Assembly (NCBI GenBank): GCA_030524525.1
Contig: JAUNGI010000006.1
Span: 29,307-93,306 of the forward strand
Origin: Lachnospiraceae bacterium
GTDB lineage: Bacteria; Bacillota; Clostridia; Lachnospirales; Lachnospiraceae
DNA length: 64,000 nt
Direction of reading: 5' to 3'
Shown here: piece by piece, positions 1-64,000 of the stretch
How positions within the stretch are numbered: the stretch's first letter is position 1
Layout of the letters: each line of letters begins with the position of its first letter
Notes under the pieces: model-generated
The model's database searches: none
Told to the model about the DNA's origin: nothing
What the model saw: only the letters and a program-made list of their open reading frames with translations
Position numbers and translations under genes: made by a program

Positions 1-2
1 GG

Positions 3-1127
3 CGCAGCCTTTTTCCGAGGCTGCGTAGAAAAGAACGCAGAGAGCTTCCGGTATATTCGGTTCGCCTATGGCAGCAGGAGCTGTATCGGATCGGAATTTT
101 GCGCAGGGGGCTTGTGATATTCCCCGTACTGCTTCTGTTTGGAGCTTGGTGGATCGTAGATATGTATCAGCCGCCCGAAGAGAGTGCGGATCAGCGGTAT
201 TATCAGCAATATGTTGCAAAATGGCAGGGGGAGATCACACCCGATAAACGTGCGGAGATCAACGAGGAGGCGCTGCGTTTTGCAGGGCTGGAGGAAGAAT
301 TGGAGCGTTTGCTGCAAAAGCAGGCGGAATATGGCATGAACGGCGACAGCGAGGCGCTGCGGGTGGTGGAGCTGAAGCTTATGCTTATATATAACCAGCT
401 GACTCCCAGAAACGCCTTCGACGCATTTTGTAGATATGTAGAATATTTGGAAAGCACGGAGGAGGGGGCGATCGTAGATCAGCGCCCCTACGAGGAGCTT
501 TTGCTGACGGCGGAGACGGATGTTAAAGCAAGCTTGTATGTTATTCTGGCACTGCTGCTGCTCCTTCCTCCGTTTTTCTCAAAGGACAGGGAGAACAAGA
601 TGATCGGCGTTGTCAGCGTTACCGGAAAGGGCAGGAGGCTGCTTCACCTGCGGCTTTTTTATGCGACGGTCGGCACCGTGGGGATTACCGCAGTCGCACT
701 GGCGGCAAGGTATTATGCCGTGCAGAAAACGCTGCCCGTCTCCTCTGCCGAGCTTCGCTACTCTGCGTGCAGCGTGGAGGGCTTGTCCGAATATTGCGGC
801 TGGTCGCTGGGACAATATATGACCTATGCCGTGGGGCTTCGGATCGTCGGCGCGTGCATGGTCATGCTGTTGATTTTTGGGATCGTGCATATCGTTAACA
901 AAACGGTGATACAGTGGCTGCTCTTTGCGATGCTCTTTGTGCTGCCGCTTGTGGCTGCCATGCTGTACGCTCCGCTGACGGTCGGCTGCGTGCCGCTGTC
1001 CGGTCTGATCGGAAGCGCCTACTTTATTTTGTGGCCCCGCGCTTTTCGGTGGGGGCTGCTGGCAGGCATTTTGCTGGCGGGGATTGCGTCCGAGATTGTT
1101 ATATGTAAAAAATATTCAAAAATATAG
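3..1127 (+). CDS. ABC-2-like multispanning membrane protein, 5' end outside the window
   Basis: The frame is open from base 3 with no convincing start and ribosome binding site inside the window. A TTG at 99 is possible, but it sits next to basic sequence (ELYRIGILRRG) of the kind that precedes the first helix of ABC-2 permeases, so the gene probably begins upstream. Visible parts are a first membrane helix, a soluble extracytoplasmic region rich in Glu/Gln of about 130 residues, then about five more hydrophobic helices. That plan fits the permease part of an ABC exporter. The gene is followed after 10 bases by a lipoprotein gene with its own RBS, so the two are probably co-transcribed. No ATPase is visible in this part, and the substrate is unknown. 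The family call is moderate. Confidence 0.6.
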   Translation, partial: RSLFPRLRRKERRELPVYSVRLWQQELYRIGILRRGLVIFPVLLLFGAWWIVDMYQPPEESADQRYYQQYVAKWQGEITPDKRAEINEEALRFAGLEEELERLLQKQAEYGMNGDSEALRVVELKLMLIYNQLTPRNAFDAFCRYVEYLESTEEGAIVDQRPYEELLLTAETDVKASLYVILALLLLLPPFFSKDRENKMIGVVSVTGKGRRLLHLRLFYATVGTVGITAVALAARYYAVQKTLPVSSAELRYSACSVEGLSEYCGWSLGQYMTYAVGLRIVGACMVMLLIFGIVHIVNKTVIQWLLFAMLFVLPLVAAMLYAPLTVGCVPLSGLIGSAYFILWPRAFRWGLLAGILLAGIASEIVICKKYSKI

Positions 1128-1137
1128 GAGGGGAATA

Positions 1138-2457
1138 ATGAAGAAGAATTTTTTATGGGGACTTCTTTTATTGCTTCTGATCGGCAGCCTGACGTCCTGC
1201 AAGAAGGAAGAAGAAAAAGGCAGCGGAAATCCGACGGGAGCCGGGCAAACGAGTGAATGGCAGGGACTTCCCGACTTTGGCGGACGAACCTATTTTGTCG
1301 ATACGGCGTCGGATCTCAAATCCGTAAACTCACAGGGGATCTTTGAAGTCAGCGGAGGACTGCTCAGCTACGTCAGCATGGAGGAGGGAAAAGCGGGGCA
1401 AAGCATGGTGTTATGCAGCGACCTTTCCTGCCGCCATGTGCACAGCGATCCGGAAAAGGACATACCGATAACCTGTGAGGCGGAGCCGCCTCATGGCGTT
1501 GGCTATGTTGTTTACGAAGACGGTTATGTTTATGTGATCTCGCAAACTCCGTATATAACCGATTATGGTTTGTATGTCCAGCGGCGCGCGATGAACGGAG
1601 GCGGCTGGGAGGAGATCGCGTTTCTTCCGGGATATCTGCTGGGCGGAGTGGAAATCGTCAGCTACCAATTTGCGGAAAACGGGAAGGCGTATCTTGCCGT
1701 ATTGCAAATGCAGGAGGTTGACATGGCGTTCGGATCCCTGCAAAATTCCTGCTTTGGCGTGATGGAGCTGACCTTGGCCACTGGCGAATACCGCATGATC
1801 GTGCCGGTGAAGGACGATGCGTATCAGAACGTGTATTACATGAATTTACTTGGGGATTCATTCGTTTACTGCTATGTTTCGACCCCGGCTTCCATGTTGG
1901 AAGAGCTGAAGGACGCGGAGTTCGACACGGTGGCGGAGGAGCTTTACAAGAAATCCACAACAAAGGTCGTGACGGTAAATATGGATACGCTGGAGCAGAC
2001 GACGTTTGGAGAATACGGTCAAAAGCCACTCTCCGGGCAAGAAGAAACGGACTCCTTCTTTGTGGACGTCAGTAAGGACGGCGTCGTTTACGTGGAGGAT
2101 GGGACGGCATATCTGAAGTGTTATGGAGAAGATACGGTACACGAGCTTTTTGAAGTGCCAAAAGGCTATTCCACAATCTCCATGCGGTTGTCCAATGCTT
2201 GGCGGATACAGCTGGGGTCTTTTCAGGCAGGGAACTTTAACGTGAAATCCGTTTACGATGTGGAAAAGGACGGTACGGTTACGCCGAGGGAAAGCGGCAC
2301 GTCTCTGGCGGATATCAGCATGTGCTTGGAAAACGGTTATTCTTTTGTCAAATTTCAGAATTCCGAAAGGTGGGGAAGCAGCGTCTGCCTTGTGGGGGAC
2401 GAAGAGATCCGGAACAATCAAATGCCGGAAACGGTATATTATTTTTACAATGAGTAA
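1138..2457 (+). CDS. Lipoprotein with a CxxxxCxH cysteine motif, possible beta-propeller
   Basis: Starts at ATG 1138 behind a GGAGGGG ribosome binding site that overlaps the previous stop codon. The 439-residue product has a short lipoprotein signal peptide (MKKNFLWG then a Leu-rich core) with lipobox LTSC, giving lipidated Cys21. Downstream, around residue 100, is a CSDLSCRH segment followed by another Cys. Such short Cys/His motifs are common in clostridial secreted proteins with propeller-like repeats (DUF5050-like), and the rest consists of alternating strands with repeated Tyr-rich turns. It probably sits on the outer face of the membrane with the upstream transporter subunit. No catalytic motif was recognised. 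The function is unknown; a role as sensor or substrate-binding partner of the transporter is inference. Confidence 0.75.
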   Translation: MKKNFLWGLLLLLLIGSLTSCKKEEEKGSGNPTGAGQTSEWQGLPDFGGRTYFVDTASDLKSVNSQGIFEVSGGLLSYVSMEEGKAGQSMVLCSDLSCRHVHSDPEKDIPITCEAEPPHGVGYVVYEDGYVYVISQTPYITDYGLYVQRRAMNGGGWEEIAFLPGYLLGGVEIVSYQFAENGKAYLAVLQMQEVDMAFGSLQNSCFGVMELTLATGEYRMIVPVKDDAYQNVYYMNLLGDSFVYCYVSTPASMLEELKDAEFDTVAEELYKKSTTKVVTVNMDTLEQTTFGEYGQKPLSGQEETDSFFVDVSKDGVVYVEDGTAYLKCYGEDTVHELFEVPKGYSTISMRLSNAWRIQLGSFQAGNFNVKSVYDVEKDGTVTPRESGTSLADISMCLENGYSFVKFQNSERWGSSVCLVGDEEIRNNQMPETVYYFYNE

Positions 2458-2512
2458 GGTGCATGCCTCTACCGCACGTTGAATCTGCCCGTCAATTTCG
2501 CCGGAGCGGTTA

Positions 2513-2542
2513 TTGCGGAGGTCTGTCGGAATTCGCTATAAT
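2513..2542 (+). promoter_or_regulatory. Putative sigma-A promoter for the XRE-PurM gene
   Basis: A perfect TATAAT at 2537-2542 is preceded by TTGCGG at 2513-2518 with an 18-base spacer, 47 bases before the start codon at 2590. The -35 matches the consensus at three of six positions. Confidence 0.5.
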
Positions 2543-2589
2543 AAATGCAGAAGACGCGGCAGGGCTGCGGGGAACGGAGGAAAGCAAAC

Positions 2590-3840
2590 ATGCTTCAGGG
2601 CGAAAAAATCGGGCAATTTTTGATGGAGCGGAGGAAGGAGCTGGGCATGACGCAGCAGCAGCTCGCGGAGCGGCTGCATGTCTCGTTTCAGGCGGTATCA
2701 AAGTGGGAGAACGGAGTTTCCTTTCCGAATATTGAGGTCCTGTACGATCTGGCGGTGGCTCTCGAAGTAACGACCGACGAGATCCTGCTTGGCAGCAGGC
2801 GGGAGGCGGAAGGGCTGTCCTACAGCAAGGCGGGGGTCGATATTGCCTATACGGACGCGATCAAGCAGGAGATGGCAAAGCGTCTGGAAACCCGCGATCC
2901 GCGGGTTCTGAACGGCTTGGGGCCGTTTGCGTCTCTGTATGATATTTCCTTTCCCGCCCTTCGCGAGCCGGTTTTGGTTCTGAAATCCGAGGAGCCCGGC
3001 TCCAAGCAGAAGCTGGCGATGGAGTACGGCTATACGGAATCCATCTGCCACGATATGGTCAACCATCTGGTAAACGATATCGCGGTCATGGGAGCCAAGC
3101 CGCTGGCGGTTCTCGATACGATCGTCTGCGGAAACGCCGAAAAGGCGACGATCCAAAGCTTGGTCAAGGGCGTGTCGGAAGCCTGCAGGGAAAACGAATG
3201 CTCTTTGGTGGGCGGGGAAACGTCCATTCAGCCGCTTGTGCTGGACGCAGGCGTTTATGTGCTGACGGCGACCGTGGCGGGCATTGCGGAGAGATCCCGG
3301 ATTATCGACGGTTCGAAGATTCGGTCGGGCGACGCGGTTCTGGCGGTCGCCTCCAACGGTCTGCACACGAACGGCTATTCGCTGGTGCGTCTTCTGATGG
3401 ACAAAAAGCCCCGGATCAAGCTCGACAAGATCGAAGGTCTGGCCTTTATCGAGCAGATCATGAAGCCGCACACGCCGTATTACCGGGCGGTCAAGGAGCT
3501 GTTCGGAAACGAGGCGCTGCACGGGATGGCGTATATTACCGGAGGCGGCATCGAGGGCAATCTGTGCCGGATCGTGCCGGAGGGGCTGTGCGCCCGCATG
3601 GATCTGGCAAAGCTGCGGGTGCCGGAGCTGTTTCGGTATATTCGCGCGCAGGGGAACGTCAGCGACGCGGAGATGCTCCGCACCTTCAACTGCGGCGCGG
3701 GTCTTGTGCTTGTCGTGGCAAGGGAGCGGAAGGAGTTTTTTCTGCGTCATGTGCGGAGGTTTTACGATTGCTATGAGATCGGCGTGATCGAGCCCGGCGC
3801 GGCGAAGATCGTATTGGAAAACCGCCTGAACTGGCTGTAG
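2590..3840 (+). CDS. XRE-family HTH domain fused to a PurM (AIR synthase)-like domain
   Basis: ATG 2590 is chosen because CGGAGG lies 9 bases upstream; the frame extends further back without an RBS. Residues 5-66 are a typical XRE helix-turn-helix (MTQQQLAERL, VSFQAVSKWENG). Residues about 78-410 align by eye with AIR synthase PurM, which uses ATP to close formylglycinamidine ribonucleotide to aminoimidazole ribonucleotide. Recognisable PurM landmarks are YSKAGVDI (78-85), VNDIAVMGAKPLAVLD (161-176), LVGGET (206-211), NGLHTNGYSL (256-265) and YITGGGIEGN (315-324). The nucleotide/metal loop that reads TDGVGTK in active PurM is SEEPGSK here (133-139), so its Asp is lost. I infer a DNA-binding protein that may use a PurM fold to sense purine intermediates or nucleotides rather than a working enzyme. 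No other purine genes are adjacent. Confidence 0.8.
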   Translation: MLQGEKIGQFLMERRKELGMTQQQLAERLHVSFQAVSKWENGVSFPNIEVLYDLAVALEVTTDEILLGSRREAEGLSYSKAGVDIAYTDAIKQEMAKRLETRDPRVLNGLGPFASLYDISFPALREPVLVLKSEEPGSKQKLAMEYGYTESICHDMVNHLVNDIAVMGAKPLAVLDTIVCGNAEKATIQSLVKGVSEACRENECSLVGGETSIQPLVLDAGVYVLTATVAGIAERSRIIDGSKIRSGDAVLAVASNGLHTNGYSLVRLLMDKKPRIKLDKIEGLAFIEQIMKPHTPYYRAVKELFGNEALHGMAYITGGGIEGNLCRIVPEGLCARMDLAKLRVPELFRYIRAQGNVSDAEMLRTFNCGAGLVLVVARERKEFFLRHVRRFYDCYEIGVIEPGAAKIVLENRLNWL

Positions 3841-3873
3841 GCTTCGACCGAAAACCGATTGCCCGCAGCCTAA

Positions 3874-3920
3874 AAAACAGCCTGAAGCGGCGGCTCTGTC
3901 GGCACCGTTCAGGCTGTTTT
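3874..3920. terminator. Bidirectional intrinsic terminator
   Basis: AACAGCCTGAA (3876-3886) pairs with TTCAGGCTGTT (3908-3918). The hairpin has A-runs on one side and T-runs on the other, so it can end transcription of both convergent units (XRE-PurM from the left, the rubredoxin operon from the right). Confidence 0.8.
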
Positions 3921-3942
3921 CCTATTCGGAAGCTATTTTCTG

Positions 3943-4560
3943 TTAAGCGTTCACTTTCTCAAAATCCGAAGCCGGATGTTTGCAGAGAGGGCAGATATAA
4001 TCTGCCGGAAGCTCTTCACCCTCGTAAATGTAACCGCAGACCGTGCAGCGCCATACGGTTTTGCTCCCGGCCTTCGGTGTTTCCGGCTTGGGCTTGATAT
4101 CAGACTGGTAATAAGCATAAGTAGCGGAGGGAGAGGACGAAAGCACCTCCATGTCATCGACATGAGCGATGAACAGGGTGTGGGTGTCTAAGTCAATCGT
4201 CTGCTCCACGGTGGCGCTGATATAGCCGTTGGTTCCTTCGGTGAGATAGTAAAGTCCGTTTTCGCTGCGCTTGCAGGAGTTGTAGCCGTCAAATTTATCT
4301 GCCGTCCGTCCGGATTGGAAACCGAAGTGCTGAAATACGGCAAAGCCTGCCTCTTCACTCAGGATAGAGAGATTGAACTTGCCGGAGGCCTTTACCAGTT
4401 CGTGCGTATAATTCGCCTTGTTGACAGCGATACTAATCCGGTTGGGCTCCGAGGTCACCTGACCGGCGGTGTTAATGATGCAGCCGCTGTCTTTTCCGTT
4501 ATAGCGGGAGGTCAGGACGAAGAGACCGTAGGTCAGTTTGTACATTGTTTTTTTGTCCAT
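3943..4560 (-). CDS. hrb: High-molecular-weight rubredoxin: flavin reductase domain plus rubredoxin
   Basis: The 205-residue protein joins an N-terminal FMN-binding flavin reductase-like domain (about 1-155; starts MDKKTMYKLTYGLFVLTS) to a C-terminal rubredoxin (about 168-202) with the two iron-ligand pairs CTVCGY and CPLCKH. The same architecture is known in Moorella Hrb and related anaerobe proteins, which pass electrons from reduced nucleotides toward O2- or NO-reducing flavoproteins or rubrerythrin. It is the last gene of a minus-strand operon after rubrerythrin and an SDR oxidoreductase, starting 11 bases after the SDR stop with an AAAGGATGG RBS. Cytoplasmic. The domain call is firm; the physiological partner (rubrerythrin) is inferred from gene order. 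Confidence 0.88.
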   Translation of the reverse strand: MDKKTMYKLTYGLFVLTSRYNGKDSGCIINTAGQVTSEPNRISIAVNKANYTHELVKASGKFNLSILSEEAGFAVFQHFGFQSGRTADKFDGYNSCKRSENGLYYLTEGTNGYISATVEQTIDLDTHTLFIAHVDDMEVLSSSPSATYAYYQSDIKPKPETPKAGSKTVWRCTVCGYIYEGEELPADYICPLCKHPASDFEKVNA

Positions 4561-4571
4561 AGTCCATCCTT

Positions 4572-5309
4572 TCAGGTCATGGCGGCGCCGTCCACATTAA
4601 TAACCGCTCCGGTCACATAGCTTGCGGCGTCGCTCGCCAGATAGAGGTAGGCGTTCGCAACGTCCTCCGGCTCGCCCACGCGTCCAAGCGGAATACCCGC
4701 GGAAATGCGCGCCACCATTTCCGGCGGCAGAGCGGCGACCATATCGGTCTTCGTTACGCCCGGTGCAACGGCGTTGACGCGGATCTGATCCTTGGCAAGT
4801 TCTCTTGCCAGAGACTTGGTCAGACCGTTTACGGCAAACTTCGTGGCGGGATAGCCGCAGCCGGAGGGCTGACCGTACAGGCTGACCATCGAGCTGGTGT
4901 TGATGATCGAGCCGCCGCCCTGCTCCTTCATGATCCGAGCCGCCGCCTGCGAGCAGACAAAAACCGCTTTCAGGTTGACGTCGATCAGCTTGGTGAATTC
5001 TTCGAGCGTGTAGTCGTACAGGCTGCTTCTGGAAGAAATTCCGGCATTGTTTACAAGAATGTCGAGACGGCCGAAGCGCTCCCGCACCGATGCGAAAGCG
5101 GCGGCGACCTCCTCCGGGCTGCACAGATCGGGGCAGATGCCCATGACGCGCTCGGCGTATTCCGGAAGCTGCGCCAGCGCCTTATCCACCGTTTCCTGAC
5201 GGGAACCGGCGATCGCCACGTTCGCTCCGTTCTGAAGGTAGAGCTTGGCAATGGCAAAGCCGATCCCTCTCGTTCCGCCGGTGATGACGGCAGTTTTTCC
5301 TTTTAACAT
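4572..5309 (-). CDS. SDR-family oxidoreductase, FabG-like
   Basis: A classical short-chain dehydrogenase of 245 residues. The NAD(P)-binding TGGTRGIG follows the first strand (residues 11-18), NNAGIS is in the middle, and the catalytic Tyr-Lys pair is in YPATK, with the active-site Ser in INTSSM. The C-terminus (GAVINVDGAAM) is typical of the FabG group. Start ATG has AAGGAGG upstream. FabG reduces 3-oxoacyl-ACP, but many paralogues act on other ketones or alcohols. Placement between rubrerythrin and a rubredoxin-flavin reductase, with no fatty-acid genes nearby, suggests a redox role other than lipid synthesis. The substrate is unknown. Confidence 0.85.
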   Translation of the reverse strand: MLKGKTAVITGGTRGIGFAIAKLYLQNGANVAIAGSRQETVDKALAQLPEYAERVMGICPDLCSPEEVAAAFASVRERFGRLDILVNNAGISSRSSLYDYTLEEFTKLIDVNLKAVFVCSQAAARIMKEQGGGSIINTSSMVSLYGQPSGCGYPATKFAVNGLTKSLARELAKDQIRVNAVAPGVTKTDMVAALPPEMVARISAGIPLGRVGEPEDVANAYLYLASDAASYVTGAVINVDGAAMT

Positions 5310-5327
5310 ATTCGTGCCTCCTTCGCT

Positions 5328-5864
5328 TTAATAATTCTCTGCATGGATCTCAAAGTAGCTCTGCGGATGCGCGCAGGTCGGGCAGATCTCCGGCGCTTCC
5401 GTGCCGACAACGATGTGTCCGCAGTTGCGGCATTCCCATACCTTGACCTCGCTCTTGGCGAATACCTCCGCCATTTCCACGTTGTGAAGCAGCGCGCGGT
5501 AGCGCTCCTCATGGTGCTTTTCGATGGCGGCGACCAGACGGAACTTTTCCGCCAGCTCCGGGAAGCCCTCCTCGTCGGCAGTCTTGGCAAAACCGGCGTA
5601 CATATCGGTCCATTCGTAGTTCTCGCCTTCGGCGGCGGACGCCAGATTGCTTGCGGTATCGCCGATCCCGTTCAGCTCCTTGAACCACATTTTCGCATGT
5701 TCCTTCTCGTTTTCGGCGGTCTTCAAAAACAGTGCCGCGATCTGCTCAAAGCCGTCCTTTTTCGCCTTGGAAGCGAAGTAGGTGTATTTGTTGCGGGCTT
5801 CGGATTCGCCGGAAAAGGCGGTTCGCAGATTTTTCTCGGTTTGTGTTCCTGCATACTTTGACAT
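5328..5864 (-). CDS. rbr: Rubrerythrin
   Basis: Start [13 protein letters not shown] (5864) is chosen because GGAGGA lies just upstream; in-frame codons further out have no RBS and would extend into the promoter. The 178-residue product has an N-terminal four-helix ferritin-like diiron domain with the expected Glu and ExxH ligands ([28 protein letters not shown]), and a C-terminal rubredoxin-like Fe(Cys)4 site (CRNCGH and CPTCAH). Rubrerythrin reduces hydrogen peroxide in the anaerobe cytoplasm with electrons from rubredoxin. It is the first gene of the operon that ends with a rubredoxin-flavin reductase, a plausible electron donor. Confidence 0.93.
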
Positions 5865-5937
5865 TGCATTGTCCTCCGGATTCTTGTTCTCCCATAAAAA
5901 CGGGCGGGAGACGGACAAGAGCCGCCTCCTGAAAATC

Positions 5938-5966
5938 ATTATATCCTAATTAAGAAGCGGCTTCAA
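5938..5966 (-). promoter_or_regulatory. Promoter of the rubrerythrin operon
   Basis: On the minus strand, TTGAAG (5961-5966) and a perfect TATAAT (5938-5943) are separated by 17 bases, about 75 bases before the rubrerythrin start. No PerR-type palindrome was recognised. Confidence 0.75.
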
Positions 5967-5984
5967 GAGCGAACTGAAAATCGG

Positions 5985-7220
5985 CTATGCTTTTTCAAAA
6001 ACGGCGGTGACGCGCAGGCTTCCTTCCCGGAGCTGCGCGAAGATCTCTCCGTTCATTTTGTGCATGAGCTGACGGCAGATAAAAAGCCCCAAACCGCTTC
6101 CCTGCCGGTCCTTCGCATTGGAGCCGCGGAAAAAGCTGTCGAAGATGTGCGGCAGCTCCGTTTCCGGAAGGGTGCCGCCGCTGCTTGTGACCGATACCAG
6201 AATGCAGCCGTCCTCCTCGGCGGCTTCCAAGGAGATCGCGGCGCCGTCGCCGTATTTTATCGCATTTTCCATCAGGTTCTGCAGGACCTCGACGCTCCGG
6301 TCGGGGTCGCCCTTGAGCAGGCAGTCGAAGGAAGCGGAGACGGAAAACTCCGTTCCCAGAAGCGTCAGCTTTTCCTCGTAAAAGTCGGAGACGGACGAAA
6401 CCAGCTTGGAGAGATAAAACTCGCCGGGCGTGACTTCCAGACTCAGGAAATCCTCGCGGGAGGCGAGAATGATCTGCGAGACGTAGCGTTCGATCTCGTC
6501 GGCTTTTCTGCCGATGTTTTTTGCGACCTCCAGCTGGCGTTCCGGTTCGGGATAGAGACCCCGGGCAAGCGCCTGAGAGGAAAGCTTGATGGCGGAAAGC
6601 GGCGTTTTGATATCGTGGGAGAGCGACAGCAGAAGCGTTTTTTTCTCCTTTTGCAGAGCAAGCTCGCGCTTTTTCTGCGCTTCCAGATGCTCGCGCAGCA
6701 GATCCACGCCCCAGAGGAATTTCCCGAAGTATCGGCTTTTGGTCTCCTTCAGCGGGGGCGCCAGATTTCCCTTGGAAAGCCGGTAGGGAACGTCGGCAAG
6801 CTTCTGAAACGGAAGGAGGAGCTTTCGATGCACATAGAGAAGAACGGACACGACAAAAAGAGCGGACAGTCCCAGCAGTCCGTTCACAAGCAGCAGAAGA
6901 CGCTTTTGTTCGGCGCCGCCGGTCGGAACATAGTCAAAGCGGTAGAGCTGCCCATCGATCTGCCGGAGGGCGTAGCTGTTTTCGACTTGGTAGAAGTCGG
7001 CGGAGCCGTCGGATCTCGTCACCCGGTAAACGCAGCGGTAAGAGGAGAGCGACAGCGCATCAAAGCCTTCGGCTTCGATGGTGCGGGCGATCCGGCGGAT
7101 CTCCACCCGGTACGCCCTGCTGCCGCTTTCTTCCAGACGGAGCAGGCAGAGATTCGCGGTCAGAAAGAGAGCGGCGATCGCCAAAAGAACAAGAAAAAAG
7201 AGCTTGTAAAAATGCTTCAT
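5985..7220 (-). CDS. Sensor histidine kinase
   Basis: The 411-residue membrane kinase has an N-terminal helix (about 5-25), an extracytoplasmic region of about 80 residues, a second helix (about 107-130), a HAMP-like linker, and a HisKA domain with the phospho-acceptor in SLSHDIKTPLSA (His202). The C-terminal ATPase has an N box (NLMENAIKYGDG) and a G box (GSGLGLFICRQLM). Its ATG overlaps the stop of the response regulator (ATGA), so translation is coupled. It lies at the promoter-distal end of a minus-strand set with a response regulator, an ABC ATPase and (beyond an IS110 element) a permease, a Bce/Vra-like arrangement. Unlike classical Bce kinases it has a sizeable extracytoplasmic loop, so it may sense a ligand directly. 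Confidence 0.88.
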   Translation of the reverse strand: MKHFYKLFFLVLLAIAALFLTANLCLLRLEESGSRAYRVEIRRIARTIEAEGFDALSLSSYRCVYRVTRSDGSADFYQVENSYALRQIDGQLYRFDYVPTGGAEQKRLLLLVNGLLGLSALFVVSVLLYVHRKLLLPFQKLADVPYRLSKGNLAPPLKETKSRYFGKFLWGVDLLREHLEAQKKRELALQKEKKTLLLSLSHDIKTPLSAIKLSSQALARGLYPEPERQLEVAKNIGRKADEIERYVSQIILASREDFLSLEVTPGEFYLSKLVSSVSDFYEEKLTLLGTEFSVSASFDCLLKGDPDRSVEVLQNLMENAIKYGDGAAISLEAAEEDGCILVSVTSSGGTLPETELPHIFDSFFRGSNAKDRQGSGLGLFICRQLMHKMNGEIFAQLREGSLRVTAVFEKA

Positions 7221-7873
7221 TGATATTTATACCCCACGCTCCATACGGTCACGATCTTCTGCGGATGCTTCGGGTCGGCCTCGATCTTTTGACGCAGCCA
7301 TTGGATGTGGACGGTCAGCGTCTGCGGCTCGGAAAAGCTGTCGCTGCCCCAGACCTGCCGAAAGAGAAATTCCTTGCTCAGGGCGCGGCCCCGGTTTTCC
7401 ATCAGGAGCCAGAGCAGATCAAATTCCTTGGCGGTCAGGTCGAGGGGGCTTCCGTCCTTGGTGACCGTGCGTGCGGATCGGCTGATGCAAAGACCGCCGT
7501 CCGTAAGCTCCCGGGCGCAGCGCCGCCGCAGGATGCCGCCGATCTTTGCCAGCATAATGTCGATGTCGTACGGCTTTTCGATATAATCGTCCGCGCCGGA
7601 GAGCAGTCCGTTCAGCTTATCCTCCTTCTCCGCCTTGGCGCTGACGATCAGAACCGGCGTGTTTCCCTGCTCGCGTATTTTTTGCAGCACGGAAAAGCCG
7701 TCCGCGCCGGGCAGGCAGATATCGAGCACGACCAGCTTTGGCTCCTGCGTCTCGAAAAGGCGCAGCGCCTCTTCGCCCGAGCCTGCCACCGATACCGTAT
7801 AGTTTTCCGCCCGCAGGAAGTCGCGGAGCAGAGCCGCCAGCTCCTTTTCGTCTTCAACAATTAAAATATCCAT
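7217..7873 (-). CDS. OmpR/PhoB-family response regulator
   Basis: The 218-residue protein has a receiver domain with acidic pocket EDE near residue 7, phospho-acceptor Asp51 (VVLDICLPG), the switch Ser/Thr segment (LIVSAK) and the conserved Lys of EKPYD, followed by a winged-helix domain ending RQKIEADPKHP and VWSVGYKYQ. I chose ATG 7873 over the TTG two codons earlier because AAAGGA is well spaced only for the ATG. It is translationally coupled to the kinase. It probably controls the adjacent ABC transporter genes in response to an envelope-acting compound. The target sequence is not known. Confidence 0.9.
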   Translation of the reverse strand: MDILIVEDEKELAALLRDFLRAENYTVSVAGSGEEALRLFETQEPKLVVLDICLPGADGFSVLQKIREQGNTPVLIVSAKAEKEDKLNGLLSGADDYIEKPYDIDIMLAKIGGILRRRCARELTDGGLCISRSARTVTKDGSPLDLTAKEFDLLWLLMENRGRALSKEFLFRQVWGSDSFSEPQTLTVHIQWLRQKIEADPKHPQKIVTVWSVGYKYQ

Positions 7874-7886
7874 TCCCAAAAGTCCT

Positions 7887-8654
7887 TTACCAGCCCATCT
7901 CCGTCAGCCAGCCGCTCAGGGCACGTTCCCGTTCGCGGGTCCGGGTGGGAGAGGGGAATTTGTCTAAAGTATACTCGCCCTGAATATTCCCGTCAACCAG
8001 ATACAGGATTCGGGAGCATTGAGCCGCCACCTTCACGTCGTGGGTCACGAGCAGAACGGTGGTTCCCTCCCTGTTGAGCCGGGTCAGCTCCGTCATTACT
8101 CCGTCGGAGGCGGTGCGGTTCAGGGCGCCGGTGGGCTCGTCGGCAAAGATCATTTGGGGACGGTTGACGACGCTGCGGCAGATGCAGGCGCGCTGGAGCT
8201 GTCCGCCGGACACCTCGTTGATGTCGTTGTCCGCGATCTCCAAAATGCCCAGCTTTTTCATCAGCTCCCTTGCCCTGCGGACGGTTTCCCGGCGGCTTTC
8301 CCGGAGCTTTCCGGATTGGCAGGCGGGCAGGATGACGTTGTCCAGCACCGAGAGATTTTTCAGCATGTACATCTGCTGGAAGATAAAGCCCATTTCGTTC
8401 AGGCGCAGCTCCGCCAGCTCGCTTTCGGAGCACTCGCTCAGGTTTTTCCCGCAGAAGACCACCTCCCCGGCGGTGATGCGGTCCATTCCGGAAACCGCGT
8501 AGAGCAGCGTGGATTTTCCGGAGCCGGAGGGCCCCATCACGGCGATCATTTCGCCCTCGGAGACCGTGAAATCCACGTTCCGCAGCACGTTGTTCTGCTG
8601 CTTGTTGACGATGTAGGTTTTGCAGAGACTTTTGACGGTTAATATGGTTTTCAT
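7887..8654 (-). CDS. ABC transporter ATP-binding protein, MacB/BceA type
   Basis: A 255-residue ATPase: Walker A GPSGSGKST (residues 41-49), signature SGGQLQRA, Walker B MIFADEPTGAL and a switch His in VTHD. The start is taken at MKTILTVKS; in-frame ATGs 4 and 10 codons earlier are less well spaced from AAAGGA. It is followed after 13 bases by the response regulator. Its partner permease is the FtsX-type gene at 10322-12676 on the same strand, but an IS110 element now lies between them. Transcription of this ATPase may therefore depend on a promoter in or near the element, or on read-through. Export or detoxification of an antimicrobial peptide is inferred from gene context. Confidence 0.88.
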   Translation of the reverse strand: MKTILTVKSLCKTYIVNKQQNNVLRNVDFTVSEGEMIAVMGPSGSGKSTLLYAVSGMDRITAGEVVFCGKNLSECSESELAELRLNEMGFIFQQMYMLKNLSVLDNVILPACQSGKLRESRRETVRRARELMKKLGILEIADNDINEVSGGQLQRACICRSVVNRPQMIFADEPTGALNRTASDGVMTELTRLNREGTTVLLVTHDVKVAAQCSRILYLVDGNIQGEYTLDKFPSPTRTRERERALSGWLTEMGW

Positions 8655-8708
8655 AGATTTTATCATTCCTTTCGCTTCGCTCAAGGCACAAACAAGTTAT
8701 GAAAAAAG

Positions 8709-8737
8709 TTGTGCCCCTCCATTTTTTGATTTATATT
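8709..8737 (+). promoter_or_regulatory. Putative promoter for the IS110 left-end RNA
   Basis: TTGTGC (8709-8714) and TATATT (8732-8737) with a 17-base spacer lie just inside the left end of the element and would start transcription near 8745, upstream of the predicted guide loops. Confidence 0.4.
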
Positions 8738-8744
8738 CTTATAA

Positions 8745-8948
8745 GGAATAGCAATACACTACAGAGCACGGAAGGAGGAGTGGCGAATTTTTTTCGACCC
8801 CGCATAGATATATGTGCCGTCATCCTTTCAAGCACAAACAAGTGGGACTTTGAGCCCGGACTCTTATCATTGGTAATAAACCATGTTTATTCAGTCGCAG
8901 GATGACAGTCACTGTTGCTATTCCTTTGTTATTAAGGTGGTGATACTT
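8745..8948 (+). ncRNA. Candidate IS110 bridge RNA
   Basis: The noncoding left end between a putative promoter and the transposase can fold into an early hairpin (GCAC 8766-8769 with GTGC 8814-8817, containing CGAA/TTCG), followed by a loop closed by eight perfect pairs, GTCATCCT (8819-8826) with AGGATGAC (8899-8906). The 5' side of this loop contains GCACAAACAAGT, identical to the host sequence left of the element. The 3' side contains AATAAAC, complementary to the host sequence right of it. This is the arrangement expected for left and right target guides of a bridge RNA (established for IS621 and relatives). A donor-binding loop was not identified with confidence. Confidence 0.6.
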
Positions 8949-10220
8949 ATGATGAAGTTAAAATACTCCATCTGCTGTGGACTTGACGTCCACAAAAATG
9001 TTATCGTTGCAACCATCGTAATCACTAACAAGGATGGAATATCCGAATACAAACAAAAATCCTTTTCAACCATCAACTCGGATATTCAAAGGTTTCACAA
9101 CTGGCTTATCGAGAATAATTGTTATCATGTCTGCATGGAATCCACTGGTAAGTATTGGATTCCTATTTTTAATTATCTCGAAAATGATATTGATGTGTGC
9201 CTTACTCACCCTAAATACGTCAAGGCTATCAAAGGTAAGAAGACCGACAAAAAGGATTCCAAATGGATTGCCGACCTCTACAAATTTGACCTTGTCAGAT
9301 GTTCCTTCATTCCACCAAAAGATTTCCGACAGCTCCGTGAAATTGCAAGATACCGTTTTAAGCTGGTCTGCATGAAATCTTCAGAAAAGAACCGCATCCA
9401 GAACTGCATGACCGTTTCTAATGTGGGCATTGCCAGTGTATTGTCCGACCCTTTCGGTAAGACAGCAACGGAAATCATGTCTTACCTGTTGGAGCATACT
9501 GCTGATTCCATTGACGAAAAGGCTATCCGCAAACTTATTAAAAAGGGAGCTAAAGCCAAGTCTGATGAAATCATCGAAGCTATCAAAGGCTATAACATTG
9601 AAACAGACCAGGCTAAAAAGTTGGAACTCGCCCGCGGGCATCTGGAATATCTTGACGATATGATCACCCAAACCGAGGTTGAACTCTATGTCCGCATGAA
9701 ACCTTATTATGAGTTTGTCAGGTTTGTAAGCACTATGCCCGGTATGACGGAACTGAGTTCTACAATTGTCCTTGCTGAAACCGGCATTGATATGGACATC
9801 TTTGACGATGCGAGACACCTGTGTTCATGGTGTGGTCTTTCGCCTGCGAACAACGAATCCGCCGGGAAGAAAAAGTCTGTCCGAATTGCCAAAGCAGGCG
9901 ATTACCTGAAACCAATGATGGTACAGTGTGCCCTTGCCGCAATCAAGAATAAAAAGCAGCCTTATTTTGCGATCAAATATGGACGAATCAAAAAACGCCG
10001 AGGTCACAAAAAAGCAATTATTGCAATTGCAAGAATGATGATGGTCTGTATTTACCACATGGTATCAGAAAAGAAACCCTTTAGCCCTACTGACTACGAG
10101 GAATTGATGGATCCTCGAAACCATGCAGAGCGAGTGATTCTGAATGAAAACAATGTTTTTGCTTACCTTGAAAGCCTTGGTTACGATAGTTCTAAGTTAG
10201 TGAAACGCAACGATAATTAA
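8949..10220 (+). CDS. IS110-family transposase (DEDD recombinase)
   Basis: ATG 8949 follows AAGGTGG (8934-8940). The 423-residue protein has the N-terminal RuvC-like DEDD domain: GLDVHKN (first Asp), CMESTGKYW (Glu) and KTDKKDSKWIADL (paired Asp). The C-terminal IS116/IS110/IS902 domain carries MPGMTELSS, DARHLCSWCGLSP and SAGKKKSVRIAKAGD, which includes the serine thought to act in strand exchange. It is full length with no internal stop, so the element looks potentially active. Its AT-rich codon use differs sharply from the neighbouring genes. It is transcribed opposite to the operon it interrupts. Confidence 0.95.
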   Translation: MMKLKYSICCGLDVHKNVIVATIVITNKDGISEYKQKSFSTINSDIQRFHNWLIENNCYHVCMESTGKYWIPIFNYLENDIDVCLTHPKYVKAIKGKKTDKKDSKWIADLYKFDLVRCSFIPPKDFRQLREIARYRFKLVCMKSSEKNRIQNCMTVSNVGIASVLSDPFGKTATEIMSYLLEHTADSIDEKAIRKLIKKGAKAKSDEIIEAIKGYNIETDQAKKLELARGHLEYLDDMITQTEVELYVRMKPYYEFVRFVSTMPGMTELSSTIVLAETGIDMDIFDDARHLCSWCGLSPANNESAGKKKSVRIAKAGDYLKPMMVQCALAAIKNKKQPYFAIKYGRIKKRRGHKKAIIAIARMMMVCIYHMVSEKKPFSPTDYEELMDPRNHAERVILNENNVFAYLESLGYDSSKLVKRNDN

Positions 10221-10321
10221 CTCTTTTTTGTTTTCTACTCTTGTGAAACTGGGGTTTTTACGAACCCTTATATAAGTGCGTCCAAAAATCTACTTTATTT
10301 TTCACTCTTACCTCCATAGGT

Positions 10322-12676
10322 TTATTCCATGCCGGAGCATTTTGACGCGGGGATCTTCCGCAGGCTTCCGGCGGAGCAGACTGCGGCGAAAAAGGTGGCG
10401 GTCAGCAGGAGCAGAGGATAGCAAACGAAAACCTCCAGCGGGCGGACGGTAAAGTTGATGCTGTAGGCTCCCATCATCCGAAAGATCGGCTGGATCAGCA
10501 GCTTGGACAGGGGCGTTGAGAGCAGAATGCCCGTCAGCACCGAAAGCAGCAGGACAATGCCGATCCGCAGCGCCTGCCAGAGCATCAGCGAGCGGTTCCG
10601 GAAGCCGAGCGCCTTCAGCAGGGCGATCTCGGTGGTTTCTTTGGTCAGAAAGCTTTTTATGATCAGCGTTGCCACCAGCATGTTGACGCACAGCACGATG
10701 CCGAGAAGCAGGTTTTTTACGTCCTCCAGCTGCCCCGCGATGTCGCCGATCATATGGTCGATATATCCGCCGGCGGTGTAAACGTCGTCTTCCGGATAAA
10801 GCCGGGCAAGCAGCTCCAGCCGTCGGCTGCACTCTGCCTTGTCGGGCGCGTCGGCGTAGGCGATCTGGAGACCGAAATTGCCGCTGGCATAGGCATAGTC
10901 CAACGGTTCGTCCGGATGGAAGCGGATGCCCTCGCCCAGGTTGTTCATCGACTGATACAGCGCGGTGACCGTAAAGGTCTTGGTTTCGGAGCCGAGGTTG
11001 ATGCGCACGTCGTCCCCCACGCCCGCTCCGATCCGATCGGCGACGATATGGGAAAGGGCGACCTCTCCGCTGCTTTGGGGCGCGCTGCCTTCGATGTAAA
11101 CGTATTCCTCCGCCGACACCTCGCCCAGCCCCTGAAGGGCGAGGGAGGAGGTCTTTTTGTCGCCGTGGGAAATGAACATGCGGAACAGGACTTCCTGAAA
11201 TACCCTTGCGTCAATATCCTGCTCCGAAAGCCGGTTTCGCAGCTCCGCCTGTTTTTCTTCCATGAGCGCCCGGTTGTCCTGACTGGGGGAAAGGAGCAGC
11301 TCCTGAGAAATTACCGCGTCGCAGGGCGCCATGCCGAACAGCGTGACCAGCCGATCGGAGCGCAGCGTATTGATCGTATTGACCGGAAGAAGGATCAGCA
11401 GAATTCCAAGCGTAAAGATCACGAGCATGGAGACGTAACGCTTTGCCCCGCTGAAAATATCGTTGAGTGAAAGGAAGGGGATCAGCGGCAGCCGGCTCCG
11501 GTTCAGGCGGATCGGGCTCTTATGGGAGTAGCGTTCGCCGGTCTCTCCGCTGCGGATGGCGTCCAACGGCGAAAAGCGTTTGATCCTTCTTGTACAGAGG
11601 TAGCAGAAGCATATGACCAGCGCCGCCGTCAGGACCGCCGCGCATACGTTCAGCAGCCAGAGCTTCTCCTTGGGCAGCACCATGTTCCGCGATACGTTCC
11701 GGATCAGCAGCGAGGTAAACGGGAAGCTGAGGGCGAGACCTACGCAAGAGCCGAGTGCCGAGATCGTCAGATATTTGACGATATAGAGCCTCCGGATGGC
11801 GGAGATCGGAATGCCGATCGCCTTCATCACGCCGATCTCCCGGAACTCCTCCTGCATCGTAAATTGGATCGTAAAGCGGAGAATGACCATGGAAATAACG
11901 ATCAGACACAGGCTCGCCACAAGCATAACGGCGGCCGTCATGGTATCCATAAAATACATCTGCTTCACGGTGGCGCGATCGAAAAAAAACAGGCTGTTCA
12001 GCTCGCAGTCCATCATCTTGCTTTGGAACTCCGGGTCGTCGGTGTTGACGAGCAGGGACAGCTGCGGATTGGACGTCTCGCTCCGTAAGGAACGAAAATC
12101 GTTTTCACTGATCAAAAAGCGGGTCGTGCCGACCGTTGCGGCGCCGAACAGGGCGTCTTTGGTAAAGCCCTTCACGGTGAAGGCGCGGGTCTCGCCGCCC
12201 AGCGTCAGGATCAGTTCGGCGCCCGGATAAAACTGCTCCGGATAACTGTTCCAGAGATAGGCGGTCACATAGAGCTCGCCGTCGTTGATCGTGAGGAGCT
12301 CGTTGTCGGTCTCGTCAAAGATCCGGGTCCCGCCAAGCGTGGAAATGCAGACGGTTTGGTTGTATTCCAGAGGCTTCCGATTTACCTGAATGTCCTTGCA
12401 GTCGATCTGAAGCAGAGTTGCCGTTTTATACTCGTAATCGTTTTTTGCGGCAAGGGCGTCAAAGCGCTTTAAGGCGTCGTCGTCCGTATTGGAGAGCAGG
12501 ACAAAGTAGTCCGGCACCTCCGCCTTTTCCAGATAGCGGTTCAGAGCCGTGGAAACGGTCAGGATGTTGTTGACGCTGCCGGAGAGAAATGTGGCTGCCA
12601 TGATGATGAACAGCAGCAGGATCAGATTGGTCGTCCTTTTTCGCCGCAGGTCTTTTTTTAGTATTCGCAGAAACAT
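10322..12676 (-). CDS. FtsX-family ABC transporter permease, MacB/BceB-like
   Basis: The 784-residue protein begins with a basic N-terminus and a first membrane helix (MFLRILKKDLRRKRTTN then LILLLFIIMAATFL). It has a large extracytoplasmic domain, a first FtsX unit with three helices (about 250-370), a second extracytoplasmic region, and a second FtsX unit at the C-terminus (about 645-780). The RBS is GGAAAGGAAGG. Proteins of this plan pair with an MacB/BceA-type ATPase to expel or release envelope-targeting compounds. The matching ATPase lies on the same strand beyond the IS110 element, whose inferred right edge falls within three bases of this gene's stop codon. The coding sequence itself looks intact. 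Confidence 0.85.
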   Translation of the reverse strand: MFLRILKKDLRRKRTTNLILLLFIIMAATFLSGSVNNILTVSTALNRYLEKAEVPDYFVLLSNTDDDALKRFDALAAKNDYEYKTATLLQIDCKDIQVNRKPLEYNQTVCISTLGGTRIFDETDNELLTINDGELYVTAYLWNSYPEQFYPGAELILTLGGETRAFTVKGFTKDALFGAATVGTTRFLISENDFRSLRSETSNPQLSLLVNTDDPEFQSKMMDCELNSLFFFDRATVKQMYFMDTMTAAVMLVASLCLIVISMVILRFTIQFTMQEEFREIGVMKAIGIPISAIRRLYIVKYLTISALGSCVGLALSFPFTSLLIRNVSRNMVLPKEKLWLLNVCAAVLTAALVICFCYLCTRRIKRFSPLDAIRSGETGERYSHKSPIRLNRSRLPLIPFLSLNDIFSGAKRYVSMLVIFTLGILLILLPVNTINTLRSDRLVTLFGMAPCDAVISQELLLSPSQDNRALMEEKQAELRNRLSEQDIDARVFQEVLFRMFISHGDKKTSSLALQGLGEVSAEEYVYIEGSAPQSSGEVALSHIVADRIGAGVGDDVRINLGSETKTFTVTALYQSMNNLGEGIRFHPDEPLDYAYASGNFGLQIAYADAPDKAECSRRLELLARLYPEDDVYTAGGYIDHMIGDIAGQLEDVKNLLLGIVLCVNMLVATLIIKSFLTKETTEIALLKALGFRNRSLMLWQALRIGIVLLLSVLTGILLSTPLSKLLIQPIFRMMGAYSINFTVRPLEVFVCYPLLLLTATFFAAVCSAGSLRKIPASKCSGME

Positions 12677-12757
12677 GGGGAACCTTCCTTTCCAAAGAGT
12701 GACCCAAGTATAGCAGGGGAGGTATTAAATAATCCTTAAATTTTCATGAAAAGTCGG

Positions 12758-12786
12758 TTGAAGGGAAAGAAAAGCTGTGTTAAACT
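12758..12786 (+). promoter_or_regulatory. Promoter for the deoxyinosine glycosylase gene
   Basis: TTGAAG (12758-12763) and TAAACT (12781-12786) are separated by 17 bases, 30 bases before ATG 12817. The divergent permease gene must be read from the same 140-base region; a TATACT on the minus strand near 12713 is a weak candidate. Confidence 0.6.
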
Positions 12787-12816
12787 ATCCCCAAAGACAG
12801 AGCAAGGGAGGCGCTT

Positions 12817-13326
12817 ATGGAATACGAAACCGTCCGGCACGAATTTCCGCCGATCTATGACGCGCGTTCCGAGATCCTGATTCTCGGTTCCCTTCCCTCG
12901 GTGAAGTCCAGAGAGCAGCGGTTCTATTACGGGCATCCGCAGAACCGTTTCTGGAAGGTGCTGGCGCTTGTGACGGAGCAGCCGGCGCCGGAGACGATCG
13001 AAGAAAAAAAGGCGTTTCTGCTGCGGAATCGTATTGCGGTTTGGGACGTGATTGCCCGGTGCGACATCGTCGGCTCCAGCGACAGCTCCATAAAAAACGT
13101 GGTCCCCAACGACGTCCGGAAGCTGCTGAACGAAGCGCCCGTCCGGCGGATCTACGCAAACGGCGGCAAGGCGTACGAGCTGTATAGGAAATATGTCTAT
13201 TCGGTCTGCGGGAGGGAGGCGGTGAAGCTGCCCTCCACGAGCCCGGCGAACGCGGCGTTTTCGACGGAAAGGCTGTATGAAAGCTGGAAGCGGATCCTCC
13301 GGACGGAGGCACAAATACATACATGA
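12817..13326 (+). CDS. DNA-deoxyinosine glycosylase (UDG superfamily, family 6-like)
   Basis: The 169-residue protein has the superfamily motif A in ILILGSLPSVKS (residues about 20-31), then GHPQNRFWKVL, and the late motif LPSTSPANAAF. These match the hypoxanthine-DNA glycosylase family rather than classical uracil-DNA glycosylase, where motif A has a catalytic Asp. The enzyme would remove hypoxanthine formed by adenine deamination, starting base-excision repair. Start ATG has GGGAGG upstream. It is monocistronic or the first gene before a repeat-containing leader and a small membrane protein. The exact base specificity is inferred from family resemblance. Confidence 0.85.
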   Translation: MEYETVRHEFPPIYDARSEILILGSLPSVKSREQRFYYGHPQNRFWKVLALVTEQPAPETIEEKKAFLLRNRIAVWDVIARCDIVGSSDSSIKNVVPNDVRKLLNEAPVRRIYANGGKAYELYRKYVYSVCGREAVKLPSTSPANAAFSTERLYESWKRILRTEAQIHT

Positions 13327-13336
13327 TGCATGTCGG

Positions 13337-13485
13337 TGGAGGTAAGAGGGAAAAATCAGGCCGATGCGCTGATTTTCCCCCTCGGCGGTTTGCGGCGGAG
13401 CACAAGCCGCCGGTGATCGCAGCCGAAAATTTGAGATTTTCGGCGCGGCGCTTCGCGGGAACACGCTCCGCTATTGGAGGTAAAC
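13337..13485 (+). repeat. Dispersed repeat A, copy 1: three-hairpin gene leader
   Basis: The gap before the next gene holds three hairpins: GAGGGAAAAATCAG/CTGATTTTCCCCCTC (13346-13383), GGCGGTTTG/CAAGCCGCC (13384-13411) and GCCGAAAAT/ATTTTCGGC (13422-13444). It ends with the RBS of the next gene. A diverged copy lies on the minus strand at 63226-63385 in the same position relative to an SDR gene, with compensatory changes in the second hairpin. Confidence 0.65.
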
Positions 13486-13983
13486 ATGGCAAAAAAGGAA
13501 AAGAAAGCGAAAAAAACAAACAAGCCGGTCTGCTCAAAGTGCGGCGCACCCATCATGCTGCTGGCGGCGGACGAGTTCAAGTACGGCTGTCCCATCCGCG
13601 CCTGCGCGCAGTGTCGGCAGCGCTATCTGGATCGGGGCTGGCATGAGATCGCGGTGGAGGGCTACCGGGAGTCGGACGTGTCCACAAAAAGCAACGCGAA
13701 GCAGACGCTGGGGCTGGGGCTGGCAACGCTTGGACTGATCGCGGCGAACGTGTTCAGCATTGCGGTGCTGCACCTGATCGTTTATATGCTGATCTTCTTG
13801 GCGATCGGCGCGGGAATCGGCTTTTTGGTTGCCTTAAAGGATACGTTCGTCTGCGCGACGGGCATGAAAAAAGCCGATCTGGAACAGCTCAAGGCGGAGT
13901 CCGAGCGGCGGCTCAGCAATCCGGAATATGCAAAACAGCTTGCGGAGCTGGGCTATCCGGTACCGTCGCGTTATCTGATTTGA
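13486..13983 (+). CDS. Small membrane protein with an N-terminal zinc ribbon
   Basis: ATG 13486 follows GGAGG at 5-6 bases; a TTG four codons earlier overlaps that RBS. The 165-residue product has a Lys-rich start, a zinc-ribbon-like Cys pattern (CSKCGAP then CAQCRQRY), a linker, two adjacent hydrophobic helices (about 75-120) and a charged C-terminal helix (KADLEQLKAESERR). No catalytic residues are visible. The topology suggests a membrane hairpin with both ends in the cytoplasm. The function is unknown. Its leader is dispersed repeat A, shared with the SDR gene near the right end of the window. Confidence 0.75.
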   Translation: MAKKEKKAKKTNKPVCSKCGAPIMLLAADEFKYGCPIRACAQCRQRYLDRGWHEIAVEGYRESDVSTKSNAKQTLGLGLATLGLIAANVFSIAVLHLIVYMLIFLAIGAGIGFLVALKDTFVCATGMKKADLEQLKAESERRLSNPEYAKQLAELGYPVPSRYLI

Positions 13984-14003
13984 CGCTGACCGTGGAGGGC
14001 GCT

Positions 14004-14996
14004 ATGGAAAACTTTAAGATCAAGGGCTTCAGCTTTGCGTTCGGCACGCGAAGGGGCGAGCTTTCGGGGCGGGAGGCGCGGCATTCGCTTGCGCTGCTGC
14101 GGGAGACCGGGACCGAGTGGATCGCGCTCTGCGTCGATCAGCGGGTCGCCGCAAAAAACAGTTTGGAGATTCGTTATAACTACAACCGCAATGTGACGGA
14201 TATTGAGCTGATCGAGTTTATTCGCCATGCGCATGCCGAGGGAATGAAGGTCTGCCTTAAGCCGATGATCAACTGCATGGACGGAAGCTGGCGGGCGGAG
14301 ATCAATTTCTGGGACGACGACGGCTCTTGGGCAAAGTGGTTTTATGAGTACGGCGGTTATATTACGCATATGGCGGAGCTGGCGGAATATACGGGCTGCG
14401 AAATGTTCTGCCTTGGCTGCGAGATGCTCGGAACGGAGCGGCAGGAGCGGCGCTGGCGGGAACTGATCGCCGCTGTACGACAGGTGTATCACGGCGCGGT
14501 CACTTATAATACGAACCACGGGCACGAGCTGGACGCCAACTGGTACGACGCTCTGGACTATGTGGGAACAAGCGCGTATTTCCGCATGCACAAGCAGGGC
14601 GAGACAGGGCCGGCGGCGCCGGAAGCGCCGATCATGGATCTGACGCGGGAGGATATGCTTGCCTCGTGGCGCGAGGTGAAGGAGCGGATGCGCGCGGTCT
14701 CCGAAAAATACGGCAAACCCGTGGTCTTTATGGAGATCGGCTGCCGTTCGGCAAGGGGAACGGCATGTCAGCCGTGGGATTTCCAAATGCGCCATCTGCC
14801 GTACGACGAGGACGAGCAGGCGCTGTTTTACGATACCTGCATGGAAGTGTTTGAGAACACGGACTTTTTCCTCGGCTTTTTCTGGTGGGACTGGTCGGCG
14901 CATGTCAGCGAGGAGCGGCTGAGAACGGGCGATACCGGCTTTTCCGTTTACGGGAAAAAAGCCGCCGAGGTGCTGAAAAAATATTACCGGCGGTGA
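14004..14996 (+). CDS. Glycoside hydrolase, GH113-like (beta-mannanase type)
   Basis: ATG 14004 is preceded by GGAGGG, so the in-frame start at 13980 is not used. The 330-residue single domain reads as a TIM barrel of clan GH-A: CLKPMINC on an inner strand, a candidate acid/base Glu140 in LGCEMLGTE and a nucleophile Glu244 in VVFMEIGCRSA, with aromatic FFLGFFWWDWS near the end, as in GH113 mannanases. There is no signal peptide, so it is probably cytoplasmic and acts on imported oligosaccharides. It starts 20 bases after the previous gene. No sugar transporter is next to it. Mannan specificity is inferred from the family only. Confidence 0.8.
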   Translation: MENFKIKGFSFAFGTRRGELSGREARHSLALLRETGTEWIALCVDQRVAAKNSLEIRYNYNRNVTDIELIEFIRHAHAEGMKVCLKPMINCMDGSWRAEINFWDDDGSWAKWFYEYGGYITHMAELAEYTGCEMFCLGCEMLGTERQERRWRELIAAVRQVYHGAVTYNTNHGHELDANWYDALDYVGTSAYFRMHKQGETGPAAPEAPIMDLTREDMLASWREVKERMRAVSEKYGKPVVFMEIGCRSARGTACQPWDFQMRHLPYDEDEQALFYDTCMEVFENTDFFLGFFWWDWSAHVSEERLRTGDTGFSVYGKKAAEVLKKYYRR

Positions 14997-15056
14997 GCGT
15001 GCAAACAGGGAGAAAAAAACGGCTGTTTTTTGTGCAAGATTGCATTCTTCGGGCGC

Positions 15057-15085
15057 TTGACAAAAAACGGAAAAAGGAATAAACT
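15057..15085 (+). promoter_or_regulatory. Strong sigma-A promoter upstream of the surface protein/protease pair
   Basis: A perfect TTGACA (15057-15062), a 17-base spacer and TAAACT (15080-15085). Transcription would begin near 15092, just before a terminator-like hairpin. Confidence 0.75.
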
Positions 15086-15100
15086 GAGAGGGGCTTAACA

Positions 15101-15140
15101 AAGACGTTAGGGATGTTTTCCCTACGTCTTTTCCTTTTTT
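15101..15140 (+). terminator. Terminator-like hairpin in the 5' leader
   Basis: AAGACGTTAGGGA (15101-15113) pairs with TCCCTACGTCTT (15119-15130) with one bulged base, followed by TTTTCCTTTTTT. It lies between a consensus promoter and the coding region at 15182, so it may act as an attenuator rather than ending an upstream transcript. Confidence 0.65.
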
Positions 15141-15181
15141 ATGGGAAAAGCTTCGCGAAAAATAAAATAAGGAGAGAACGC

Positions 15182-15859
15182 ATGAAGAGAATTGGTGTTG
15201 TAATTCTGACGGTCTGCATCGCCGCAATGATGATGACGACCGCATTTGCAGAGACACTCACCGAAGAAGTCTGGCTGGATGCGTCCGGAGACACGGATGT
15301 AAACGGCACGCTGACGGCTACGGTAGAGACGAATGCAAACACAACCGACGGCTTGATCACGGTTTCCTATGATGCAGACAAGCTTTCCATCACGGAAGAC
15401 GACGTTGAAAAATCCGACGGTATCGTAATGTGGGCGGTAAACGTTGTAACGCCCGGTACGTTAAAAATCAGCTTCATTGCAGAGGAACCTACCGAGTCGG
15501 GAACGCTGTTTTCGCTGAATTTTACGGCAAAGGCGTCCGTTTCGGAGGATGAGCTTGCCGAGCTGCTCGATATGAGCGGCGAGTATGTGAATACGACCGG
15601 CGGCGAGGCGGCGTTTGTGAAAAAGCAGCAGGAAGCGGATCCTACGCCGAGCCTTACTCCGGAACCGAGCGCAACCGTAACGCCCAGCCCGGAACCCACT
15701 TCGGCAGCTACGCCTACGCCCGCTCCGACCGAAAAGCCGGACGACGGAAAGAACCCGACAACGGGGGATACGTTCCGTTGGGGCATCATCCTGACCGTAG
15801 CCGTTTGCGGCGCGGCAGTGGCAGGCGCAACATATTATCAGAAGAAAGTAAAGAGATAG
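15182..15859 (+). CDS. Cell-wall-anchored protein with a cohesin-like domain and NPTTG sorting signal
   Basis: ATG 15182 follows AAGGAGA. The 225-residue product has a signal peptide (to about residue 22, ending TAFAET). A beta-rich domain of about 125 residues follows, with the pattern of cohesin-like folds (TVETNANTTDGLITVSYD, GTLFSLNFTAKAS). Then come a Thr/Pro linker (about 155-190) and a sortase-type tail: KNPTTGD, a hydrophobic helix and the basic end YYQKKVKR. NPTTG differs from classical LPXTG and suggests a particular sortase class; no sortase gene is in the window. It is translated 12 bases before a secreted S8 protease, so the two probably work at the cell surface together. Confidence 0.8.
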   Translation: MKRIGVVILTVCIAAMMMTTAFAETLTEEVWLDASGDTDVNGTLTATVETNANTTDGLITVSYDADKLSITEDDVEKSDGIVMWAVNVVTPGTLKISFIAEEPTESGTLFSLNFTAKASVSEDELAELLDMSGEYVNTTGGEAAFVKKQQEADPTPSLTPEPSATVTPSPEPTSAATPTPAPTEKPDDGKNPTTGDTFRWGIILTVAVCGAAVAGATYYQKKVKR

Positions 15860-15871
15860 GAGGAAGACAAG

Positions 15872-18800
15872 ATGAGAATGAAACGTATTGTAGCGCTTGG
15901 CGCTGCGGCTGCGATGCTTGTATCCTCCACCTTTCTGATGGATACGAGCGCATTTCGGGTACGCGCCGAGGAAAGCGCGGAGAAGACCGGAAATGCGGCA
16001 ATGGAGCAGGTTGAGTCGAACGGTTCCGCCGCTGCTCTGAAGGAGACCGAATCGCTGAGCGAGAGCCTTGGACTTCCGACCGAAGCGACCGTAAAGGACG
16101 ACGACATGGTTCGCGTTATCGTTACGCTGCGCGACGCCTCCATTCTGGAAGCAAACAGCAGCGCAACGGCAAACAGCTCCACCGATAAAAAGAGCGCGAC
16201 GCTGGAAGCAAAGCAGGAAAAGGTGATCGAGAAGATCGAGGACACCGTGCTGGACGGCGAGACGCTGGACGTACATTATAAGTACACATGGCTGCTGAAC
16301 GGCTTTGCGGCTTCCGTACCGTACGGCAGGATCGACGAGATCAAGAAGATCGCGGGCGTTGAAAACGTGATTTTGCAGCCGGTTTACACCGTTTGCGAGA
16401 CGACGAAGTCCGACGCCGACATTCAGACCATTTACGACGGCGTTATGGTCGGTCGTGAGGAAGCGTGGGAGACCGGTTATACCGGAAAGGGCATGAAGAT
16501 CGCCGTGATCGATACCGGTATCGACGAGGATCATCCGAGCTTCGCGGCTCTTCCGGAATCTTCCCTGACGGAGACCTCCGCAACGCAGGCTTCGGTAAAT
16601 AAGGTGCTTGGACAGTTGAACGCAAGCTACCTGTATTCGAACCTTTCCGTTTCGGACGTTTACTACAGTACGAAGATCGCCTTTGGCTTTAACTATGTAG
16701 ACGCAAATACCACCTTCAACCATTCCAAGGATACGCAGGGTGACCACGGCACGCACGTTGCCGGTATTGCCGCAGCCAACAATCTGGGCGAGGGCAAGGT
16801 GGTCGGCGTTGCACCCGACGCACAGCTTTATGTTATGAAGGTGTTTGGTGCAAACGGCGGAGCCTATACCGAGGATATTCTGGCGGCGATTGAGGACGCG
16901 CTGATTCTGGACGCCGACGTCATCAATATGAGCCTTGGTTCTCCGGCGGGCTTTACCTCGGACGGAGATATCATTGACGAGATCTACGCAAGCGTTTCCG
17001 AAACCGATACGATCCTTGCAATTGCCGCAGGCAATTCGGGCAGCATGGGACAGGGCAACCTGTGGGGAACGGACAAGAACCTGACCGAGAACCCGGACAA
17101 CTCCACCGTAAGCTCTCCTGCCACCTATGAAAGCGCGACCTCGGTCGCTTCCGTGGAGAACGTAGCGGTACAGTCGTACTACTTTGAAGCGGCGGGAAGC
17201 CGTTACGGCTATAACGAATGCGTGAACAGCGTCAGCGAGCTGGCTCTGACCATCGCCGGGACCGCATATCCCTTCGTTGTCGTTGACAACTACGGACAGA
17301 CTCTGGAGGATTTTGCCGGCGTAGAAGGCAAGATCGCCGTTGTTTCCCGCGGCGTTGTTTCCTTCGGAAGCAAGGCAATGCTGGCGGAACAGGCCGGCGC
17401 GGTTGCCTGCATCGTTTACAACAACACGAACGAAAACATCAACATGGATATGACCGGATCGACGTTCTCGATTCCGTGCGTTTCCGTTTCGATGAAGACC
17501 GGCGCCGCTCTGGTGGCTGCCTATGCGGAAGATCCGAACGCGACGATCGAGTTCTCCTCCGAGCAGGCGGGCATTCTGAGCGAAGACGGCTACACGATGA
17601 GCACCTTCTCCTCTTGGGGCGCCGCTCCGGATCTTTCTCTGGTTCCGGATGTTGCCGCACCGGGCGGAAACATTTATTCCTGCTATGACGGCGGTTCCTA
17701 CGGTCTGATGAGCGGTACCTCGATGGCTACCCCGAACATGGCTGGCGTATCCGCACTGGTAATGCAGTATGCGCGCGAGGCTTATCCGGAGATGAGCGAC
17801 GCGGAGCTTCACACCTTTGTCAACGCGCTGATCGTCAGCACGGCGACCCCGCTGAAAAATGCGGACGGTCTGACCTACTCCCCTCGTTTGCAGGGTTCGG
17901 GTCTGGTAAACGCTTATAACTCCATTATGACGACTGCGTTCCTGTCTGTGGCAGGAATGGACGTTCCGAAGGTTGAGCTGAAGGACGATCCGGAAAAGAA
18001 CGGATCTTATCATTACAGCTTCATGGTAAACAACTTCGGCGAGACCGATCAGTGGTATGACGTAAGTACCACCGCACAGACCGAAAACGTTGATCTGACC
18101 TATGCGGACTACGGCTTTACGTTTATTGACGAGACGCCGCACAAGCTTTCGCCGGTGATCTCCTACACCTATGCGTCGGAGAACTATGTTTCTATCTACG
18201 ACTACACCGAGGACGACCTTACCCGAAGCGACGACGCTCGCTGGCTGTATCTTGCACAGCTTGACAACAGCGTCAACGACAAGAACGACTTCTTCCGTTA
18301 CGATCTGGATACCGACGAGGACTCCGACCGGGCGGATGTGCAGGCTTATCTGGACGCGCTTGTTGAGAAGACCGATACGACGGATGTATACCTTGAGACC
18401 CAAAAGCTTCGTGTTAAGGCGGGCGAGGAGGTTAAGGTCGGCATTGACGTATCTCTCCAGAAGGGAGATAAGGAATATCTGGATACCTACTTCGAAAATG
18501 GTATCTATGTAGAGGGCTACACCTTCTTGGATGCGTGCGCTCTGGACGGCGTTGACCTGTCGCTGCCTTATATGGCATTCTACGGCGACTGGACGCAGGC
18601 GCCGATCCTTGACTCCGGTTACTACTGGCAGTCGGACGAGGAGTTGATCGCAAACCAGTATTACAATGTCCTGTTCTCCAACTTATATGGTGAGACTTCT
18701 CAGATGAATCCGGGCATCAACCCGTTCTTCGACGAGGCGTTTAACCCGGCGAACATTTCGGTTTCTCCGAACGGCGACGGAAATCTCGATTATATCGACG

Positions 18801-19396
18801 ATATCTACGTATCGCTGCTCCGGAACGCAAAGGAGCTGAGCTTTACCTACTCCAATGCGGAGACCGGCGAGGTTTATTACGACCTGAGCTCCTATCATGA
18901 GCGCAAGAGCTACTATGTGGATGCATACGGAATGTGCGTGCCGTTTGTTTATAGCTGGCTGCTGGATGCGAACGATCCGGGCTATCTGTTCACCGACAAA
19001 GACGGCAATGTGCTTCCGAACAACACAAAGGTGAAGCTGACCGTTCATGCGACTCTGGACTATGACGAGCATGCGTCAAGCAATCGTTCCGACACTTGGG
19101 AGACCGTTATCACGGTCGATACCGAGAAACCGACCGTAACCGGCGCTTCCTTCGTGGAAGAGGGCGGAAGACGGTATCTGGATCTGACCTTCGGCGACAA
19201 CGTGGGCGTTGCGGCGATCCTCTTTATCGATGCGAACGGAACACAACTGCTTGGCAAGTCGGCTTCCGATGCGGCGGAGCCCGGCACGCTGCACACGCAG
19301 CGGTTTGACGTGACCGGCTTTGGCGACTCCTTCCTTGTATACTTTGACGATTATGCAATGAACGAGGTCGGCTACATGCTGACGTATCAGCCGTAA
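15872..19396 (+). CDS. Large secreted subtilisin-like S8 protease with PA insert
   Basis: The 1174-residue protein starts at ATG 15872 after AGGAGG. It has a signal peptide, an I9-type propeptide (about 70-175; VRVIVTLRDAS, LLNGFAASVP), and an S8 domain with catalytic Asp214 (AVIDTGID), His292 (GDHGTHVAG), oxyanion Asn388 (AAGNSG) and Ser617 (SGTSMATP). A protease-associated domain is inserted between Asn and Ser (about 440-565). A long beta-rich C-terminal region (about 690-1174) resembles the Fn3/lactocepin-like extensions of cell-envelope proteases. There is no C-terminal anchor, so it may be released or held by its upstream partner. A terminator follows directly. All catalytic residues are present. 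Confidence 0.93.
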   Translation: MRMKRIVALGAAAAMLVSSTFLMDTSAFRVRAEESAEKTGNAAMEQVESNGSAAALKETESLSESLGLPTEATVKDDDMVRVIVTLRDASILEANSSATANSSTDKKSATLEAKQEKVIEKIEDTVLDGETLDVHYKYTWLLNGFAASVPYGRIDEIKKIAGVENVILQPVYTVCETTKSDADIQTIYDGVMVGREEAWETGYTGKGMKIAVIDTGIDEDHPSFAALPESSLTETSATQASVNKVLGQLNASYLYSNLSVSDVYYSTKIAFGFNYVDANTTFNHSKDTQGDHGTHVAGIAAANNLGEGKVVGVAPDAQLYVMKVFGANGGAYTEDILAAIEDALILDADVINMSLGSPAGFTSDGDIIDEIYASVSETDTILAIAAGNSGSMGQGNLWGTDKNLTENPDNSTVSSPATYESATSVASVENVAVQSYYFEAAGSRYGYNECVNSVSELALTIAGTAYPFVVVDNYGQTLEDFAGVEGKIAVVSRGVVSFGSKAMLAEQAGAVACIVYNNTNENINMDMTGSTFSIPCVSVSMKTGAALVAAYAEDPNATIEFSSEQAGILSEDGYTMSTFSSWGAAPDLSLVPDVAAPGGNIYSCYDGGSYGLMSGTSMATPNMAGVSALVMQYAREAYPEMSDAELHTFVNALIVSTATPLKNADGLTYSPRLQGSGLVNAYNSIMTTAFLSVAGMDVPKVELKDDPEKNGSYHYSFMVNNFGETDQWYDVSTTAQTENVDLTYADYGFTFIDETPHKLSPVISYTYASENYVSIYDYTEDDLTRSDDARWLYLAQLDNSVNDKNDFFRYDLDTDEDSDRADVQAYLDALVEKTDTTDVYLETQKLRVKAGEEVKVGIDVSLQKGDKEYLDTYFENGIYVEGYTFLDACALDGVDLSLPYMAFYGDWTQAPILDSGYYWQSDEELIANQYYNVLFSNLYGETSQMNPGINPFFDEAFNPANISVSPNGDGNLDYIDDIYVSLLRNAKELSFTYSNAETGEVYYDLSSYHERKSYYVDAYGMCVPFVYSWLLDANDPGYLFTDKDGNVLPNNTKVKLTVHATLDYDEHASSNRSDTWETVITVDTEKPTVTGASFVEEGGRRYLDLTFGDNVGVAAILFIDANGTQLLGKSASDAAEPGTLHTQRFDVTGFGDSFLVYFDDYAMNEVGYMLTYQP

Positions 19397-19419
19397 CAAA
19401 ACAAAAACAAATTCGTTTT

Positions 19420-19452
19420 GCGGAGATGTGAGCCTTCACATCTCCGCTTTTT
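19420..19452 (+). terminator. Intrinsic terminator of the protease operon
   Basis: GCGGAGATGTGA (19420-19431) pairs perfectly with TCACATCTCCGC (19436-19447), followed by five Ts. Confidence 0.92.
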
Positions 19453-19454
19453 CG

Positions 19455-19515
19455 TTTCATGGGAGGGAGCGTCCCGTGAAACAAAAAACGCTCCGGGGAG
19501 ATCGCACTGGATTCT
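19455..19515 (+). repeat. Dispersed repeat B, copy 1
   Basis: Hairpin TTTCATGGGA (19455-19464)/TCCCGTGAAA (19472-19481) is followed by a core reading ACAAAAAACGCTCC then GAGATCGCACTG. Related units at 31055, 55091 and 55160 share the CAAAAA-CGCTCCGC-GAGGATCGCGCTGCG core. This copy lies directly after a terminator. A TACAAT with an upstream TGG (19582-19590) beyond it may be the extended -10 for the DegV gene. Confidence 0.6.
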
Positions 19516-19639
19516 TTGTTCCTTGGGCGGCGCGGAGCCGCCGCGACCGGCAACTTGGGGCTTCCTTTTTTCGGGGAATTATGGTACAATTCCTTTTTGA
19601 ACCGAAATCGGGCGTTGATCTGAAATCATGGAGGAACGA

Positions 19640-20527
19640 ATGAAAAAAATAGGAATTGTTACGGACAGCCACAGCGGCATAACGCAGAAAGAGGCGGAAA
19701 AGCTGGGCATTATTGTGCTTCCGATGCCGTTTTATCTGGGAGAGGAGTGCTTTTATGAGGAAGTCACAGTCTCTCGCCGCGAGTTTTTGGAACGTCTGCG
19801 TCTGGGCGCTCCGGTCAGCACCTCGCAGCCCGCTCCGGCTGCCGTGCTGGAGGTATGGGACCGCGCGCTGCTTGAGTATGAACAGATCGTCTATATTCCG
19901 ATCAGCAGCGGACTGAGCGGTTCCTGCGCCACGGCAATGTCCTTGGCGGAGGAAAAGGCGTATAAGGGGCGTGTTTGGGTCGTGGACAACGGGCGTGTCT
20001 CCACGCTTCTGCACCGCGCGGTTCTGGATGCCCTTGAGCTTGTGCAGGAGGGCTACGGTGCGGAGCAGATCAAAGAGATCTTGGAAGCCTATCGCGATAA
20101 GATGACCATTTATGTGGCGGTCGATACGCTGGAAAATCTGAGAAGGGGCGGCAGGATCAGCGGAGCGGCGGCTTCATTCGGAACGCTTTTGAACATCAAG
20201 CCGATCCTGAAATTCGACGTCGGAACGCTGGACGCCTACATGAAGTGCCGGGGCTTTAAGCGTGCCAGACGGGAAATGCTGGAAGCGATGCGCCGGGAGT
20301 TTGAAACAACCTTCCGCGAGGCTTACGAGGAAGGGGAGATCTATCTTCTGGCGGCGACGAGCGCCGACGAGGAAACGACCCGCGACTGGATCCGCGAAAT
20401 CGAGGAATTTTTCCCGGGAATGCCGGTTCTCTGCGACGACCTGTCCTTGGGCGTAGCCTGTCATATCGGCGCGGGCGGGCTTGGAATCGGCTGTTCGGTA
20501 CGGCCGAAGCGCCCGGAGCGAAAGTAA
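19640..20527 (+). CDS. DegV family protein
   Basis: ATG 19640 has GGAGG 5 bases upstream; the ATG at 19628 overlaps that RBS. The 295-residue protein shows the DegV fatty-acid-binding fold: KKIGIVTDSHSGI at the N-terminus, PVSTSQPAP with the Ser that contacts the carboxylate, ISSGLSGSCATA, VDTLENLRRGGRIS, and a C-terminal GAGGLGIGC. DegV/FakB proteins bind free fatty acids and present them to a FakA kinase for phosphorylation. No FakA is in the window, so the pathway assignment rests on the family. A second DegV protein is at 52168. Cytoplasmic. Confidence 0.9.
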   Translation: MKKIGIVTDSHSGITQKEAEKLGIIVLPMPFYLGEECFYEEVTVSRREFLERLRLGAPVSTSQPAPAAVLEVWDRALLEYEQIVYIPISSGLSGSCATAMSLAEEKAYKGRVWVVDNGRVSTLLHRAVLDALELVQEGYGAEQIKEILEAYRDKMTIYVAVDTLENLRRGGRISGAAASFGTLLNIKPILKFDVGTLDAYMKCRGFKRARREMLEAMRREFETTFREAYEEGEIYLLAATSADEETTRDWIREIEEFFPGMPVLCDDLSLGVACHIGAGGLGIGCSVRPKRPERK

Positions 20528-20540
20528 CGCAAACCCGTCG

Positions 20541-20569
20541 TTGACAAAGCGGAGGGCGGTTGCTACAAT
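20541..20569 (+). promoter_or_regulatory. Promoter of mscL
   Basis: A perfect TTGACA (20541-20546), 17-base spacer and TACAAT (20564-20569), 44 bases before ATG 20613. Confidence 0.85.
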
Positions 20570-20612
20570 GATTTCAGATTTATAAAAACTTACATACGGA
20601 AAGGAGACTCCC

Positions 20613-21110
20613 ATGTTTAAGGAATTCAAGAAATTCATCATGCGGGGCAACATGATCGACCTTGCGGTGGGCGTTATCATTGGCGGCGCGTTCAACGGAC
20701 TGGTCAATTCCCTCGTGAACGACATCTTTATGCCGCTGATCGGCTTCTTTATCGGCGACACGGATTTTTCCAACTTCTATCTTCTGATGAGCAAGCTGCC
20801 GTACGACACGGTAGATTCCGCAGGAAATGCCATCTCGGTGCTGGAAAAGCCGGAGACGCTGGCAAAGGCGCAGGAGTACGGTCTGGCCACGCTGAATTAC
20901 GGCAACTTTATTACCGGCGTGATCAATTTCCTGATCATGGCGCTTGTTGTGTTCCTGATGGTGAAGGCGATCAACAAGCTGCACGACCTCGGCAAGAAGC
21001 CCGTGGTAGAAGAACCGGCGGCTCCGACCACCAAGATCTGCCCTTACTGCCAGTCGGAAATCAGCATTAAGGCGGTAAAATGTCCGCACTGTACCTCCGA
21101 TTTGGAATAG
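20613..21110 (+). CDS. mscL: Large-conductance mechanosensitive channel with C-terminal zinc ribbon
   Basis: Residues 1-120 are MscL: N-terminal amphipathic helix FKEFKKFIMRGNMIDLAVGVIIGGAF (shown here only as landmark FKEFKKF then GNMIDLAVG), the conserved TM1 glycines and NDIFMPLIG, the extracellular loop, and TM2 (FITGVINFLIMALVVF). The channel opens under membrane tension to release osmolytes. Instead of ending with the usual short helical bundle, the 165-residue protein continues through an EEPAAP linker into a two-knuckle zinc ribbon (CPYCQSEI, CPHCTSDLE). The start has AAAGGAGA. It is monocistronic, with its own promoter and terminator. The role of the ribbon is unknown; it may cap or assemble the cytoplasmic end. 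Confidence 0.93.
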   Translation: MFKEFKKFIMRGNMIDLAVGVIIGGAFNGLVNSLVNDIFMPLIGFFIGDTDFSNFYLLMSKLPYDTVDSAGNAISVLEKPETLAKAQEYGLATLNYGNFITGVINFLIMALVVFLMVKAINKLHDLGKKPVVEEPAAPTTKICPYCQSEISIKAVKCPHCTSDLE

Positions 21111-21122
21111 AGCAAAAACGCA

Positions 21123-21155
21123 GAATCCTCCAAAGTTCGCTTTGGAGGATTTTTT
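21123..21155 (+). terminator. Intrinsic terminator of mscL
   Basis: AATCCTCCAAAG and CTTTGGAGGATT form a perfect 12-bp stem with a TTCG loop, followed by a T-run. The T-run merges with the -35 box of the next promoter. Confidence 0.92.
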
Positions 21156-21182
21156 GACATTTCCTAACGCTTGCTATATAAT
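21154..21182 (+). promoter_or_regulatory. Consensus promoter of pepF
   Basis: TTGACA (21154-21159), 17-base spacer and TATAAT (21177-21182), both perfect. The -35 overlaps the T-tail of the mscL terminator. Confidence 0.9.
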
Positions 21183-21247
21183 GAGAAGCATCATTGGGAG
21201 TTTTTCTGCCTTGAGCAGGGCAATAAAATTCAGGAGGAAACAAGACG

Positions 21248-23050
21248 ATGGCGGAACAAATTGCAAAACGCAGCGAGATCCCGTTGGAAAAGCGATGGGC
21301 GACCGAAGATATTTTTGCTTCGACGGAGGAGTGGGAAAAGTCCTTTGCGGAGGTCAAGGAAAGAATAAAGGATCTGGAAGCATATCGGGGACGCTTGGGG
21401 GAGAGCGCCGAGAAATTGCTGGCATACTTGGAATTACAGACCGAGCTGCAGCGGCAGATCGAGCTTCTGTATGTGTACGCGCACCTGAATGCGGACGTTG
21501 ACACAGCGGACAACGAAAAGCAGTCGGTTGCCATGCGGGCAATGTCCCTTTGGAACCGGATGTGCGAGGCGGCGTCGTTTGCCGAGCCGGAGATCATGGA
21601 GATCGAGCCGAATACGCTTGGCGAGTGGCAGCAGTCCGAGCCGGGTTATGCGGTCTATGCCCGTTTCTTTGAGCTTTTGAACCGTAAGAGGGAGCATACC
21701 CGCAGCGCGGAGGTTGAGGCGGTGCTGGCGGGAGCGGGAGAGATGGCAAGCTCGCCGTCGCAGATCTACACGATGCTGAACAATGCGGACGCGCGTTTTC
21801 AGTCGATCACCGGAGAGGACGGAGAAGAAGCCGCAGTCACGCACGGACGCTACGGCATGCTGATGGAGAGCAAAAACCGCGAGGTGCGCAAGGCGGCGTT
21901 TTCCTCGATGTACGACTACTTTATCCGGCATGGAAATACGCTGGCGGCGACCTTTACCGCCAACATCCGACAGGATATGTTCTTTGCCAAGACGCGGGGC
22001 TACGCCTCGACGCGGGCGATGCATCTTTCCGAAGGAAACATTCCGGAGGAGGTCTATGACAACCTGATCTCCGTCGTTCATGAAAATCTGCCGCAGATGT
22101 ACCGTTATGTGGCGCTGCGGAAAAAGCTTTTGGGGCTGCCGGAGCTGCATATGTACGACGTTTATGTGCCGATCGTTCCGGAGGTCGAGTGGAAGGTCGG
22201 CTACGAGGAAGCGAAGGAAACCATTTTGAAGGCGCTGGCGCCCATGGGCGAGGAATATCTGACCGCGCTTCGCAGCGGCTTTGACAACCGCTGGATCGAC
22301 GCCTGCGAAAACGAAGGCAAGCGGAGCGGCGCATACTGCAGCGGCAGCAGCGTTGTACACCCCTACGTGCTGATGACCTATAAGGGAACGCTTGACAACA
22401 TGTTTACGCTGGCGCACGAGATGGGACATGCGATGCACTCCTATTTCAGCAGCAAATACCAGCCGTACCAGACGGCGGACTATCTGATCTTTGTGGCTGA
22501 GGTGGCGTCCACCTGCAATGAGATCCTGTTGACGAAATATCTGCTTGCGACAACGGAGGATAAGAGCCGTCGGGCGTATGTGCTGAACCATTTTCTGGAC
22601 GACTTCAAGGGAACGATCTTCCGCCAAACCATGTTTGCGGAATTTGAAATGCTTGCGCACCGTCGAATGGAGGCGGGGGAGGCGCTCAGCGCATCCGATC
22701 TGAACGAGCTGTATTACGGGCTGAACGAGACGTATTTCGGACCGGACATGGTGGTTGACAGGGAGATCGAGCGCGAGTGGAGCCGCATCCCGCATTTCTA
22801 TACGCCGTTCTATGTGTATCAGTATGCCACCGGCTTTTCCGCCGCAGCGGCGCTGGCACAGCGGATTTTGGACGGCGGCGCGCCGGCGGTGGCGGATTAT
22901 ATGAAATTCCTGACCGGAGGCGGTTCCAAGGATCCGATCGAGCTGCTTCGTCTTGCCGGAGTCGATATGAGCAAAAAGGAGCCGGTACAGGCGGCTATGA
23001 AGCTGTTCGGCGAAATGATCGACGAGTTCGCGGCTTTGACGGCGGAGTGA
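21248..23050 (+). CDS. pepF: Oligoendopeptidase F (M3B metallopeptidase)
   Basis: A 600-residue cytoplasmic zinc peptidase with the M3 motif TLAHEMGHAMHS (His390, Glu391, His394) and the third ligand in the downstream VAEVASTCNE segment. It has the long N-terminal helical half typical of PepF. The family cleaves oligopeptides of roughly 6-18 residues. ATG 21248 follows AGGAGG. It has its own consensus promoter and is followed after 25 bases by an ABC operon that starts with TTG, so partial read-through is possible. The C-terminus (GGSKDPIELLRLAGVDM) matches the family. Confidence 0.95.
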   Translation: MAEQIAKRSEIPLEKRWATEDIFASTEEWEKSFAEVKERIKDLEAYRGRLGESAEKLLAYLELQTELQRQIELLYVYAHLNADVDTADNEKQSVAMRAMSLWNRMCEAASFAEPEIMEIEPNTLGEWQQSEPGYAVYARFFELLNRKREHTRSAEVEAVLAGAGEMASSPSQIYTMLNNADARFQSITGEDGEEAAVTHGRYGMLMESKNREVRKAAFSSMYDYFIRHGNTLAATFTANIRQDMFFAKTRGYASTRAMHLSEGNIPEEVYDNLISVVHENLPQMYRYVALRKKLLGLPELHMYDVYVPIVPEVEWKVGYEEAKETILKALAPMGEEYLTALRSGFDNRWIDACENEGKRSGAYCSGSSVVHPYVLMTYKGTLDNMFTLAHEMGHAMHSYFSSKYQPYQTADYLIFVAEVASTCNEILLTKYLLATTEDKSRRAYVLNHFLDDFKGTIFRQTMFAEFEMLAHRRMEAGEALSASDLNELYYGLNETYFGPDMVVDREIEREWSRIPHFYTPFYVYQYATGFSAAAALAQRILDGGAPAVADYMKFLTGGGSKDPIELLRLAGVDMSKKEPVQAAMKLFGEMIDEFAALTAE

Positions 23051-23075
23051 GCTTGGAAAAACGGAGGAAAGAGCA

Positions 23076-24041
23076 TTGATACAGGTTCGGGATCTGGTCA
23101 AACGGTACGGCGACTTCTGTGCCGTTGACCATCTGAGTTTTGCGGTGGAGGAAGGGGAGATCTTGGGATTTCTGGGACCGAACGGCGCCGGGAAATCCAC
23201 GACGATGAATATGATCACCGGCTATCTTTCGGCAACCGAGGGCGACGTTATTATCAACGGACACAATATCTATGACGAGCCGGAGCTTGCCAAGCGGGAC
23301 ATCGGGTATCTGCCCGAGATCCCGCCGGTCTATCCGGACATGCGCGTGAAGGAATATCTCTCCTTTGCCGCCGAGCTGAAGGGACTGCCGCGCAGCGGAA
23401 GGAAGGAAGCCGTTGCCGCAGTCATGGAGGCGGTGAAGATCACCCACATGCAGGATAAGCTCATTAAGCATCTGAGCAAGGGCTACCGTCAGCGTACCGG
23501 TCTGGCGCAGGCGCTTCTGGGCGATCCGAAGGTGATCATTTTGGACGAGCCCACGGTGGGGCTCGACCCGGCGCAGATCATCGAGATGCGGGAGCTGATC
23601 CGGCGGCTGGCAAAGGGGCATACGGTTATTTTAAGCTCCCACATTCTGTTTGAGGTCAACGCCGTGTGCGACCGGATCCTCATTATCAATCACGGGAAAA
23701 AGGTCGTCATCGACACGCCGGAGGCGATCGTCTCCATGCTTGGCGGGACCGAGGGCGTTCATCTCGGCGTAAAGGCTTCCGAGGAGCAGGCGGCGGGCGT
23801 GCTTTCGTCGGTCCCCGAGGTGGAGCATTTTGCGAAGGAGGCGGAGGAGGAAAAGAAACCGTCCGATCCGCTCGTTCGCTTTGCGGTCTATGCAAAGCCC
23901 GAAGCCGACGTCCGCGAATCGTTGTTCTATGCGTTTGCAAAGGCAGGCTATCCGATCTATGAGATGCGCCCCATCAGCCGTTCCTTGGAGGAGGTATTTA
24001 TAGCCGTGACGAGGGAGGAAAAAGATGCTGGCGATTTATAA
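23076..24041 (+). CDS. ABC transporter ATP-binding protein, GldA-like
   Basis: TTG 23076 is the likely start, with GGAGG 8 bases upstream. The 321-residue protein has Walker A GPNGAGKST, signature LSKGYRQRTGLA, Walker B VIILDEPTVGLDP and switch His in SSHIL. A C-terminal extension of about 90 residues is typical of ABC-2 exporters. It is the first of four genes (ATPase, ABC-2 permease, GldG-like auxiliary protein, DUF4340 protein) with overlaps or short gaps. Comparable sets include the gliding-motility Gld genes but occur widely in non-gliding Firmicutes; their substrate is not established. Cytoplasmic face of the membrane. Confidence 0.93.
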   Translation: MIQVRDLVKRYGDFCAVDHLSFAVEEGEILGFLGPNGAGKSTTMNMITGYLSATEGDVIINGHNIYDEPELAKRDIGYLPEIPPVYPDMRVKEYLSFAAELKGLPRSGRKEAVAAVMEAVKITHMQDKLIKHLSKGYRQRTGLAQALLGDPKVIILDEPTVGLDPAQIIEMRELIRRLAKGHTVILSSHILFEVNAVCDRILIINHGKKVVIDTPEAIVSMLGGTEGVHLGVKASEEQAAGVLSSVPEVEHFAKEAEEEKKPSDPLVRFAVYAKPEADVRESLFYAFAKAGYPIYEMRPISRSLEEVFIAVTREEKDAGDL

Positions 24042-24888
24042 AAAGGAATTAAGGGGGTACTTTACCTCGTTTCTGGGATATCTGTTCCTTTCGTTTCTGC
24101 TGATCTTTGTCGGAATTTATCAGTATGTATACAACTTCCGCATGGAGTACGCCAATTTTGCATACGCCGTCAGCGGGATCTCCACGTTCTTTCTGCTGCT
24201 TGTTCCCATGCTGACGATGCGCGTTCTGGCGGAGGAAAAACGGCAGAAGACCGATCAGCTGATCTTTACCGCGCCGGTTTCGGTAACGCGCGTCATTCTT
24301 GGCAAATATCTGGCGCTGATCAGCGTGTTTGCCGTTGGAATGCTGATCGTCTGCGTCTATCCGCTTGTTCTGCGCAATTACGGCGACACGAATCTTTCGA
24401 TCGCCTACAGTACGATACTGGCTTTCTTCCTGCTTGGCTGTACCTATATGGCGATCGGGATGTTTATCTCTTCTATCACGGAAAGTCAGGTATTTGCGGC
24501 GGTCATGACGTTCGTGGTGATCCTGTTCACGTGGCTGATCGACCTTGTGATCGAGATGCTGCCCACCGACCATCTGACGGCGTATTTTGTCCTGCTTGGC
24601 TGTGCGGCGGTCATTGCCGTGGTGCTTTATCTGCTGATGAAAAGCGTTCTGGTTTCGGGCTTGGCGCTGCTTCTGGGCGGTGGCGCGTTGACGGCGCTTT
24701 TGTTTGCGGAGCCCGAGCTGCTGGACGGTTCGCTCGAACGGGTCTTCGGCTGGATCTCGCTGCTGGCGCGCTTTGAGAATTTTAAGTACGGGATTTTTGA
24801 GGGCTCGGCATATTTTTATTATCTTACCCTGACATTTTTGTTTGTCTTTCTGACGATTCAGGCGATCAAGAAGCGCCGTTGGGAGTAG
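24025..24888 (+). CDS. ABC-2 type permease, GldF-like
   Basis: The 287-residue permease overlaps the ATPase gene by 17 bases. It starts MLAIYKKELRGYFTS, the classical cytoplasmic elbow of ABC-2 permeases, and has six hydrophobic segments. The conserved cytoplasmic loop VLAEEKRQKTDQLIFTAPVS lies after the second helix. It forms the membrane channel with the upstream ATPase. The protein ends AIKKRRWE. The exported substrate is unknown. Confidence 0.9.
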   Translation: MLAIYKKELRGYFTSFLGYLFLSFLLIFVGIYQYVYNFRMEYANFAYAVSGISTFFLLLVPMLTMRVLAEEKRQKTDQLIFTAPVSVTRVILGKYLALISVFAVGMLIVCVYPLVLRNYGDTNLSIAYSTILAFFLLGCTYMAIGMFISSITESQVFAAVMTFVVILFTWLIDLVIEMLPTDHLTAYFVLLGCAAVIAVVLYLLMKSVLVSGLALLLGGGALTALLFAEPELLDGSLERVFGWISLLARFENFKYGIFEGSAYFYYLTLTFLFVFLTIQAIKKRRWE

Positions 24889-24909
24889 GTGAGTGGAATG
24901 GAGGATACT

Positions 24910-26328
24910 ATGAAGCGAAGCTTTCAAAGTCGAAAGTTCAAGGGCGGCGCTTATGCGGTGGTGCTTTCCGTTCTGGTGATCGTCGTTCTGGTCGCCATCA
25001 ATCTGCTGGCTTCGGCATTTTTCCCGAAAAAGGATCTGACAAAGCTCGGCACCTACTCCCTTTCGGATGCCACGAGGGAGTACCTGAAAACGCTCTCCGC
25101 GGATGTGACGATGTACTACATCGTGGAAAACGGGGACGAAAGCGTGTTGTTTACCAGCTTGGCGGAGCTGTTTGCAAAGGAGAGCGACCATCTGACGCTG
25201 GAATATAAGGACCCGGTTCAGTACCCGCAGTTTGTATACCGCTACAACAATATGGGCGAGATCCGCAGCAACAGCATTATTCTTGTGAACGACGCGCAGC
25301 CCGAGCGCTACCGTTATATCGACTACGAGGAGATGTGTCTGTACACGACCGATACCAGCTCGTTTGAGGTGAAGAAGACGCTGTACGGCTACGATGCGGA
25401 GCTGGAGATCGTGAAAGGACTGATCGACATCACCGAGGAGAACTTTCAGAAGGTTTATTTTACCACCGGCCACGGGGAAGAAACAACGGTGCTGTCCAAC
25501 GACGGCGAGCTGACGGATACGCTTTCCGACCTGCTGGAGCTGAACCGGTTTCAGGTGAATTATCTGGATCTATCCAAAAAGAGCGCGGTGCCGGACGACT
25601 GCGATCTGCTGATCGTTGCCGGACCCAGCAAGGATCTGTCCGCCGAGGACCGGACGAAGATACAGGACTGGCTGACCGCAGGCGGAGAGGCGATGATCTT
25701 TCTGTGTCTGGATTATAACGGCACCGGTTTTCCGGAGCTGACGGCGCTGCTGGATTATTACGGCATGACGCTGGAGCAGGGAATGCTGAACGAAGGGGAC
25801 AGCGCCCACACGATGAGCGAAAGAACCTCCTACGTCGTCAGCGAATACGAGGGCGCCAACGTGCTGTGGGGACTCGGCTGCGGCGTTACCGTCAAAAACG
25901 AGCTGCGCGATACGCTCAAGGTCACGTCGCTGGCGGCGACCACGGAGAGCGCTTACCTGCGCACCGATTTCTCTGCGTCGGAAAAGGAGGAGGGGGACAG
26001 GACCGGCAGCTTTTCGCTGCTGACCTGCGCCGAGGAGGAGTACCGCGGCAATACCTCCCGTCTGTATGTGTTTAATACGTTTCTGTTTTTGTCCGACAAC
26101 TGCATCGACGAGGCGCGTCCGCTTGGGAACCGCGCGATGCTGCTTTCTCTGCTCTCCGGAATTTCGGGCGAGGAACGCGAGATCTCGATCCCGGTAAAGC
26201 GGAATGCGGAAGAGGCGCTTGTCATGACCAATCGGGAAAAAACGCGGCTTGCCGTGATCTCCATTGGCGTGCTTCCGGGGCTTTGGCTGCTGGCGGGCAT
26301 TTTTATGGTGATCAAGCGAAGAAAATAG
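24910..26328 (+). CDS. GldG-like ABC auxiliary protein
   Basis: ATG 24910 is chosen because GGAGG lies 5 bases upstream; two earlier in-frame starts overlap this RBS. The 472-residue product has an N-terminal helix (about 15-38), a long extracytoplasmic domain with the pattern of the ABC_transp_aux family (TYSLSDATREYLKTL, DLLIVAGPSKDLSAEDRTKIQDWL), and a C-terminal helix (about 445-465) ending in IKRRK. It is anchored at both ends with the domain outside. In Gld systems this subunit accompanies GldA and GldF. Context and length fit well. Confidence 0.85.
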   Translation: MKRSFQSRKFKGGAYAVVLSVLVIVVLVAINLLASAFFPKKDLTKLGTYSLSDATREYLKTLSADVTMYYIVENGDESVLFTSLAELFAKESDHLTLEYKDPVQYPQFVYRYNNMGEIRSNSIILVNDAQPERYRYIDYEEMCLYTTDTSSFEVKKTLYGYDAELEIVKGLIDITEENFQKVYFTTGHGEETTVLSNDGELTDTLSDLLELNRFQVNYLDLSKKSAVPDDCDLLIVAGPSKDLSAEDRTKIQDWLTAGGEAMIFLCLDYNGTGFPELTALLDYYGMTLEQGMLNEGDSAHTMSERTSYVVSEYEGANVLWGLGCGVTVKNELRDTLKVTSLAATTESAYLRTDFSASEKEEGDRTGSFSLLTCAEEEYRGNTSRLYVFNTFLFLSDNCIDEARPLGNRAMLLSLLSGISGEEREISIPVKRNAEEALVMTNREKTRLAVISIGVLPGLWLLAGIFMVIKRRK

Positions 26329-26347
26329 GCGGAAGGAGCGCACGCAT

Positions 26348-27760
26348 ATGAAAAAGAAAAAAATAATCCCTCTGCTTGCGCTGCTGGCGGCGGCAGTCGT
26401 ACTCGTTGCGCTCTATCTTGCGCTTTCTCTGAAAAATAAGAAGGAACCGCAGCAGAGCGGGGAGGAGACGGAGTTCTTTCAGGTAAAGGAGATCGCGGTG
26501 GAGAGCGTGGACCGCATCGAAATCTCCAACGCCTCTTTCAACGGCAGTTTTGTGAAGGAAGACGGGGTCTGGCGCTACGACGGCGGCGAGTTTTTCCCGG
26601 TTCGGCAGAAGACGATCGAGAATCTGCTCTCCATCCTCCTGTCGAACCTGAACGCGTTTGGCGTGGTGGAGGACCCTGCCGAGCTGTCGGAATACGGACT
26701 TGCCGAGCCTGTGGCGACGCTTGCGGCCTATGCCGGGGAGCGGGAGCTGGTGGGGATTTCTCTGGGGAACGCCCTTCCGACCAAGGAACAGTATTACTGT
26801 ATGTTTTCGGGCGATTCCAAGGTCTATACCGTATCAGGGAATTACCGGCGCTTCCTGACGACCGCGCGGGAGGATTTCTTGGCGGAGCTGGAGCTGCCGA
26901 CGGTCGCCGAGGTCAGTCAGCTTCAGGAGATCGAGCTGACCGGAGAGGCGGGCGGCTTTCATGCGGTTCGGGACGCCGCCAATCCCTACGACTATTCGGG
27001 GAAAGCCGTTTTCGATTGGTATTTCACGGAGCCCTACGAGCGGCCCGTCAATGCCGATTACGACGCGTGGTACCAGCAGTGCGCGTATTATTTGAGCTTT
27101 TCCTACGAAGCGTTGGTGGCGTACATGCCGTCCGACGTTTCGGTCTATGGGCTTTCGGAACCGACCGCCCGTTTGACGGTGGTCTACACGAGCCAAAACG
27201 GAGCCGAGCGGAATTCCTATACGCTGGAGCTTGGCTCCGAGGACGGAAACGGAAACTACTATGCCCGCCTTGAGGGAAGCGACTGGATCATGACGATCTC
27301 CTCCAAGACCGCCGAGAACCGTTTTTCCGGGAATGTCTATCCGTGGGTCTGCAAAACGATCGTATGGCCGGGAACACATGGGATCGCTTCTCTTTCGTTT
27401 CTTTTTGACGGAGAAGAGCACACGCTTGCGATCACGCTGGAGGAGAACGAGGACGGAAGCGCAGGGGATGCCGTGGGGACTTGGGACGGCGAGACGCTTT
27501 CGCAGGAACGTTTCTCCGAAATGCAGAGCGACCTGCTTTCGCTGCGCATCAGCGCTCCGGCGGAGCAGGACGCGAACGGGGAGGAGGCGCTTCTGACGAT
27601 CCGCGTGGAGGTACGGGACGCGGAGACGATGCGCGGTCAGACCGTGGCATTCTTGCCGTACAACGAGGAGGCGTATGCGGTGAGCGTGGACGGGCTTGTA
27701 AATTTCCTGATAGATAAGAGAGATCTGGAGCTTTATTTGGAGCTGCTTCGCACCTATTGA
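26348..27760 (+). CDS. DUF4340-containing membrane-anchored protein
   Basis: The 470-residue product starts MKKKKIIPL with one N-terminal membrane helix (to about residue 28), followed by an extracytoplasmic beta-rich domain. That domain shows the DUF4340 pattern (RIEISNASFNGSFVKEDGVWRY, PVRQKTIENLLS, LSEYGLAEPVATL, each visible in turn). It begins 19 bases after the GldG-like gene. DUF4340 proteins regularly end Gld-type ABC operons and probably form part of the extracellular complex. No enzymatic motif is seen. The substrate is unknown. Confidence 0.85.
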   Translation: MKKKKIIPLLALLAAAVVLVALYLALSLKNKKEPQQSGEETEFFQVKEIAVESVDRIEISNASFNGSFVKEDGVWRYDGGEFFPVRQKTIENLLSILLSNLNAFGVVEDPAELSEYGLAEPVATLAAYAGERELVGISLGNALPTKEQYYCMFSGDSKVYTVSGNYRRFLTTAREDFLAELELPTVAEVSQLQEIELTGEAGGFHAVRDAANPYDYSGKAVFDWYFTEPYERPVNADYDAWYQQCAYYLSFSYEALVAYMPSDVSVYGLSEPTARLTVVYTSQNGAERNSYTLELGSEDGNGNYYARLEGSDWIMTISSKTAENRFSGNVYPWVCKTIVWPGTHGIASLSFLFDGEEHTLAITLEENEDGSAGDAVGTWDGETLSQERFSEMQSDLLSLRISAPAEQDANGEEALLTIRVEVRDAETMRGQTVAFLPYNEEAYAVSVDGLVNFLIDKRDLELYLELLRTY

Positions 27761-27827
27761 TTTCCGGCATATTCCCGGCTTGTCTGCATAGAATGTTCTT
27801 AACTATGTGCAGATGGGGGATGGGAGC

Positions 27828-29750
27828 TTGAAGCGGAGCGCAAAAATCAGTCTGGCTTTCGGCATGGGGCTGGGAAGCCTTGCCCTGATCTATATTTTTG
27901 TCGCCCTCTGGATGCAGCCGAAGTCGGCGGGGACCGGCGCCCGGCGCGGGCAGGAGCAAACGTTTCGGAACTGCTGTCTGTTGGAAGCGGACGGCACGCA
28001 GCTTCGGTTTCTTTACGATTATCAGGAATACCAGATGGAGCTTTCCAAGGAATGTCAGGAGGTTTCCGAGGAGCTAAAGACGCTGTCGTGGCAGCTGGCG
28101 GATCTGCAGACGGAGGACGACGTTGTGGTGCAGATCCGCGTCAAGCAGGAGGCGCTCGTTACCGATCAATTTACGCTTTCCAACGATCAGATCCGCATCG
28201 GGGACGAAACGTATGCGCTGGACGAGGAATTTCGGGCGTACGACCGGGAGCTGGGGCAGACCATTTCTCTGGCGCAGCTCAGCGTTTACAAGGATGTTCG
28301 GTTCCTGCTGCAGGACGGCAGGCTTGCCGGAGCGATCGCGGCGGATTCGCAGGTTCCCGACATTCGCGTGGCGCTGATGGACAGCAGCTTCCTTTCGCAC
28401 GAGCATTCGGAGGTCGTTCTTTCGTCGGACACCGCCATGACCGTAACGTATCGCTACGCCGATTCCGGCAGGGCGGAGGAGAGCAAAACCGTCTCCGCAG
28501 GCGAGAAGCTGACGTTTGCGGCGTCGGAAAGAGAGACCTACTCACAGGTTTTGGTAAAGGCCTCCGGCAGTCTGCGGGTGGAGAGCCTGCTTCGCGGCGG
28601 GCAGACGCCCGAATATGAGGGCACATTGGAACTTTTCTTCCTTCCGGAGGGGATCTGGCTTGTCAACGAGCTGCCTCTGGAAGAATATCTCTGCGGGGTT
28701 CTTCCGAGTGAAATTCCGTCTACTTACGAAAAAGAAGCGATGAAGGCACAGGCGATCTGCGCGCGCTCCTACGCCTATGCGGCGCTGAATTCTCCGAAAT
28801 ATCCGGAGGTTTCCGCCCATGTGGACGACAGCACGAATTCGCAGGTTTACAACAATACCAAAACGACCGAGGCGGCGAGAGAGGCGGTGGCGGAGACCAC
28901 AGGTCAGATGCTGTGGAGCGGAGAACGTCTGGTTTCGACCTATTATTATTCCACCTCCTGCGGCGTGGGCGCGGCGGTCTCCGAGGTTTGGAGCGAGGCG
29001 GAGGCGGCATATCTTGTGACGAGTCTTCACGCCGGCTGGGAGGAGCCTTCGGAAATGGTCTCGAAGCTTCTTTCGGCAATGAACGAGCAGGAGAGAGCGG
29101 AGCTGATGACCCGTGTGGACCTGTCGCAGGAGGCGGCGTTCCGGGCGTTTTTGGACGAGGAGCTGATTACGATCTCGCTGGACAATCTGACCATACAGGA
29201 AGAATTGAAGCCGTATGAGGAGGAGTTTCTTTGGTATCGGTGGCACGCGGAGGCGGAGCTTACAAAGCTCAGCGAAAGCGTCAACGCGAATCTGGCGCTG
29301 TACGCAAAGACCTTTGAGAAGGTGCAGAAGGTGACTGATCTAGAAGGAAAGGAGAAAGAGGACCCGTCCGTCGGGACCATCCGCTCCATCGAGGTCACAA
29401 AGCGGGGCAAAAGCGGCATTGCCATGGAGGTGGTGATCACCGGAAGTGAGGGGATCGCAACGCTGACAAAGCAGACCGCCATCCGCACCATTTTGTCGCT
29501 GCAAAACGAGGAGATCATTCGGCAGGACAACGAAGCGGTGAGCGGCGTCCGGCTGCTTCCCAGCGCATTCTTTTATGTGGACTGCGGGGACGGAACGGCA
29601 AAATTTACGGGCGGAGGCTACGGTCACGGCGTGGGCATGTCCCAAAACGGAGCCAACGAAATGGCAAAGGAAGGGCTGAGCTGCGAGGAGCTTTTGGAGC
29701 ACTTCTTTCCGGGAACCGAGCTGCGCAGCCAATACGGCTCCGGCAGTTAA
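27828..29750 (+). CDS. SpoIID/LytB-domain protein
   Basis: TTG 27828 is preferred because GGGGGA lies 7 bases upstream; a GTG (27807) and ATG (27813) in frame lack an RBS. The product is about 640 residues. It has an N-terminal helix, a long coiled and beta-rich region, and a SpoIID domain (about 270-400) with CGVLPSEIPSTYEKEA and ARSYAYA, which carries the catalytic Glu region, then SYYYSTSCGVG-like sequence. It ends with GGGYGHGVGMSQNGANEMA. SpoIID enzymes cut peptidoglycan glycan strands from which stem peptides were removed. The protein is longer than sporulation SpoIID, so a vegetative role is also possible. It converges with the YihY-like gene, the stops overlapping. Confidence 0.85.
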   Translation: MKRSAKISLAFGMGLGSLALIYIFVALWMQPKSAGTGARRGQEQTFRNCCLLEADGTQLRFLYDYQEYQMELSKECQEVSEELKTLSWQLADLQTEDDVVVQIRVKQEALVTDQFTLSNDQIRIGDETYALDEEFRAYDRELGQTISLAQLSVYKDVRFLLQDGRLAGAIAADSQVPDIRVALMDSSFLSHEHSEVVLSSDTAMTVTYRYADSGRAEESKTVSAGEKLTFAASERETYSQVLVKASGSLRVESLLRGGQTPEYEGTLELFFLPEGIWLVNELPLEEYLCGVLPSEIPSTYEKEAMKAQAICARSYAYAALNSPKYPEVSAHVDDSTNSQVYNNTKTTEAAREAVAETTGQMLWSGERLVSTYYYSTSCGVGAAVSEVWSEAEAAYLVTSLHAGWEEPSEMVSKLLSAMNEQERAELMTRVDLSQEAAFRAFLDEELITISLDNLTIQEELKPYEEEFLWYRWHAEAELTKLSESVNANLALYAKTFEKVQKVTDLEGKEKEDPSVGTIRSIEVTKRGKSGIAMEVVITGSEGIATLTKQTAIRTILSLQNEEIIRQDNEAVSGVRLLPSAFFYVDCGDGTAKFTGGGYGHGVGMSQNGANEMAKEGLSCEELLEHFFPGTELRSQYGSGS

Positions 29751-30655
29751 TCCCGCTGGGCGGTATCTTCCGGGAGCGGCGGCTGATTCCGTTCTTTGCG
29801 TTTGCGCCGCAGGATGTTGGCGCGGATCTCGTACAGCTTGAGGAAACCGTTGATCTCCGCGCCGACAAACAGAATGTACATACAGATATACAGCCACAGA
29901 AGGCAGAGCACGATGGCGGTCAGATTGCCGTAGATCGCGGAGAAATTGCTCATGTTGTCAATGTAAAACGAGTAAAGGTACGAAAACGCCAGCCAGCCCA
30001 CCGCGGCAAACAGCGCTCCGGGAAGCTCGGTCAGAAAGCTGCTGTGCTGTCCCCGACGGTTCGGGATCAAGAGGAACATCGCCGTAAACAGTATGGTCAG
30101 CACGGCGACGCCGATGGTGGTGCGCACGCTCTTTATGAGAAACGCCAGATTCGCAATGCTGGGGAAGGTCGTTTCGATGCGGGCGAATACCTGATTCCCA
30201 AAGACGAATACGACGAGCACCAGAATCAGAAACAGGGCGAACAGCAGCGTATAGATCAGCGAAAGAAATCTGCGCAGAAAGTAGTTTCGCTTTTCCAGAC
30301 GGGAGTATACGTTGTTCAGACCGCGCTCCAAGGAGAGAAAGCCTTTGGAGCCCGCCCATAAAAAGGCGATGGCGGTCGTTGCCAGCATCGTGCCGGAACC
30401 GTTGGGAATGATTCGATCCAAAAGGGAGACGGCGTAGCGGTTGAGGGTCGGCGGAAGGAAAACCTGACAGATCAGCCGCATCGAATCGCCGGAGATCGGC
30501 AGATGCTCCAAAAGGGAAATGACGAACATCAAAAACGGGAAGCAGGAAATGACCATAAACAGCGTGGTCTCTGCCGCAAACGAGGTGATATAGTCGTCCC
30601 GCAGCTTTCTGCTGAACGTAACGATAAGTTGGAACGGCCCGGTCAAACGAATCAT
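29747..30655 (-). CDS. YihY/UPF0761-family membrane protein
   Basis: Start MIRLTGPFQ (30655) has AGGAGG 9 bases upstream, so the longer frame is not used. The 302-residue protein has six hydrophobic segments and the family landmarks YITSFAAETTLFMVIS, LWAGSKGFLSLERGLNNVY and YGNLTAIVLCLLWLYICMY. Family members were once called RNase BN, but that assignment is not supported; they are inner-membrane proteins of unresolved function. The C-terminus is basic and cytoplasmic (RRKRKERNQ). It is convergent with the SpoIID-like gene, with no space for a separate terminator. Confidence 0.9.
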   Translation of the reverse strand: MIRLTGPFQLIVTFSRKLRDDYITSFAAETTLFMVISCFPFLMFVISLLEHLPISGDSMRLICQVFLPPTLNRYAVSLLDRIIPNGSGTMLATTAIAFLWAGSKGFLSLERGLNNVYSRLEKRNYFLRRFLSLIYTLLFALFLILVLVVFVFGNQVFARIETTFPSIANLAFLIKSVRTTIGVAVLTILFTAMFLLIPNRRGQHSSFLTELPGALFAAVGWLAFSYLYSFYIDNMSNFSAIYGNLTAIVLCLLWLYICMYILFVGAEINGFLKLYEIRANILRRKRKERNQPPLPEDTAQRD

Positions 30656-30777
30656 AAAACGAAATCCTCCTGTCGGCGGGGAATGCCTGCAAAAATCACC
30701 GGTCGGACGCAGCCGAACCGGTAATAGAGATATTTTACCAGTTTCCAAAAAGAAAATCAACCAAAACCGCTTTGGAC

Positions 30778-30805
30778 TTGACTTTTCGGAAAACTATGCT
30801 AGAAT
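30778..30805 (+). promoter_or_regulatory. Promoter of the pheST T-box transcript
   Basis: TTGACT (30778-30783) and TAGAAT (30800-30805) with a 16-base spacer, just upstream of the T-box leader. Confidence 0.7.
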
Positions 30806-30811
30806 GAAACA

Positions 30812-31054
30812 AATAAAGGCTGTGACGGTGTCGTTAAGAGATTGTTTTCTGTCAGAGAGAGGGGTTCGCCGGCTGAAAGACCCCTTCGGTTCCTGCAATG
30901 TCCCACCTTCCCACCCGAGCCGCAGTTCGGAAATGTTTTCAGAGTAGGGGCTGCCGTGTTCTGCGCGTTATGCAGAGAAAGTGCCTGAACAACAGGAAGC
31001 TGGGTGGTACCGCGAAGCAGAAGCTCCGTCCCTTCATAGGGGACGGTTTTTTTA
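30812..31054 (+). promoter_or_regulatory. T-box riboswitch leader for pheST
   Basis: The T-box core GGGTGGTACCGCG lies at 31002-31014 and is followed by a terminator, CCGTCCC (31026-31032)/GGGACGG (31040-31046) with seven Ts. The upstream stem I region includes GGGG/CCCC arms (about 30861-30884), and phenylalanine UUC triplets lie just after them (30885-30887, 30890-30892); which one is the specifier needs folding. Uncharged tRNA-Phe would stabilise the antiterminator and switch on pheS and pheT. Confidence 0.93.
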
Positions 31055-31115
31055 TTCTACAGGAAACTGCGTTTCCTATAGAACAAAAAAAGCTCCGCCG
31101 AGGTTCGCGCCCGCG
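31055..31115 (+). repeat. Dispersed repeat B, copy 2
   Basis: Hairpin TTCTACAGGAAA (31055-31066)/TTTCCTATAGAA (31072-31083) is followed by ACAAAAAAAGCTCCGCCGAG and GTTCGCGCCCGCG. It sits directly after the T-box terminator and before the pheS RBS, so it is transcribed as part of the pheST mRNA. It is related to copies at 19455, 31055 and 55091-55230. Confidence 0.6.
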
Positions 31116-31184
31116 CGGCGTTCGGCGCTGTAATATACGAATATGTCAAGATGAGATGGACTATGACAGAAAGTGAGGTTTTTC

Positions 31185-32204
31185 ATGAAAGAACGATTAA
31201 AAGCGATCCAAGAAGCGTGTCTGACCAAGATCGAGTCGGCGGAAACGCTGGATAAGCTCAATGAGATCCGTGTGGAGTTCCTTGGAAAAAAGGGACGGCT
31301 GACGGAGGTTTTGAAGTCCATGAAGGACGTGCCGGCGGAGGAACGTCCGAAGGTCGGTCAGATGGTAAACGAGGCGAGAACCGTCATTGAAAACCGGCTG
31401 GAGGAGGTCAAGACGGCGTTTGCCAAAAAGGTGCGCGAGGAAAAGATGAAGGCGGAGACCATCGACGTTACGCTGCCTGCAAAGCGGCTGGAGAGCGGCC
31501 ACCGGCACCCGAACAACGTGGCGCTGCGCGAGGTGGAGCGCATCTTTGTCGGCATGGGCTACGAGGTCGTGGAGGGCTCCGAGGTCGAGTACGACTATTA
31601 CAATTTCGAGGCGCTGAATATTCCCGCCAACCATCCGGCAAAGGACGAGCAGGATACGTTTTACATTACCGGGGACATTCTTCTCCGGACCCAGACCTCC
31701 TCGACGCAGGTCCACGAGATGGAGAAGGGCAGACTGCCGATCCGCATGATCTCGCCGGGACGCGTTTACCGCGCCGACGAGGTGGACGCGACGCATTCGC
31801 CGTGCTTCCATCAGATCGAGGGGCTCGTGATCGACAAAAACATTACGTTTGCCGATCTGAAGGGGACCTTGGCGGAATTCGCGAAGGAGCTGTTCGGCGA
31901 GGAGACGAAGGTCAAGTTCCGCCCCCACCATTTCCCGTTTACCGAGCCTTCGGCGGAGATGGACGTGACCTGCTTCAAGTGCGGCGGCAAGGGCTGCCGG
32001 TTCTGCAAGGGCAGCGGCTGGATCGAGATCCTCGGCTGCGGCATGGTGCATCCCCGGGTGCTGACGATGAGCGGCGTCGATCCGAAGGAATATACGGGCT
32101 TTGCGTTCGGCGTAGGCTTGGAGCGCATCGCGCTGCTGAAATATGAGATCGACGACATGCGGCTGTTGTATGAAAACGACGTCCGTTTCCTGAAACAGTT
32201 CTAA
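31185..32204 (+). CDS. pheS: Phenylalanyl-tRNA synthetase alpha subunit
   Basis: ATG 31185 follows GTGAGG at 6 bases. The 339-residue subunit has an N-terminal coiled-coil arm (about 1-85) that contacts tRNA, and a class II catalytic core. Landmarks are GHRHPNN-like motif entry, PARDEQDTFY-type motif (here KDEQDTFYI), RTQTSSTQVHEM, SPGRVYRADEVDATHSP and the C-terminal FAFGVGLERIALLKY. It charges tRNA-Phe as an alpha2beta2 enzyme with PheT. It is the first gene of the T-box-controlled operon; pheT starts 12 bases downstream. Confidence 0.97.
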   Translation: MKERLKAIQEACLTKIESAETLDKLNEIRVEFLGKKGRLTEVLKSMKDVPAEERPKVGQMVNEARTVIENRLEEVKTAFAKKVREEKMKAETIDVTLPAKRLESGHRHPNNVALREVERIFVGMGYEVVEGSEVEYDYYNFEALNIPANHPAKDEQDTFYITGDILLRTQTSSTQVHEMEKGRLPIRMISPGRVYRADEVDATHSPCFHQIEGLVIDKNITFADLKGTLAEFAKELFGEETKVKFRPHHFPFTEPSAEMDVTCFKCGGKGCRFCKGSGWIEILGCGMVHPRVLTMSGVDPKEYTGFAFGVGLERIALLKYEIDDMRLLYENDVRFLKQF

Positions 32205-32215
32205 GGAGGATAGGA

Positions 32216-34651
32216 ATGAATACTTCGTTATCATGGATAAAAGCTTATGTGCCGGAGCTTGCTTGTACGGCACAGGAATTCACCGACGCGATGACGCTGA
32301 CCGGAACCAAGGTCGAGGGCTATGAGTGTCTGGACGCGGATCTGGAGCGGATCGTGGTCGGAAAGATCCTGCGGATCGCGCCGCATCCCGACGCGGACAA
32401 GCTGATCGTTTGTCAGGTGCAGATCGCCAAAGAGGGCGAGAGCGTACAGATCGTGACCGGAGCAAGCAACGTCTCCGAGGGCGACCTCGTGCCCGTTGTG
32501 CTGGACGGCGGCCGGGTGGCAGGCGGACACGACGGCAAGAAGACGCCGGGCGGGATCAAGATCAAAAAGGGCAAGCTGCGGGGCGTGGAATCGTGCGGCA
32601 TGATGTGTTCCATCGAGGAGCTGGGCTCCACGCGGGAAATGTACCCCGAAGCGCCGGAAAACGGCATTTATCTGTTCTCGAAGGAGCTGTACCCGGACGT
32701 GCAGATCGGTGACAGCGCCATCGACGTGCTGGGACTGCGCGACGTGAACTTTGAATTTGAGATCACGAGCAACCGCGTGGACTGCTTCAGCGTTCTCGGC
32801 ATTGCCAGAGAGGCTGCCGCCACGTTCCGGAAGCCGTTTTTGCCGCCGCAGATCAAAGCCACCGGCACGGAGGGAAACGCCGCGGACCATATTTCCGTGG
32901 AGATCGAAGCGCCGGAGCTTTGCTCCCGCTATGTTGCCAGAGTCGTAAAGAACATCCGCCTTGCTCCGTCGCCGCAGTGGATGCAGAGAAGGCTTGCCTC
33001 CTGCGGAATTCGTCCGATCAACAACATTGTGGATATTACGAACTATGTTATGGAGGAATACGGCCAGCCGATGCACGCCTACGATCTGGATACGATCGCC
33101 GGGCACAAGATCATCGTGCGCCGCGCACAGGACGGAGAGACGTTTGAGACGCTGGACGGACAGGAGCGTGCGGTCGATTCGAGCATTCTGATGATTGCGG
33201 ATGCGGAGAAGGCGGTCGGCATTGCCGGAATTATGGGCGGCGAAAATTCAAAGATCACCGACGACGTGACGACCATGCTGTTTGAGGCCGCCTGCTTTGA
33301 CGGAACGAACATCCGTCTGTCCGGAAAGAAGCTCGGTATGCGTACCGACGCGCAGGCGAAGTTTGAAAAGGGGCTTGACCCGAATACGGCGATGGAGGCG
33401 ATCAACCGCGCCTGCCAGCTGATCGAGGAGCTGGACGCCGGAGACGTGGTCGCCGGATGCGTGGATGTATATCCGAACAAAAAGGAGGCGTGGAGCGTTC
33501 CGTTCTCCTACGAGAGAACCAATCAGGTACTCGGAACCGCCCTTGACAAGGAGACGATGATTTCGTACTTCAAGATGGTCGATCTGGATTACGATGCGGC
33601 TTCCGGCGAGGTGATCGTGCCCACATGGAGACAGGACGTGCTTTCGCAGGCCGATCTCGACGAGGAGGTTGCCCGCTTCTACGGCTACGACAAGATCCCG
33701 ATGACGCTGCCGTCCGGCGAGGCGATGACCGGCAAGGTCAGCAAGCAGCACCGCGTGGAGGACTTGGGCAGGGAGGTCGCGGAGCATTACGGCTTCTCCG
33801 AGGCGATGACCTACAGCTTTGAAAGTCCGAAGGTGTTCGACAAGCTCTGCGTGGCTGCGGACGATCCGATCCGTCGGACCGTGACGATCAGCAATCCGCT
33901 GGGAGAGGACTTCTCGATCATGCGGACGCTGCCCGTGAACGGGCTTCTGACTTCCCTTGCGGTCAATGTGAACCGCAGAAACAAAAACGTCCGTCTGTAC
34001 GAGCTGGCGACGGTGTATCTGCCGAAGGCGCTGCCGCTGACGGAGCTTCCCGACGAGCGCCGCGAGTTCGTTCTCGGCTTCTACGGGGAGGGCGACTTCT
34101 TTGCGATGAAGGGCGTGCTGGAGGAGTTCCTGCAAAAGGCAGGTCTGAAGGAACGCGTTGTCTATGACCCGGCGGCGGGAAAGAGCTTTCTGCATCCGGG
34201 ACGTCAGGCAAAGGTCTGCTATGCGGGCAGAGAGCTGGGCTATTTGGGCGAGCTGCATCCGGAGGTCGCGGACAATTACGGAATTTCGGAACGGGTCTAT
34301 CTGGCGGTGCTGGATCTGCCGGAGATTTTGCCGCTTGCCACGTTTGATATCAAATACGAGGGCATTGCCAAGTTCCCGGTCGTTACCCGCGATCTGAGCA
34401 TGCTGATGAAGAAGGAGATCTTGGCGGGACAGGTGGAGGAAGTGATCCGCAAAAACGCCGGAAAGCTTCTGGAGGGCTGTCAGCTCTTCGACGTTTACGA
34501 GGGCGCGCAGATCCAGCCGGGCTGCAAGTCGATGGCATATTCGATCCGCCTGCAGGCAAAGGACCATACGCTGACCGAGGAGGAGATCACGGAAGTGATG
34601 AACAAGATCCTTAAGGGACTCGGCAAGCTGGGCGTGGAACTTCGTTCCTAA
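32216..34651 (+). CDS. pheT: Phenylalanyl-tRNA synthetase beta subunit
   Basis: The 811-residue protein has full bacterial architecture: N-terminal tRNA-binding OB domain (about 40-155), B1/B5 domains with FEFEITSNRVDCFSVLGIARE, the B3/B4 editing domain (KLGMRTDAQAKFEKGLDP), the catalytic-like B6/B7 region, and a C-terminal ferredoxin-like anticodon-binding domain (FPVVTRDLSML). Start ATG 32216 has AAGGAGGA upstream. It works with PheS in the cytoplasm. No terminator is obvious before the next promoter. Confidence 0.97.
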   Translation: MNTSLSWIKAYVPELACTAQEFTDAMTLTGTKVEGYECLDADLERIVVGKILRIAPHPDADKLIVCQVQIAKEGESVQIVTGASNVSEGDLVPVVLDGGRVAGGHDGKKTPGGIKIKKGKLRGVESCGMMCSIEELGSTREMYPEAPENGIYLFSKELYPDVQIGDSAIDVLGLRDVNFEFEITSNRVDCFSVLGIAREAAATFRKPFLPPQIKATGTEGNAADHISVEIEAPELCSRYVARVVKNIRLAPSPQWMQRRLASCGIRPINNIVDITNYVMEEYGQPMHAYDLDTIAGHKIIVRRAQDGETFETLDGQERAVDSSILMIADAEKAVGIAGIMGGENSKITDDVTTMLFEAACFDGTNIRLSGKKLGMRTDAQAKFEKGLDPNTAMEAINRACQLIEELDAGDVVAGCVDVYPNKKEAWSVPFSYERTNQVLGTALDKETMISYFKMVDLDYDAASGEVIVPTWRQDVLSQADLDEEVARFYGYDKIPMTLPSGEAMTGKVSKQHRVEDLGREVAEHYGFSEAMTYSFESPKVFDKLCVAADDPIRRTVTISNPLGEDFSIMRTLPVNGLLTSLAVNVNRRNKNVRLYELATVYLPKALPLTELPDERREFVLGFYGEGDFFAMKGVLEEFLQKAGLKERVVYDPAAGKSFLHPGRQAKVCYAGRELGYLGELHPEVADNYGISERVYLAVLDLPEILPLATFDIKYEGIAKFPVVTRDLSMLMKKEILAGQVEEVIRKNAGKLLEGCQLFDVYEGAQIQPGCKSMAYSIRLQAKDHTLTEEEITEVMNKILKGLGKLGVELRS

Positions 34652-34656
34652 GGGTC

Positions 34657-34686
34657 TTGCAACGGGACTCCCCTTCGTGCTATACT
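34657..34686 (+). promoter_or_regulatory. Promoter of the VanZ-like gene
   Basis: TTGCAA (34657-34662) and TATACT (34681-34686) with an 18-base spacer, 70 bases before the TTG start at 34756. Confidence 0.6.
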
Positions 34687-34755
34687 GAATGCACTGAGCA
34701 ACGTTGGTGCGCGGCGTTTTCCGCCGTTTGGATATAGACAGAAAAGAGGATCTCA

Positions 34756-35211
34756 TTGAAGAAAAAAGGAATTGGAACCGGCTGGATCTGGCTCCTGTTT
34801 TTGGTGTATCTTGGCTTTTTGCTGTATTTTTTGTTCCTGTCGGAGCACTTCGGAAGAACGGAGCGGGTGGAAGGCTTCCAGTATAATTTGCAGCCGTTTC
34901 AGGAGATCGGCCGGTACTTTCGGCATCGGAATGCGCTTCCGCAGTTGTTTCTGATCAACATCGTCGGAAACATCGGGGCGTTTCTCCCGTTCGGGCTGCT
35001 GCTTCCGTCGCTTCTGCCGAAGCGGATGCGCAGACTGCTCGTCGTTTTCTGTCTGACCTATCTGTTCAGCCTGAGCGTGGAGTGCGTGCAGATGCTGACC
35101 CATGTGGGCATTTTCGACTTGGACGATATCATTCTCAATACTCTGGGCGGAGTTTTGGGGTATTTGTGTTATATCGTTTTACGAAAAGCAGGCCTTTTTT
35201 CCGGCGGCTGA
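34756..35211 (+). CDS. VanZ family membrane protein
   Basis: TTG 34756 is the start, with AAGAGGA 5 bases upstream. The 151-residue protein has four hydrophobic helices and family landmarks: FQYNLQPFQEI, the NIVGNIGAFLPFG segment, and VECVQMLTHVGIFDLDDIILNTLGG. VanZ gives low-level teicoplanin resistance in enterococci, but most chromosomal homologues have no shown function. It is monocistronic and ends at a strong terminator. No van genes accompany it, so no resistance claim is made. Confidence 0.88.
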   Translation: MKKKGIGTGWIWLLFLVYLGFLLYFLFLSEHFGRTERVEGFQYNLQPFQEIGRYFRHRNALPQLFLINIVGNIGAFLPFGLLLPSLLPKRMRRLLVVFCLTYLFSLSVECVQMLTHVGIFDLDDIILNTLGGVLGYLCYIVLRKAGLFSGG

Positions 35212-35240
35212 ACAGGTTCATAAAAAGGAGACAATAGATA

Positions 35241-35287
35241 AAAGCCTCCTCGCGTAGGATAATAGAACTACGCGAGGAGGCTTTTTT
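35241..35287 (+). terminator. Intrinsic terminator after the VanZ-like gene
   Basis: AAAGCCTCCTCGCGTAG (35241-35257) pairs with CTACGCGAGGAGGCTTT (from 35268), with six Ts at the end; a very stable stem. Confidence 0.93.
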
Positions 35288-35458
35288 CGTGTCCGGAAAA
35301 TACACGGACGTATCCAACGGAACACAGGACCGGCTTTACATTCGCTTCACCGGTCCTGCGGAATCCTATCCGGGGCGTTTTTTATTCGGATCTATTAACT
35401 TAGGGGGCAGTTCAAAGTACAAAAGTCAATTTAGAACTCGAAATTTTGGATTTTGATA
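35288..35458. other. Noncoding gap with one extra hairpin
   Basis: No gene is seen. CAGGACCGG (35325-35333) pairs with CCGGTCCTG (35350-35358) without a following T-run. A GTTTTTTA stretch near 35378 and then AT-rich sequence lead to the next promoter. The base composition drops here and stays lower through the next two genes. Confidence 0.4.
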
Positions 35459-35487
35459 TTGCAGAAACAAAAGAAAAATGCTATAAT
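35459..35487 (+). promoter_or_regulatory. Promoter of the M23/YD-repeat gene pair
   Basis: TTGCAG (35459-35464), 17-base spacer and perfect TATAAT (35482-35487), 50 bases before ATG 35538. Confidence 0.75.
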
Positions 35488-35537
35488 GATTTTGTCAGGA
35501 ACAATTCGTCTACAAAATGAGAGTTAGGAGGGAGGAT

Positions 35538-36644
35538 ATGAAAAAGAACCGCGTTATTTTACAAATTGTTTTTCTAACGCTGCTGGTTGGTATGCTTCCG
35601 AATGCGTCTGCGGCGGATGGCATTGTGCAGCCGAGGGTAGCGTTGTTTTTATCAAAGTCGGAGCAGATGATTGACGGAGCAGGAGGAACCTATGTGGTAT
35701 CCGTATCGGCATCTGGCTCTTGGACGGCGACCTCCAACGTTTCGTGGATCAGCTTCATCGTAGGAAGCGGAACCGGAAACGGTGTCGTGAATTATGCGGT
35801 ATCGTCGTGTCCCGGCTCCACGGTGTATCGGGAGGGAACGATCACAGTTAAATCGCACAATGTGGTAAGGACACTGACCGTGATCCAGCGGACCGATCTG
35901 GTCTGGCCCGTGGCGAACAGCAGCGAAATCGTAAAATACAACAGCGCAAGCGGGTTGATCACATCGGAGGATGAAGGGGCAACGGTGAATTATGTAACTT
36001 ACACAGAGAAGGGAAGGATCGTCTGCGGCGTAGGAAATGTCACCTCCTTTTACGGAGCAAGATTTTCAGCCGCCGGTTCCAAGTATAAGCGGCACTGGGC
36101 GATCGATATTGACGTTGGCACAAGTAAGGATATGGTTGCCCGTGCGGCGCTGTGCGGAACCGTAAGCGAAGTAGGATACGAAGATGAAAAAGGATACTAT
36201 GTATATATAAGGCATTTGATTACAAAGAACGGGGCGACCACCACCCTGTACACAAGATATCTGCATCTGGCGAGCTATACGGTTTCCAAGGGCGACACGG
36301 TTACTGCCGGTCAAAAGATCGGGATCGTGGGGGGAACGGGCTCCGCATACGGAGATCTGCATCTGCATTTTGCCATTGTAAAAACAATTGGAAACAAAAA
36401 CTATCTCCTTAATCCGGTTGCTTATTATCATGGCAGTGACGATAGAGGGGTAGTGGCTGGCGATAATGCTTCGCTTGCTGCATACAATAACAACCCAATG
36501 TTTATCATTTCCGCCGGGAAATGGGTGCCGAACCCGGATTGGGATCCGGCATATTCTGATTTCACCGGAACAGGAAGCGTCTTTTATAGTCAATACATGA
36601 ATGCGATCCGAGGGGGGAATATCATTGAAAGTTGTGCGCAGTGA
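35538..36644 (+). CDS. Secreted M23 metallopeptidase with N-terminal BACON-like domain
   Basis: ATG 35538 follows GGGAGGA. The 368-residue product has a signal peptide (cut near NASAADG). A BACON-type beta domain follows (about 45-120: GGTYVVSVSASGSWTAT, SNVSWISF, YREGTITVKS). A lysostaphin-like M23 peptidase follows (about 165-300) with zinc ligands in HWAIDID and HLHFA. M23 enzymes cut peptide cross-bridges or stem peptides in cell walls. BACON domains bind glycans or mucin-like material in other proteins. A lipoprotein with YD repeats overlaps its 3' end by 20 bases, implying coupled expression. The lower GC suggests acquisition by transfer (inference). Confidence 0.85.
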   Translation: MKKNRVILQIVFLTLLVGMLPNASAADGIVQPRVALFLSKSEQMIDGAGGTYVVSVSASGSWTATSNVSWISFIVGSGTGNGVVNYAVSSCPGSTVYREGTITVKSHNVVRTLTVIQRTDLVWPVANSSEIVKYNSASGLITSEDEGATVNYVTYTEKGRIVCGVGNVTSFYGARFSAAGSKYKRHWAIDIDVGTSKDMVARAALCGTVSEVGYEDEKGYYVYIRHLITKNGATTTLYTRYLHLASYTVSKGDTVTAGQKIGIVGGTGSAYGDLHLHFAIVKTIGNKNYLLNPVAYYHGSDDRGVVAGDNASLAAYNNNPMFIISAGKWVPNPDWDPAYSDFTGTGSVFYSQYMNAIRGGNIIESCAQ

Positions 36645-37992
36645 AAAAACAGAGTGTTGCCGCCGTTTTGCGGCAGGGATGACGGCGGCTCTTTTGTGTG
36701 CGGTGCTTCTGCTCTTTGGCTGCGGAGAAAACAAAACGCAGGAGTCCCCCGTTTTGTCGGGACCGCCGCGAACTGGACCGACGCTGTCGTTGAGTCCAAC
36801 GCCGATGGGGAGTCCGACGCCGGCGCTGAGCCCGACACCGACGCTGAGTCCGGCACCGACCCTCATACCGGGAAAAACCGTCGTTGGCTGGCGGATCACG
36901 GAGGAGATGGATGAGGTTCCCGGCGAAAAAACCGTCCGAACCTTACGGTATTATGATGAGAACGGCATGGAAAGCTGCGTGGAAATATATGAAGACGAGG
37001 CGCTGACCACACGCACCGAAACGACCTACTGGGCGGAGGATGTGATCGAAGCGGAAATTGTTTGGACATATGGTTCGGACGGAACTGCAAGCCGGAGGGA
37101 AACAAGGTATGTTTTTACCGAGAACGGACTTTGCCTGCAGAAGACGATAATATCCTACACAAAGGAAAATGAAGTGTTTTCAATCTACAAAAGAGAATAT
37201 GAATACTATGAGAATGGAGTGCGAAAACAGGAAATCGCAACTTATGATAATGATACTGTGATAAAGTATTATTATAATGAAGATGGAAAACTGACCTTGA
37301 TGGAAGAAAATGAAGACGGCGAGCTGGTATGGCAAGAGAATTATCAGTATCCCGATGAGCATACCGTGCGAAGGGATTGGACAAAATGCGGTGGCGAGAT
37401 AACAGAGTATGACTACGGTTACGAGGTAACGGTGTATGACGCGCAGGGAAGACAATTACGGTGTGATTGGTACGGCTACACACATTTTTATGAGGCGTGC
37501 GAGTATGGCGAATACGGGGTGCTTTGGAAGGAATGGCTGAACGATGAAGGGTATGTCCGAAGAGAAGAATATACATACGACAGCAATGGGCTTGTGGCAA
37601 CATCGAAATATTTTTCTGATTATGAGGGTATATCAGAAACGGCGTATCAATATGACGAAGCGGGGAATCTGACGAGAGAAATAGTAAACGGAATTTGTGT
37701 GGCCCTCTATTCCTACGACAGCGCAGGACACTGCGTTGAGGAAAGCAGCTCCAGTGATGGTGAAACGTTTTCGGTAGACAGAACCTATAGCTACGACGAC
37801 GCGGGCCGTCTCGTTTTTGAGACGGAGGTTGCTTCAAACAGAGCCGTGAGCTACGTTTATGATGATTTTGGAAACCTGATCGAGAAAAAAGAAATGAAGG
37901 ATCAGTCAACGCAGTATTTTACGCGGTATGAGACGCTGCGTACGCTTACTTACGGTTACGAACCAATTTATGCAGACTCTGGCGCGGACTGA
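36625..37992 (+). CDS. Lipoprotein with YD (RHS-like) repeats
   Basis: TTG 36625 is the start because AGGGGGG lies 7 bases upstream; it overlaps the M23 gene. The 455-residue protein has a signal peptide with lipobox LFGC, a low-complexity Ser/Thr/Pro linker (about 45-80; PTPALSPTPT), and then tandem Tyr-Asp-rich repeats such as YDENGMES, YDSNGLVATSKYF, YDEAGNLTREI, YSYDDAGRLVFE and YDDFGNLIEKK. These YD repeats occur in RHS/teneurin-like shells and in smaller surface proteins. Here there is no RHS core or toxin tail. Likely a surface-exposed lipoprotein of unknown function. It ends at a strong terminator. Confidence 0.8.
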   Translation: MKVVRSEKTECCRRFAAGMTAALLCAVLLLFGCGENKTQESPVLSGPPRTGPTLSLSPTPMGSPTPALSPTPTLSPAPTLIPGKTVVGWRITEEMDEVPGEKTVRTLRYYDENGMESCVEIYEDEALTTRTETTYWAEDVIEAEIVWTYGSDGTASRRETRYVFTENGLCLQKTIISYTKENEVFSIYKREYEYYENGVRKQEIATYDNDTVIKYYYNEDGKLTLMEENEDGELVWQENYQYPDEHTVRRDWTKCGGEITEYDYGYEVTVYDAQGRQLRCDWYGYTHFYEACEYGEYGVLWKEWLNDEGYVRREEYTYDSNGLVATSKYFSDYEGISETAYQYDEAGNLTREIVNGICVALYSYDSAGHCVEESSSSDGETFSVDRTYSYDDAGRLVFETEVASNRAVSYVYDDFGNLIEKKEMKDQSTQYFTRYETLRTLTYGYEPIYADSGAD

Positions 37993-38005
37993 CGCGACAG
38001 AAAGA

Positions 38006-38042
38006 AACACGGCATGGACGCGGAATGCAGCCATGCCGTGTT
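38006..38042 (+). terminator. Intrinsic terminator after the YD-repeat lipoprotein
   Basis: AACACGGCATGG (38006-38017) pairs with CCATGCCGTGTT (38031-38042). The last bases overlap the -35 box of the next promoter. Confidence 0.8.
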
Positions 38043-38069
38043 GCATTTTATGGGGGAATCGTGTATAAT
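38041..38069 (+). promoter_or_regulatory. Promoter of the B12 operon leader
   Basis: TTGCAT (38041-38046), 17-base spacer and perfect TATAAT (38064-38069), placing the transcript start at about 38076. Confidence 0.75.
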
Positions 38070-38075
38070 TTCCGT

Positions 38076-38225
38076 GATTGAGTTCGGGACGTTTGGCTTC
38101 TCTTCGGAGAATAAGAGGGAAACCCGGTGAGAATCCGGTGCAACCACCATTACCGTATTTGGGTGCCGCCCTTAAGTCGGAATACTCGTTAAACGTCGCT
38201 TCCGGATTCAATGCACGACGCTTCC
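38076..38225 (+). promoter_or_regulatory. Cobalamin riboswitch (probable)
   Basis: The leader contains the cobalamin-riboswitch core signature GGGAAACCCGGTGAGAATCC (from 38118) followed by GGTGCAAC, and further on AAGTCGGAATACTCG (38174-38188), which resembles the B12 box. Spacing between the two fits the RNA class. The expected CCGCCACTG-like segment is only loosely matched (38141-38170), so this may be a variant. The downstream genes encode transcobalamin-like proteins and a CbrT-type ECF transporter, which supports the call. B12 binding would lower expression of the operon. Confidence 0.78.
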
Positions 38226-38258
38226 TTGGGTGCCAAGAAGGGAAAAGAGTGAAAGATC

Positions 38259-38525
38259 ATGCAGAACAATGCAAAGGAAACGGCGGTTCGGACAGCGGTC
38301 GAACTGCTGCGGAAAAAGGCGGAGGAGCTCTCCCGGCTTCCGAAGAAAACGGATTTTTCGGAGCGGGAGGTCATCATGGTGAAATCCTGTCTGGGGCCTT
38401 GGCCACGGGCGCTTGAGGCGGCCGGTCTGAAAGAGGTCAGCCAAGCCCGGACGGAGCGGCTTGCCCGGCGCAGGGAAAAGCGGATTCGTGCGAAGGTGAA
38501 ACGAAGGGTCGCAAAGAACGGATAA
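38259..38525 (+). CDS. Small basic protein with HNH-repeat-like segment
   Basis: The 88-residue ORF is the first after the riboswitch; the RBS is weak (GAGTGA). It is strongly basic at the C-terminus (RLARRREKRIRAKVKRR). The middle part, FSEREVIMVKSCLGPWPRALEAAGLKE in outline (key residues G-W-ALEAAGL), resembles the homing-endonuclease-associated repeat, a small DNA-binding unit that also occurs alone. There is no endonuclease domain. It could be a DNA-binding regulator of the B12 operon or a translated leader peptide. Real coding is likely from its length and codon use, but the function is unknown. Confidence 0.55.
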   Translation: MQNNAKETAVRTAVELLRKKAEELSRLPKKTDFSEREVIMVKSCLGPWPRALEAAGLKEVSQARTERLARRREKRIRAKVKRRVAKNG

Positions 38526-38579
38526 ATATGCGTGTCCGGGAAGACCCGCGCGTAGCAACGCGCAAAGGAGGAGATCACC

Positions 38580-39626
38580 ATGAAACAAATCAGGAGCAGG
38601 TTCCTTGCATGGCTGTGTATGGCGGCTTTGCTTTGCGGGATCACGACCGTGTCTGCGGCGGCTGACGGCAGCGCAGACGAACCGACGGGCTATGTGGTTG
38701 TCAGCATCGAGGCGGCGACGACGGGCTACGGTTATTTGCTGGAGCCGATCACGGTTCCCGTCTATGAGGGCGAAAACGCCGCGCAGGTGCTTGACCGGGT
38801 GCTGACGGAAAACGGCTTTTCCTATAAAGCCGGAGGAACGCTGACGGCAAGCTTTTATCTGTCCGCGATCGGGCAGGGAGGCGTTTTGCCAAGCGGAGCC
38901 GCGGCCGCGACGGGCGCGGGAGCGGAATGCACGCCGCCGAAGCGGCTTGGGGCGGAGATGCCGGAGATCATTCTGGAGAACATCAAGCCCACGCTGGAGG
39001 GCTACTACGAGATGGAGGTCGAGACTGCGGAGGACCTGAACGACGGCTGGACGCAGGGCGAAAACACGATCGGAGAATTTGACTATTGTCCGCTTTCGGG
39101 CTGGATGTGCTCGGTCAACAACGTGTTCCCGAGCGACTATCTCTCCGCGACCTCGCTGCAGGACGGAGACGTACTTCGCCTGCAATATACCATGGCTTGG
39201 GGAATGGATCTCGGCGCAGGCTGGGGCGACTTTTTCCCGACCGCAAACAAAACCGAGCTTTGCCAAGCGCTGGCGGCGGTCAACGGTGCGGAGGATGCGG
39301 ATGCAATGCTGGCGGACGACGCAGTTGCCGCAGCATATGAGGCGGCGGTTGCCGCCGGTCTGACGGTAGACGCCGGACAGGAGACCGTAGACGCCGCGGC
39401 TGCGGCGCTCAAGGAAGCGGTTGCGGCATATGAGGCGGCAAAGGAAGCCGTTACGCCGACTCCCACGCCGACCGAGGCGGTCGCGGAGCCGACGGAAGCG
39501 CCCGTAAAGCCGAGCGAGGATACGCCGGAGACCGGCGACGGTCAGACGACGCTGCTTCTGCTGGCGGCTGTTGCCTGCGGACTTGCGGCGGCGGGAAGCG
39601 CAGCCGCAAAGAAGTACGCGCGATAA
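38580..39626 (+). CDS. Cell-wall DUF4430 (transcobalamin C-terminal-like) protein
   Basis: ATG 38580 has AAAGGAGGAG upstream. The 348-residue protein has a signal peptide (to about residue 28) and a DUF4430-type beta domain (about 38-210). Recognisable landmarks are VPVYEGENAAQVLDRVL and YCPLSGWMCSVNNVFPSDYL, then LQDGDVLRLQYT. A helical Ala-rich spacer of about 65 residues, a Pro/Thr linker and a sorting tail (TPETGD, hydrophobic helix, AAKKYAR) follow. DUF4430 is the beta domain found at the C-terminus of animal transcobalamin and intrinsic factor. Under a cobalamin-riboswitch-like leader this is a good candidate for surface B12 binding. Direct binding is inferred, not shown. Confidence 0.85.
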   Translation: MKQIRSRFLAWLCMAALLCGITTVSAAADGSADEPTGYVVVSIEAATTGYGYLLEPITVPVYEGENAAQVLDRVLTENGFSYKAGGTLTASFYLSAIGQGGVLPSGAAAATGAGAECTPPKRLGAEMPEIILENIKPTLEGYYEMEVETAEDLNDGWTQGENTIGEFDYCPLSGWMCSVNNVFPSDYLSATSLQDGDVLRLQYTMAWGMDLGAGWGDFFPTANKTELCQALAAVNGAEDADAMLADDAVAAAYEAAVAAGLTVDAGQETVDAAAAALKEAVAAYEAAKEAVTPTPTPTEAVAEPTEAPVKPSEDTPETGDGQTTLLLLAAVACGLAAAGSAAAKKYAR

Positions 39627-39746
39627 AATTGGAAATTGAACGGGACGGTTCCTGCAGCGAACCGTCCGGGGAAGCGATGCGGATTCGGACAGAGTCCGCA
39701 TTGCTGTTACCATAGACATAAATTTGCTTTGCTGTATGAGGAAACT

Positions 39747-41579
39747 ATGAAACGGTTTTTGGCATTTTGCTTACTTGCGGTCGTGCTGGCAGCGGGGCTT
39801 TGGGGGCAGCCGGCGGTATGCGCCGAGGCGAAGACCGGCTCCGCTGCCGACTGGACGGCGGTGGCGCAGGGGATCGTCCGCTGGAAAAAGCTTGCGAACG
39901 GCTCGTCCGAGAGCGGTTATTTGCTGAACGACACGCACCTTGCCTTGGCGGGAAGCTCCGCGGGGGATTGGTACGCGTTTGCGATCAGCCGGTTTGGGGC
40001 GGCGGACAACCAGTCCGGCTATCTTGCCGTGCTGCGGGAATATGTGCAGAACAGCTACCGAAAAAGCGGCGGGCTGTCCGGAACCAAGGTGACGGAGTGG
40101 CACCGCATCGCGCTGACCGTGCTTGCCTGCGGGGGCGATCCGGAGCGCTTCGGGACCGACGCAAACGGCAGACCGATCAATTTGATCGCGGACGGAACCT
40201 ATAATCGGGGAAAAACCGCGTCGCTGGGAGCGCAGGGGCTGAACGGCTGGATCTGGGCGCTTCTGACGCTGGATTCCCGGAATTACGAGGTTCCGGACGG
40301 CGCGTATAACAGCCGGGAGGATATGATCGCCGCGATCCTTTCGTGCCAGCTTGCGGACGGCGGCTTCCCGCTTGCCGGAAGCAATGCGGATGTGGACATT
40401 ACGGCAATGGCGCTTCAGGCGCTTGCGCCATACTACAACAGTGGAACCGAATATACCTTTACCTTAAAGGAAACGAAGCGGCAGGTGACGCGCACGGTGC
40501 GGGAGGCGGCGGACGAGGCGCTTTCATGGCTTTCCGAACAGCAGCTTGCCGACGGAGCCTTCGCGTCCTATGGAACCGCCAACGCCAATACGACCTCGCA
40601 GGTCGTGGTCGCGCTCTGTTCGCTTGGAATTCATCCGGAGCGGGACGCGCGTTTTCGGAAAAACGGAAGCACCGTCATGGACGCGCTGCTCGGCTACCGG
40701 CAGGCGGACGGCGGCTTCTCCTATGCAAATAACGGCGGCTCCAATTCGATGGCGGGAGAACAGGCGCTCTATGCGATCACGGCGCTGCTTCGCTTGGAGC
40801 AGGGAAAGGGCAGGCTGTACGATCTGACCGACGTTAAAATTTCCGCTTCGGCTCCGACACCGACGCCGGGGAAAACGCCGTCCCCCACGGCCGTGCCGAC
40901 CGCGTCGCCCGGAAAGCGGCCCACCGCCGTACCGACGCCCACCGTCGCGTCTGCGCCGAGCGCCATGCCCGATCCGTCCGCGGCAGCTTCGCCGGAGCCA
41001 AGCGGCGAAATAACGCCGCAGCCGACCTCGGAGCCCTCCGGAACCGGCGCGCCCAACGGAACGCTTTCTCCGACTGCCGGAGGAGCGGCTGCGCCGGACG
41101 TTACCCCGCCGCTTCCTTCGGACGGCTCGACGGAGCTTCCGGAGAAGCTGACAACGGCGGATTATGCGGCGGTCGTCGCTCGGCTGGAGCAGCTTAAAAG
41201 CATGGACGGCTCGGCGGAGGGACGCGCCGAGGAGATCGAACGGCTGGAACGGGCGAAGGAGGAGCTTGAGGCGCTGCTTGCGGAGCTTGAGGCGTTGAAT
41301 CGGGAGTTGCCCGAAGCGCTGTATCCGCTGGACGAGCTGAGCTGGAGGGATCGCAAGGAGATCGAGGCATACTGGGAGCGCTATCAGGCGCTTGCGCAGG
41401 AGGACCGACAGCTGGTTCGCTGCGGAGAGGATCTGCGGAAGGCCAGAGCGCAGGTTCGCGCCTCCCTGCGGTGGCTTTGGCTCCGCGCGGGCGTCGGCGC
41501 GGCGGTCATAGCCGTGGCAGCGGCGCTTGCCGTTCGGGCAAGGCGGCGGAAGACCCGGCGGGAGGAAGAGGAAGGATGA
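39747..41579 (+). CDS. Prenyltransferase/squalene-cyclase-repeat surface protein (transcobalamin N-domain-like)
   Basis: ATG 39747 has GAGGA 4 bases upstream; the longer frame runs into hairpin-rich leader. The 610-residue protein has a signal peptide and an alpha/alpha-barrel domain (about 35-360) built of repeats containing QLADGGFPLAG, QLADGAFASYG and RQADGGFSYANNGG. A Pro/Thr/Ser linker (about 370-470), a coiled-coil Glu-rich region (about 475-570), one membrane helix (about 578-598) and a basic tail follow. Such barrels form the N-terminal half of transcobalamin and intrinsic factor. With DUF4430 proteins on both sides, the operon looks like a split transcobalamin. The linker suggests it reaches through the cell wall. 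Confidence 0.85.
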   Translation: MKRFLAFCLLAVVLAAGLWGQPAVCAEAKTGSAADWTAVAQGIVRWKKLANGSSESGYLLNDTHLALAGSSAGDWYAFAISRFGAADNQSGYLAVLREYVQNSYRKSGGLSGTKVTEWHRIALTVLACGGDPERFGTDANGRPINLIADGTYNRGKTASLGAQGLNGWIWALLTLDSRNYEVPDGAYNSREDMIAAILSCQLADGGFPLAGSNADVDITAMALQALAPYYNSGTEYTFTLKETKRQVTRTVREAADEALSWLSEQQLADGAFASYGTANANTTSQVVVALCSLGIHPERDARFRKNGSTVMDALLGYRQADGGFSYANNGGSNSMAGEQALYAITALLRLEQGKGRLYDLTDVKISASAPTPTPGKTPSPTAVPTASPGKRPTAVPTPTVASAPSAMPDPSAAASPEPSGEITPQPTSEPSGTGAPNGTLSPTAGGAAAPDVTPPLPSDGSTELPEKLTTADYAAVVARLEQLKSMDGSAEGRAEEIERLERAKEELEALLAELEALNRELPEALYPLDELSWRDRKEIEAYWERYQALAQEDRQLVRCGEDLRKARAQVRASLRWLWLRAGVGAAVIAVAAALAVRARRRKTRREEEEG

Positions 41580-42112
41580 AAAAAGATCTGCTGCTTGTTT
41601 TCTTTCTCGCGCTCCTGCTTGCGGTATTTATACAGGGCGTGGAGATCCAGTCGGTCGAGGAATATTACGACACGCATCCGGAGGAGATCCTTCCGGGCAG
41701 CGACACGGTAACGATTTCCATTCGCTGCGATACGATATACGAGCATTATGAGGAGCTGGACGAAAGCCTGAAAAAGGGCGGCTATCTTCCGCAGGACGGG
41801 ATCATTCTTCCCGAGACCGAGCTGATGCTTTTGGAGGGCGATACGGTCTTTGATCTGCTGGAGCGCGTCGTTCGCTGCCGCCGCATTCCGATGGAATATC
41901 AGGGAGCGGACGAAAACAGCTTTGGAAGCGTTTATGTGCAGGGCATCCAGTATCTGTACGAATTCTCCTGCGGGCCGCTTTCGGGCTGGATGTATGCGGT
42001 CAACGGGAAGATCGCCGACGTGGGCTGCTCTCGCTACGAACCGGAGCCGGGGGACGTGATCTGCTGGTTCTACACCTGTGAGCTGGGAAAGGACGTCGAA
42101 TGGGAAGAATGA
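41576..42112 (+). CDS. Membrane-anchored DUF4430 protein
   Basis: The ATG overlaps the stop of the barrel protein (ATGA), so translation is coupled. The 178-residue product has one N-terminal helix (LLLVFFLALLLAVFI) that lacks a clear cleavage site, and then a DUF4430 domain: LLEGDTVFDLLERVV, YLYEFSCGPLSGWMYAVNG and YEPEPGDVICWFYT. It is the second such domain in the operon and the likely membrane-proximal partner of the barrel. It overlaps the EcfT gene by 13 bases, linking surface capture to the ECF transporter. Confidence 0.85.
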   Translation: MKKDLLLVFFLALLLAVFIQGVEIQSVEEYYDTHPEEILPGSDTVTISIRCDTIYEHYEELDESLKKGGYLPQDGIILPETELMLLEGDTVFDLLERVVRCRRIPMEYQGADENSFGSVYVQGIQYLYEFSCGPLSGWMYAVNGKIADVGCSRYEPEPGDVICWFYTCELGKDVEWEE

Positions 42113-42987
42113 GAATACTGGAAACCTATCACCCGCTGGCGCTGCTTTGCTATTTTGCGGCGGTGGTGCTTACGGGCATGTTTGTCTGGCATCCGCTGAT
42201 CCTGCTGGAAGCCCTGCTGGGCGGGCTTTTGCTGCTGTCGATCTTGGAGCGCGGGGGAGCGTTTTTCTCCGATCTGGGCTTTTATGCGGCGCTGTTTCTG
42301 CTTGTGGCGGCGACCAATCCGCTGTTTTCGCACAACGGCGTTACGCCGCTGTTTTTCTTAAACGGCAATCCGGTGACGAAGGAGGCGCTGCTTTACGGCG
42401 CGGCGATCGGCTGTATGGTGGTGGGCGTTCTGCTCTGGTGCCGCTGCGGCGGTATGGTGTTTACAAGCGACAAGCTGATGTATCTGTTCGGGCGCGTCCT
42501 GCCGCGGCTCTCGCTTGTCTTTGCGATGGTGCTTCGCTTTGTGCCGCTGTTCCGGCAGAAGCGCCGTCAGGTCATGCAGGCGCAGAAGGGGATGGGGCTG
42601 TATTCGGCGGAAAGCCGTGCGGATCGGCTGCGCTCGGTCTTTCGGGTCTATTCGGCGCTGATCGGCTGGGCTCTGGAGCATGCGATGGAAACGGCGGGGA
42701 GCATGAAGGCAAGAGGCTACGGCCTGCCCGGACGAACGAATTTTCATCTGTATTTTTGGACGCGCCGAGACGTAACGCTGCTGGCGCTGACCGGCGTTCT
42801 GCTGCTGCCGACGCTTTTCGGGGCGGCTTCGGGAGCGCTTCGCTACGACTTTTATCCGGCGACGGACCCGCTTTGGGAGCGCTCGCTTGTCGCTTACGAG
42901 GCGGCGTTTCTGCTGCTGGCGCTGCTGCCGTTTTTTCTTGAGGGGAAGGAGAGTCTCAAGTGGAAATATTACGAGTCGAGGATCTGA
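42100..42987 (+). CDS. ecfT: ECF transporter transmembrane component EcfT
   Basis: ATG 42100 has GGAAAGGA 7 bases upstream; an ATG at 42109 overlapping the previous stop is an alternative. The 295-residue integral membrane protein starts near TYHPLALLCYFAAV, typical of EcfT. It has about six helices, and the cytoplasmic coupling region carries the Ala-Arg-Gly-type motif in GSMKARGYGLPGRTNF. EcfT ties the ATPase pair to the substrate-binding S component. The ATPase gene overlaps its 3' end. The neighbouring S component points to cobalamin as substrate. Confidence 0.9.
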   Translation: MGRMRILETYHPLALLCYFAAVVLTGMFVWHPLILLEALLGGLLLLSILERGGAFFSDLGFYAALFLLVAATNPLFSHNGVTPLFFLNGNPVTKEALLYGAAIGCMVVGVLLWCRCGGMVFTSDKLMYLFGRVLPRLSLVFAMVLRFVPLFRQKRRQVMQAQKGMGLYSAESRADRLRSVFRVYSALIGWALEHAMETAGSMKARGYGLPGRTNFHLYFWTRRDVTLLALTGVLLLPTLFGAASGALRYDFYPATDPLWERSLVAYEAAFLLLALLPFFLEGKESLKWKYYESRI

Positions 42988-44684
42988 GCTTTACATATCC
43001 GCAGCAGGAGAAGCCGGCGTTTCGTCAGGTTTCTCTTTCGGTCGAGGAAGGAAGCTTTCATGTGCTGTGCGGCCCTTCGGGGTGCGGAAAGACGACGCTG
43101 CTGCATGTTTTGAAGCGCGCCCTGCGGTCCAAGGGAACGCTGGCGGGGAAAGTGCTCTACTGCGGCAGAGAATTGGAGGGGCTTTCGGAGCGGGAGGCGG
43201 CGTCGGAGATCGGGCTGGTAAGACAGGACCCGGAGCAGCAGATCGTGACCGACAAGGTCTGGCACGAGCTGGCGTTCGGGCTGGAAAATCTGGGCGTTCC
43301 GCGGGAGAGCATTCGGCGGCGGGTCGGAGAGACGGCGAGCTTTTTCGGGATCCAGAACTGGTTCCGGCAGGAAACGGCGACGCTTTCCGGCGGACAGAAG
43401 CAGCTTTTGAATTTGGCGTCGGTCATGGCGATGCAGCCGAGACTGCTGCTGCTGGACGAGCCCACGTCGCAGCTGGACCCGATCGCGGCTTCCGACTTTT
43501 TGGCGGCGCTTTCCAGACTGCACCGGGAGCTTGGACTGACCGTTATTTTGGCGGAGCATCGGCTGGAGGAGGTGCTTCCGCTTTGCGACAGAGTCAGCGT
43601 GATGTACGAGGGAGGGCTGCTCTGTACCGGAGCGCCGAAGGAGGTCGGAAGATGGCTGACGGACGGGAGCCTGCCGTTGGAACGGGATGCGGCGGAACGG
43701 CTGTTTCTGGGCTTTCCCGCCGCCATGCGGCTGTATCGGAGGCTCGCGCCGGACGCCGGAATGTCCGGAGACATTCCGCTTTCGGTGCGGGAGGGACGCG
43801 CCTTTTTGCAGAGCGTCTGCCCGTCTCCGAAAAAGAAACGGTGGGAGACCACTCCTGTAGAATTCCCGGACGGGGAAGCCGCCGTCTCGCTGTCGGACGT
43901 CTGGTTCCGCTACGAGAAGTCCCTGCCGGACATCGTGCGCGGAGCCGGGCTGACCGTTGCCAAGGGAGAGTTTTATTGTCTGCTCGGCGGAAACGGAACG
44001 GGAAAAACGACGCTTCTGCACCTCATTGCCGGGCTGCGGCGGGCGTATCGGGGAACCGTCCGGATCTTCGGAGAAAAGCTGTCCTCGTATAAAAACAATG
44101 CGCTCTATCGGGGCGTGCTTTCGTATCTTCCGCAGGACGTGCGGACGGCGTTTGTGAAGGACACCGTAGAGGAGGATCTCCGGGCGCTGTTCGCGGCGCT
44201 TTCGCTGCCGAAGGAGACTTGGGAGGAGCGTCTGGCGGAGCTGGGGGAGCGGTTCGGAATTTCGGAGCTTTGGGGACGGCATCCATACGACCTGAGCGGC
44301 GGGGAGCAGCAAAAATGCGCGCTGGCAAAGCTGCTTGTGACGCGGCCGCGGCTCCTGCTGCTGGATGAGCCGACCAAGGGGCTGGACGCCCACGCCAAGA
44401 GGCAGCTCGGCGAACTGCTGAAAACGCTCTGCGGAGAGGGCATGACCGTGCTTTTGGTAACGCACGATATGGAATTTGCGGCGGGGTTTGCCGACCGATG
44501 CGGGCTGTTTTTTGACGGCGGTATTTTGGCGGAGGGGACTCCAAGCGAGTTCTTTGGAGAAAATCGGTTTTACACGACCGCCGCAAAGCGCATTTCCGAA
44601 GGTACCTTTCAGGGGACGGTCACCTGCGGGCAGGCGGCGGCGCTCTGGGAGGAGAACCGAAAGCTGCGGGGGAACGAAGAGTGA
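42960..44684 (+). CDS. ecfA: Fused ECF ATPase (EcfA-EcfA' in one chain)
   Basis: GTG 42960 follows AAGGAGA and overlaps ecfT by 28 bases. The 574-residue protein contains two complete ABC ATPase domains that are separate proteins in many Firmicutes. The first (about 1-230) has Walker A GPSGCGKTT (38-46), LSGGQKQLL and LLLLDEPTSQLDP. The second (about 300-530) has GGNGTGKTT, LSGGEQQKCALAK and LLLLDEPTKGLDA, with VTHD. All catalytic motifs look intact in both. It powers uptake by the ECF complex at the cytoplasmic face. Confidence 0.92.
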   Translation: MEILRVEDLSFTYPQQEKPAFRQVSLSVEEGSFHVLCGPSGCGKTTLLHVLKRALRSKGTLAGKVLYCGRELEGLSEREAASEIGLVRQDPEQQIVTDKVWHELAFGLENLGVPRESIRRRVGETASFFGIQNWFRQETATLSGGQKQLLNLASVMAMQPRLLLLDEPTSQLDPIAASDFLAALSRLHRELGLTVILAEHRLEEVLPLCDRVSVMYEGGLLCTGAPKEVGRWLTDGSLPLERDAAERLFLGFPAAMRLYRRLAPDAGMSGDIPLSVREGRAFLQSVCPSPKKKRWETTPVEFPDGEAAVSLSDVWFRYEKSLPDIVRGAGLTVAKGEFYCLLGGNGTGKTTLLHLIAGLRRAYRGTVRIFGEKLSSYKNNALYRGVLSYLPQDVRTAFVKDTVEEDLRALFAALSLPKETWEERLAELGERFGISELWGRHPYDLSGGEQQKCALAKLLVTRPRLLLLDEPTKGLDAHAKRQLGELLKTLCGEGMTVLLVTHDMEFAAGFADRCGLFFDGGILAEGTPSEFFGENRFYTTAAKRISEGTFQGTVTCGQAAALWEENRKLRGNEE

Positions 44685-45361
44685 AAAAACAATGGGTATC
44701 TTGGCTTGTTTTCTGCGGGCTGCTGCCGATGGCGGTGGTGCTTGGCACGGCGCTGTTTTCCGAAAAGCGCTATGCCGTTCTCTCGCTTGTGACGGCGGCG
44801 GGCGCGTGCGTCCCCTTTTTCCTCCGGTTTGAACGCCGGCGGCCTTCGACCCGCGAGCTTCTCGTGCTGGCGGTGATGGTCGCCATGACCGTGCTGGGAC
44901 GCGTCCTCTTTGCCCCGCTGCCCGGCTTTAAGCCGGTAACGGCGCTTGTGATCATAACGGCGCTGTCGTTCGGCGGGGAAATGGGCTTCCTGACGGGAGC
45001 CATGGGGGCGCTGATCTCGAATTTCTATTTCGGACAAGGGCCTTGGACGCCGTTTCAGATGCTTGTCTGGGGACTGCTCGGCTTTTTTGCGGGCGTTCTT
45101 GCGCCGCTTCTGAAAAGGAGCCGCGGGGCGCTTCTTGTTTACGGAGCGATTTCGGGAGCCGTATATTCGCTCCTGATGGATCTTTGGACCGTGCTTTGGT
45201 GGGACGGCGGCTTCAACGTGCCGCGCTATCTGGCGGCGCTTGCGACGGCGCTTCCCTATACGGTGCTGTATATGGTTTCCAACGTTGTGTTTTTGCTTGT
45301 GCTTGCGAAGCCGATCGGGAAAAAGCTGGAACGCATTCGAAGGAAGTATATGGAGGACTGA
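44681..45361 (+). CDS. cbrT: ECF transporter S component, CbrT-like (cobalamin)
   Basis: GTG 44681 overlaps the ATPase stop (GTGA). The 226-residue membrane protein has about six helices and the family landmarks LPGFKPVTALVIITALSFGG, NFYFGQGPWTPFQM and WGLLGFFAGVLAPLL. These match the substrate-binding S components related to CbrT, the B12-specific subunit characterised in Lactobacillus. With its own EcfT and EcfA in the same operon this is a group I-like ECF transporter. Cobalamin specificity rests on the family resemblance and on the riboswitch-like leader; a precursor such as cobinamide is also possible. Confidence 0.83.
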   Translation: MKKQWVSWLVFCGLLPMAVVLGTALFSEKRYAVLSLVTAAGACVPFFLRFERRRPSTRELLVLAVMVAMTVLGRVLFAPLPGFKPVTALVIITALSFGGEMGFLTGAMGALISNFYFGQGPWTPFQMLVWGLLGFFAGVLAPLLKRSRGALLVYGAISGAVYSLLMDLWTVLWWDGGFNVPRYLAALATALPYTVLYMVSNVVFLLVLAKPIGKKLERIRRKYMED

Positions 45362-45416
45362 GAGGAAAACCGGCGCTTCCAAGAAGCTTATCGAGCCGGC
45401 GGAAAGGAGAACGGAC

Positions 45417-46106
45417 ATGAAGGTATTGCTGGTGGAGGATGACGCGATGATCGCGTCGGGGCTTGCGTATGCCCTCGAACAGGAGGGCTATGAGGTGACG
45501 GCGGCGGGGAGCGTTTCGGAAGCGCTTGCCGCCTTGCGGCAGGGGGGCGTTTCGCTCGTGCTTTTGGACGTGGGACTGCCGGACGGGGACGGCTATGCGG
45601 TCTGCCGCGCGGCAAAGCAGGAACGGGATCTGCCGGTCATCTTTCTGACGGCGGTGGAGGACGAGGGGAACGTCGTAAAGGGGCTGGATATGGGAGCCGA
45701 CGATTACATTACGAAGCCGTTTCGCATTCGGGAGCTGCTTTCGCGCATCCGCTCGGTGATGCGGCGCTGCGAGGGCAGGACGGAGCGGGACGATCCGGCG
45801 GGAGAGCTTCGCTTCGGCGCGATCCGCATTTTTCCCCGGGAGGCAAAGGTATGGAAGGACGGACGGGACGTGCCGCTGACCGGCATGGAATACCGGCTCC
45901 TGCTCCGGCTCGCGCGGCATCCGGGACAGGTCTTTTCGCGGAACCAGCTGTTGGAAGGTATCTGGGACGTGTCCGGGGATTTTGTCAACGACAATACGCT
46001 TACGGTATATATCAAGCGTCTTCGGGAAAAGCTGGAGGACGATCCGGCGCATCCGGAGCTGATCCGAACGGTACGGGGGCTCGGCTATTGTCTGGGCGGG
46101 AAATAA
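45417..46106 (+). CDS. OmpR/PhoB-family response regulator of the second Bce-like module
   Basis: ATG 45417 follows AAAGGAGA. The 229-residue protein has a receiver domain with EDD (7-9), phospho-acceptor Asp51 (VLLDVGLPDGDG), LTAVED and Lys in TKPFRIRELL, then a winged helix ending RGLGYCLGGK. It begins 55 bases after the B12 transporter with no obvious terminator, so some read-through is possible. The partner kinase starts 10 bases downstream. The direct-repeat array at 47132-47168, upstream of the transporter genes, is its probable operator. Confidence 0.92.
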   Translation: MKVLLVEDDAMIASGLAYALEQEGYEVTAAGSVSEALAALRQGGVSLVLLDVGLPDGDGYAVCRAAKQERDLPVIFLTAVEDEGNVVKGLDMGADDYITKPFRIRELLSRIRSVMRRCEGRTERDDPAGELRFGAIRIFPREAKVWKDGRDVPLTGMEYRLLLRLARHPGQVFSRNQLLEGIWDVSGDFVNDNTLTVYIKRLREKLEDDPAHPELIRTVRGLGYCLGGK

Positions 46107-46116
46107 GGAGGCGCGC

Positions 46117-47112
46117 ATGTTAAAAAACCGGGAAATCCAAGGAATGCTCCTTTTGTCCCTGCTTCTGCTCCTGCTGTCGCTGACGCTGCTTTGGCTGACC
46201 CCGCTGCCGCCGCTTGTTTTGCTGCTCCTTCTTTGGGGGAGCCTGAACGGAGTTTTTCTTGTATATACGAGGCGGCGGTACCGGAAGATCGGCGAGCTGA
46301 CCGAATATCTCTTCCGGCTCCAAACGCAGACGCGCGCGCTCGATATCCGGGACAATGCGGAAGGTGAGCTCAGCATCCTGAAAAACGAGATCTACAAGCT
46401 GTCCGAGAAGCTTCTGCGGCAGACGGAGCTTTTGCAGGAGGATAAGCGGTTTCTGGCAAAGTCGCTCTCGGATATTTCGCATCAGCTGAAAACGCCCCTG
46501 ACCTCGCTGCTGATGATGGTGGAGCTGCTGTCGGAGGAGGGACTGCCGGAGGAAAAGCGCCGCGAATTTCTGGAGAACGTGCGGAGCGGTCTGGAACGTA
46601 TGGAGTGGCTCGTCCTTTCGCTTCTGAAGCTGTCCCGGCTCGACGCGGACGCCGTGGAGTTTCAGCGGGAGCCCCTTGACGCGTACGAGCTTTTGCTGGA
46701 AGCCGCCGCGCCGATTTCGTATCTGCCGGAGGCAAAGGGCGTCCGGCTGCTGCTGGAGCCGAGCGAGGAACCGGTGACGCTGCTGGGCGACCGGCAGTGG
46801 CTTTCGGAGGCGCTCGGAAATCTGCTGAAAAACTGTATGGAGCATACGCCGGAGGGCGGCAGCGTCACGCTGACCTACGGAGGGAACAACCTGTATACCG
46901 AGCTGCGGATCGCCGATACCGGAGAGGGCATTGCGCCCGACGATCTGCCGCACATTTTCGAACGCTTTTACCGGGGAAAAAATTCGGGCAGCCAGAGCGT
47001 GGGCATCGGGCTGGCGCTGGCAAGGGAGATCGTTTCCCGGCAGAAGGGAAAGATCACCGTGGAGAGCGCGCCCGGAAAAGGGACGGCGTTTACCGTTCGG
47101 ATCTACCGCTGA
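46117..47112 (+). CDS. Intramembrane-sensing histidine kinase, Bce-like
   Basis: The 331-residue kinase has two closely spaced N-terminal helices (about 9-27 and 32-50) with almost no extracytoplasmic loop. It continues with a short linker and a HisKA domain with His122 in SDISHQLKTPLTS. The ATPase domain has LLKNCMEHTPEGG, ADTGEGIA, FERFYRG and GIGLALAREIV. This loopless input is typical of Bce-type kinases, which read transport activity of their partner permease rather than binding the drug. The RBS is AAGGAGG. The gene order regulator, kinase, ATPase, permease matches bceRSAB. Confidence 0.92.
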   Translation: MLKNREIQGMLLLSLLLLLLSLTLLWLTPLPPLVLLLLLWGSLNGVFLVYTRRRYRKIGELTEYLFRLQTQTRALDIRDNAEGELSILKNEIYKLSEKLLRQTELLQEDKRFLAKSLSDISHQLKTPLTSLLMMVELLSEEGLPEEKRREFLENVRSGLERMEWLVLSLLKLSRLDADAVEFQREPLDAYELLLEAAAPISYLPEAKGVRLLLEPSEEPVTLLGDRQWLSEALGNLLKNCMEHTPEGGSVTLTYGGNNLYTELRIADTGEGIAPDDLPHIFERFYRGKNSGSQSVGIGLALAREIVSRQKGKITVESAPGKGTAFTVRIYR

Positions 47113-47131
47113 GACAGACGCAAAGCGTTTG

Positions 47132-47168
47132 TGACAAAATTGTCATAAAAAATGTCACCGGACTGTCA
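47132..47168 (+). promoter_or_regulatory. Candidate response-regulator operator before the transporter genes
   Basis: TGACAAAATTGTCA (47132-47145) is an inverted repeat of TGACAA. TGTCA recurs in the same orientation at 47141, 47153 and 47164, that is at roughly helical spacing. It lies 50 bases before the ABC ATPase start, where a Bce-type regulator would bind. Confidence 0.5.
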
Positions 47169-47217
47169 TTTGGAACGGATATTCTTTGGGTATCTTAGAA
47201 AGCGGAGGGGTTCGATC

Positions 47218-47928
47218 ATGGAACTTTTGAAAGTAGAACATCTGACCAAGGAGTACGGAAAGGGCGACGTCAAGGTGCGGGCGCTCGACGACGTGTCCTT
47301 CTCGGTGCAGAAAGGAGAATTTGTGGCGATCATCGGGCCCAGCGGTTCCGGAAAATCGACGCTGCTGCACCTGATCGGCGGCGTTGACCGGCCCACGTCC
47401 GGAAGGGTCTGGATCGACAATACCGATATTTATTCGCTGGACGAAACGAAGCTCGCCATTTTCCGAAGAAGGCAGATCGGGCTGATCTATCAGTTTTACA
47501 ATCTGATCCCGGTGCTGACGGTGCGGGAAAACATTACGCTGCCGTTGGAGCTGGACGGAAGAAAGGTCGAGGAGGCGTACTTTCAGGAGGTCGTGCGGAC
47601 GCTCGGACTGGAGGATCGGCTCAAGCATCTGCCGAACGAGCTTTCGGGCGGTCAGCAGCAGAGAGTCTCCATCGGACGCGCGCTGCTGCCGAATCCGGCG
47701 CTGATCCTTGCCGACGAGCCCACGGGAAATCTCGACCGGAAGACCGGCGAGGACATTATGTCGCTTTTGAAGCTGTCGCACCGGCGTTATCAGCAGACGC
47801 TGATCGTCATTACGCACGACGAAAGCATCGCCTTGCAGGCCGATCGGATGATCGCCATTGAAGACGGACGCATCACGCGGGACGAGACGATCCGCAGCGT
47901 CCATCCGTCGGGAGGTGTACGGGAATGA
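47218..47928 (+). CDS. ABC transporter ATP-binding protein, MacB/BceA type
   Basis: ATG 47218 follows GGAGGGG. The 236-residue ATPase has Walker A GPSGSGKST, Q-loop YQFYNLIP, signature LSGGQQQRVSIGRALL, Walker B LILADEPTGNLD and VITHDES. Its stop overlaps the permease start (ATGA). With the FtsX-type permease it should form a resistance or detoxification pump for cell-wall-active peptides. Expression is probably induced by the upstream two-component system through the repeats at 47132-47168. Confidence 0.93.
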   Translation: MELLKVEHLTKEYGKGDVKVRALDDVSFSVQKGEFVAIIGPSGSGKSTLLHLIGGVDRPTSGRVWIDNTDIYSLDETKLAIFRRRQIGLIYQFYNLIPVLTVRENITLPLELDGRKVEEAYFQEVVRTLGLEDRLKHLPNELSGGQQQRVSIGRALLPNPALILADEPTGNLDRKTGEDIMSLLKLSHRRYQQTLIVITHDESIALQADRMIAIEDGRITRDETIRSVHPSGGVRE

Positions 47929-50684
47929 GCCATATTATGAACCGACTGACCCGGCAGCATATGGCGGCAAGCCGCCGTCGGACCCTTGTGACAATCCTCG
48001 GCGTGATCGTGTCCGTGGCGATGATCGCCGCGGTTTCCATCGGCGCGGCTTCGTTCAAAAACATGTTCCAGCAGATGGCAATGCAGGACAGCGGCTACTG
48101 GCACGCGATGCTTTCCGACATCACGGCGGAGCAGGCCGCCCGGCTGGAAAAGGACGACAACGTCGAGAATTTGTTTTTAAGCAGGGAGCTGATGTACGGC
48201 AGGCTTGCCGACGGCATGATCCAAAACGAGGAAAAACCGTATCTTTATGTCATGGAATACGATAAGAAGGCGTTTGAGGGAATGTCGCTCAAGCTTGTGG
48301 AGGGACGCTTTGCGGAAAACGCGCAGGAGCTTGTCATTCCAAGGCACCTGCTGACAAACGGCAAGGCGGAGCTGGCGGTGGGCGATACGCTGACCGTTAC
48401 GCTCGGACGCCGCTATGTGGAGTATGCCGGGGCGGAGAGAGAATACTTGGGGCAGCGCGACGCCTACCTTGGAGGAACGGAGACGGACGAATCGGGCGAG
48501 GAAGCCCCCGCCGAGCAGTTTGAGGAGGCGGAAACGCGCACGTATACGATCGTCGGCATCGTGGAACGTCCGGGCAATTCACAGGAGGGCTATTATGCGC
48601 CCGGCTATTCCGCCTACACCTTTCTGGATTCCGACGCGCTTTCCCCGGAGGAAACGGTCAACGCAAGGCTCTTTCTGCACAAGGTCAATACGAAGCTTTA
48701 CGATCAGGTGAAGGAGCTGGCGGCGGACGCCGGGGTCCCCACGGAGGGGCTGTCCTACAACGACGACGTGCTGATGTATTACGGCGTGTCCGGGTATCGG
48801 GATTTTGTATGGACGATACGGGCGATGGAGCTGATCCTTATCGCCATCATTATGGTGGGCAGCGTTTCTCTGATCTACAACTCGTTCGCGATCTCGATCA
48901 CCGAGCGCAGCAAGCAGTTCGGAATGCTCTCCAGCGTGGGAGCCACGCGAAAGCAGAAGCGCAACGCGGTGCTCTACGAGGGCGGCGTGATCGGCGGGAT
49001 CGCCGTGCCGCTCGGCCTGCTGTTCGGCTGTCTCGGAATGGCGGTGACGTTTCGGATCGTCCGTTCTCTGCTCTCCTCGGCAAACGGCGCCGAGGTTCCG
49101 CTCCGCATCTGCGTTTCGCTTCCCACGCTTTTGGTGGCGACCGGCTTTTCGGTGCTGACGATCTTTCTTTCGGCGTATCTGCCCGCAAGGAGGGCGTCGC
49201 GGATCTCCGCCATGGAAGCCATTCGGCAGACGCAGGATATTCGCCTGACCCGGAAGGCGGTCAGGACGCCGCGCATCGTCCGGTGGCTGTTCGGGCTTCC
49301 CGGCGAGATCGCGCTGAAAAATCTGAAGCGAAACCGCAAGCGCTACCGCGCGATGGTGTTCTCCCTGCTTGTCAGTCTGGTGCTGTTTACCACCGTCGGC
49401 TCGTATGTGTATTATGTGACCAACATGTATATGATGTCCGCCGACGGCAGTCTGCCCGCCATCAGCGTTTACTTTGACACACAGACGGACGACCCGGAGC
49501 TGTTTTCTCAGCTGTGCGCCGTAAACGGCATCCGGCAGGGCGGCGCATACGATCTCTGCACGATGTCTCTGGAAATTTCCTCTGCGGTCGCGAAGCCGCT
49601 GCTGACCGAGGAGGCGGTCGAAATGCGCTGCAGACAGTTCCGGCGATGGGGCTGGGAGGAGGAACGGATCCGCGAGTACCGCAAGAAGATGGAGAGCGGA
49701 AATACGGGTTTGGATACGGGCGTGAGCATCGAACTGATCCTGATGGACGACGACGCCTATGCCGCCTATGCGGAGAAGGTCGGCGCAAAGGAGGCGCCGG
49801 AGGGAATGTTCGGCGGCATTCTGGTGAACTGGGGCAGGACAAATTCGGCCGGCGCCCTGATGGAAGCTCCCATGCTTTCCGTTTCCGCAGGGGAAACCTT
49901 ACGGCTTGCCTATGTGGAGCGGGAATATGAATATGACGAGAAGGAAGGAACGGAACGGGAACGGATCGTGCTCTCGCAGGAGATCCCCGTTTATCTGGCC
50001 GCCGAAACAAAGGAGCTTCCGTTCGGCTCGACCTATTTCTCCGTTACCGGCAGCGTGGGGCTGTATCTTCCGAAAAGTCAGTGGAAGGAGCTGGGCGGGC
50101 AGCTTCCGGAGGCGCTTCGCGACAGCGTGATCACCAACTATTATTTCTCGGTGGAGGAAGACGAGGACGAGGCGGTAGAGGAGGAAATGGAGACGATCCT
50201 GACGGCTCGGAACGCAGGGGAATATTCCCTGTATAACCGCATCGCGTCGGCGCGGGCGGACCGGCAGATGCTGCTGGCGATTTCGATCTTTGCCTACGGC
50301 TTTATTGCGCTGATCTCGCTGATCTGCGTCGCCAACCTCTGCAACACGATCTCCACGAGCTTTGCGCTCCGAAGACGCGAGTTCGCCATGCTCAAGAGCA
50401 TCGGTATGGAGCCAAGGGTGTTCCGGCGGATGATCCGCTTTGAAAGTCTGCTTTACGGCGTAAAGGCGCTGCTCTACGGAATTCCGCTGAGCCTGCTGCT
50501 GACCTACGGGCTTTACCGTACGTTTACGCACGGGGATATCTATACGCCGTTCACGCTGCCGTGGCGGATCTACGGCATCGGCGTTGCCGCGGTTCTGCTG
50601 GTCGTCTTTATCGCAATGAGCTATTCGAGTCGGAAGATCAAGGACGAATCCATTGTCGAAGGCTTGAAATCGGAAATCGAGTAA
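47925..50684 (+). CDS. FtsX-family ABC permease, Bce/Vex-like
   Basis: The 919-residue permease is translationally coupled to its ATPase. It has a first helix (about 20-42), an extracytoplasmic domain (about 45-285), three helices with the FtsX pattern (about 290-425; TERSKQFGMLSSVGATRKQK), and a second half with a further helix near 475. A large second extracytoplasmic domain (about 500-770) and a final FtsX set (about 775-905; RRREFAMLKSIGMEP) complete it. Two-FtsX permeases of this size differ from BceB, whose single large loop lies between helices 7 and 8, so drug specificity cannot be transferred. A strong terminator follows. Confidence 0.9.
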   Translation: MSHIMNRLTRQHMAASRRRTLVTILGVIVSVAMIAAVSIGAASFKNMFQQMAMQDSGYWHAMLSDITAEQAARLEKDDNVENLFLSRELMYGRLADGMIQNEEKPYLYVMEYDKKAFEGMSLKLVEGRFAENAQELVIPRHLLTNGKAELAVGDTLTVTLGRRYVEYAGAEREYLGQRDAYLGGTETDESGEEAPAEQFEEAETRTYTIVGIVERPGNSQEGYYAPGYSAYTFLDSDALSPEETVNARLFLHKVNTKLYDQVKELAADAGVPTEGLSYNDDVLMYYGVSGYRDFVWTIRAMELILIAIIMVGSVSLIYNSFAISITERSKQFGMLSSVGATRKQKRNAVLYEGGVIGGIAVPLGLLFGCLGMAVTFRIVRSLLSSANGAEVPLRICVSLPTLLVATGFSVLTIFLSAYLPARRASRISAMEAIRQTQDIRLTRKAVRTPRIVRWLFGLPGEIALKNLKRNRKRYRAMVFSLLVSLVLFTTVGSYVYYVTNMYMMSADGSLPAISVYFDTQTDDPELFSQLCAVNGIRQGGAYDLCTMSLEISSAVAKPLLTEEAVEMRCRQFRRWGWEEERIREYRKKMESGNTGLDTGVSIELILMDDDAYAAYAEKVGAKEAPEGMFGGILVNWGRTNSAGALMEAPMLSVSAGETLRLAYVEREYEYDEKEGTERERIVLSQEIPVYLAAETKELPFGSTYFSVTGSVGLYLPKSQWKELGGQLPEALRDSVITNYYFSVEEDEDEAVEEEMETILTARNAGEYSLYNRIASARADRQMLLAISIFAYGFIALISLICVANLCNTISTSFALRRREFAMLKSIGMEPRVFRRMIRFESLLYGVKALLYGIPLSLLLTYGLYRTFTHGDIYTPFTLPWRIYGIGVAAVLLVVFIAMSYSSRKIKDESIVEGLKSEIE

Positions 50685-50686
50685 CG

Positions 50687-50729
50687 AAAACCAACCGGTC
50701 GGTACCGAAAATCGACCGGTTGGTTTTTT
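50687..50729 (+). terminator. Intrinsic terminator of the second Bce-like module
   Basis: AAAACCAACCGGTCG and CGACCGGTTGGTTTT form a 15-bp perfect stem with an 11-base loop and a T-run. Confidence 0.93.
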
Positions 50730-50733
50730 GGGG

Positions 50734-50761
50734 TTTACAAGGGACGGGAATTTGTTATACT
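50734..50761 (+). promoter_or_regulatory. Promoter of the LytTR/LiaF-like pair
   Basis: TTTACA (50734-50739) and TATACT (50756-50761) with a 16-base spacer, 37 bases before ATG 50799. Confidence 0.65.
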
Positions 50762-50798
50762 GAGATCACGATACATACATAGGAATGCGAGGGAAAAG

Positions 50799-51284
50799 AT
50801 GAAGGTACGGATTGAGCTGGAGCCGGAGCTGGCGGAGGAGACGGTTGTGATCCGGTGCCGCGAGCTTTCTCCGCAGGTGCTTGCCTTGCAGGAGGAGCTG
50901 CTTTCGGGACTTCACGCGGAGCGGACGGTGCTCCTGAAAAGGACCGTACGGGGAGCGCGGGGAGAATCCGGAGAGCCGGAGGAAAAGGAATTTTATGTGC
51001 CGCTTTCGGAAATTCTCTTTTTCGAGACCGAAAACAGGACGGTGCAGGCGCATACCCGGACGGAGATGTACCAGACCGAGCGGAAGCTTTACGAGCTGGA
51101 GGAGGAACTTCCGGGCAGCTTTATGCGCATCTCCAAGTCCTCGATCGTCAACCTGCGGCAGATCTATGCGATCACCAAAAATCTGGCGGGAGCAAGCCGG
51201 ATCGAATTTTCGGGCTGCCATAAATGCGTGTATGTGTCCCGGAGCTTTTACCGGGCGCTCAGCGAGCGTCTGCGGAAGCTGTAG
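50799..51284 (+). CDS. LytTR-family DNA-binding protein
   Basis: The 161-residue protein has a short N-terminal region (about 1-60) without receiver motifs and a LytTR DNA-binding domain. The domain landmarks are FYVPLSEILFFETENRTVQAHT, LYELEEELPGSFMRISKSSIVNL and a C-terminal VSRSFYRALSERL. It is a stand-alone LytTR regulator, not a response regulator. It is followed 22 bases on by a LiaF-like membrane protein. Such pairs are common in Firmicutes, where the membrane protein may hold the regulator in check (inferred from LiaF and related pairs). Confidence 0.9.
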   Translation: MKVRIELEPELAEETVVIRCRELSPQVLALQEELLSGLHAERTVLLKRTVRGARGESGEPEEKEFYVPLSEILFFETENRTVQAHTRTEMYQTERKLYELEEELPGSFMRISKSSIVNLRQIYAITKNLAGASRIEFSGCHKCVYVSRSFYRALSERLRKL

Positions 51285-51306
51285 AAAAAAGAAAGGATGT
51301 GAAAAT

Positions 51307-52026
51307 ATGAAACGGAAAAAGGGGATCTTTTGGGGCGGCGTGTTTCTGCTGGTGGCGGCGTACATCATTGTCGGAAGTCTCGGCTATTTCGGAAATTTGG
51401 GCTTTTGGACGCTCCTGTTCACGGTCTTTCTGGGCGCATGGTTTTTGCAGAGCCTGTTTCATCTCTCCTTTGGCGGGATGCTGTTTTCGCTGGCGTTTCT
51501 TGCCATCTTGTACGACGAAATGCTTTCCATCGAAGCGCTGACGCCGTGGCCGGTGCTGTTTGCGGCGCTGTTCGGCACCATCGGGCTGAATCTGATCTTC
51601 CGACGGTCAAAGTCCCGCCGTTACTGGAATTTTTCGCATAGACGGAACGATTCGGAGACCGAAAGGACCGAGGTGCTGGAAAACGACCCGAACGGCGCGC
51701 ACTTTCGCTGTTCAAAAACCTTCGGCTCCGCCGTTCGTTATGTAAAGAGCCAGCGGCTGGAACAGGTCACGCTGGAAAACGCATTCGGCAGTCTGGTGGT
51801 CTATCTGGACGAAGCGCGGCCGGCGAACGGACAGGTCAGTATCTATGCGGAGAACTCTTTCGGAAAGCTGGAGCTGTACGTTCCGAAAGCATGGAAGGTG
51901 CGGCTGCAGACCGCCGAGAGCTTTGGGCATGTGGAGGAGTTTGGAAGCGCCGCTTCGGACGGCGCGGAGCAGGCTGTCATCGTTGCGGAGACCGCGTTCG
52001 GCAGCATCGAGATCCACTATGTATAA
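51307..52026 (+). CDS. LiaF-like membrane protein
   Basis: ATG 51307 follows AAAGGATG. The 239-residue protein has about four N-terminal hydrophobic helices (to about residue 98), a polar stretch (RRSKSRRYWNFSHRRND) and a C-terminal beta-rich domain of repeated FG motifs. The repeats KTFGSAVRYV, ENAFGSLVVYL, ENSFGKLELYV, AESFGHVEEFG and ETAFGSIEIHYV are typical of LiaF/DUF2154 domains. It is encoded directly after a LytTR regulator. It probably regulates an envelope-stress response; there is no Lia kinase in the window. Confidence 0.88.
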   Translation: MKRKKGIFWGGVFLLVAAYIIVGSLGYFGNLGFWTLLFTVFLGAWFLQSLFHLSFGGMLFSLAFLAILYDEMLSIEALTPWPVLFAALFGTIGLNLIFRRSKSRRYWNFSHRRNDSETERTEVLENDPNGAHFRCSKTFGSAVRYVKSQRLEQVTLENAFGSLVVYLDEARPANGQVSIYAENSFGKLELYVPKAWKVRLQTAESFGHVEEFGSAASDGAEQAVIVAETAFGSIEIHYV

Positions 52027-52054
52027 GAAAAATACGGGAAACCCTTGAATGTAG

Positions 52055-52083
52055 TTTACAAAACCGCATAGAGGGGTTATAAT
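52055..52083 (+). promoter_or_regulatory. Promoter of the second degV gene
   Basis: TTTACA (52055-52060), 17-base spacer and perfect TATAAT (52078-52083), followed by an 84-base leader to ATG 52168. Confidence 0.8.
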
Positions 52084-52167
52084 CTCCCTGAAACGAGTTG
52101 CAAAGAAAAACGTGACAAGGGTCGAATCGCCACGTTTGCGGACGAAAAACAGGGAGGAAAACAGAAA

Positions 52168-53013
52168 ATGAAAGAATATGGTATTTTGGTGGATTCCGGC
52201 TGTGAGCTGGATTCGATGGAGCTTCCGGACAATACGGGCTTTGAAAAGGTTCCCCTGAAGATCCGGATCGGGGAACGGGAGTTCTGCGACGACAGCCGCA
52301 TTGATATGGAGGATTTCCACCGCACGCTTGCGGACTATCGCGGAAAAACGTCGTCGGCCGCTCCGGCGCCGGGCGAATGGGCGGAGGCGTGCCGTCCTTA
52401 CGAAAAGGCGATCGCTCTGCCGATCACCGGAATGCTGTCCGGAAGCTGCGCAAGCGCCAATGCGGCGGTCAATATGCTGGCGGAGGAGGCTCCGGAAAAG
52501 CAGGTGTTCGTTCTGGATACGCTTTCGGCGGGACCGGAGATCTCGCTTCTGGCGCACAAGGCGGCGGAGCTGATCCGCCGAAAGCTTGATTTTGCGGCGC
52601 TTCGCGAGCAGCTTTGCGCCTATCACAAAAAAACGCGTCTGCTCTTTGTATTGGAGAGCGTGCAGAACCTTGCCAACAACGGCCGCGTTTCCCGGATCGA
52701 GGCAAAGCTGATGCAGACGCTGCGCATTCAGCTTCTGGGACGAGCGAGCGACGAGGGCACGCTGGAGCCTCTGAGCAAATGCCGCGGCAAGGGCAGAGTA
52801 TGGCAGAAGCTGTTGGAGCAGATGCACGCCGAGGGATATCGGGGCGGCCGCGTCATCATCAGCCACTGCAACAATCCGCAGAGCGCGAAAGAGCTTCGGG
52901 AGCTTCTGCTGGAACGCTTCCGCGAGGCAAAGATCAGTATTATGAATACCAAAGGATTGACGAGCTATTATGCGGAGAACGGCGGCGTCCTTGTGGGCTA
53001 CGAAACCGTGTAA
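52168..53013 (+). CDS. DegV family protein
   Basis: The 281-residue protein has the DegV landmarks YGILVDSGCELDS, SSAAPAPGEW in place of the usual TSQPS, LPITGMLSGSCASAN, VLESVQNLANNGRVS and a C-terminal SYYAENGGVLVGY. It is shorter and more diverged from the fatty-acid-binding consensus than the protein at 19640. A GGGAGG RBS precedes ATG 52168. It is followed 70 bases on by malic enzyme. Fatty-acid binding is inferred from the family only; with a changed ligand loop the ligand may differ. Confidence 0.87.
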   Translation: MKEYGILVDSGCELDSMELPDNTGFEKVPLKIRIGEREFCDDSRIDMEDFHRTLADYRGKTSSAAPAPGEWAEACRPYEKAIALPITGMLSGSCASANAAVNMLAEEAPEKQVFVLDTLSAGPEISLLAHKAAELIRRKLDFAALREQLCAYHKKTRLLFVLESVQNLANNGRVSRIEAKLMQTLRIQLLGRASDEGTLEPLSKCRGKGRVWQKLLEQMHAEGYRGGRVIISHCNNPQSAKELRELLLERFREAKISIMNTKGLTSYYAENGGVLVGYETV

Positions 53014-53083
53014 GAGGAGCGCGCATAGTTTTTCGGAGAATCGGATATCCTTTTGGATAAATGAAAAAGGAGAGTAATATATC

Positions 53084-54256
53084 ATGGATTACGCAAAAAT
53101 ATCGCAGGAAAAGCATGAGGAGTGGAATGGGAAGATCGGCATGGTGAGCCGGGTGCCGCTGGAAACGAAGGAGGATCTGGCGATCGCCTATACGCCGGGA
53201 GTTGCCGCGCCCTGTCTGGCGATTCAGCGGGAGCCGGAGCTGAGCTTTTCGCTGACGAGAAGAGGAAATATGGTTGCCGTGGTGACCGACGGTACGGCGG
53301 TGCTGGGTCTTGGCGACATCGGTCCGGAAGCCGGGATGCCGGTCATGGAGGGCAAGTGCGTCCTGTTCCGCGAATTTGCGGGGATCGACGCGATCCCGCT
53401 GTGCATCCGCAGTCATGACGTTTCGGAGATCGTGCAGACCGTCAAACTGCTGGCGGGTTCGTTCGGCGGCATCAATTTGGAGGACATTGCCGCACCGCGC
53501 TGCTTTGAGATCGAAAGACAGCTTTCGGAGTGCTGCGACATTCCCGTATTCCACGACGACCAGCACGGTACGGCGATCGTTGCGCTTGCGGCGATCCGAA
53601 ACGCGGCAAAGCTTCTGCACCGTTCCCTTGAGGAGCTTCGCATCGTCATCAACGGCGCGGGGGCGGCAGGACAGGCGATCGCCCGACTGCTCTACCGTGT
53701 GGGCGTTCGGCAGATCATCGTCTGCGACAGTCACGGGGCGATCTGCGAGGGCAGAGAAGGGTTGAACGAGGAAAAGCGTCGGCTTGCCGAAATTACGAAT
53801 CCGGAGCACAGAACCGGCAGTCTGGCGGATGTTCTTCCGGGAGCCGACTGCTTCCTCGGCGTTTCGGTCGGCGGCTGTCTGACCAAGGAAATGATCCGAA
53901 CGATGGCGGAGGATCCGATGATTTTTGCGCTTGCCAATCCGACCCCGGAGATTTTGCCGGAGGAGGCAAAGGAGGCGGGAGCGAGACTGATCGGAACCGG
54001 ACGCAGCGACTACCCGAATCAGATCAACAATGTGCTGGCGTTTCCGGGAATTTTCCGCGGCGCCCTCGACGTGCGCGCCCGCGTCATCAATGAGGAGATG
54101 AAGCTTGCCGCGGCGGAGGCGATCGCCTCCAGCGTGCCGGACGGAGAGCTTTCGGCGGAGAAGCTGCTGCCGGACGCGCTTGACCGAAGCGTTGCGCCCG
54201 CTGTGGCAAAAGCGGTGGCTGCCGCAGCCAAGGCAAGCGGAGCCGCAAGAAAGTAA
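53084..54256 (+). CDS. NAD(P)-dependent malic enzyme
   Basis: The 390-residue short-form malic enzyme converts malate to pyruvate and CO2 with NAD(P) reduction. Landmarks are [10 protein letters not shown] with the catalytic Tyr, [25 protein letters not shown] in outline (Lys as general base), the metal ligands in [14 protein letters not shown], and [12 protein letters not shown]. The dinucleotide site is [15 protein letters not shown], followed by ALANPTPEI and [16 protein letters not shown]. The RBS is AAAGGAGAG. It lacks the phosphotransacetylase-like domain of MaeB. Cytoplasmic. It ends before the hairpin-rich region at 54258-54435. Confidence 0.95.
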
Positions 54257-54328
54257 CACGGTGCGAGCGAAGGAAATTTGCGGAAACCGAGGAAAGGGAT
54301 TGCAATCCTCTACTTCCGTGTGGTAAAC

Positions 54329-54435
54329 TATAATGCGTGAAACCGTGAGTCCCGAACGCCGAAGGATTTCTCGGCTTTGCCTGAGTCAATGCAATAAACA
54401 ACATGACAAAAACCGCAGAGCATGCTGCGGTTTTT
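54329..54435 (+). promoter_or_regulatory. Possible short leader with terminator before the papain-like gene
   Basis: A TATAAT at 54329-54334 without a good -35 box is followed by a small hairpin GCCGA/TCGGC (about 54358-54375). A bidirectional terminator follows, AAAAACCGCAG (54408-54418)/CTGCGGTTTTT (54425-54435). The terminator ends 19 bases before the next start codon. It certainly can end the malic enzyme transcript; regulation of the next gene by attenuation is speculative. Confidence 0.5.
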
Positions 54436-54454
54436 GACAGGAAAGAAGCTTTTT

Positions 54455-55015
54455 ATGGCAAATATCTATGTTTTGCTGATCCGTTCCAACACCATGTTTT
54501 CACGCATGATCCATATGGTAACCGGGGCGCAATATACCCATGCCGCCATCAGTCTTGATCCGAATTGCAGCAGGGTATACAGCTTTTCCAGAAAATATAC
54601 ATACATTCCGCTTCCCGCCGGCTTTGTCAGCGAAAGCGTTCACCGCGGGCTGATGCATAAGTGCCGCAACGCTCCCTTTGCGCTGTACCGCGCGCAGATC
54701 AGCGAGGAACAGTACCGGAGACTGGAGCAGCGCTTTGAGCGAATGCTCGCCGTGGGCAAATTCCACTATAGTTTGACGGGACCGTTTCTGTGCTTTTTCG
54801 GGATCCAGCGGAAAAAGAGCTATCACTATTTTTGCTCGCAGTTCGTGGCGGAGATCTTACAGGAGCTTGGCGTGATCTCGGCAAAGAAGCCGGCTTCTCT
54901 GTACCAGCCTGTGGACTTTGCGTTTCTGTCGGAGCTGGAGCTTTGCTGTAAGGGAAATCTGGGAGAGCTGCAAAACCGTCGGGAATCGCGGAAACGGCTG
55001 TCGGTTTCGATGTAG
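54455..55015 (+). CDS. Permuted papain-like hydrolase, YiiX/YebB-like
   Basis: Start MANIYVLLI (54455) has AGGAAAG upstream; an earlier in-frame ATG lies inside the terminator. The 186-residue protein has no signal peptide. The pattern fits permuted papain-like enzymes: an early His in TGAQYTHAAISLD and a late Cys in HYFCSQFVAEILQELGV, the reverse of the usual order. Such proteins cleave amide or lipid-ester bonds. The substrate is unknown. The gene has no operon partner; a strong terminator follows at 55055. Confidence 0.75.
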   Translation: MANIYVLLIRSNTMFSRMIHMVTGAQYTHAAISLDPNCSRVYSFSRKYTYIPLPAGFVSESVHRGLMHKCRNAPFALYRAQISEEQYRRLEQRFERMLAVGKFHYSLTGPFLCFFGIQRKKSYHYFCSQFVAEILQELGVISAKKPASLYQPVDFAFLSELELCCKGNLGELQNRRESRKRLSVSM

Positions 55016-55054
55016 GCGGCTTTCGGAGAACGATTGCTCGGAAAATTGATTTAT

Positions 55055-55088
55055 AAAAAAAGAATGTGCAGAGGCGCATTCTTTTTTT
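55055..55088 (+). terminator. Intrinsic terminator after the papain-like gene
   Basis: AAAAAAAGAATGTGC (55055-55069) pairs with GCGCATTCTTTTTTT (55074-55088). Confidence 0.9.
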
Positions 55089-55090
55089 GC

Positions 55091-55230
55091 TTTATTAGGA
55101 AAGAATGTCCTATGAAACAAAAACGCTCCGCGAGGATCGTGCTGCGAGATTCTCTATTCCTATAGGGAGCGGTGTTTCTTGTCGAGCAAAAAAACGCCCC
55201 GCTGAGGATCGCGCTGCGGGCTCCTTTGGG
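55091..55230 (+). repeat. Dispersed repeat B, copies 3 and 4 in tandem
   Basis: Copy 3: hairpin TTTATTAGGA (55091-55100)/TCCTATGAAA (55108-55117), then CAAAAACGCTCCGCGAGGAT and CGTGCTGCGAG. Copy 4 begins near 55160 (CCTATAGGG) and has AGCAAAAAAACGCCCCGCTG then AGGATCGCGCTGCGGG to about 55219. They fill most of the 350-base gap before the amidase gene. No gene is seen there. Confidence 0.6.
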
Positions 55231-55298
55231 GAAATCTTTAGACTTCTACAGGAATTTGTTACGGAATTTTTAATTCTTTTTTTTCTGCTTCGAAGGCA

Positions 55299-55327
55299 TT
55301 GATTTTTCCGGGGAAAAGGTGAATAAT
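55299..55327 (+). promoter_or_regulatory. Promoter of the amidase/deacetylase genes
   Basis: TTGATT (55299-55304), 17-base spacer and AATAAT (55322-55327), 38 bases before ATG 55365. Confidence 0.55.
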
Positions 55328-55364
55328 AAATCCAGAAATCAGCTTCACAAGGGGAGAAAAAGGG

Positions 55365-56612
55365 ATGAGAAGAGTTCGAAAGAGAAAAAACAGCGGCTTG
55401 CCGATGATGTGGTGGTTCCTGCTTGCCATGCTTGTGGTGTGTGTGCTTTTGATCATTGTGATGTGGCCGCGCGGAAAGAAAAAGGAGCTGGAAACGGAGC
55501 ATATTCCGGGAAATACGGGCGTTCCCAGCGGCACGGCTTCGGCGGTGCCCGCAGGCTGGGACAAGGTGCCGAAGGCAGAAGAATCTGCCGTGGTTCGGAG
55601 CTTGGGAAGCCGCGTCATTTTTTTTGAGAAAAAAAACGATATGAAGGTCGAGGTGGCGGAGGACGACTATGTCCATCGGAAAATTACCGTTAAGGTCCGG
55701 GGGCTGAAAACCGAAAGCTTTTCCTCGGACTACATGAAATGCGTGTTTGACGGAACCTATTGGGCAGGAAAGAAAGCGATCCTGAACAGTATGGGCGGCG
55801 TCCTGAACGACTGGGAGCTGACGGTTGTTCCGGCGGACGGCGGCGGTTACGAGGCGACCGTCGTCTTTTCCGAGGAGAGCGTTTACGAATGCCGCGTCGC
55901 CGAGGATGAAAATTACTTTTTCCTTGACTTTTATCGTCCGAAGGAGCTGTACGACACCGTGATCCTGATCGACCCGGGACACGGCACGCCCGACCCCGGC
56001 ACGACCGGTGCGGACGGCACGCGCGAAAAGGATCTGACGCTTGCCTATACGCTTGCGCTCAAGGAGCTTACGGACAAGCAGAGCCGCGCAAAGTTCTACT
56101 TTACGCGCTTGGAGGATTCGCGGCTGGACGAGGATTACAGCACCGACCTGCATCGTCGCCCGGAGCTTGCAAACGAGCTGGATGCGGATCTGTTTTTGAG
56201 CATTCACATGAACGCCCATGAAAAAAACAGCTATTCGGGAACACAGGCATATTACAACGAAACCCAGAACGACTGGCAGACATTCCATTCCAAGTCCTTT
56301 GCGCAGATCCTTCTGCCGAAGGTGGCGGACGCTTTGGAGATCAAGGCGCTCGGAAGCTTTCCGGCGGCGGAGCTGTATACCGTTGTGAAGGAATCGGAGG
56401 TACCCGTGGTGCTTTTGGAGACCGCGTATCTGTCCAATGAGGGAGATCTTGCGGCAGTGACCGATCCGGATCGGCAGCAGGCGGCGGTGCAGGCGATCTA
56501 TGACGCGCTCATGGAGGCGGTCGGCGAGATCGAAGCGGATCGGCAGGCGGGAACCTCCCGCTATCCGTCGCCCACCCCCGAAGCCGTTCGTCCGACAGGA
56601 GCCGCAAATTGA
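55365..56612 (+). CDS. Membrane-anchored N-acetylmuramoyl-L-alanine amidase (Amidase_3)
   Basis: The 415-residue protein has a basic N-terminus and one membrane helix (about 13-34), an AMIN-like beta region (about 75-195), and an Amidase_3 domain (about 200-390). Zinc ligands are His in IDPGHGTPDPG, Glu in TREKDLTLAY and His in LSIHMNAHE; the catalytic Glu is in VVLLETAYLSN. It cleaves the bond between muramic acid and L-alanine in peptidoglycan. It is followed 50 bases on by a polysaccharide deacetylase, so the pair probably remodels the wall. A second Amidase_3 protein is at 61478. Confidence 0.92.
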   Translation: MRRVRKRKNSGLPMMWWFLLAMLVVCVLLIIVMWPRGKKKELETEHIPGNTGVPSGTASAVPAGWDKVPKAEESAVVRSLGSRVIFFEKKNDMKVEVAEDDYVHRKITVKVRGLKTESFSSDYMKCVFDGTYWAGKKAILNSMGGVLNDWELTVVPADGGGYEATVVFSEESVYECRVAEDENYFFLDFYRPKELYDTVILIDPGHGTPDPGTTGADGTREKDLTLAYTLALKELTDKQSRAKFYFTRLEDSRLDEDYSTDLHRRPELANELDADLFLSIHMNAHEKNSYSGTQAYYNETQNDWQTFHSKSFAQILLPKVADALEIKALGSFPAAELYTVVKESEVPVVLLETAYLSNEGDLAAVTDPDRQQAAVQAIYDALMEAVGEIEADRQAGTSRYPSPTPEAVRPTGAAN

Positions 56613-56662
56613 CCCGACCAACGGAGCAGAACAGAAATACATCGAGGTGAGAAGCTTTTATT

Positions 56663-57640
56663 ATGAACCAAGGAAGAACCGGTTATCCGGGAAACGGGAA
56701 CCATTATAAAAAGAAAAAGAAGAAAAAGCGCCGGCAGGAGGATCTGGTACAGCTGGGGCTGAAAGCGCTGATCGCGGTTGCCGCCGCCGGGCTGCTGTTT
56801 TGTCTGGGGTATATTTTCGTACAGTCCGTGAAGGATCAGAAGAAGTCGAACGAGCTGCCGGATACGCAGCATGTTGCTCAGAGCGGAACGCCGCAGATCA
56901 GTCCAAGCAATTCCGGAGGGGAAGAAACGCCTACCCCGACGGAAACGCCCGCGCCGACGGAGACGCCGACGCCCACCGCCACGCCCGTGCCGACCGCCAC
57001 GCCGACGCCTGATCCGAGCAAAAAGCGCGTCGCATTTTCCTTTGACGACGGTCCGCATTACGAGCTGACCCGCAAGTTTGTGGACGAGCTGAAAAAGTAT
57101 AACGGTCATGCGACTTGGTTTTTGGTCGGAAACCGGATGTATGACGAGGCGGCGGAGGGCATCCGCTATGCCAGCGAGAACGGAAACGAGATCGGCATTC
57201 ACGGATGGACGCACGCTCTGTACTACGATACCTGCACCGACAAGGAATGGCAGGAGGAGCTTTCCAAAACCAAGGAGGTCATTGAGCAGTATACGGGAAA
57301 AACGCCGACGCTGATGCGGCCGTTCGGCGGGCGGATCACGAAGGAGCGGACGGCTTCCTGCGAGTTCTCCGTTATTTTATGGAGCGTGGATTCGGAGGAC
57401 TGGCGGCTCAAGAGTCGGAAAACGGAGGAGGAAGCCGAGGCAAACGTGCAGAAGATCGTGGATAATGTACTGAAGAACGTCGGCGACGGCGACATCATTT
57501 TGATGCACGAAATCTACGAAAACTCCTACGAAGCATTTTGTATTCTCGCCAAGAAGCTGTCGGAGCAGGGCTATGAATTTGTAACGGTTTCCGAGCTTTT
57601 GGGCGATCCGGTCCCCGGAACAAAATACAGCAGAAGATAA
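56663..57640 (+). CDS. Membrane-anchored polysaccharide deacetylase (NodB domain)
   Basis: The 325-residue protein has a Lys-rich cytoplasmic start (YKKKKKKKRRQ), one membrane helix (about 30-52), and a Thr/Pro linker (about 88-118; ETPTPTETPAPTETP). The NodB domain has metal triad Asp129 (FSFDDGPH), His180 and His184 (HGWTH). The further motifs are MRPFGGR, where the usual arginine-proline segment is present, WSVDSEDW and ILMHEIY. It should remove acetyl groups from peptidoglycan GlcNAc or MurNAc. GAGGTGAG precedes ATG 56663. It lies directly after an amidase. Confidence 0.92.
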   Translation: MNQGRTGYPGNGNHYKKKKKKKRRQEDLVQLGLKALIAVAAAGLLFCLGYIFVQSVKDQKKSNELPDTQHVAQSGTPQISPSNSGGEETPTPTETPAPTETPTPTATPVPTATPTPDPSKKRVAFSFDDGPHYELTRKFVDELKKYNGHATWFLVGNRMYDEAAEGIRYASENGNEIGIHGWTHALYYDTCTDKEWQEELSKTKEVIEQYTGKTPTLMRPFGGRITKERTASCEFSVILWSVDSEDWRLKSRKTEEEAEANVQKIVDNVLKNVGDGDIILMHEIYENSYEAFCILAKKLSEQGYEFVTVSELLGDPVPGTKYSRR

Positions 57641-57767
57641 AGCGATACCGCAAAGCCGATTTTTTTGCAGCCTGTACAAAATCAGGATGCAAAAGAAACG
57701 GTTTTGTGGTATTATTATTTTAATAGAGGCTCGTTCTGGGAACGATTTGGGAAGGACGGAAAACGGC

Positions 57768-60700
57768 GTGGAAAATACAAGAAAGAAAATAGGCGTCATT
57801 ATTTCGGAGACGGAGGACGATTTTCACCTTCGGGCAATGCATTACCTGCAGAAGGAGCTGTTCCGGCATGATATGGACATACTGATCTTTACGACCCTGT
57901 GCCGCCACGGAATGAATGAGGACTTTGCGTCGGCGGAGTGCGCCATATACGACGTGATGAATCTTGACGTGCTGGACGGGATCATTGTCTTTCCGCACAG
58001 TCTGCATTTGCGGCAGCACTGGGATATGCTGGAACGCCTGAAACGGGAGTTCCATAAACCGATGATCACGGTGGAGGGAGCCGTGGACGGTCTGCCCTGC
58101 GTTCCGTTTTCGGAGGATGAGGGAATGCGGCAGATGGTGGAGCATCTCGTTACGGTTCACGGGGCGAAGCGCATCGAGCATGTTTCGGTCGAGGATGAGG
58201 AGAATGTTTATTTTCAGCTTTTGCAGCGGAACTTTTTGGAGGCGCTCAGACAGCTGGAGCTTCCGGTTACCGACCACACGGTTCACTATGGGGACGGCTG
58301 GATCTTTTCCGGCAACTCGTTGGTACAGGAGATGCTGGAACAGCCCGGCGGTCTGCCGGACGCGGTAGTCTGCTGCAACACCGAGGGAGCCGCGGCGCTG
58401 ATCGTCGCGCTGGAGCGCAGAGGCTGCCGAGTGCCGGAGGATATCATCGTGGTGGGCTACGGCATTCCCAGAGGGGAAAGCGCGGAGGAGCTGCGGATCA
58501 CGACCGTTGACCGGAACCCGAAGGAAATGGCGGCGGCTGCGGTAAAGAAGCTCGTTGCCATGATCGAGGAGCGGGAGGAAGCGATCTCTCTTGCCGGGGG
58601 CTGCTGCTATTTGCTTCCCGGCTATTCGTGCGGCTGTTCCCACGATATTTTGCGGAGCTATTCGCGGCATTTGCTTCGGGATGCGGACGCGGATTACAGC
58701 TCTTTTGTTTCGGATTATAATTTCATGACCGAGGAAATTACCGAGTGCGAGGATTATAGCTCCTGCATATGGAAGCTCGATTGGTACACCCGGTTCCTTG
58801 GGCATTATGAGTCGTTTTATGTGTGCCTGAACAAAGACGCGCTGGATTCCCGCGAGGAGTGCCGCGGATTTTCGGACCGCATGACGCTGTGCCTGAAGCA
58901 CGACAGCGTCGGCGACGTGAATTTTCAGAGGACGTTTGACCGAAAGGAGATGCTGCCGGCGCTTTACGAAAAATGCGATCATCCGCGCGCCTTTATCTTT
59001 GCCAATCTGCATTTCGTTTCGCGCGTGATGGGCTATGTCGTACTGTCCTATGGAAATCAGTGCCGCATTCACGACCGTTATTTTGCCAAATGGCTGCGCT
59101 TTGTCGCCAATGCGCTGGAAATTCAGCGGAGCCGCACGGTCATGAACGAGGTACTGCTGGAAAACTATACGCGGGATTCCATGACCGGTCTGTATAACTA
59201 CCGGGGCTATTTGAATGCCCTGCGGGAGCGCTACGCCGCCCGCCCGGACGAAGAGGCGCTTTTGCAGGTCGTCTCGCTGGATATCGACCGCTTTGCGGCG
59301 ATCAACGACGAGTACGGACGGGACGAGGGAAATCAGGTGCTCTGCGGCATTGCCAATATTCTTACGGGAATGCTTTCGGAGGGCGAGGTCTGCGCGCGGG
59401 TCGGAAGCGACGAATTTTTGATCGGCGGCTTTTGCCGGGAGAAGGGAGCCGGTGAGGAGCTGATCAACGGCCTGCTGAGCCGGATCGCAAGCTATAATCT
59501 GAAAAAGCCGTTTTCGGTCTCGGTCCACTGCGCCCGCGTCTGTGAACGGATCGGCAGTGCGGAGGAGATCGCGGAGGTGTCCAACACCTGCATCCACAAG
59601 CGCAAGCGGATCAAGTTGACGAGCCGTGAGAACCCGAAAAAGAGCGAGAACTATAACGAAGAAGAACGGGAGAACGTCATCCGGCTGATCGACGACAATC
59701 TGTTTACCTATCAGTTTCAGCCGATTGTCAGCGCGCGCGACGGCAAGATCTACGCCTATGAGGCGCTGATGCGTTCCGGAAATTTCTTCCGGATCCCGCC
59801 GCTGACCATTTTGAAACATGCGGAAGAAGTGGGGCGGCTGTACGATATCGAGCGCCATACCTTTTTCAACCTGATGAAGCATCTTCAGGATAATTTGGAA
59901 AATTTTGAGCTTTGCAAGCTGTTTATCAACAGCATTCCGATGACGACTTTGACGGACAAGGATTTTGAGCTGTTGCGATCCTCTTACGGAAATTTGTTCC
60001 ATAAGATCGTCGTGGAGTTTACGGAGCAGACCGAGGCCAGTCAGGAGCAGCTGCTCGCCATCCGCAACCGGCGGAACGAGCATGGATTTGAAACGGCGGT
60101 AGACGACTATGGGTCCGGCTATTCCAACGTCTCGAACCTGCTGACCTATATGCCGAATTATGTCAAGGTGGACCGCAGCCTGATCTCGAACATCGAGCAG
60201 GACGCAAACAAGCAGTACTTCGTCAGCAATATTATCCGATTTGCACATGACAACGGCTTTATGGCGCTTGCCGAGGGCGTGGAAACCTCCGGCGAGCTGC
60301 AGACGGTCATCCGTCTCGGCGTGGATCTGATTCAGGGCTATTACACCTGCCGCCCTCAGGACGAAATGCCGAAGGCGATCGATCCCGAACGCGCGGCGGA
60401 GATTCGGCACATCAACAGCGAGCTGCGGATCGGCAGAGGGAAGAAGGTCTTTCGTGCGGAAGCCGGAAGCCGGGTCGATCTGTCGCAGCTATATAAGGAA
60501 GATTATACGGAGCTTCAGCTCGCCGGCTCGGAGGTCGTTATCACCGGCGATCCGGAGCTGGATGCGGATATCACGATACGGATCCCGGACAACGCCGAGT
60601 ATACGCTCTGCCTCGACAACGTGAGTCTGGAGAGCTGCGCCGACCGGCCGTGCGTGGAGCTGGGCGTCGGCTGCCGCTTGGAGCTTGAGATCCGAAATCA

Positions 60701-61463
60701 GGTGAAAATGAAAAAGAAAGGAATTCGGGTACCGGATAGCTCCGCCCTGAAATTGGAGGGCTCCGGCGATCTGCGGATCGAGGTCCACGAAAACGGGAGC
60801 TATGCAATCGGCGGTTCCTTTACCCAGAATTTCGGCGCTGTTCAGATTGGCCTGAAGGGCAGTTTGGACATTCAGGCGGACGGAAAGGAGAGCGTCGGCA
60901 TCGGCGGCGGCTATGCGTCGTCCGCGATCCGCATTGCCGATACGCGCATGAGCATCCGGATGGACTGCGTCAAGGCGGTGGCCTGCGGTTCCTTCTATAC
61001 GCGAATTCCGATCAATATTCAGCAGACGAAGCTGGACATTGCCCTGAACGTCAGCAGCGGCGTGGGGATCGGCTCCATGAACGGCGAGACCGAGATCATG
61101 CTGGATCGGGTACAGCTCGATGTGCGCGGCAGCGGGGACTACCTGACGGCGATCGGGGTCCTTGACGGTATGCACGGCGTTGTTACGATGCGGCAATGCG
61201 GCATGGAAGCGTTTCTGTGCGCGAAGGAATGCTACGGGATCGCGAGCCGGGCGGGAAGCATGGACGTTCATTTGCTGTCCTCCAATCTGCATTTTACGCA
61301 CGAGGGAATGCAGGTCGTCGGCATCGGAAGCAGGATGCGAACCGGAAAGGGCCGCTTTGAGCAGTGCCGCTTTGCGCTGAAGATGACTTCCTCGAACGGC
61401 GTTGCGTTCGCTTACGAACCGGAGAAAATGAGCTTTCTGCAATGCGAGGGAGTCGATGAATAA
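57768..61463 (+). CDS. LacI-type sensor-GGDEF-EAL protein with a C-terminal beta-helix-like domain
   Basis: GTG 57768 is preferred: GAAGGA lies upstream and the sensor domain starts at once (RKKIGVIISE); the frame extends back to 57687 into promoter-like AT-rich sequence. The product is 1231 residues. A periplasmic-binding-protein/LacI-like domain without membrane helix (about 5-290) is followed by a linker, a GGDEF domain (about 465-625) with the altered signature GSDEF (546-550), and an EAL domain (about 640-880). The EAL domain looks intact: EAL at 665-667, VDDYGSGYSN (Asp779, Asp780), YVKVDRS, LAEGVET and QGYYTCRP. The last about 330 residues are a Gly-rich repeat region. I infer a cytoplasmic ligand-sensing c-di-GMP phosphodiesterase. 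Confidence 0.88.
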   Translation: MENTRKKIGVIISETEDDFHLRAMHYLQKELFRHDMDILIFTTLCRHGMNEDFASAECAIYDVMNLDVLDGIIVFPHSLHLRQHWDMLERLKREFHKPMITVEGAVDGLPCVPFSEDEGMRQMVEHLVTVHGAKRIEHVSVEDEENVYFQLLQRNFLEALRQLELPVTDHTVHYGDGWIFSGNSLVQEMLEQPGGLPDAVVCCNTEGAAALIVALERRGCRVPEDIIVVGYGIPRGESAEELRITTVDRNPKEMAAAAVKKLVAMIEEREEAISLAGGCCYLLPGYSCGCSHDILRSYSRHLLRDADADYSSFVSDYNFMTEEITECEDYSSCIWKLDWYTRFLGHYESFYVCLNKDALDSREECRGFSDRMTLCLKHDSVGDVNFQRTFDRKEMLPALYEKCDHPRAFIFANLHFVSRVMGYVVLSYGNQCRIHDRYFAKWLRFVANALEIQRSRTVMNEVLLENYTRDSMTGLYNYRGYLNALRERYAARPDEEALLQVVSLDIDRFAAINDEYGRDEGNQVLCGIANILTGMLSEGEVCARVGSDEFLIGGFCREKGAGEELINGLLSRIASYNLKKPFSVSVHCARVCERIGSAEEIAEVSNTCIHKRKRIKLTSRENPKKSENYNEEERENVIRLIDDNLFTYQFQPIVSARDGKIYAYEALMRSGNFFRIPPLTILKHAEEVGRLYDIERHTFFNLMKHLQDNLENFELCKLFINSIPMTTLTDKDFELLRSSYGNLFHKIVVEFTEQTEASQEQLLAIRNRRNEHGFETAVDDYGSGYSNVSNLLTYMPNYVKVDRSLISNIEQDANKQYFVSNIIRFAHDNGFMALAEGVETSGELQTVIRLGVDLIQGYYTCRPQDEMPKAIDPERAAEIRHINSELRIGRGKKVFRAEAGSRVDLSQLYKEDYTELQLAGSEVVITGDPELDADITIRIPDNAEYTLCLDNVSLESCADRPCVELGVGCRLELEIRNQVKMKKKGIRVPDSSALKLEGSGDLRIEVHENGSYAIGGSFTQNFGAVQIGLKGSLDIQADGKESVGIGGGYASSAIRIADTRMSIRMDCVKAVACGSFYTRIPINIQQTKLDIALNVSSGVGIGSMNGETEIMLDRVQLDVRGSGDYLTAIGVLDGMHGVVTMRQCGMEAFLCAKECYGIASRAGSMDVHLLSSNLHFTHEGMQVVGIGSRMRTGKGRFEQCRFALKMTSSNGVAFAYEPEKMSFLQCEGVDE

Positions 61464-61477
61464 GAGAGGTTACGGCA

Positions 61478-62503
61478 ATGAACATTTGGAGAATGGCGGG
61501 GACGCCCGTCCCGACGGTGGGCGTTCGTGAGGAAACCGTCTCGGAAATGCGGAATATTCCGCTTTTGTTTACCGTGCTGTTTGGGGTTTTGGCGATCGTA
61601 TGCGCCTGCCTGCTGCTGTTTTTTGCATGGAAAAAGCGGAAAAACGGAAAAGGCTCCGTGCGGATGGTGCTGCTGGCGCTGCTTTTGGTAGCGGCGCTCG
61701 GCGCGTGCCAGAAGGAGGAGGAAAACTATACGAAGACCGGGGAGAGCGAGCCCCAGTATGAAGACTCGGAAATTCCCGGGGACGGATTCGCCTCCGGCGA
61801 CGATCTGCAGCACGACGAGCCGGGCGGAACCGCCGCGGCGACGCCGACGCCGGGGACAAGCGGCAGAACGTTCGTGGTAGCGCTCGACGCCGGGCATGGC
61901 GGGGCTTATCCGGGCTCCCAGTACGACGGCAGAACGGAGAAGGACGAAAACTGGAAGCTCGTACAGAAGATCAAAGCTTATCTGGAGGCCAATTATCCGA
62001 ACGTGACCGTCGTCCTGACCCGAGAGGGGGACGAGGGGCTGTCGGACGATCTGGCGGAGGATCTGCGGCTGCGCGTGGAAAAGGCGAAAAACGCCGGAGC
62101 CGACGCGCTGCTGAGCATTCATTTCAACGCCTCCGAGAACCACACGCAGTACGGGTCCATGATCTGCGTGTCGAAGCAGGAAAACGTGCGGGAGCAGTCT
62201 AGGCTTCTGGCAAACTCCATCCTCGCGGAGCTGGAAGCGCTGGGGCTGAAAAACAACGGGCCGTATGAGCGCTCCAGCACCGACACGGTGGATGAAAACG
62301 GCGTGCCCGTGGATTATTATGCGATCAACCGGCACGGCGCGAATATGGATCTGGTCGCCCTGATCGTCGAAAACTGCTACATGGATCACGAGACCGACAT
62401 TCCGTTTATGAGCACGGACGACGCCCTCGACGCCCTTGCCAAGGCGGACGCCGAGGGACTGATGGCTTATCTGAACGCTCTTCCGGAGGAAGGCTCCGAC
62501 TAG
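61478..62503 (+). CDS. Membrane-anchored N-acetylmuramoyl-L-alanine amidase (Amidase_3), two N-terminal hydrophobic segments
   Basis: ATG 61478 follows AGAGAGG at 8 bases. The 341-residue protein has a first hydrophobic helix (about 27-50), a basic stretch (KKRKNGKG), and then a second hydrophobic segment ending in a perfect lipobox-like LGAC at about residue 77. A short polar/Pro linker and an Amidase_3 domain follow (about 130-335). Active-site residues are His in LDAGHGGAYPG, Glu in RTEKDENWKL, His in LSIHFNASE and Glu in IVENCYMDHETD. An internal start at about 61664 would give a plain lipoprotein. Its stop overlaps that of the convergent SDR gene. Confidence 0.88.
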   Translation: MNIWRMAGTPVPTVGVREETVSEMRNIPLLFTVLFGVLAIVCACLLLFFAWKKRKNGKGSVRMVLLALLLVAALGACQKEEENYTKTGESEPQYEDSEIPGDGFASGDDLQHDEPGGTAAATPTPGTSGRTFVVALDAGHGGAYPGSQYDGRTEKDENWKLVQKIKAYLEANYPNVTVVLTREGDEGLSDDLAEDLRLRVEKAKNAGADALLSIHFNASENHTQYGSMICVSKQENVREQSRLLANSILAELEALGLKNNGPYERSSTDTVDENGVPVDYYAINRHGANMDLVALIVENCYMDHETDIPFMSTDDALDALAKADAEGLMAYLNALPEEGSD

Positions 62504-63225
62504 AACCAGCCGCCGTCAAAGCCGATGACCTGACCTGTGAGGTAGGCGGGCGCCGTCAGCAGCAGTCGAACCATTTGGGCGGTCTCCGCCGGCGTTGTGC
62601 TTCGCCCTGCCGGGATTTCCTCGGCAATGGCGTCCAGCTCCTCTTGGGAAAGCATGGCGTTCATCTTTGTGTCTACCATTCCAAGCGCCAGCGCGTTGAC
62701 CGAAATGCCGCTGGGAGCAAGCTCCTTGGCGAGCGCCTTGGTCAGCAGGTTGACCCCGCCCTTTGCGGCGGAATAGGCAGCCTCGCAGGAGGCGCCCCGG
62801 ACTCCCCAGACTGAGGAGATATTCAGGATGACTCCCTTTTTTCGCGAGACCATGGCGGGAACGACGGCGCGGCAGGTTTGGTATACCGTCGTCAGGTTGG
62901 AGGCGAGAACCTCGTTCCAGCCGCTCTCGGACAGATCGGTGAGAAGACCAAGCGAGGCGGTTCCGGCGGTATTGATGAGACCGTCGATTTTTCCGAAGCG
63001 CGAGAGCGCCAGAGCCGCCATTGCCTCTGCCTGCGCGGCGGCGGAAAGATCCCCGCAAAAGCGTTCGCAGCGGCTTCCGAGTGCCTCGCACTCGGCTGTC
63101 AACGCTTCGAGCGCCCCAGCGTTTTTGTTGGCGCAGAGCAGCAGACCGCAGCTGTCCGCCGCAAGCCGCCGGGCAATGGCGCCGCCGATATCTCCGCTTG
63201 CGCCGGTTACGATATATGCATTCAT
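62500..63225 (-). CDS. SDR-family oxidoreductase, FabG-like
   Basis: Start MNAYIVTGASG (63225) follows GTGAGG; the longer open frame runs through a repeat leader. The 241-residue protein has TGASGDIG (residues 7-14), NTAG in the middle instead of the usual NNAG, Ser in LNISSVWG, and YSAAK with the catalytic Tyr-Lys. The C-terminus GQVIGFDGGWF is typical of the FabG group. Substrate is unknown. Its leader is dispersed repeat A in the same relation to the start codon as at 13337-13485. The paralogue at 4572 is clearly distinct in sequence. Confidence 0.87.
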   Translation of the reverse strand: MNAYIVTGASGDIGGAIARRLAADSCGLLLCANKNAGALEALTAECEALGSRCERFCGDLSAAAQAEAMAALALSRFGKIDGLINTAGTASLGLLTDLSESGWNEVLASNLTTVYQTCRAVVPAMVSRKKGVILNISSVWGVRGASCEAAYSAAKGGVNLLTKALAKELAPSGISVNALALGMVDTKMNAMLSQEELDAIAEEIPAGRSTTPAETAQMVRLLLTAPAYLTGQVIGFDGGWF

Positions 63226-63385
63226 GGATACCTCACAGAGCGGAGCATATTTATTTGCGGAGGATCGCGCCGGGAATTTCGAATTCTTGGCGGCGATCAT
63301 AGGATGTTTGCGCTCCGCCGCAAACATCCCAAGGGGAAAAGGCCGCGCGTCCGCGTGTTTTCACCCTTCCTCCGGCATCGGTTGC
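63226..63385 (-). repeat. Dispersed repeat A, copy 2: hairpin leader of the SDR gene
   Basis: Read on the minus strand, this leader aligns with 13337-13485. Shared segments are TTTGCGGCGGAGC, TGATCGC, GGCGCG and GCTCCGCT. The second hairpin is GGATGTTTG/CAAACATCC (63302-63310 with 63321-63329) against GGCGGTTTG/CAAGCCGCC in copy 1, so stems are conserved by paired changes. It ends with the SDR gene's RBS. Confidence 0.65.
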
Positions 63386-63474
63386 ATTTGTCTGTGTTCC
63401 AGTGTAGCATGTTTTCCCGGAGAACGCAATCCGGCATATTTTTGTAGGGGACGGAGAGACTATCCACATATAAC

Positions 63475-64000
63475 GGTGGAAAACGCCGTGCGCCGTAGGA
63501 TGAGCAAGCTCATCGACGGACGCCCGCCGCGAAGGGCTTGGGAGACGAGAGAAAACGCCGTGCAGAAAGCTCGAAAAACCTGAGGTTTTCCTCGCTTTGC
63601 GGCTGTCGCCGCACCTGCCGCCAGCGCCGTACGCCGTAGGATGAGCAAGCTCATCGCCCGCCACCCGCCGCGAAGGGCTTGGGAGACGAGAGAAAACGCC
63701 GTGCAGAAAGCTCGAAAAACCTGAGGTTTTCCTCGCTTTGCGGCTGTCGCCGCACCTGCCGCCAGCGTCGTGCGCCGTAGGATGAGCAAGCTCATCGCCC
63801 GCCACCCGCCGCGAAGGGCTTGGGAGACGAGAGAAAACGCCGTGCAGAAAGCTCGAAAAACCTGAGGTTTTCCTCGCTTTGCGGCTGTCGCCGCACCTGC
63901 CGCCAGCGCCGTACGCCGTAGGATGAGCAAGCTCATCGACGGACGCCCGCCGCGAAGGGCTTGGGAGACGAGAGAAAACGCCGTGCAGAAAGCTCGAAAA
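63475..64000. repeat. 141-bp tandem repeat array, cut by the window end
   Basis: GTAGGATGAGCAAGCTCATC starts at 63495, 63636, 63777 and 63918, an exact period of 141 bases. There are three full units and a fourth cut off at 64000. Units differ at only a few positions (for example CATCGACGG versus CATCGCCCG). Each contains palindromes GATGAGCAAGCTCATC, AAAACCTGAGGTTTT and GCGGCTGTCGCCGC. The period is a multiple of three, so two minus frames stay open; these look like a by-product and are not called as genes. Confidence 0.9.

Follow-up and report, generated by a model that had tools for sequence, protein, structure and literature searches.

Gene content of the operon

The window, by which we mean the whole 64,000-nucleotide stretch of Lachnospiraceae DNA analysed here, contains on its forward strand a riboswitch followed by genes for an HNH_repeat mini-protein, a wall-type DUF4430 protein, an alpha/alpha-toroid protein, a membrane DUF4430 protein, EcfT, a fused EcfA-EcfA′ and an S component (Table 1). 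The first DUF4430 gene is separated from the toroid gene by a gap of 120 bases. From 41576 onward, the genes overlap by 4, 13, 28 and 4 bases, and the start codon of the membrane DUF4430 gene overlaps the stop codon of the toroid gene. The domain scores and overlaps confirm the original prediction of a tightly spaced operon comprising a leader, two DUF4430 genes, a toroid gene and ECF genes.

Table 1. Features of the operon, with the match or scan by which each was recognised
Feature	Coordinates	Strand	Evidence
Cobalamin riboswitch aptamer (RF00174)	38077..38207	+	32.3 bits, gathering score 31.5, E 1.9e-4
HNH_repeat mini-protein, 88 aa	38259..38525	+	PF18780 37.1 bits, cut-off 26
Wall-type surface protein, DUF4430 at residues 166-204	38580..39626	+	PF14478 22.1 bits, below cut-off 23.8
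Alpha/alpha-toroid surface protein	39747..41579	+	PF00432 (Prenyltrans) 30.5 bits, cut-off 26.5
C-terminal membrane helix of toroid protein, residues 578-596	41478..41534	+	hydropathy scan
Membrane-anchored DUF4430 protein	41576..42112	+	PF14478 55.3 bits, cut-off 23.8
N-terminal membrane helix of DUF4430 protein, residues 6-24	41591..41647	+	hydropathy scan
EcfT transmembrane component	42100..42987	+	PF02361 (CbiQ/EcfT) 38.3 bits, cut-off 25
Fused EcfA-EcfA′ ATPases	42960..44684	+	two ABC_tran stretches; TIGR04520 333 bits, cut-off 315
CbrT-like S component	44681..45361	+	PF07155 40.7 bits, cut-off 26.7; nearest structure 6fnp chain A

In a covariance-model scan, the leader exceeded the RF00174 gathering score marginally. 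It is the sole RF00174 match found in a scan of the whole host genome, and it lies at the head of this operon. Its core of about 40 bases is identical in the congener G016 and nearly identical in the congener G006, at the same position in both. The passing score and the conserved core bear out the proposal that the leader is a cobalamin riboswitch, which is predicted to bind cobalamin and control the operon. The host genome encodes a B12-type methionine synthase, a MetH-like protein in which a B12 domain is present, and a genome search did not find CbiC; for these reasons, the host probably needs corrinoid.

The ECF set of the operon is complete, with EcfT, two EcfA domains and an S component. 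The S component matched chain A of ECF-CbrT (6fnp) at E 4.9e-8 as a single sequence and at E 4.8e-18 as a profile. The next S component was 4hzu (E 3.4e-5), and these two were the only S components among the 7 PDB matches of the profile up to E 10. The ECF transporter with a CbrT-like S component that had been predicted here is therefore present in all its parts, with CbrT as the nearest solved S component; from these matches, the S component is assigned to the CbrT type and predicted to transport B12.

The wall-type DUF4430 protein has a signal peptide and a hydrophobic stretch near the C-terminus; its tail (PETGD-hydrophobic-KK) appears sortase-like. The DUF4430 model, which represents the beta domain of the transcobalamin family, recognises the membrane protein and scores the wall-type protein below the cut-off; the counterpart of the latter in G016 exceeds it (29.9 bits). 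The membrane protein shares 45-65% identity with 19 relatives, and the two DUF4430 matches found in the host genome both lie in the operon. TCN proteins have been reported to carry DUF4430 at their C-terminal end (PMC4350170). Direct sequence links between these proteins and transcobalamin structures are weak. The membrane protein has no direct sequence match to solved transcobalamins, and neither its family profile (A4) nor one of the wall-type profiles (A10) retrieved a transcobalamin chain from the PDB; with the other wall-type profile (A9), TC-2 appeared at a non-significant E of 1.6, ranked 11th of 13. In a Caryophanon surface protein with the order DUF4430-toroid-DUF4430, the second DUF4430 domain weakly matches human transcobalamin-1 (E 0.0077).

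The toroid protein consists of a signal peptide, the toroid, a Pro-rich linker, a C-terminal membrane helix and a basic tail, the helices being assigned by hydropathy. Over the toroid, it is 64% identical to its counterpart in G006, and 18 columns are invariant in an alignment of 30 diverse members. PF01122, the model of the animal alpha domain, gave no significant match in 20 genomes (best 8.2 bits), among the 30 alignment members or in 8 further proteins, mostly large surface proteins. The two weak matches in the 20 genomes (8.2 and 6.6 bits, not significant) came from Caryophanon only and fall within the toroid of a riboswitch-headed protein of 1205 aa (locus L195) that carries DUF4430 domains on both sides of the toroid. 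Their placing is suggestive at a non-significant score, and a Pfam search of this protein itself returned no PF01122. Toroid profiles matched squalene and related cyclases (squalene-hopene) in the PDB and no transcobalamin. By sequence comparison, the toroid lies outside the detectable membership of the animal alpha-domain family.

The HNH_repeat gene, which was not in the original gene list, lies between the riboswitch and the first DUF4430 gene; its product is the single match found in the host genome and is present in 35 of 100 related loci. A secreted protein of 225-290 aa in related loci had sub-threshold Pfam scores throughout, and no family was therefore assigned to it.

Recurrence in other genomes, and fused and split forms

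How regularly do these genes occur together? We considered 80 genomes, each with a locus retrieved by its toroid/DUF4430 proteins. At E up to 0.001, RF00174 was matched in 56 of them (49 over the gathering score), and in 44 the riboswitch lies inside the retrieved locus (six of the 44 below the gathering score); by chance, about 1 of the 149 RF00174 matches would be expected inside the loci. The riboswitch of locus L117, at contig coordinates 298-503, lies within the locus, the fetched piece of which stops at the contig end. No RF00174 match was obtained in 24 genomes, three of which have a divergent leader. A reading of the divergent leader of related loci as tRNA was rejected, as ARAGORN found 0 tRNA genes in eight loci.

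EcfT, EcfA-A′ and the CbrT-like S family are all present in 61 of the 80 loci, and the original alternative that toroid/DUF4430 genes usually accompany other S components was not borne out. The full set is missing from 19 loci, several of them clipped by contig ends and one (L107) clipped on neither side; in the Caryophanon locus L084, no S component adjoins EcfT/EcfA. The survey of co-occurrence that had been suggested covered 61 genomes, 32 with DUF4430 and 37 with the riboswitch. Eighteen genomes have both elements, and in every one of them no more than 6.2 kb separates the riboswitch from a DUF4430 gene; two of these riboswitches fall below the gathering score. Among genomes with DUF4430, 14 of 32 have no RF00174 match, 10 of these having a divergent or R1-type leader; 19 of the 37 genomes with the riboswitch have no DUF4430. 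The toroid/DUF4430 genes are repeatedly associated with the CbrT-like S family and cobalamin riboswitches, and this type of operon is found across many Bacillota.

A single fused protein combines the toroid and DUF4430 in 56 of the 94 loci; with duplicates removed, the count is 53 of 91. L116, L119 and L125, which duplicate the toroids of L041, L036 and L046, were left out of the tree and kept in the counts of 94 and 80; a further analysis omitted these three together with L092. All 56 fused proteins have at least two membrane helices between the toroid and DUF4430, and the helical ring, its toroid class assigned by PF00432, is N-terminal to the beta domain. In the 38 split loci, each half bears an anchor helix in 33 cases, and the pair lies within 60 bases in 31. 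The original idea of a split transcobalamin is supported in part, because the halves are fused with two helices in one group and carry one helix each in most of the other; the toroid half did not prove to be recognisable by PF01122. These arrangements indicate that the fused and split forms are equivalent.

A candidate corrinoid-capture system and its alternatives

How might these proteins work together? We consider it probable that the locus is a corrinoid-uptake operon in which a membrane-tethered, transcobalamin-like clamp feeds its own ECF importer. Cobalamin would turn expression down via the riboswitch, and the CbrT-type S component, with its own EcfT/EcfA-A′ module, would import cobalamin. 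The wall-type DUF4430 protein may serve as the outer catcher, and the toroid and membrane DUF4430 proteins may form the clamp that hands over to the importer. The sequences themselves show the riboswitch, the gene families and their order, the membrane anchors, the equivalence of fused and split forms and the association across genomes; cobalamin as the ligand, the clamp, the order of binding and the hand-over are inferred. A B12 capture route is indicated because the set of riboswitch, importer and two halves recurs in many related bacteria, and we found no description of such a route in the literature.

The operon might also serve corrinoid uptake without a clamp, with DUF4430 alone binding corrinoid and the toroid acting as a docking or wall-binding scaffold. 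The toroid has no sequence link to the animal alpha domain, the operon includes a DUF4430 protein without a toroid, and isolated transcobalamin domains are reported to bind cobalamin, some organisms having the beta domain alone (PMC11107200). However, the frequent fusion of the toroid to DUF4430, the close spacing of most split pairs and the invariant toroid columns make this explanation rather unlikely. A secreted terpene-cyclase-like enzyme with no B12 role would agree with the best PDB profile matches of the toroid, but its fusion to DUF4430, its surface location and its recurrent company of DUF4430, an ECF-CbrT type transporter and the riboswitch render this reading highly improbable.

Cobalamin riboswitches also govern the uptake of cobalt and of precursors, and a B12-regulated operon could have a precursor (cobinamide), a lower ligand or cobalt as its ligand. 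CbrT takes up cobinamide too (PMC5997447), and against TIGR01166, a cobalt-ATPase model, the two ATPases score above the cut-off (248.7 versus 211.8 bits). They also reach the general ECF model TIGR04520, however, and EcfT falls far below the CbiQ cut-off (15.6 versus 111.8). Cobalt uptake for synthesis is unlikely because CbiC was not found, and with an S component nearest to CbrT we regard a ligand other than cobalamin as distinctly unlikely.

Relation to known systems

The proposed clamp resembles animal transcobalamin, intrinsic factor and haptocorrin, in which a helical ring domain is followed by a beta domain (PMC11107200). When human TC-alpha and TC-beta were expressed separately, they were reported to assemble only with cobalamin (PMC5599065). 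Unlike the animal protein, the bacterial system either links its halves through two membrane helices or has them as separate proteins; its toroid is unrecognised by PF01122, and an importer is encoded alongside. The nearest relative of the S component by profile belongs to the B12 transporter ECF-CbrT of Lactobacillus delbrueckii (6FNP). In contrast to the operon, with its own module and three surface proteins, CbrT draws on an ECF module that also serves other S components, and the available part of its description names no surface partner (PMC5997447). In a functionally similar way, the surface lipoproteins BtuG and BtuH of Bacteroides capture B12 on behalf of a transporter (PMC10404256), but they feed a TonB-dependent outer-membrane channel, whereas the operon combines wall and membrane anchors with an ECF importer. 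The heme transporter LhaSTA of Staphylococcus lugdunensis is likewise encoded among wall-anchored receptor genes, in the isd locus, but its substrate is heme rather than B12, and it is reported to function without the Isd surface proteins (PMC7299338).

We offer, as a tentative speculation, that a two-part clamp outside the cell can supply ECF importers with ligand, contrary to the rule that binding falls to the S component alone, and that animal B12 carriers owe their two-domain architecture to, or share it with, this bacterial system, which would pass between one and two proteins when the loop on the cytoplasmic side of a membrane hairpin is joined or cut. The natural split offers two soluble halves, convenient for testing cobalamin-driven assembly. 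For numerous human gut genomes, identifying the systems that transport B12 has been called an open problem (PMC6593275), and the operon is a concrete candidate for this gap, with testable parts. If the proposed system is real, bacteria with anchors of the Gram-positive type would have an equivalent of BtuG/BtuH, the importer might be the first of the ECF class to have surface partners dedicated to it, and animal transcobalamin and intrinsic factor would gain bacterial relatives.

The operon and its probable ligand

The operon is headed by a leader that matches the cobalamin riboswitch family RF00174, the sole match found in the 2.65-Mb genome, and all of its genes lie on the leader's strand (see the table). 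The score of this leader is marginal; its core is identical in the congener genome G016 and nearly so in the congener G006, at the same site before the same genes. From the membrane DUF4430 gene onward, each gene overlaps its predecessor. Two DUF4430 (PF14478) matches were found in the genome, both within the operon, and the single HNH_repeat match found is the operon copy. Of 100 related loci, 35 also encode a small HNH_repeat protein with an LGPWPRALE stretch, which frequently comes directly after the riboswitch. On the 3′ side of the operon and on the same strand, frames at 45419-50684 that resemble a response regulator, a histidine kinase, an ABC ATPase and an FtsX-like permease look like a separate module.

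Features of the operon and of related loci (L-numbers denote fetched related loci, and the coordinates after them count within each locus)
Feature	Coordinates	Strand	Remarks
Cobalamin riboswitch RF00174	38077-38207	+	32.3 bits; gathering score 31.5
HNH_repeat protein	38259-38525	+	88 aa
Wall-type DUF4430 protein	38580-39626	+	
Alpha/alpha-toroid protein	39747-41579	+	
Membrane DUF4430 protein	41576-42112	+	matches DUF4430 model
EcfT	42100-42987	+	
Fused EcfA-EcfA'	42960-44684	+	
S component	44681-45361	+	
HNH_repeat relatives, examples	L076:8961-9257; L086:8856-9188; L093:8766-9062		
Diverged leader, eight congeners	L036:14745-14858; L037:14191-14298; L038:14735-14847; L040:4088-4195; L041:3251-3360; L043:6952-7062; L044:14740-14852; L046:3337-3451		
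Caryophanon tenue surface protein	L195:3961-7578	-	DUF4430, DUF4430, toroid, DUF4430, SLH (toroid read by eye)
Secreted protein, 225-290 aa	L094:8062-8865; L095:6700-7566; L118:9266-9943; L037:9796-10632		
Giant toroid-bearing surface proteins, 1235-2605 aa	L034:2564-10381; L052:4398-8105; L057:1660-7854		at or near operon head

What might this operon carry into the cell? Although the ATPase pair also reaches the threshold of TIGR01166, a model for cobalt ATPases, which counts against the B12 reading, three lines point to a corrinoid as the ligand: the riboswitch, the kinship of the S component and the need of the host. In a profile search of solved structures, the only clear relatives of the S component were ECF-CbrT (6fnp, E 4.8e-18) and, at a much weaker score, 4hzu (3.4e-5), and the transport of cobalamin and cobinamide by CbrT has been demonstrated (PMC5997447). 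The genome holds one strong B12-binding domain, within a protein read as the methionine synthase MetH. Because this draft genome (97% complete) contains no match to CbiC, the one gene considered here, corrinoid synthesis is probably absent, and the host is probably unable to make its own corrinoid.

Association across genomes and a diverged leader

We surveyed 61 genomes, the host's own and those of 60 relatives. Of these, 37 gave an RF00174 match, 32 a DUF4430 match and 18 both. The genomes with both carry 18 riboswitches, of which two score under the gathering score, and each of the 18 lies 0.5-6.2 kb from a DUF4430 gene. DUF4430 is absent from 19 of the 37 riboswitch genomes. RF00174 was unmatched in 14 of the 32 DUF4430 genomes, 10 of which carry the diverged leader described below; no leader was found in the other four, three of them outside the genus and beyond the reach of the diverged-leader search.

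In a second survey, a species-genome collection was scanned with the toroid/DUF4430 alignment A1, and the best 80 of 434 relatives were kept, among them Desulfosporosinus sp. PR, Anaerovorax sp. IOR16, Anaerosalibacter bizertensis, Clostridium cadaveris and Caryophanon tenue. These loci were picked by protein, independently of the riboswitch, and such a best-match sample leans to close relatives. EcfT, EcfA-A' and the CbrT-type S family occur together in 61 of the 80 loci; of the 19 without the full ECF set, several end at contig ends, L107 is intact on both sides, and L058, L117 and L126 have ~7-10 kb downstream without an ECF gene, their upstream side ending at a contig end. At E <= 0.001, 56 genomes out of the 80 had an RF00174 match (49 above the gathering score), with 149 matches in total; in 44 of these genomes the fetched locus itself holds one or more of the matches (in six of the 44 below the gathering score). 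The loci make up ~0.7 percent of the genomes' length, so that by our own arithmetic chance would place ~1 of the 149 matches there. In C. tenue, a split pair, EcfT and EcfA-A' were seen without an adjoining S component (L084:11692-18671).

Eight operon-bearing congeners gave no RF00174 match across their loci at the gathering score, and the leader of L037 none even on a direct lenient scan. These eight have a conserved leader in common, which heads the operon and precedes EcfT. When a covariance model was derived from the eight leaders alone and searched against 97 loci (E < 0.001), it found 17 further places; at 16 of them an RF00174 match overlaps (in one case scoring under the gathering score), with starts at most two bases apart. 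Because the model recovers RF00174 sites at matching starts, the conserved leader most likely represents a cobalamin riboswitch that has diverged strongly, perhaps with a shift in ligand preference. Of 22 genomes of the genus, 10 contain the diverged leader at a score of at least 91 bits (the eight seed genomes included), and 10 others have an RF00174 match. A c-di-GMP-I riboswitch (L036:7885-7994, 64.3 bits) lies directly 5′ of a 1295-aa frame adjoining one congener's B12 operon.

Split and fused forms

A membrane DUF4430 unit was readable in 94 of 101 loci examined, the window included. Toroid and DUF4430 are fused in one protein in 56 and split into two in 38 (53 and 38 distinct cases after removal of three fused repeats). 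At least two hydrophobic helices separate the domains in all 56 fused proteins. In the split form, all 38 DUF4430 proteins begin with a helix, and 33 of the toroid proteins end in a helix with a short tail; the five toroids without a C-terminal helix are those of L039, L045, L047, L077 and L106. The split genes are at most 60 bases apart in 31 of the 38. The helix positions in both forms therefore imply the same layout, with the domains outside, a two-helix tie and the break in the inner loop. On a quickly built tree of 91 toroids, in which 33 of 88 inner branches are under 80, the split/fused label changes three times; the window toroid falls with other split toroids, and its sister in G006 (100 SH-aLRT) is fused.

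Possible likeness to transcobalamin

In TCN proteins of animals, DUF4430 is reported to occupy the C-terminus (PMC4350170), and the membrane protein of the operon matches the DUF4430 model, whereas the bacterial toroid gave no significant match to PF01122, the animal alpha-domain model, in 20 genomes, 30 toroid-alignment members and eight further proteins. Profile searches of the PDB linked the toroid to squalene cyclases and their kin, and gave no relative of note for the membrane DUF4430 domain. Weak hints of kinship come from the C. tenue surface protein, which lies ~160 bases 3′ of a cobalamin riboswitch scoring 98.6 bits and precedes a second toroid/DUF4430/EcfT/EcfA set. PF01122 scored in the 20 genomes only inside the toroid of this protein, at 8.2 and 6.6 bits (neither significant), and its second DUF4430 weakly matches human transcobalamin-1 over the beta domain (E 0.0077). 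Profiles built from such DUF4430 domains added no strength to these hints: one placed TC-2 eleventh of 13 hits (E 1.6), and another gave no match. Among the matches listed for DUF4430/PF14478, transcobalamin, CbrT, ECF and corrinoid, in a literature whose scope leaves out preprints and most subscription journals, no such system appears in titles or abstract openings.

Related operons encode further surface proteins. The secreted proteins of 225-290 aa are located before the fused protein, or between it and the S component; those of L094, L095 and L118 have a DUF4430-like stretch by eye and no Pfam match to DUF4430. This secreted type is perhaps a diverged outer beta-domain protein. The giant toroid proteins look as if they supplied an outer toroid partner for the wall DUF4430 protein.

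The separately expressed alpha and beta domains of human transcobalamin are reported to assemble only with cobalamin (PMC5599065), the beta domain binding it first and the alpha domain then closing (PMC11107200). This behavior is in keeping with a pair that is naturally split and tied to the membrane. We propose that the wall-type DUF4430 protein would catch the ligand further out, and that the membrane-tied pair would close around cobalamin at the face of the membrane, beside the S component. The bacterial system would work like a transcobalamin; we do not claim that it is one.
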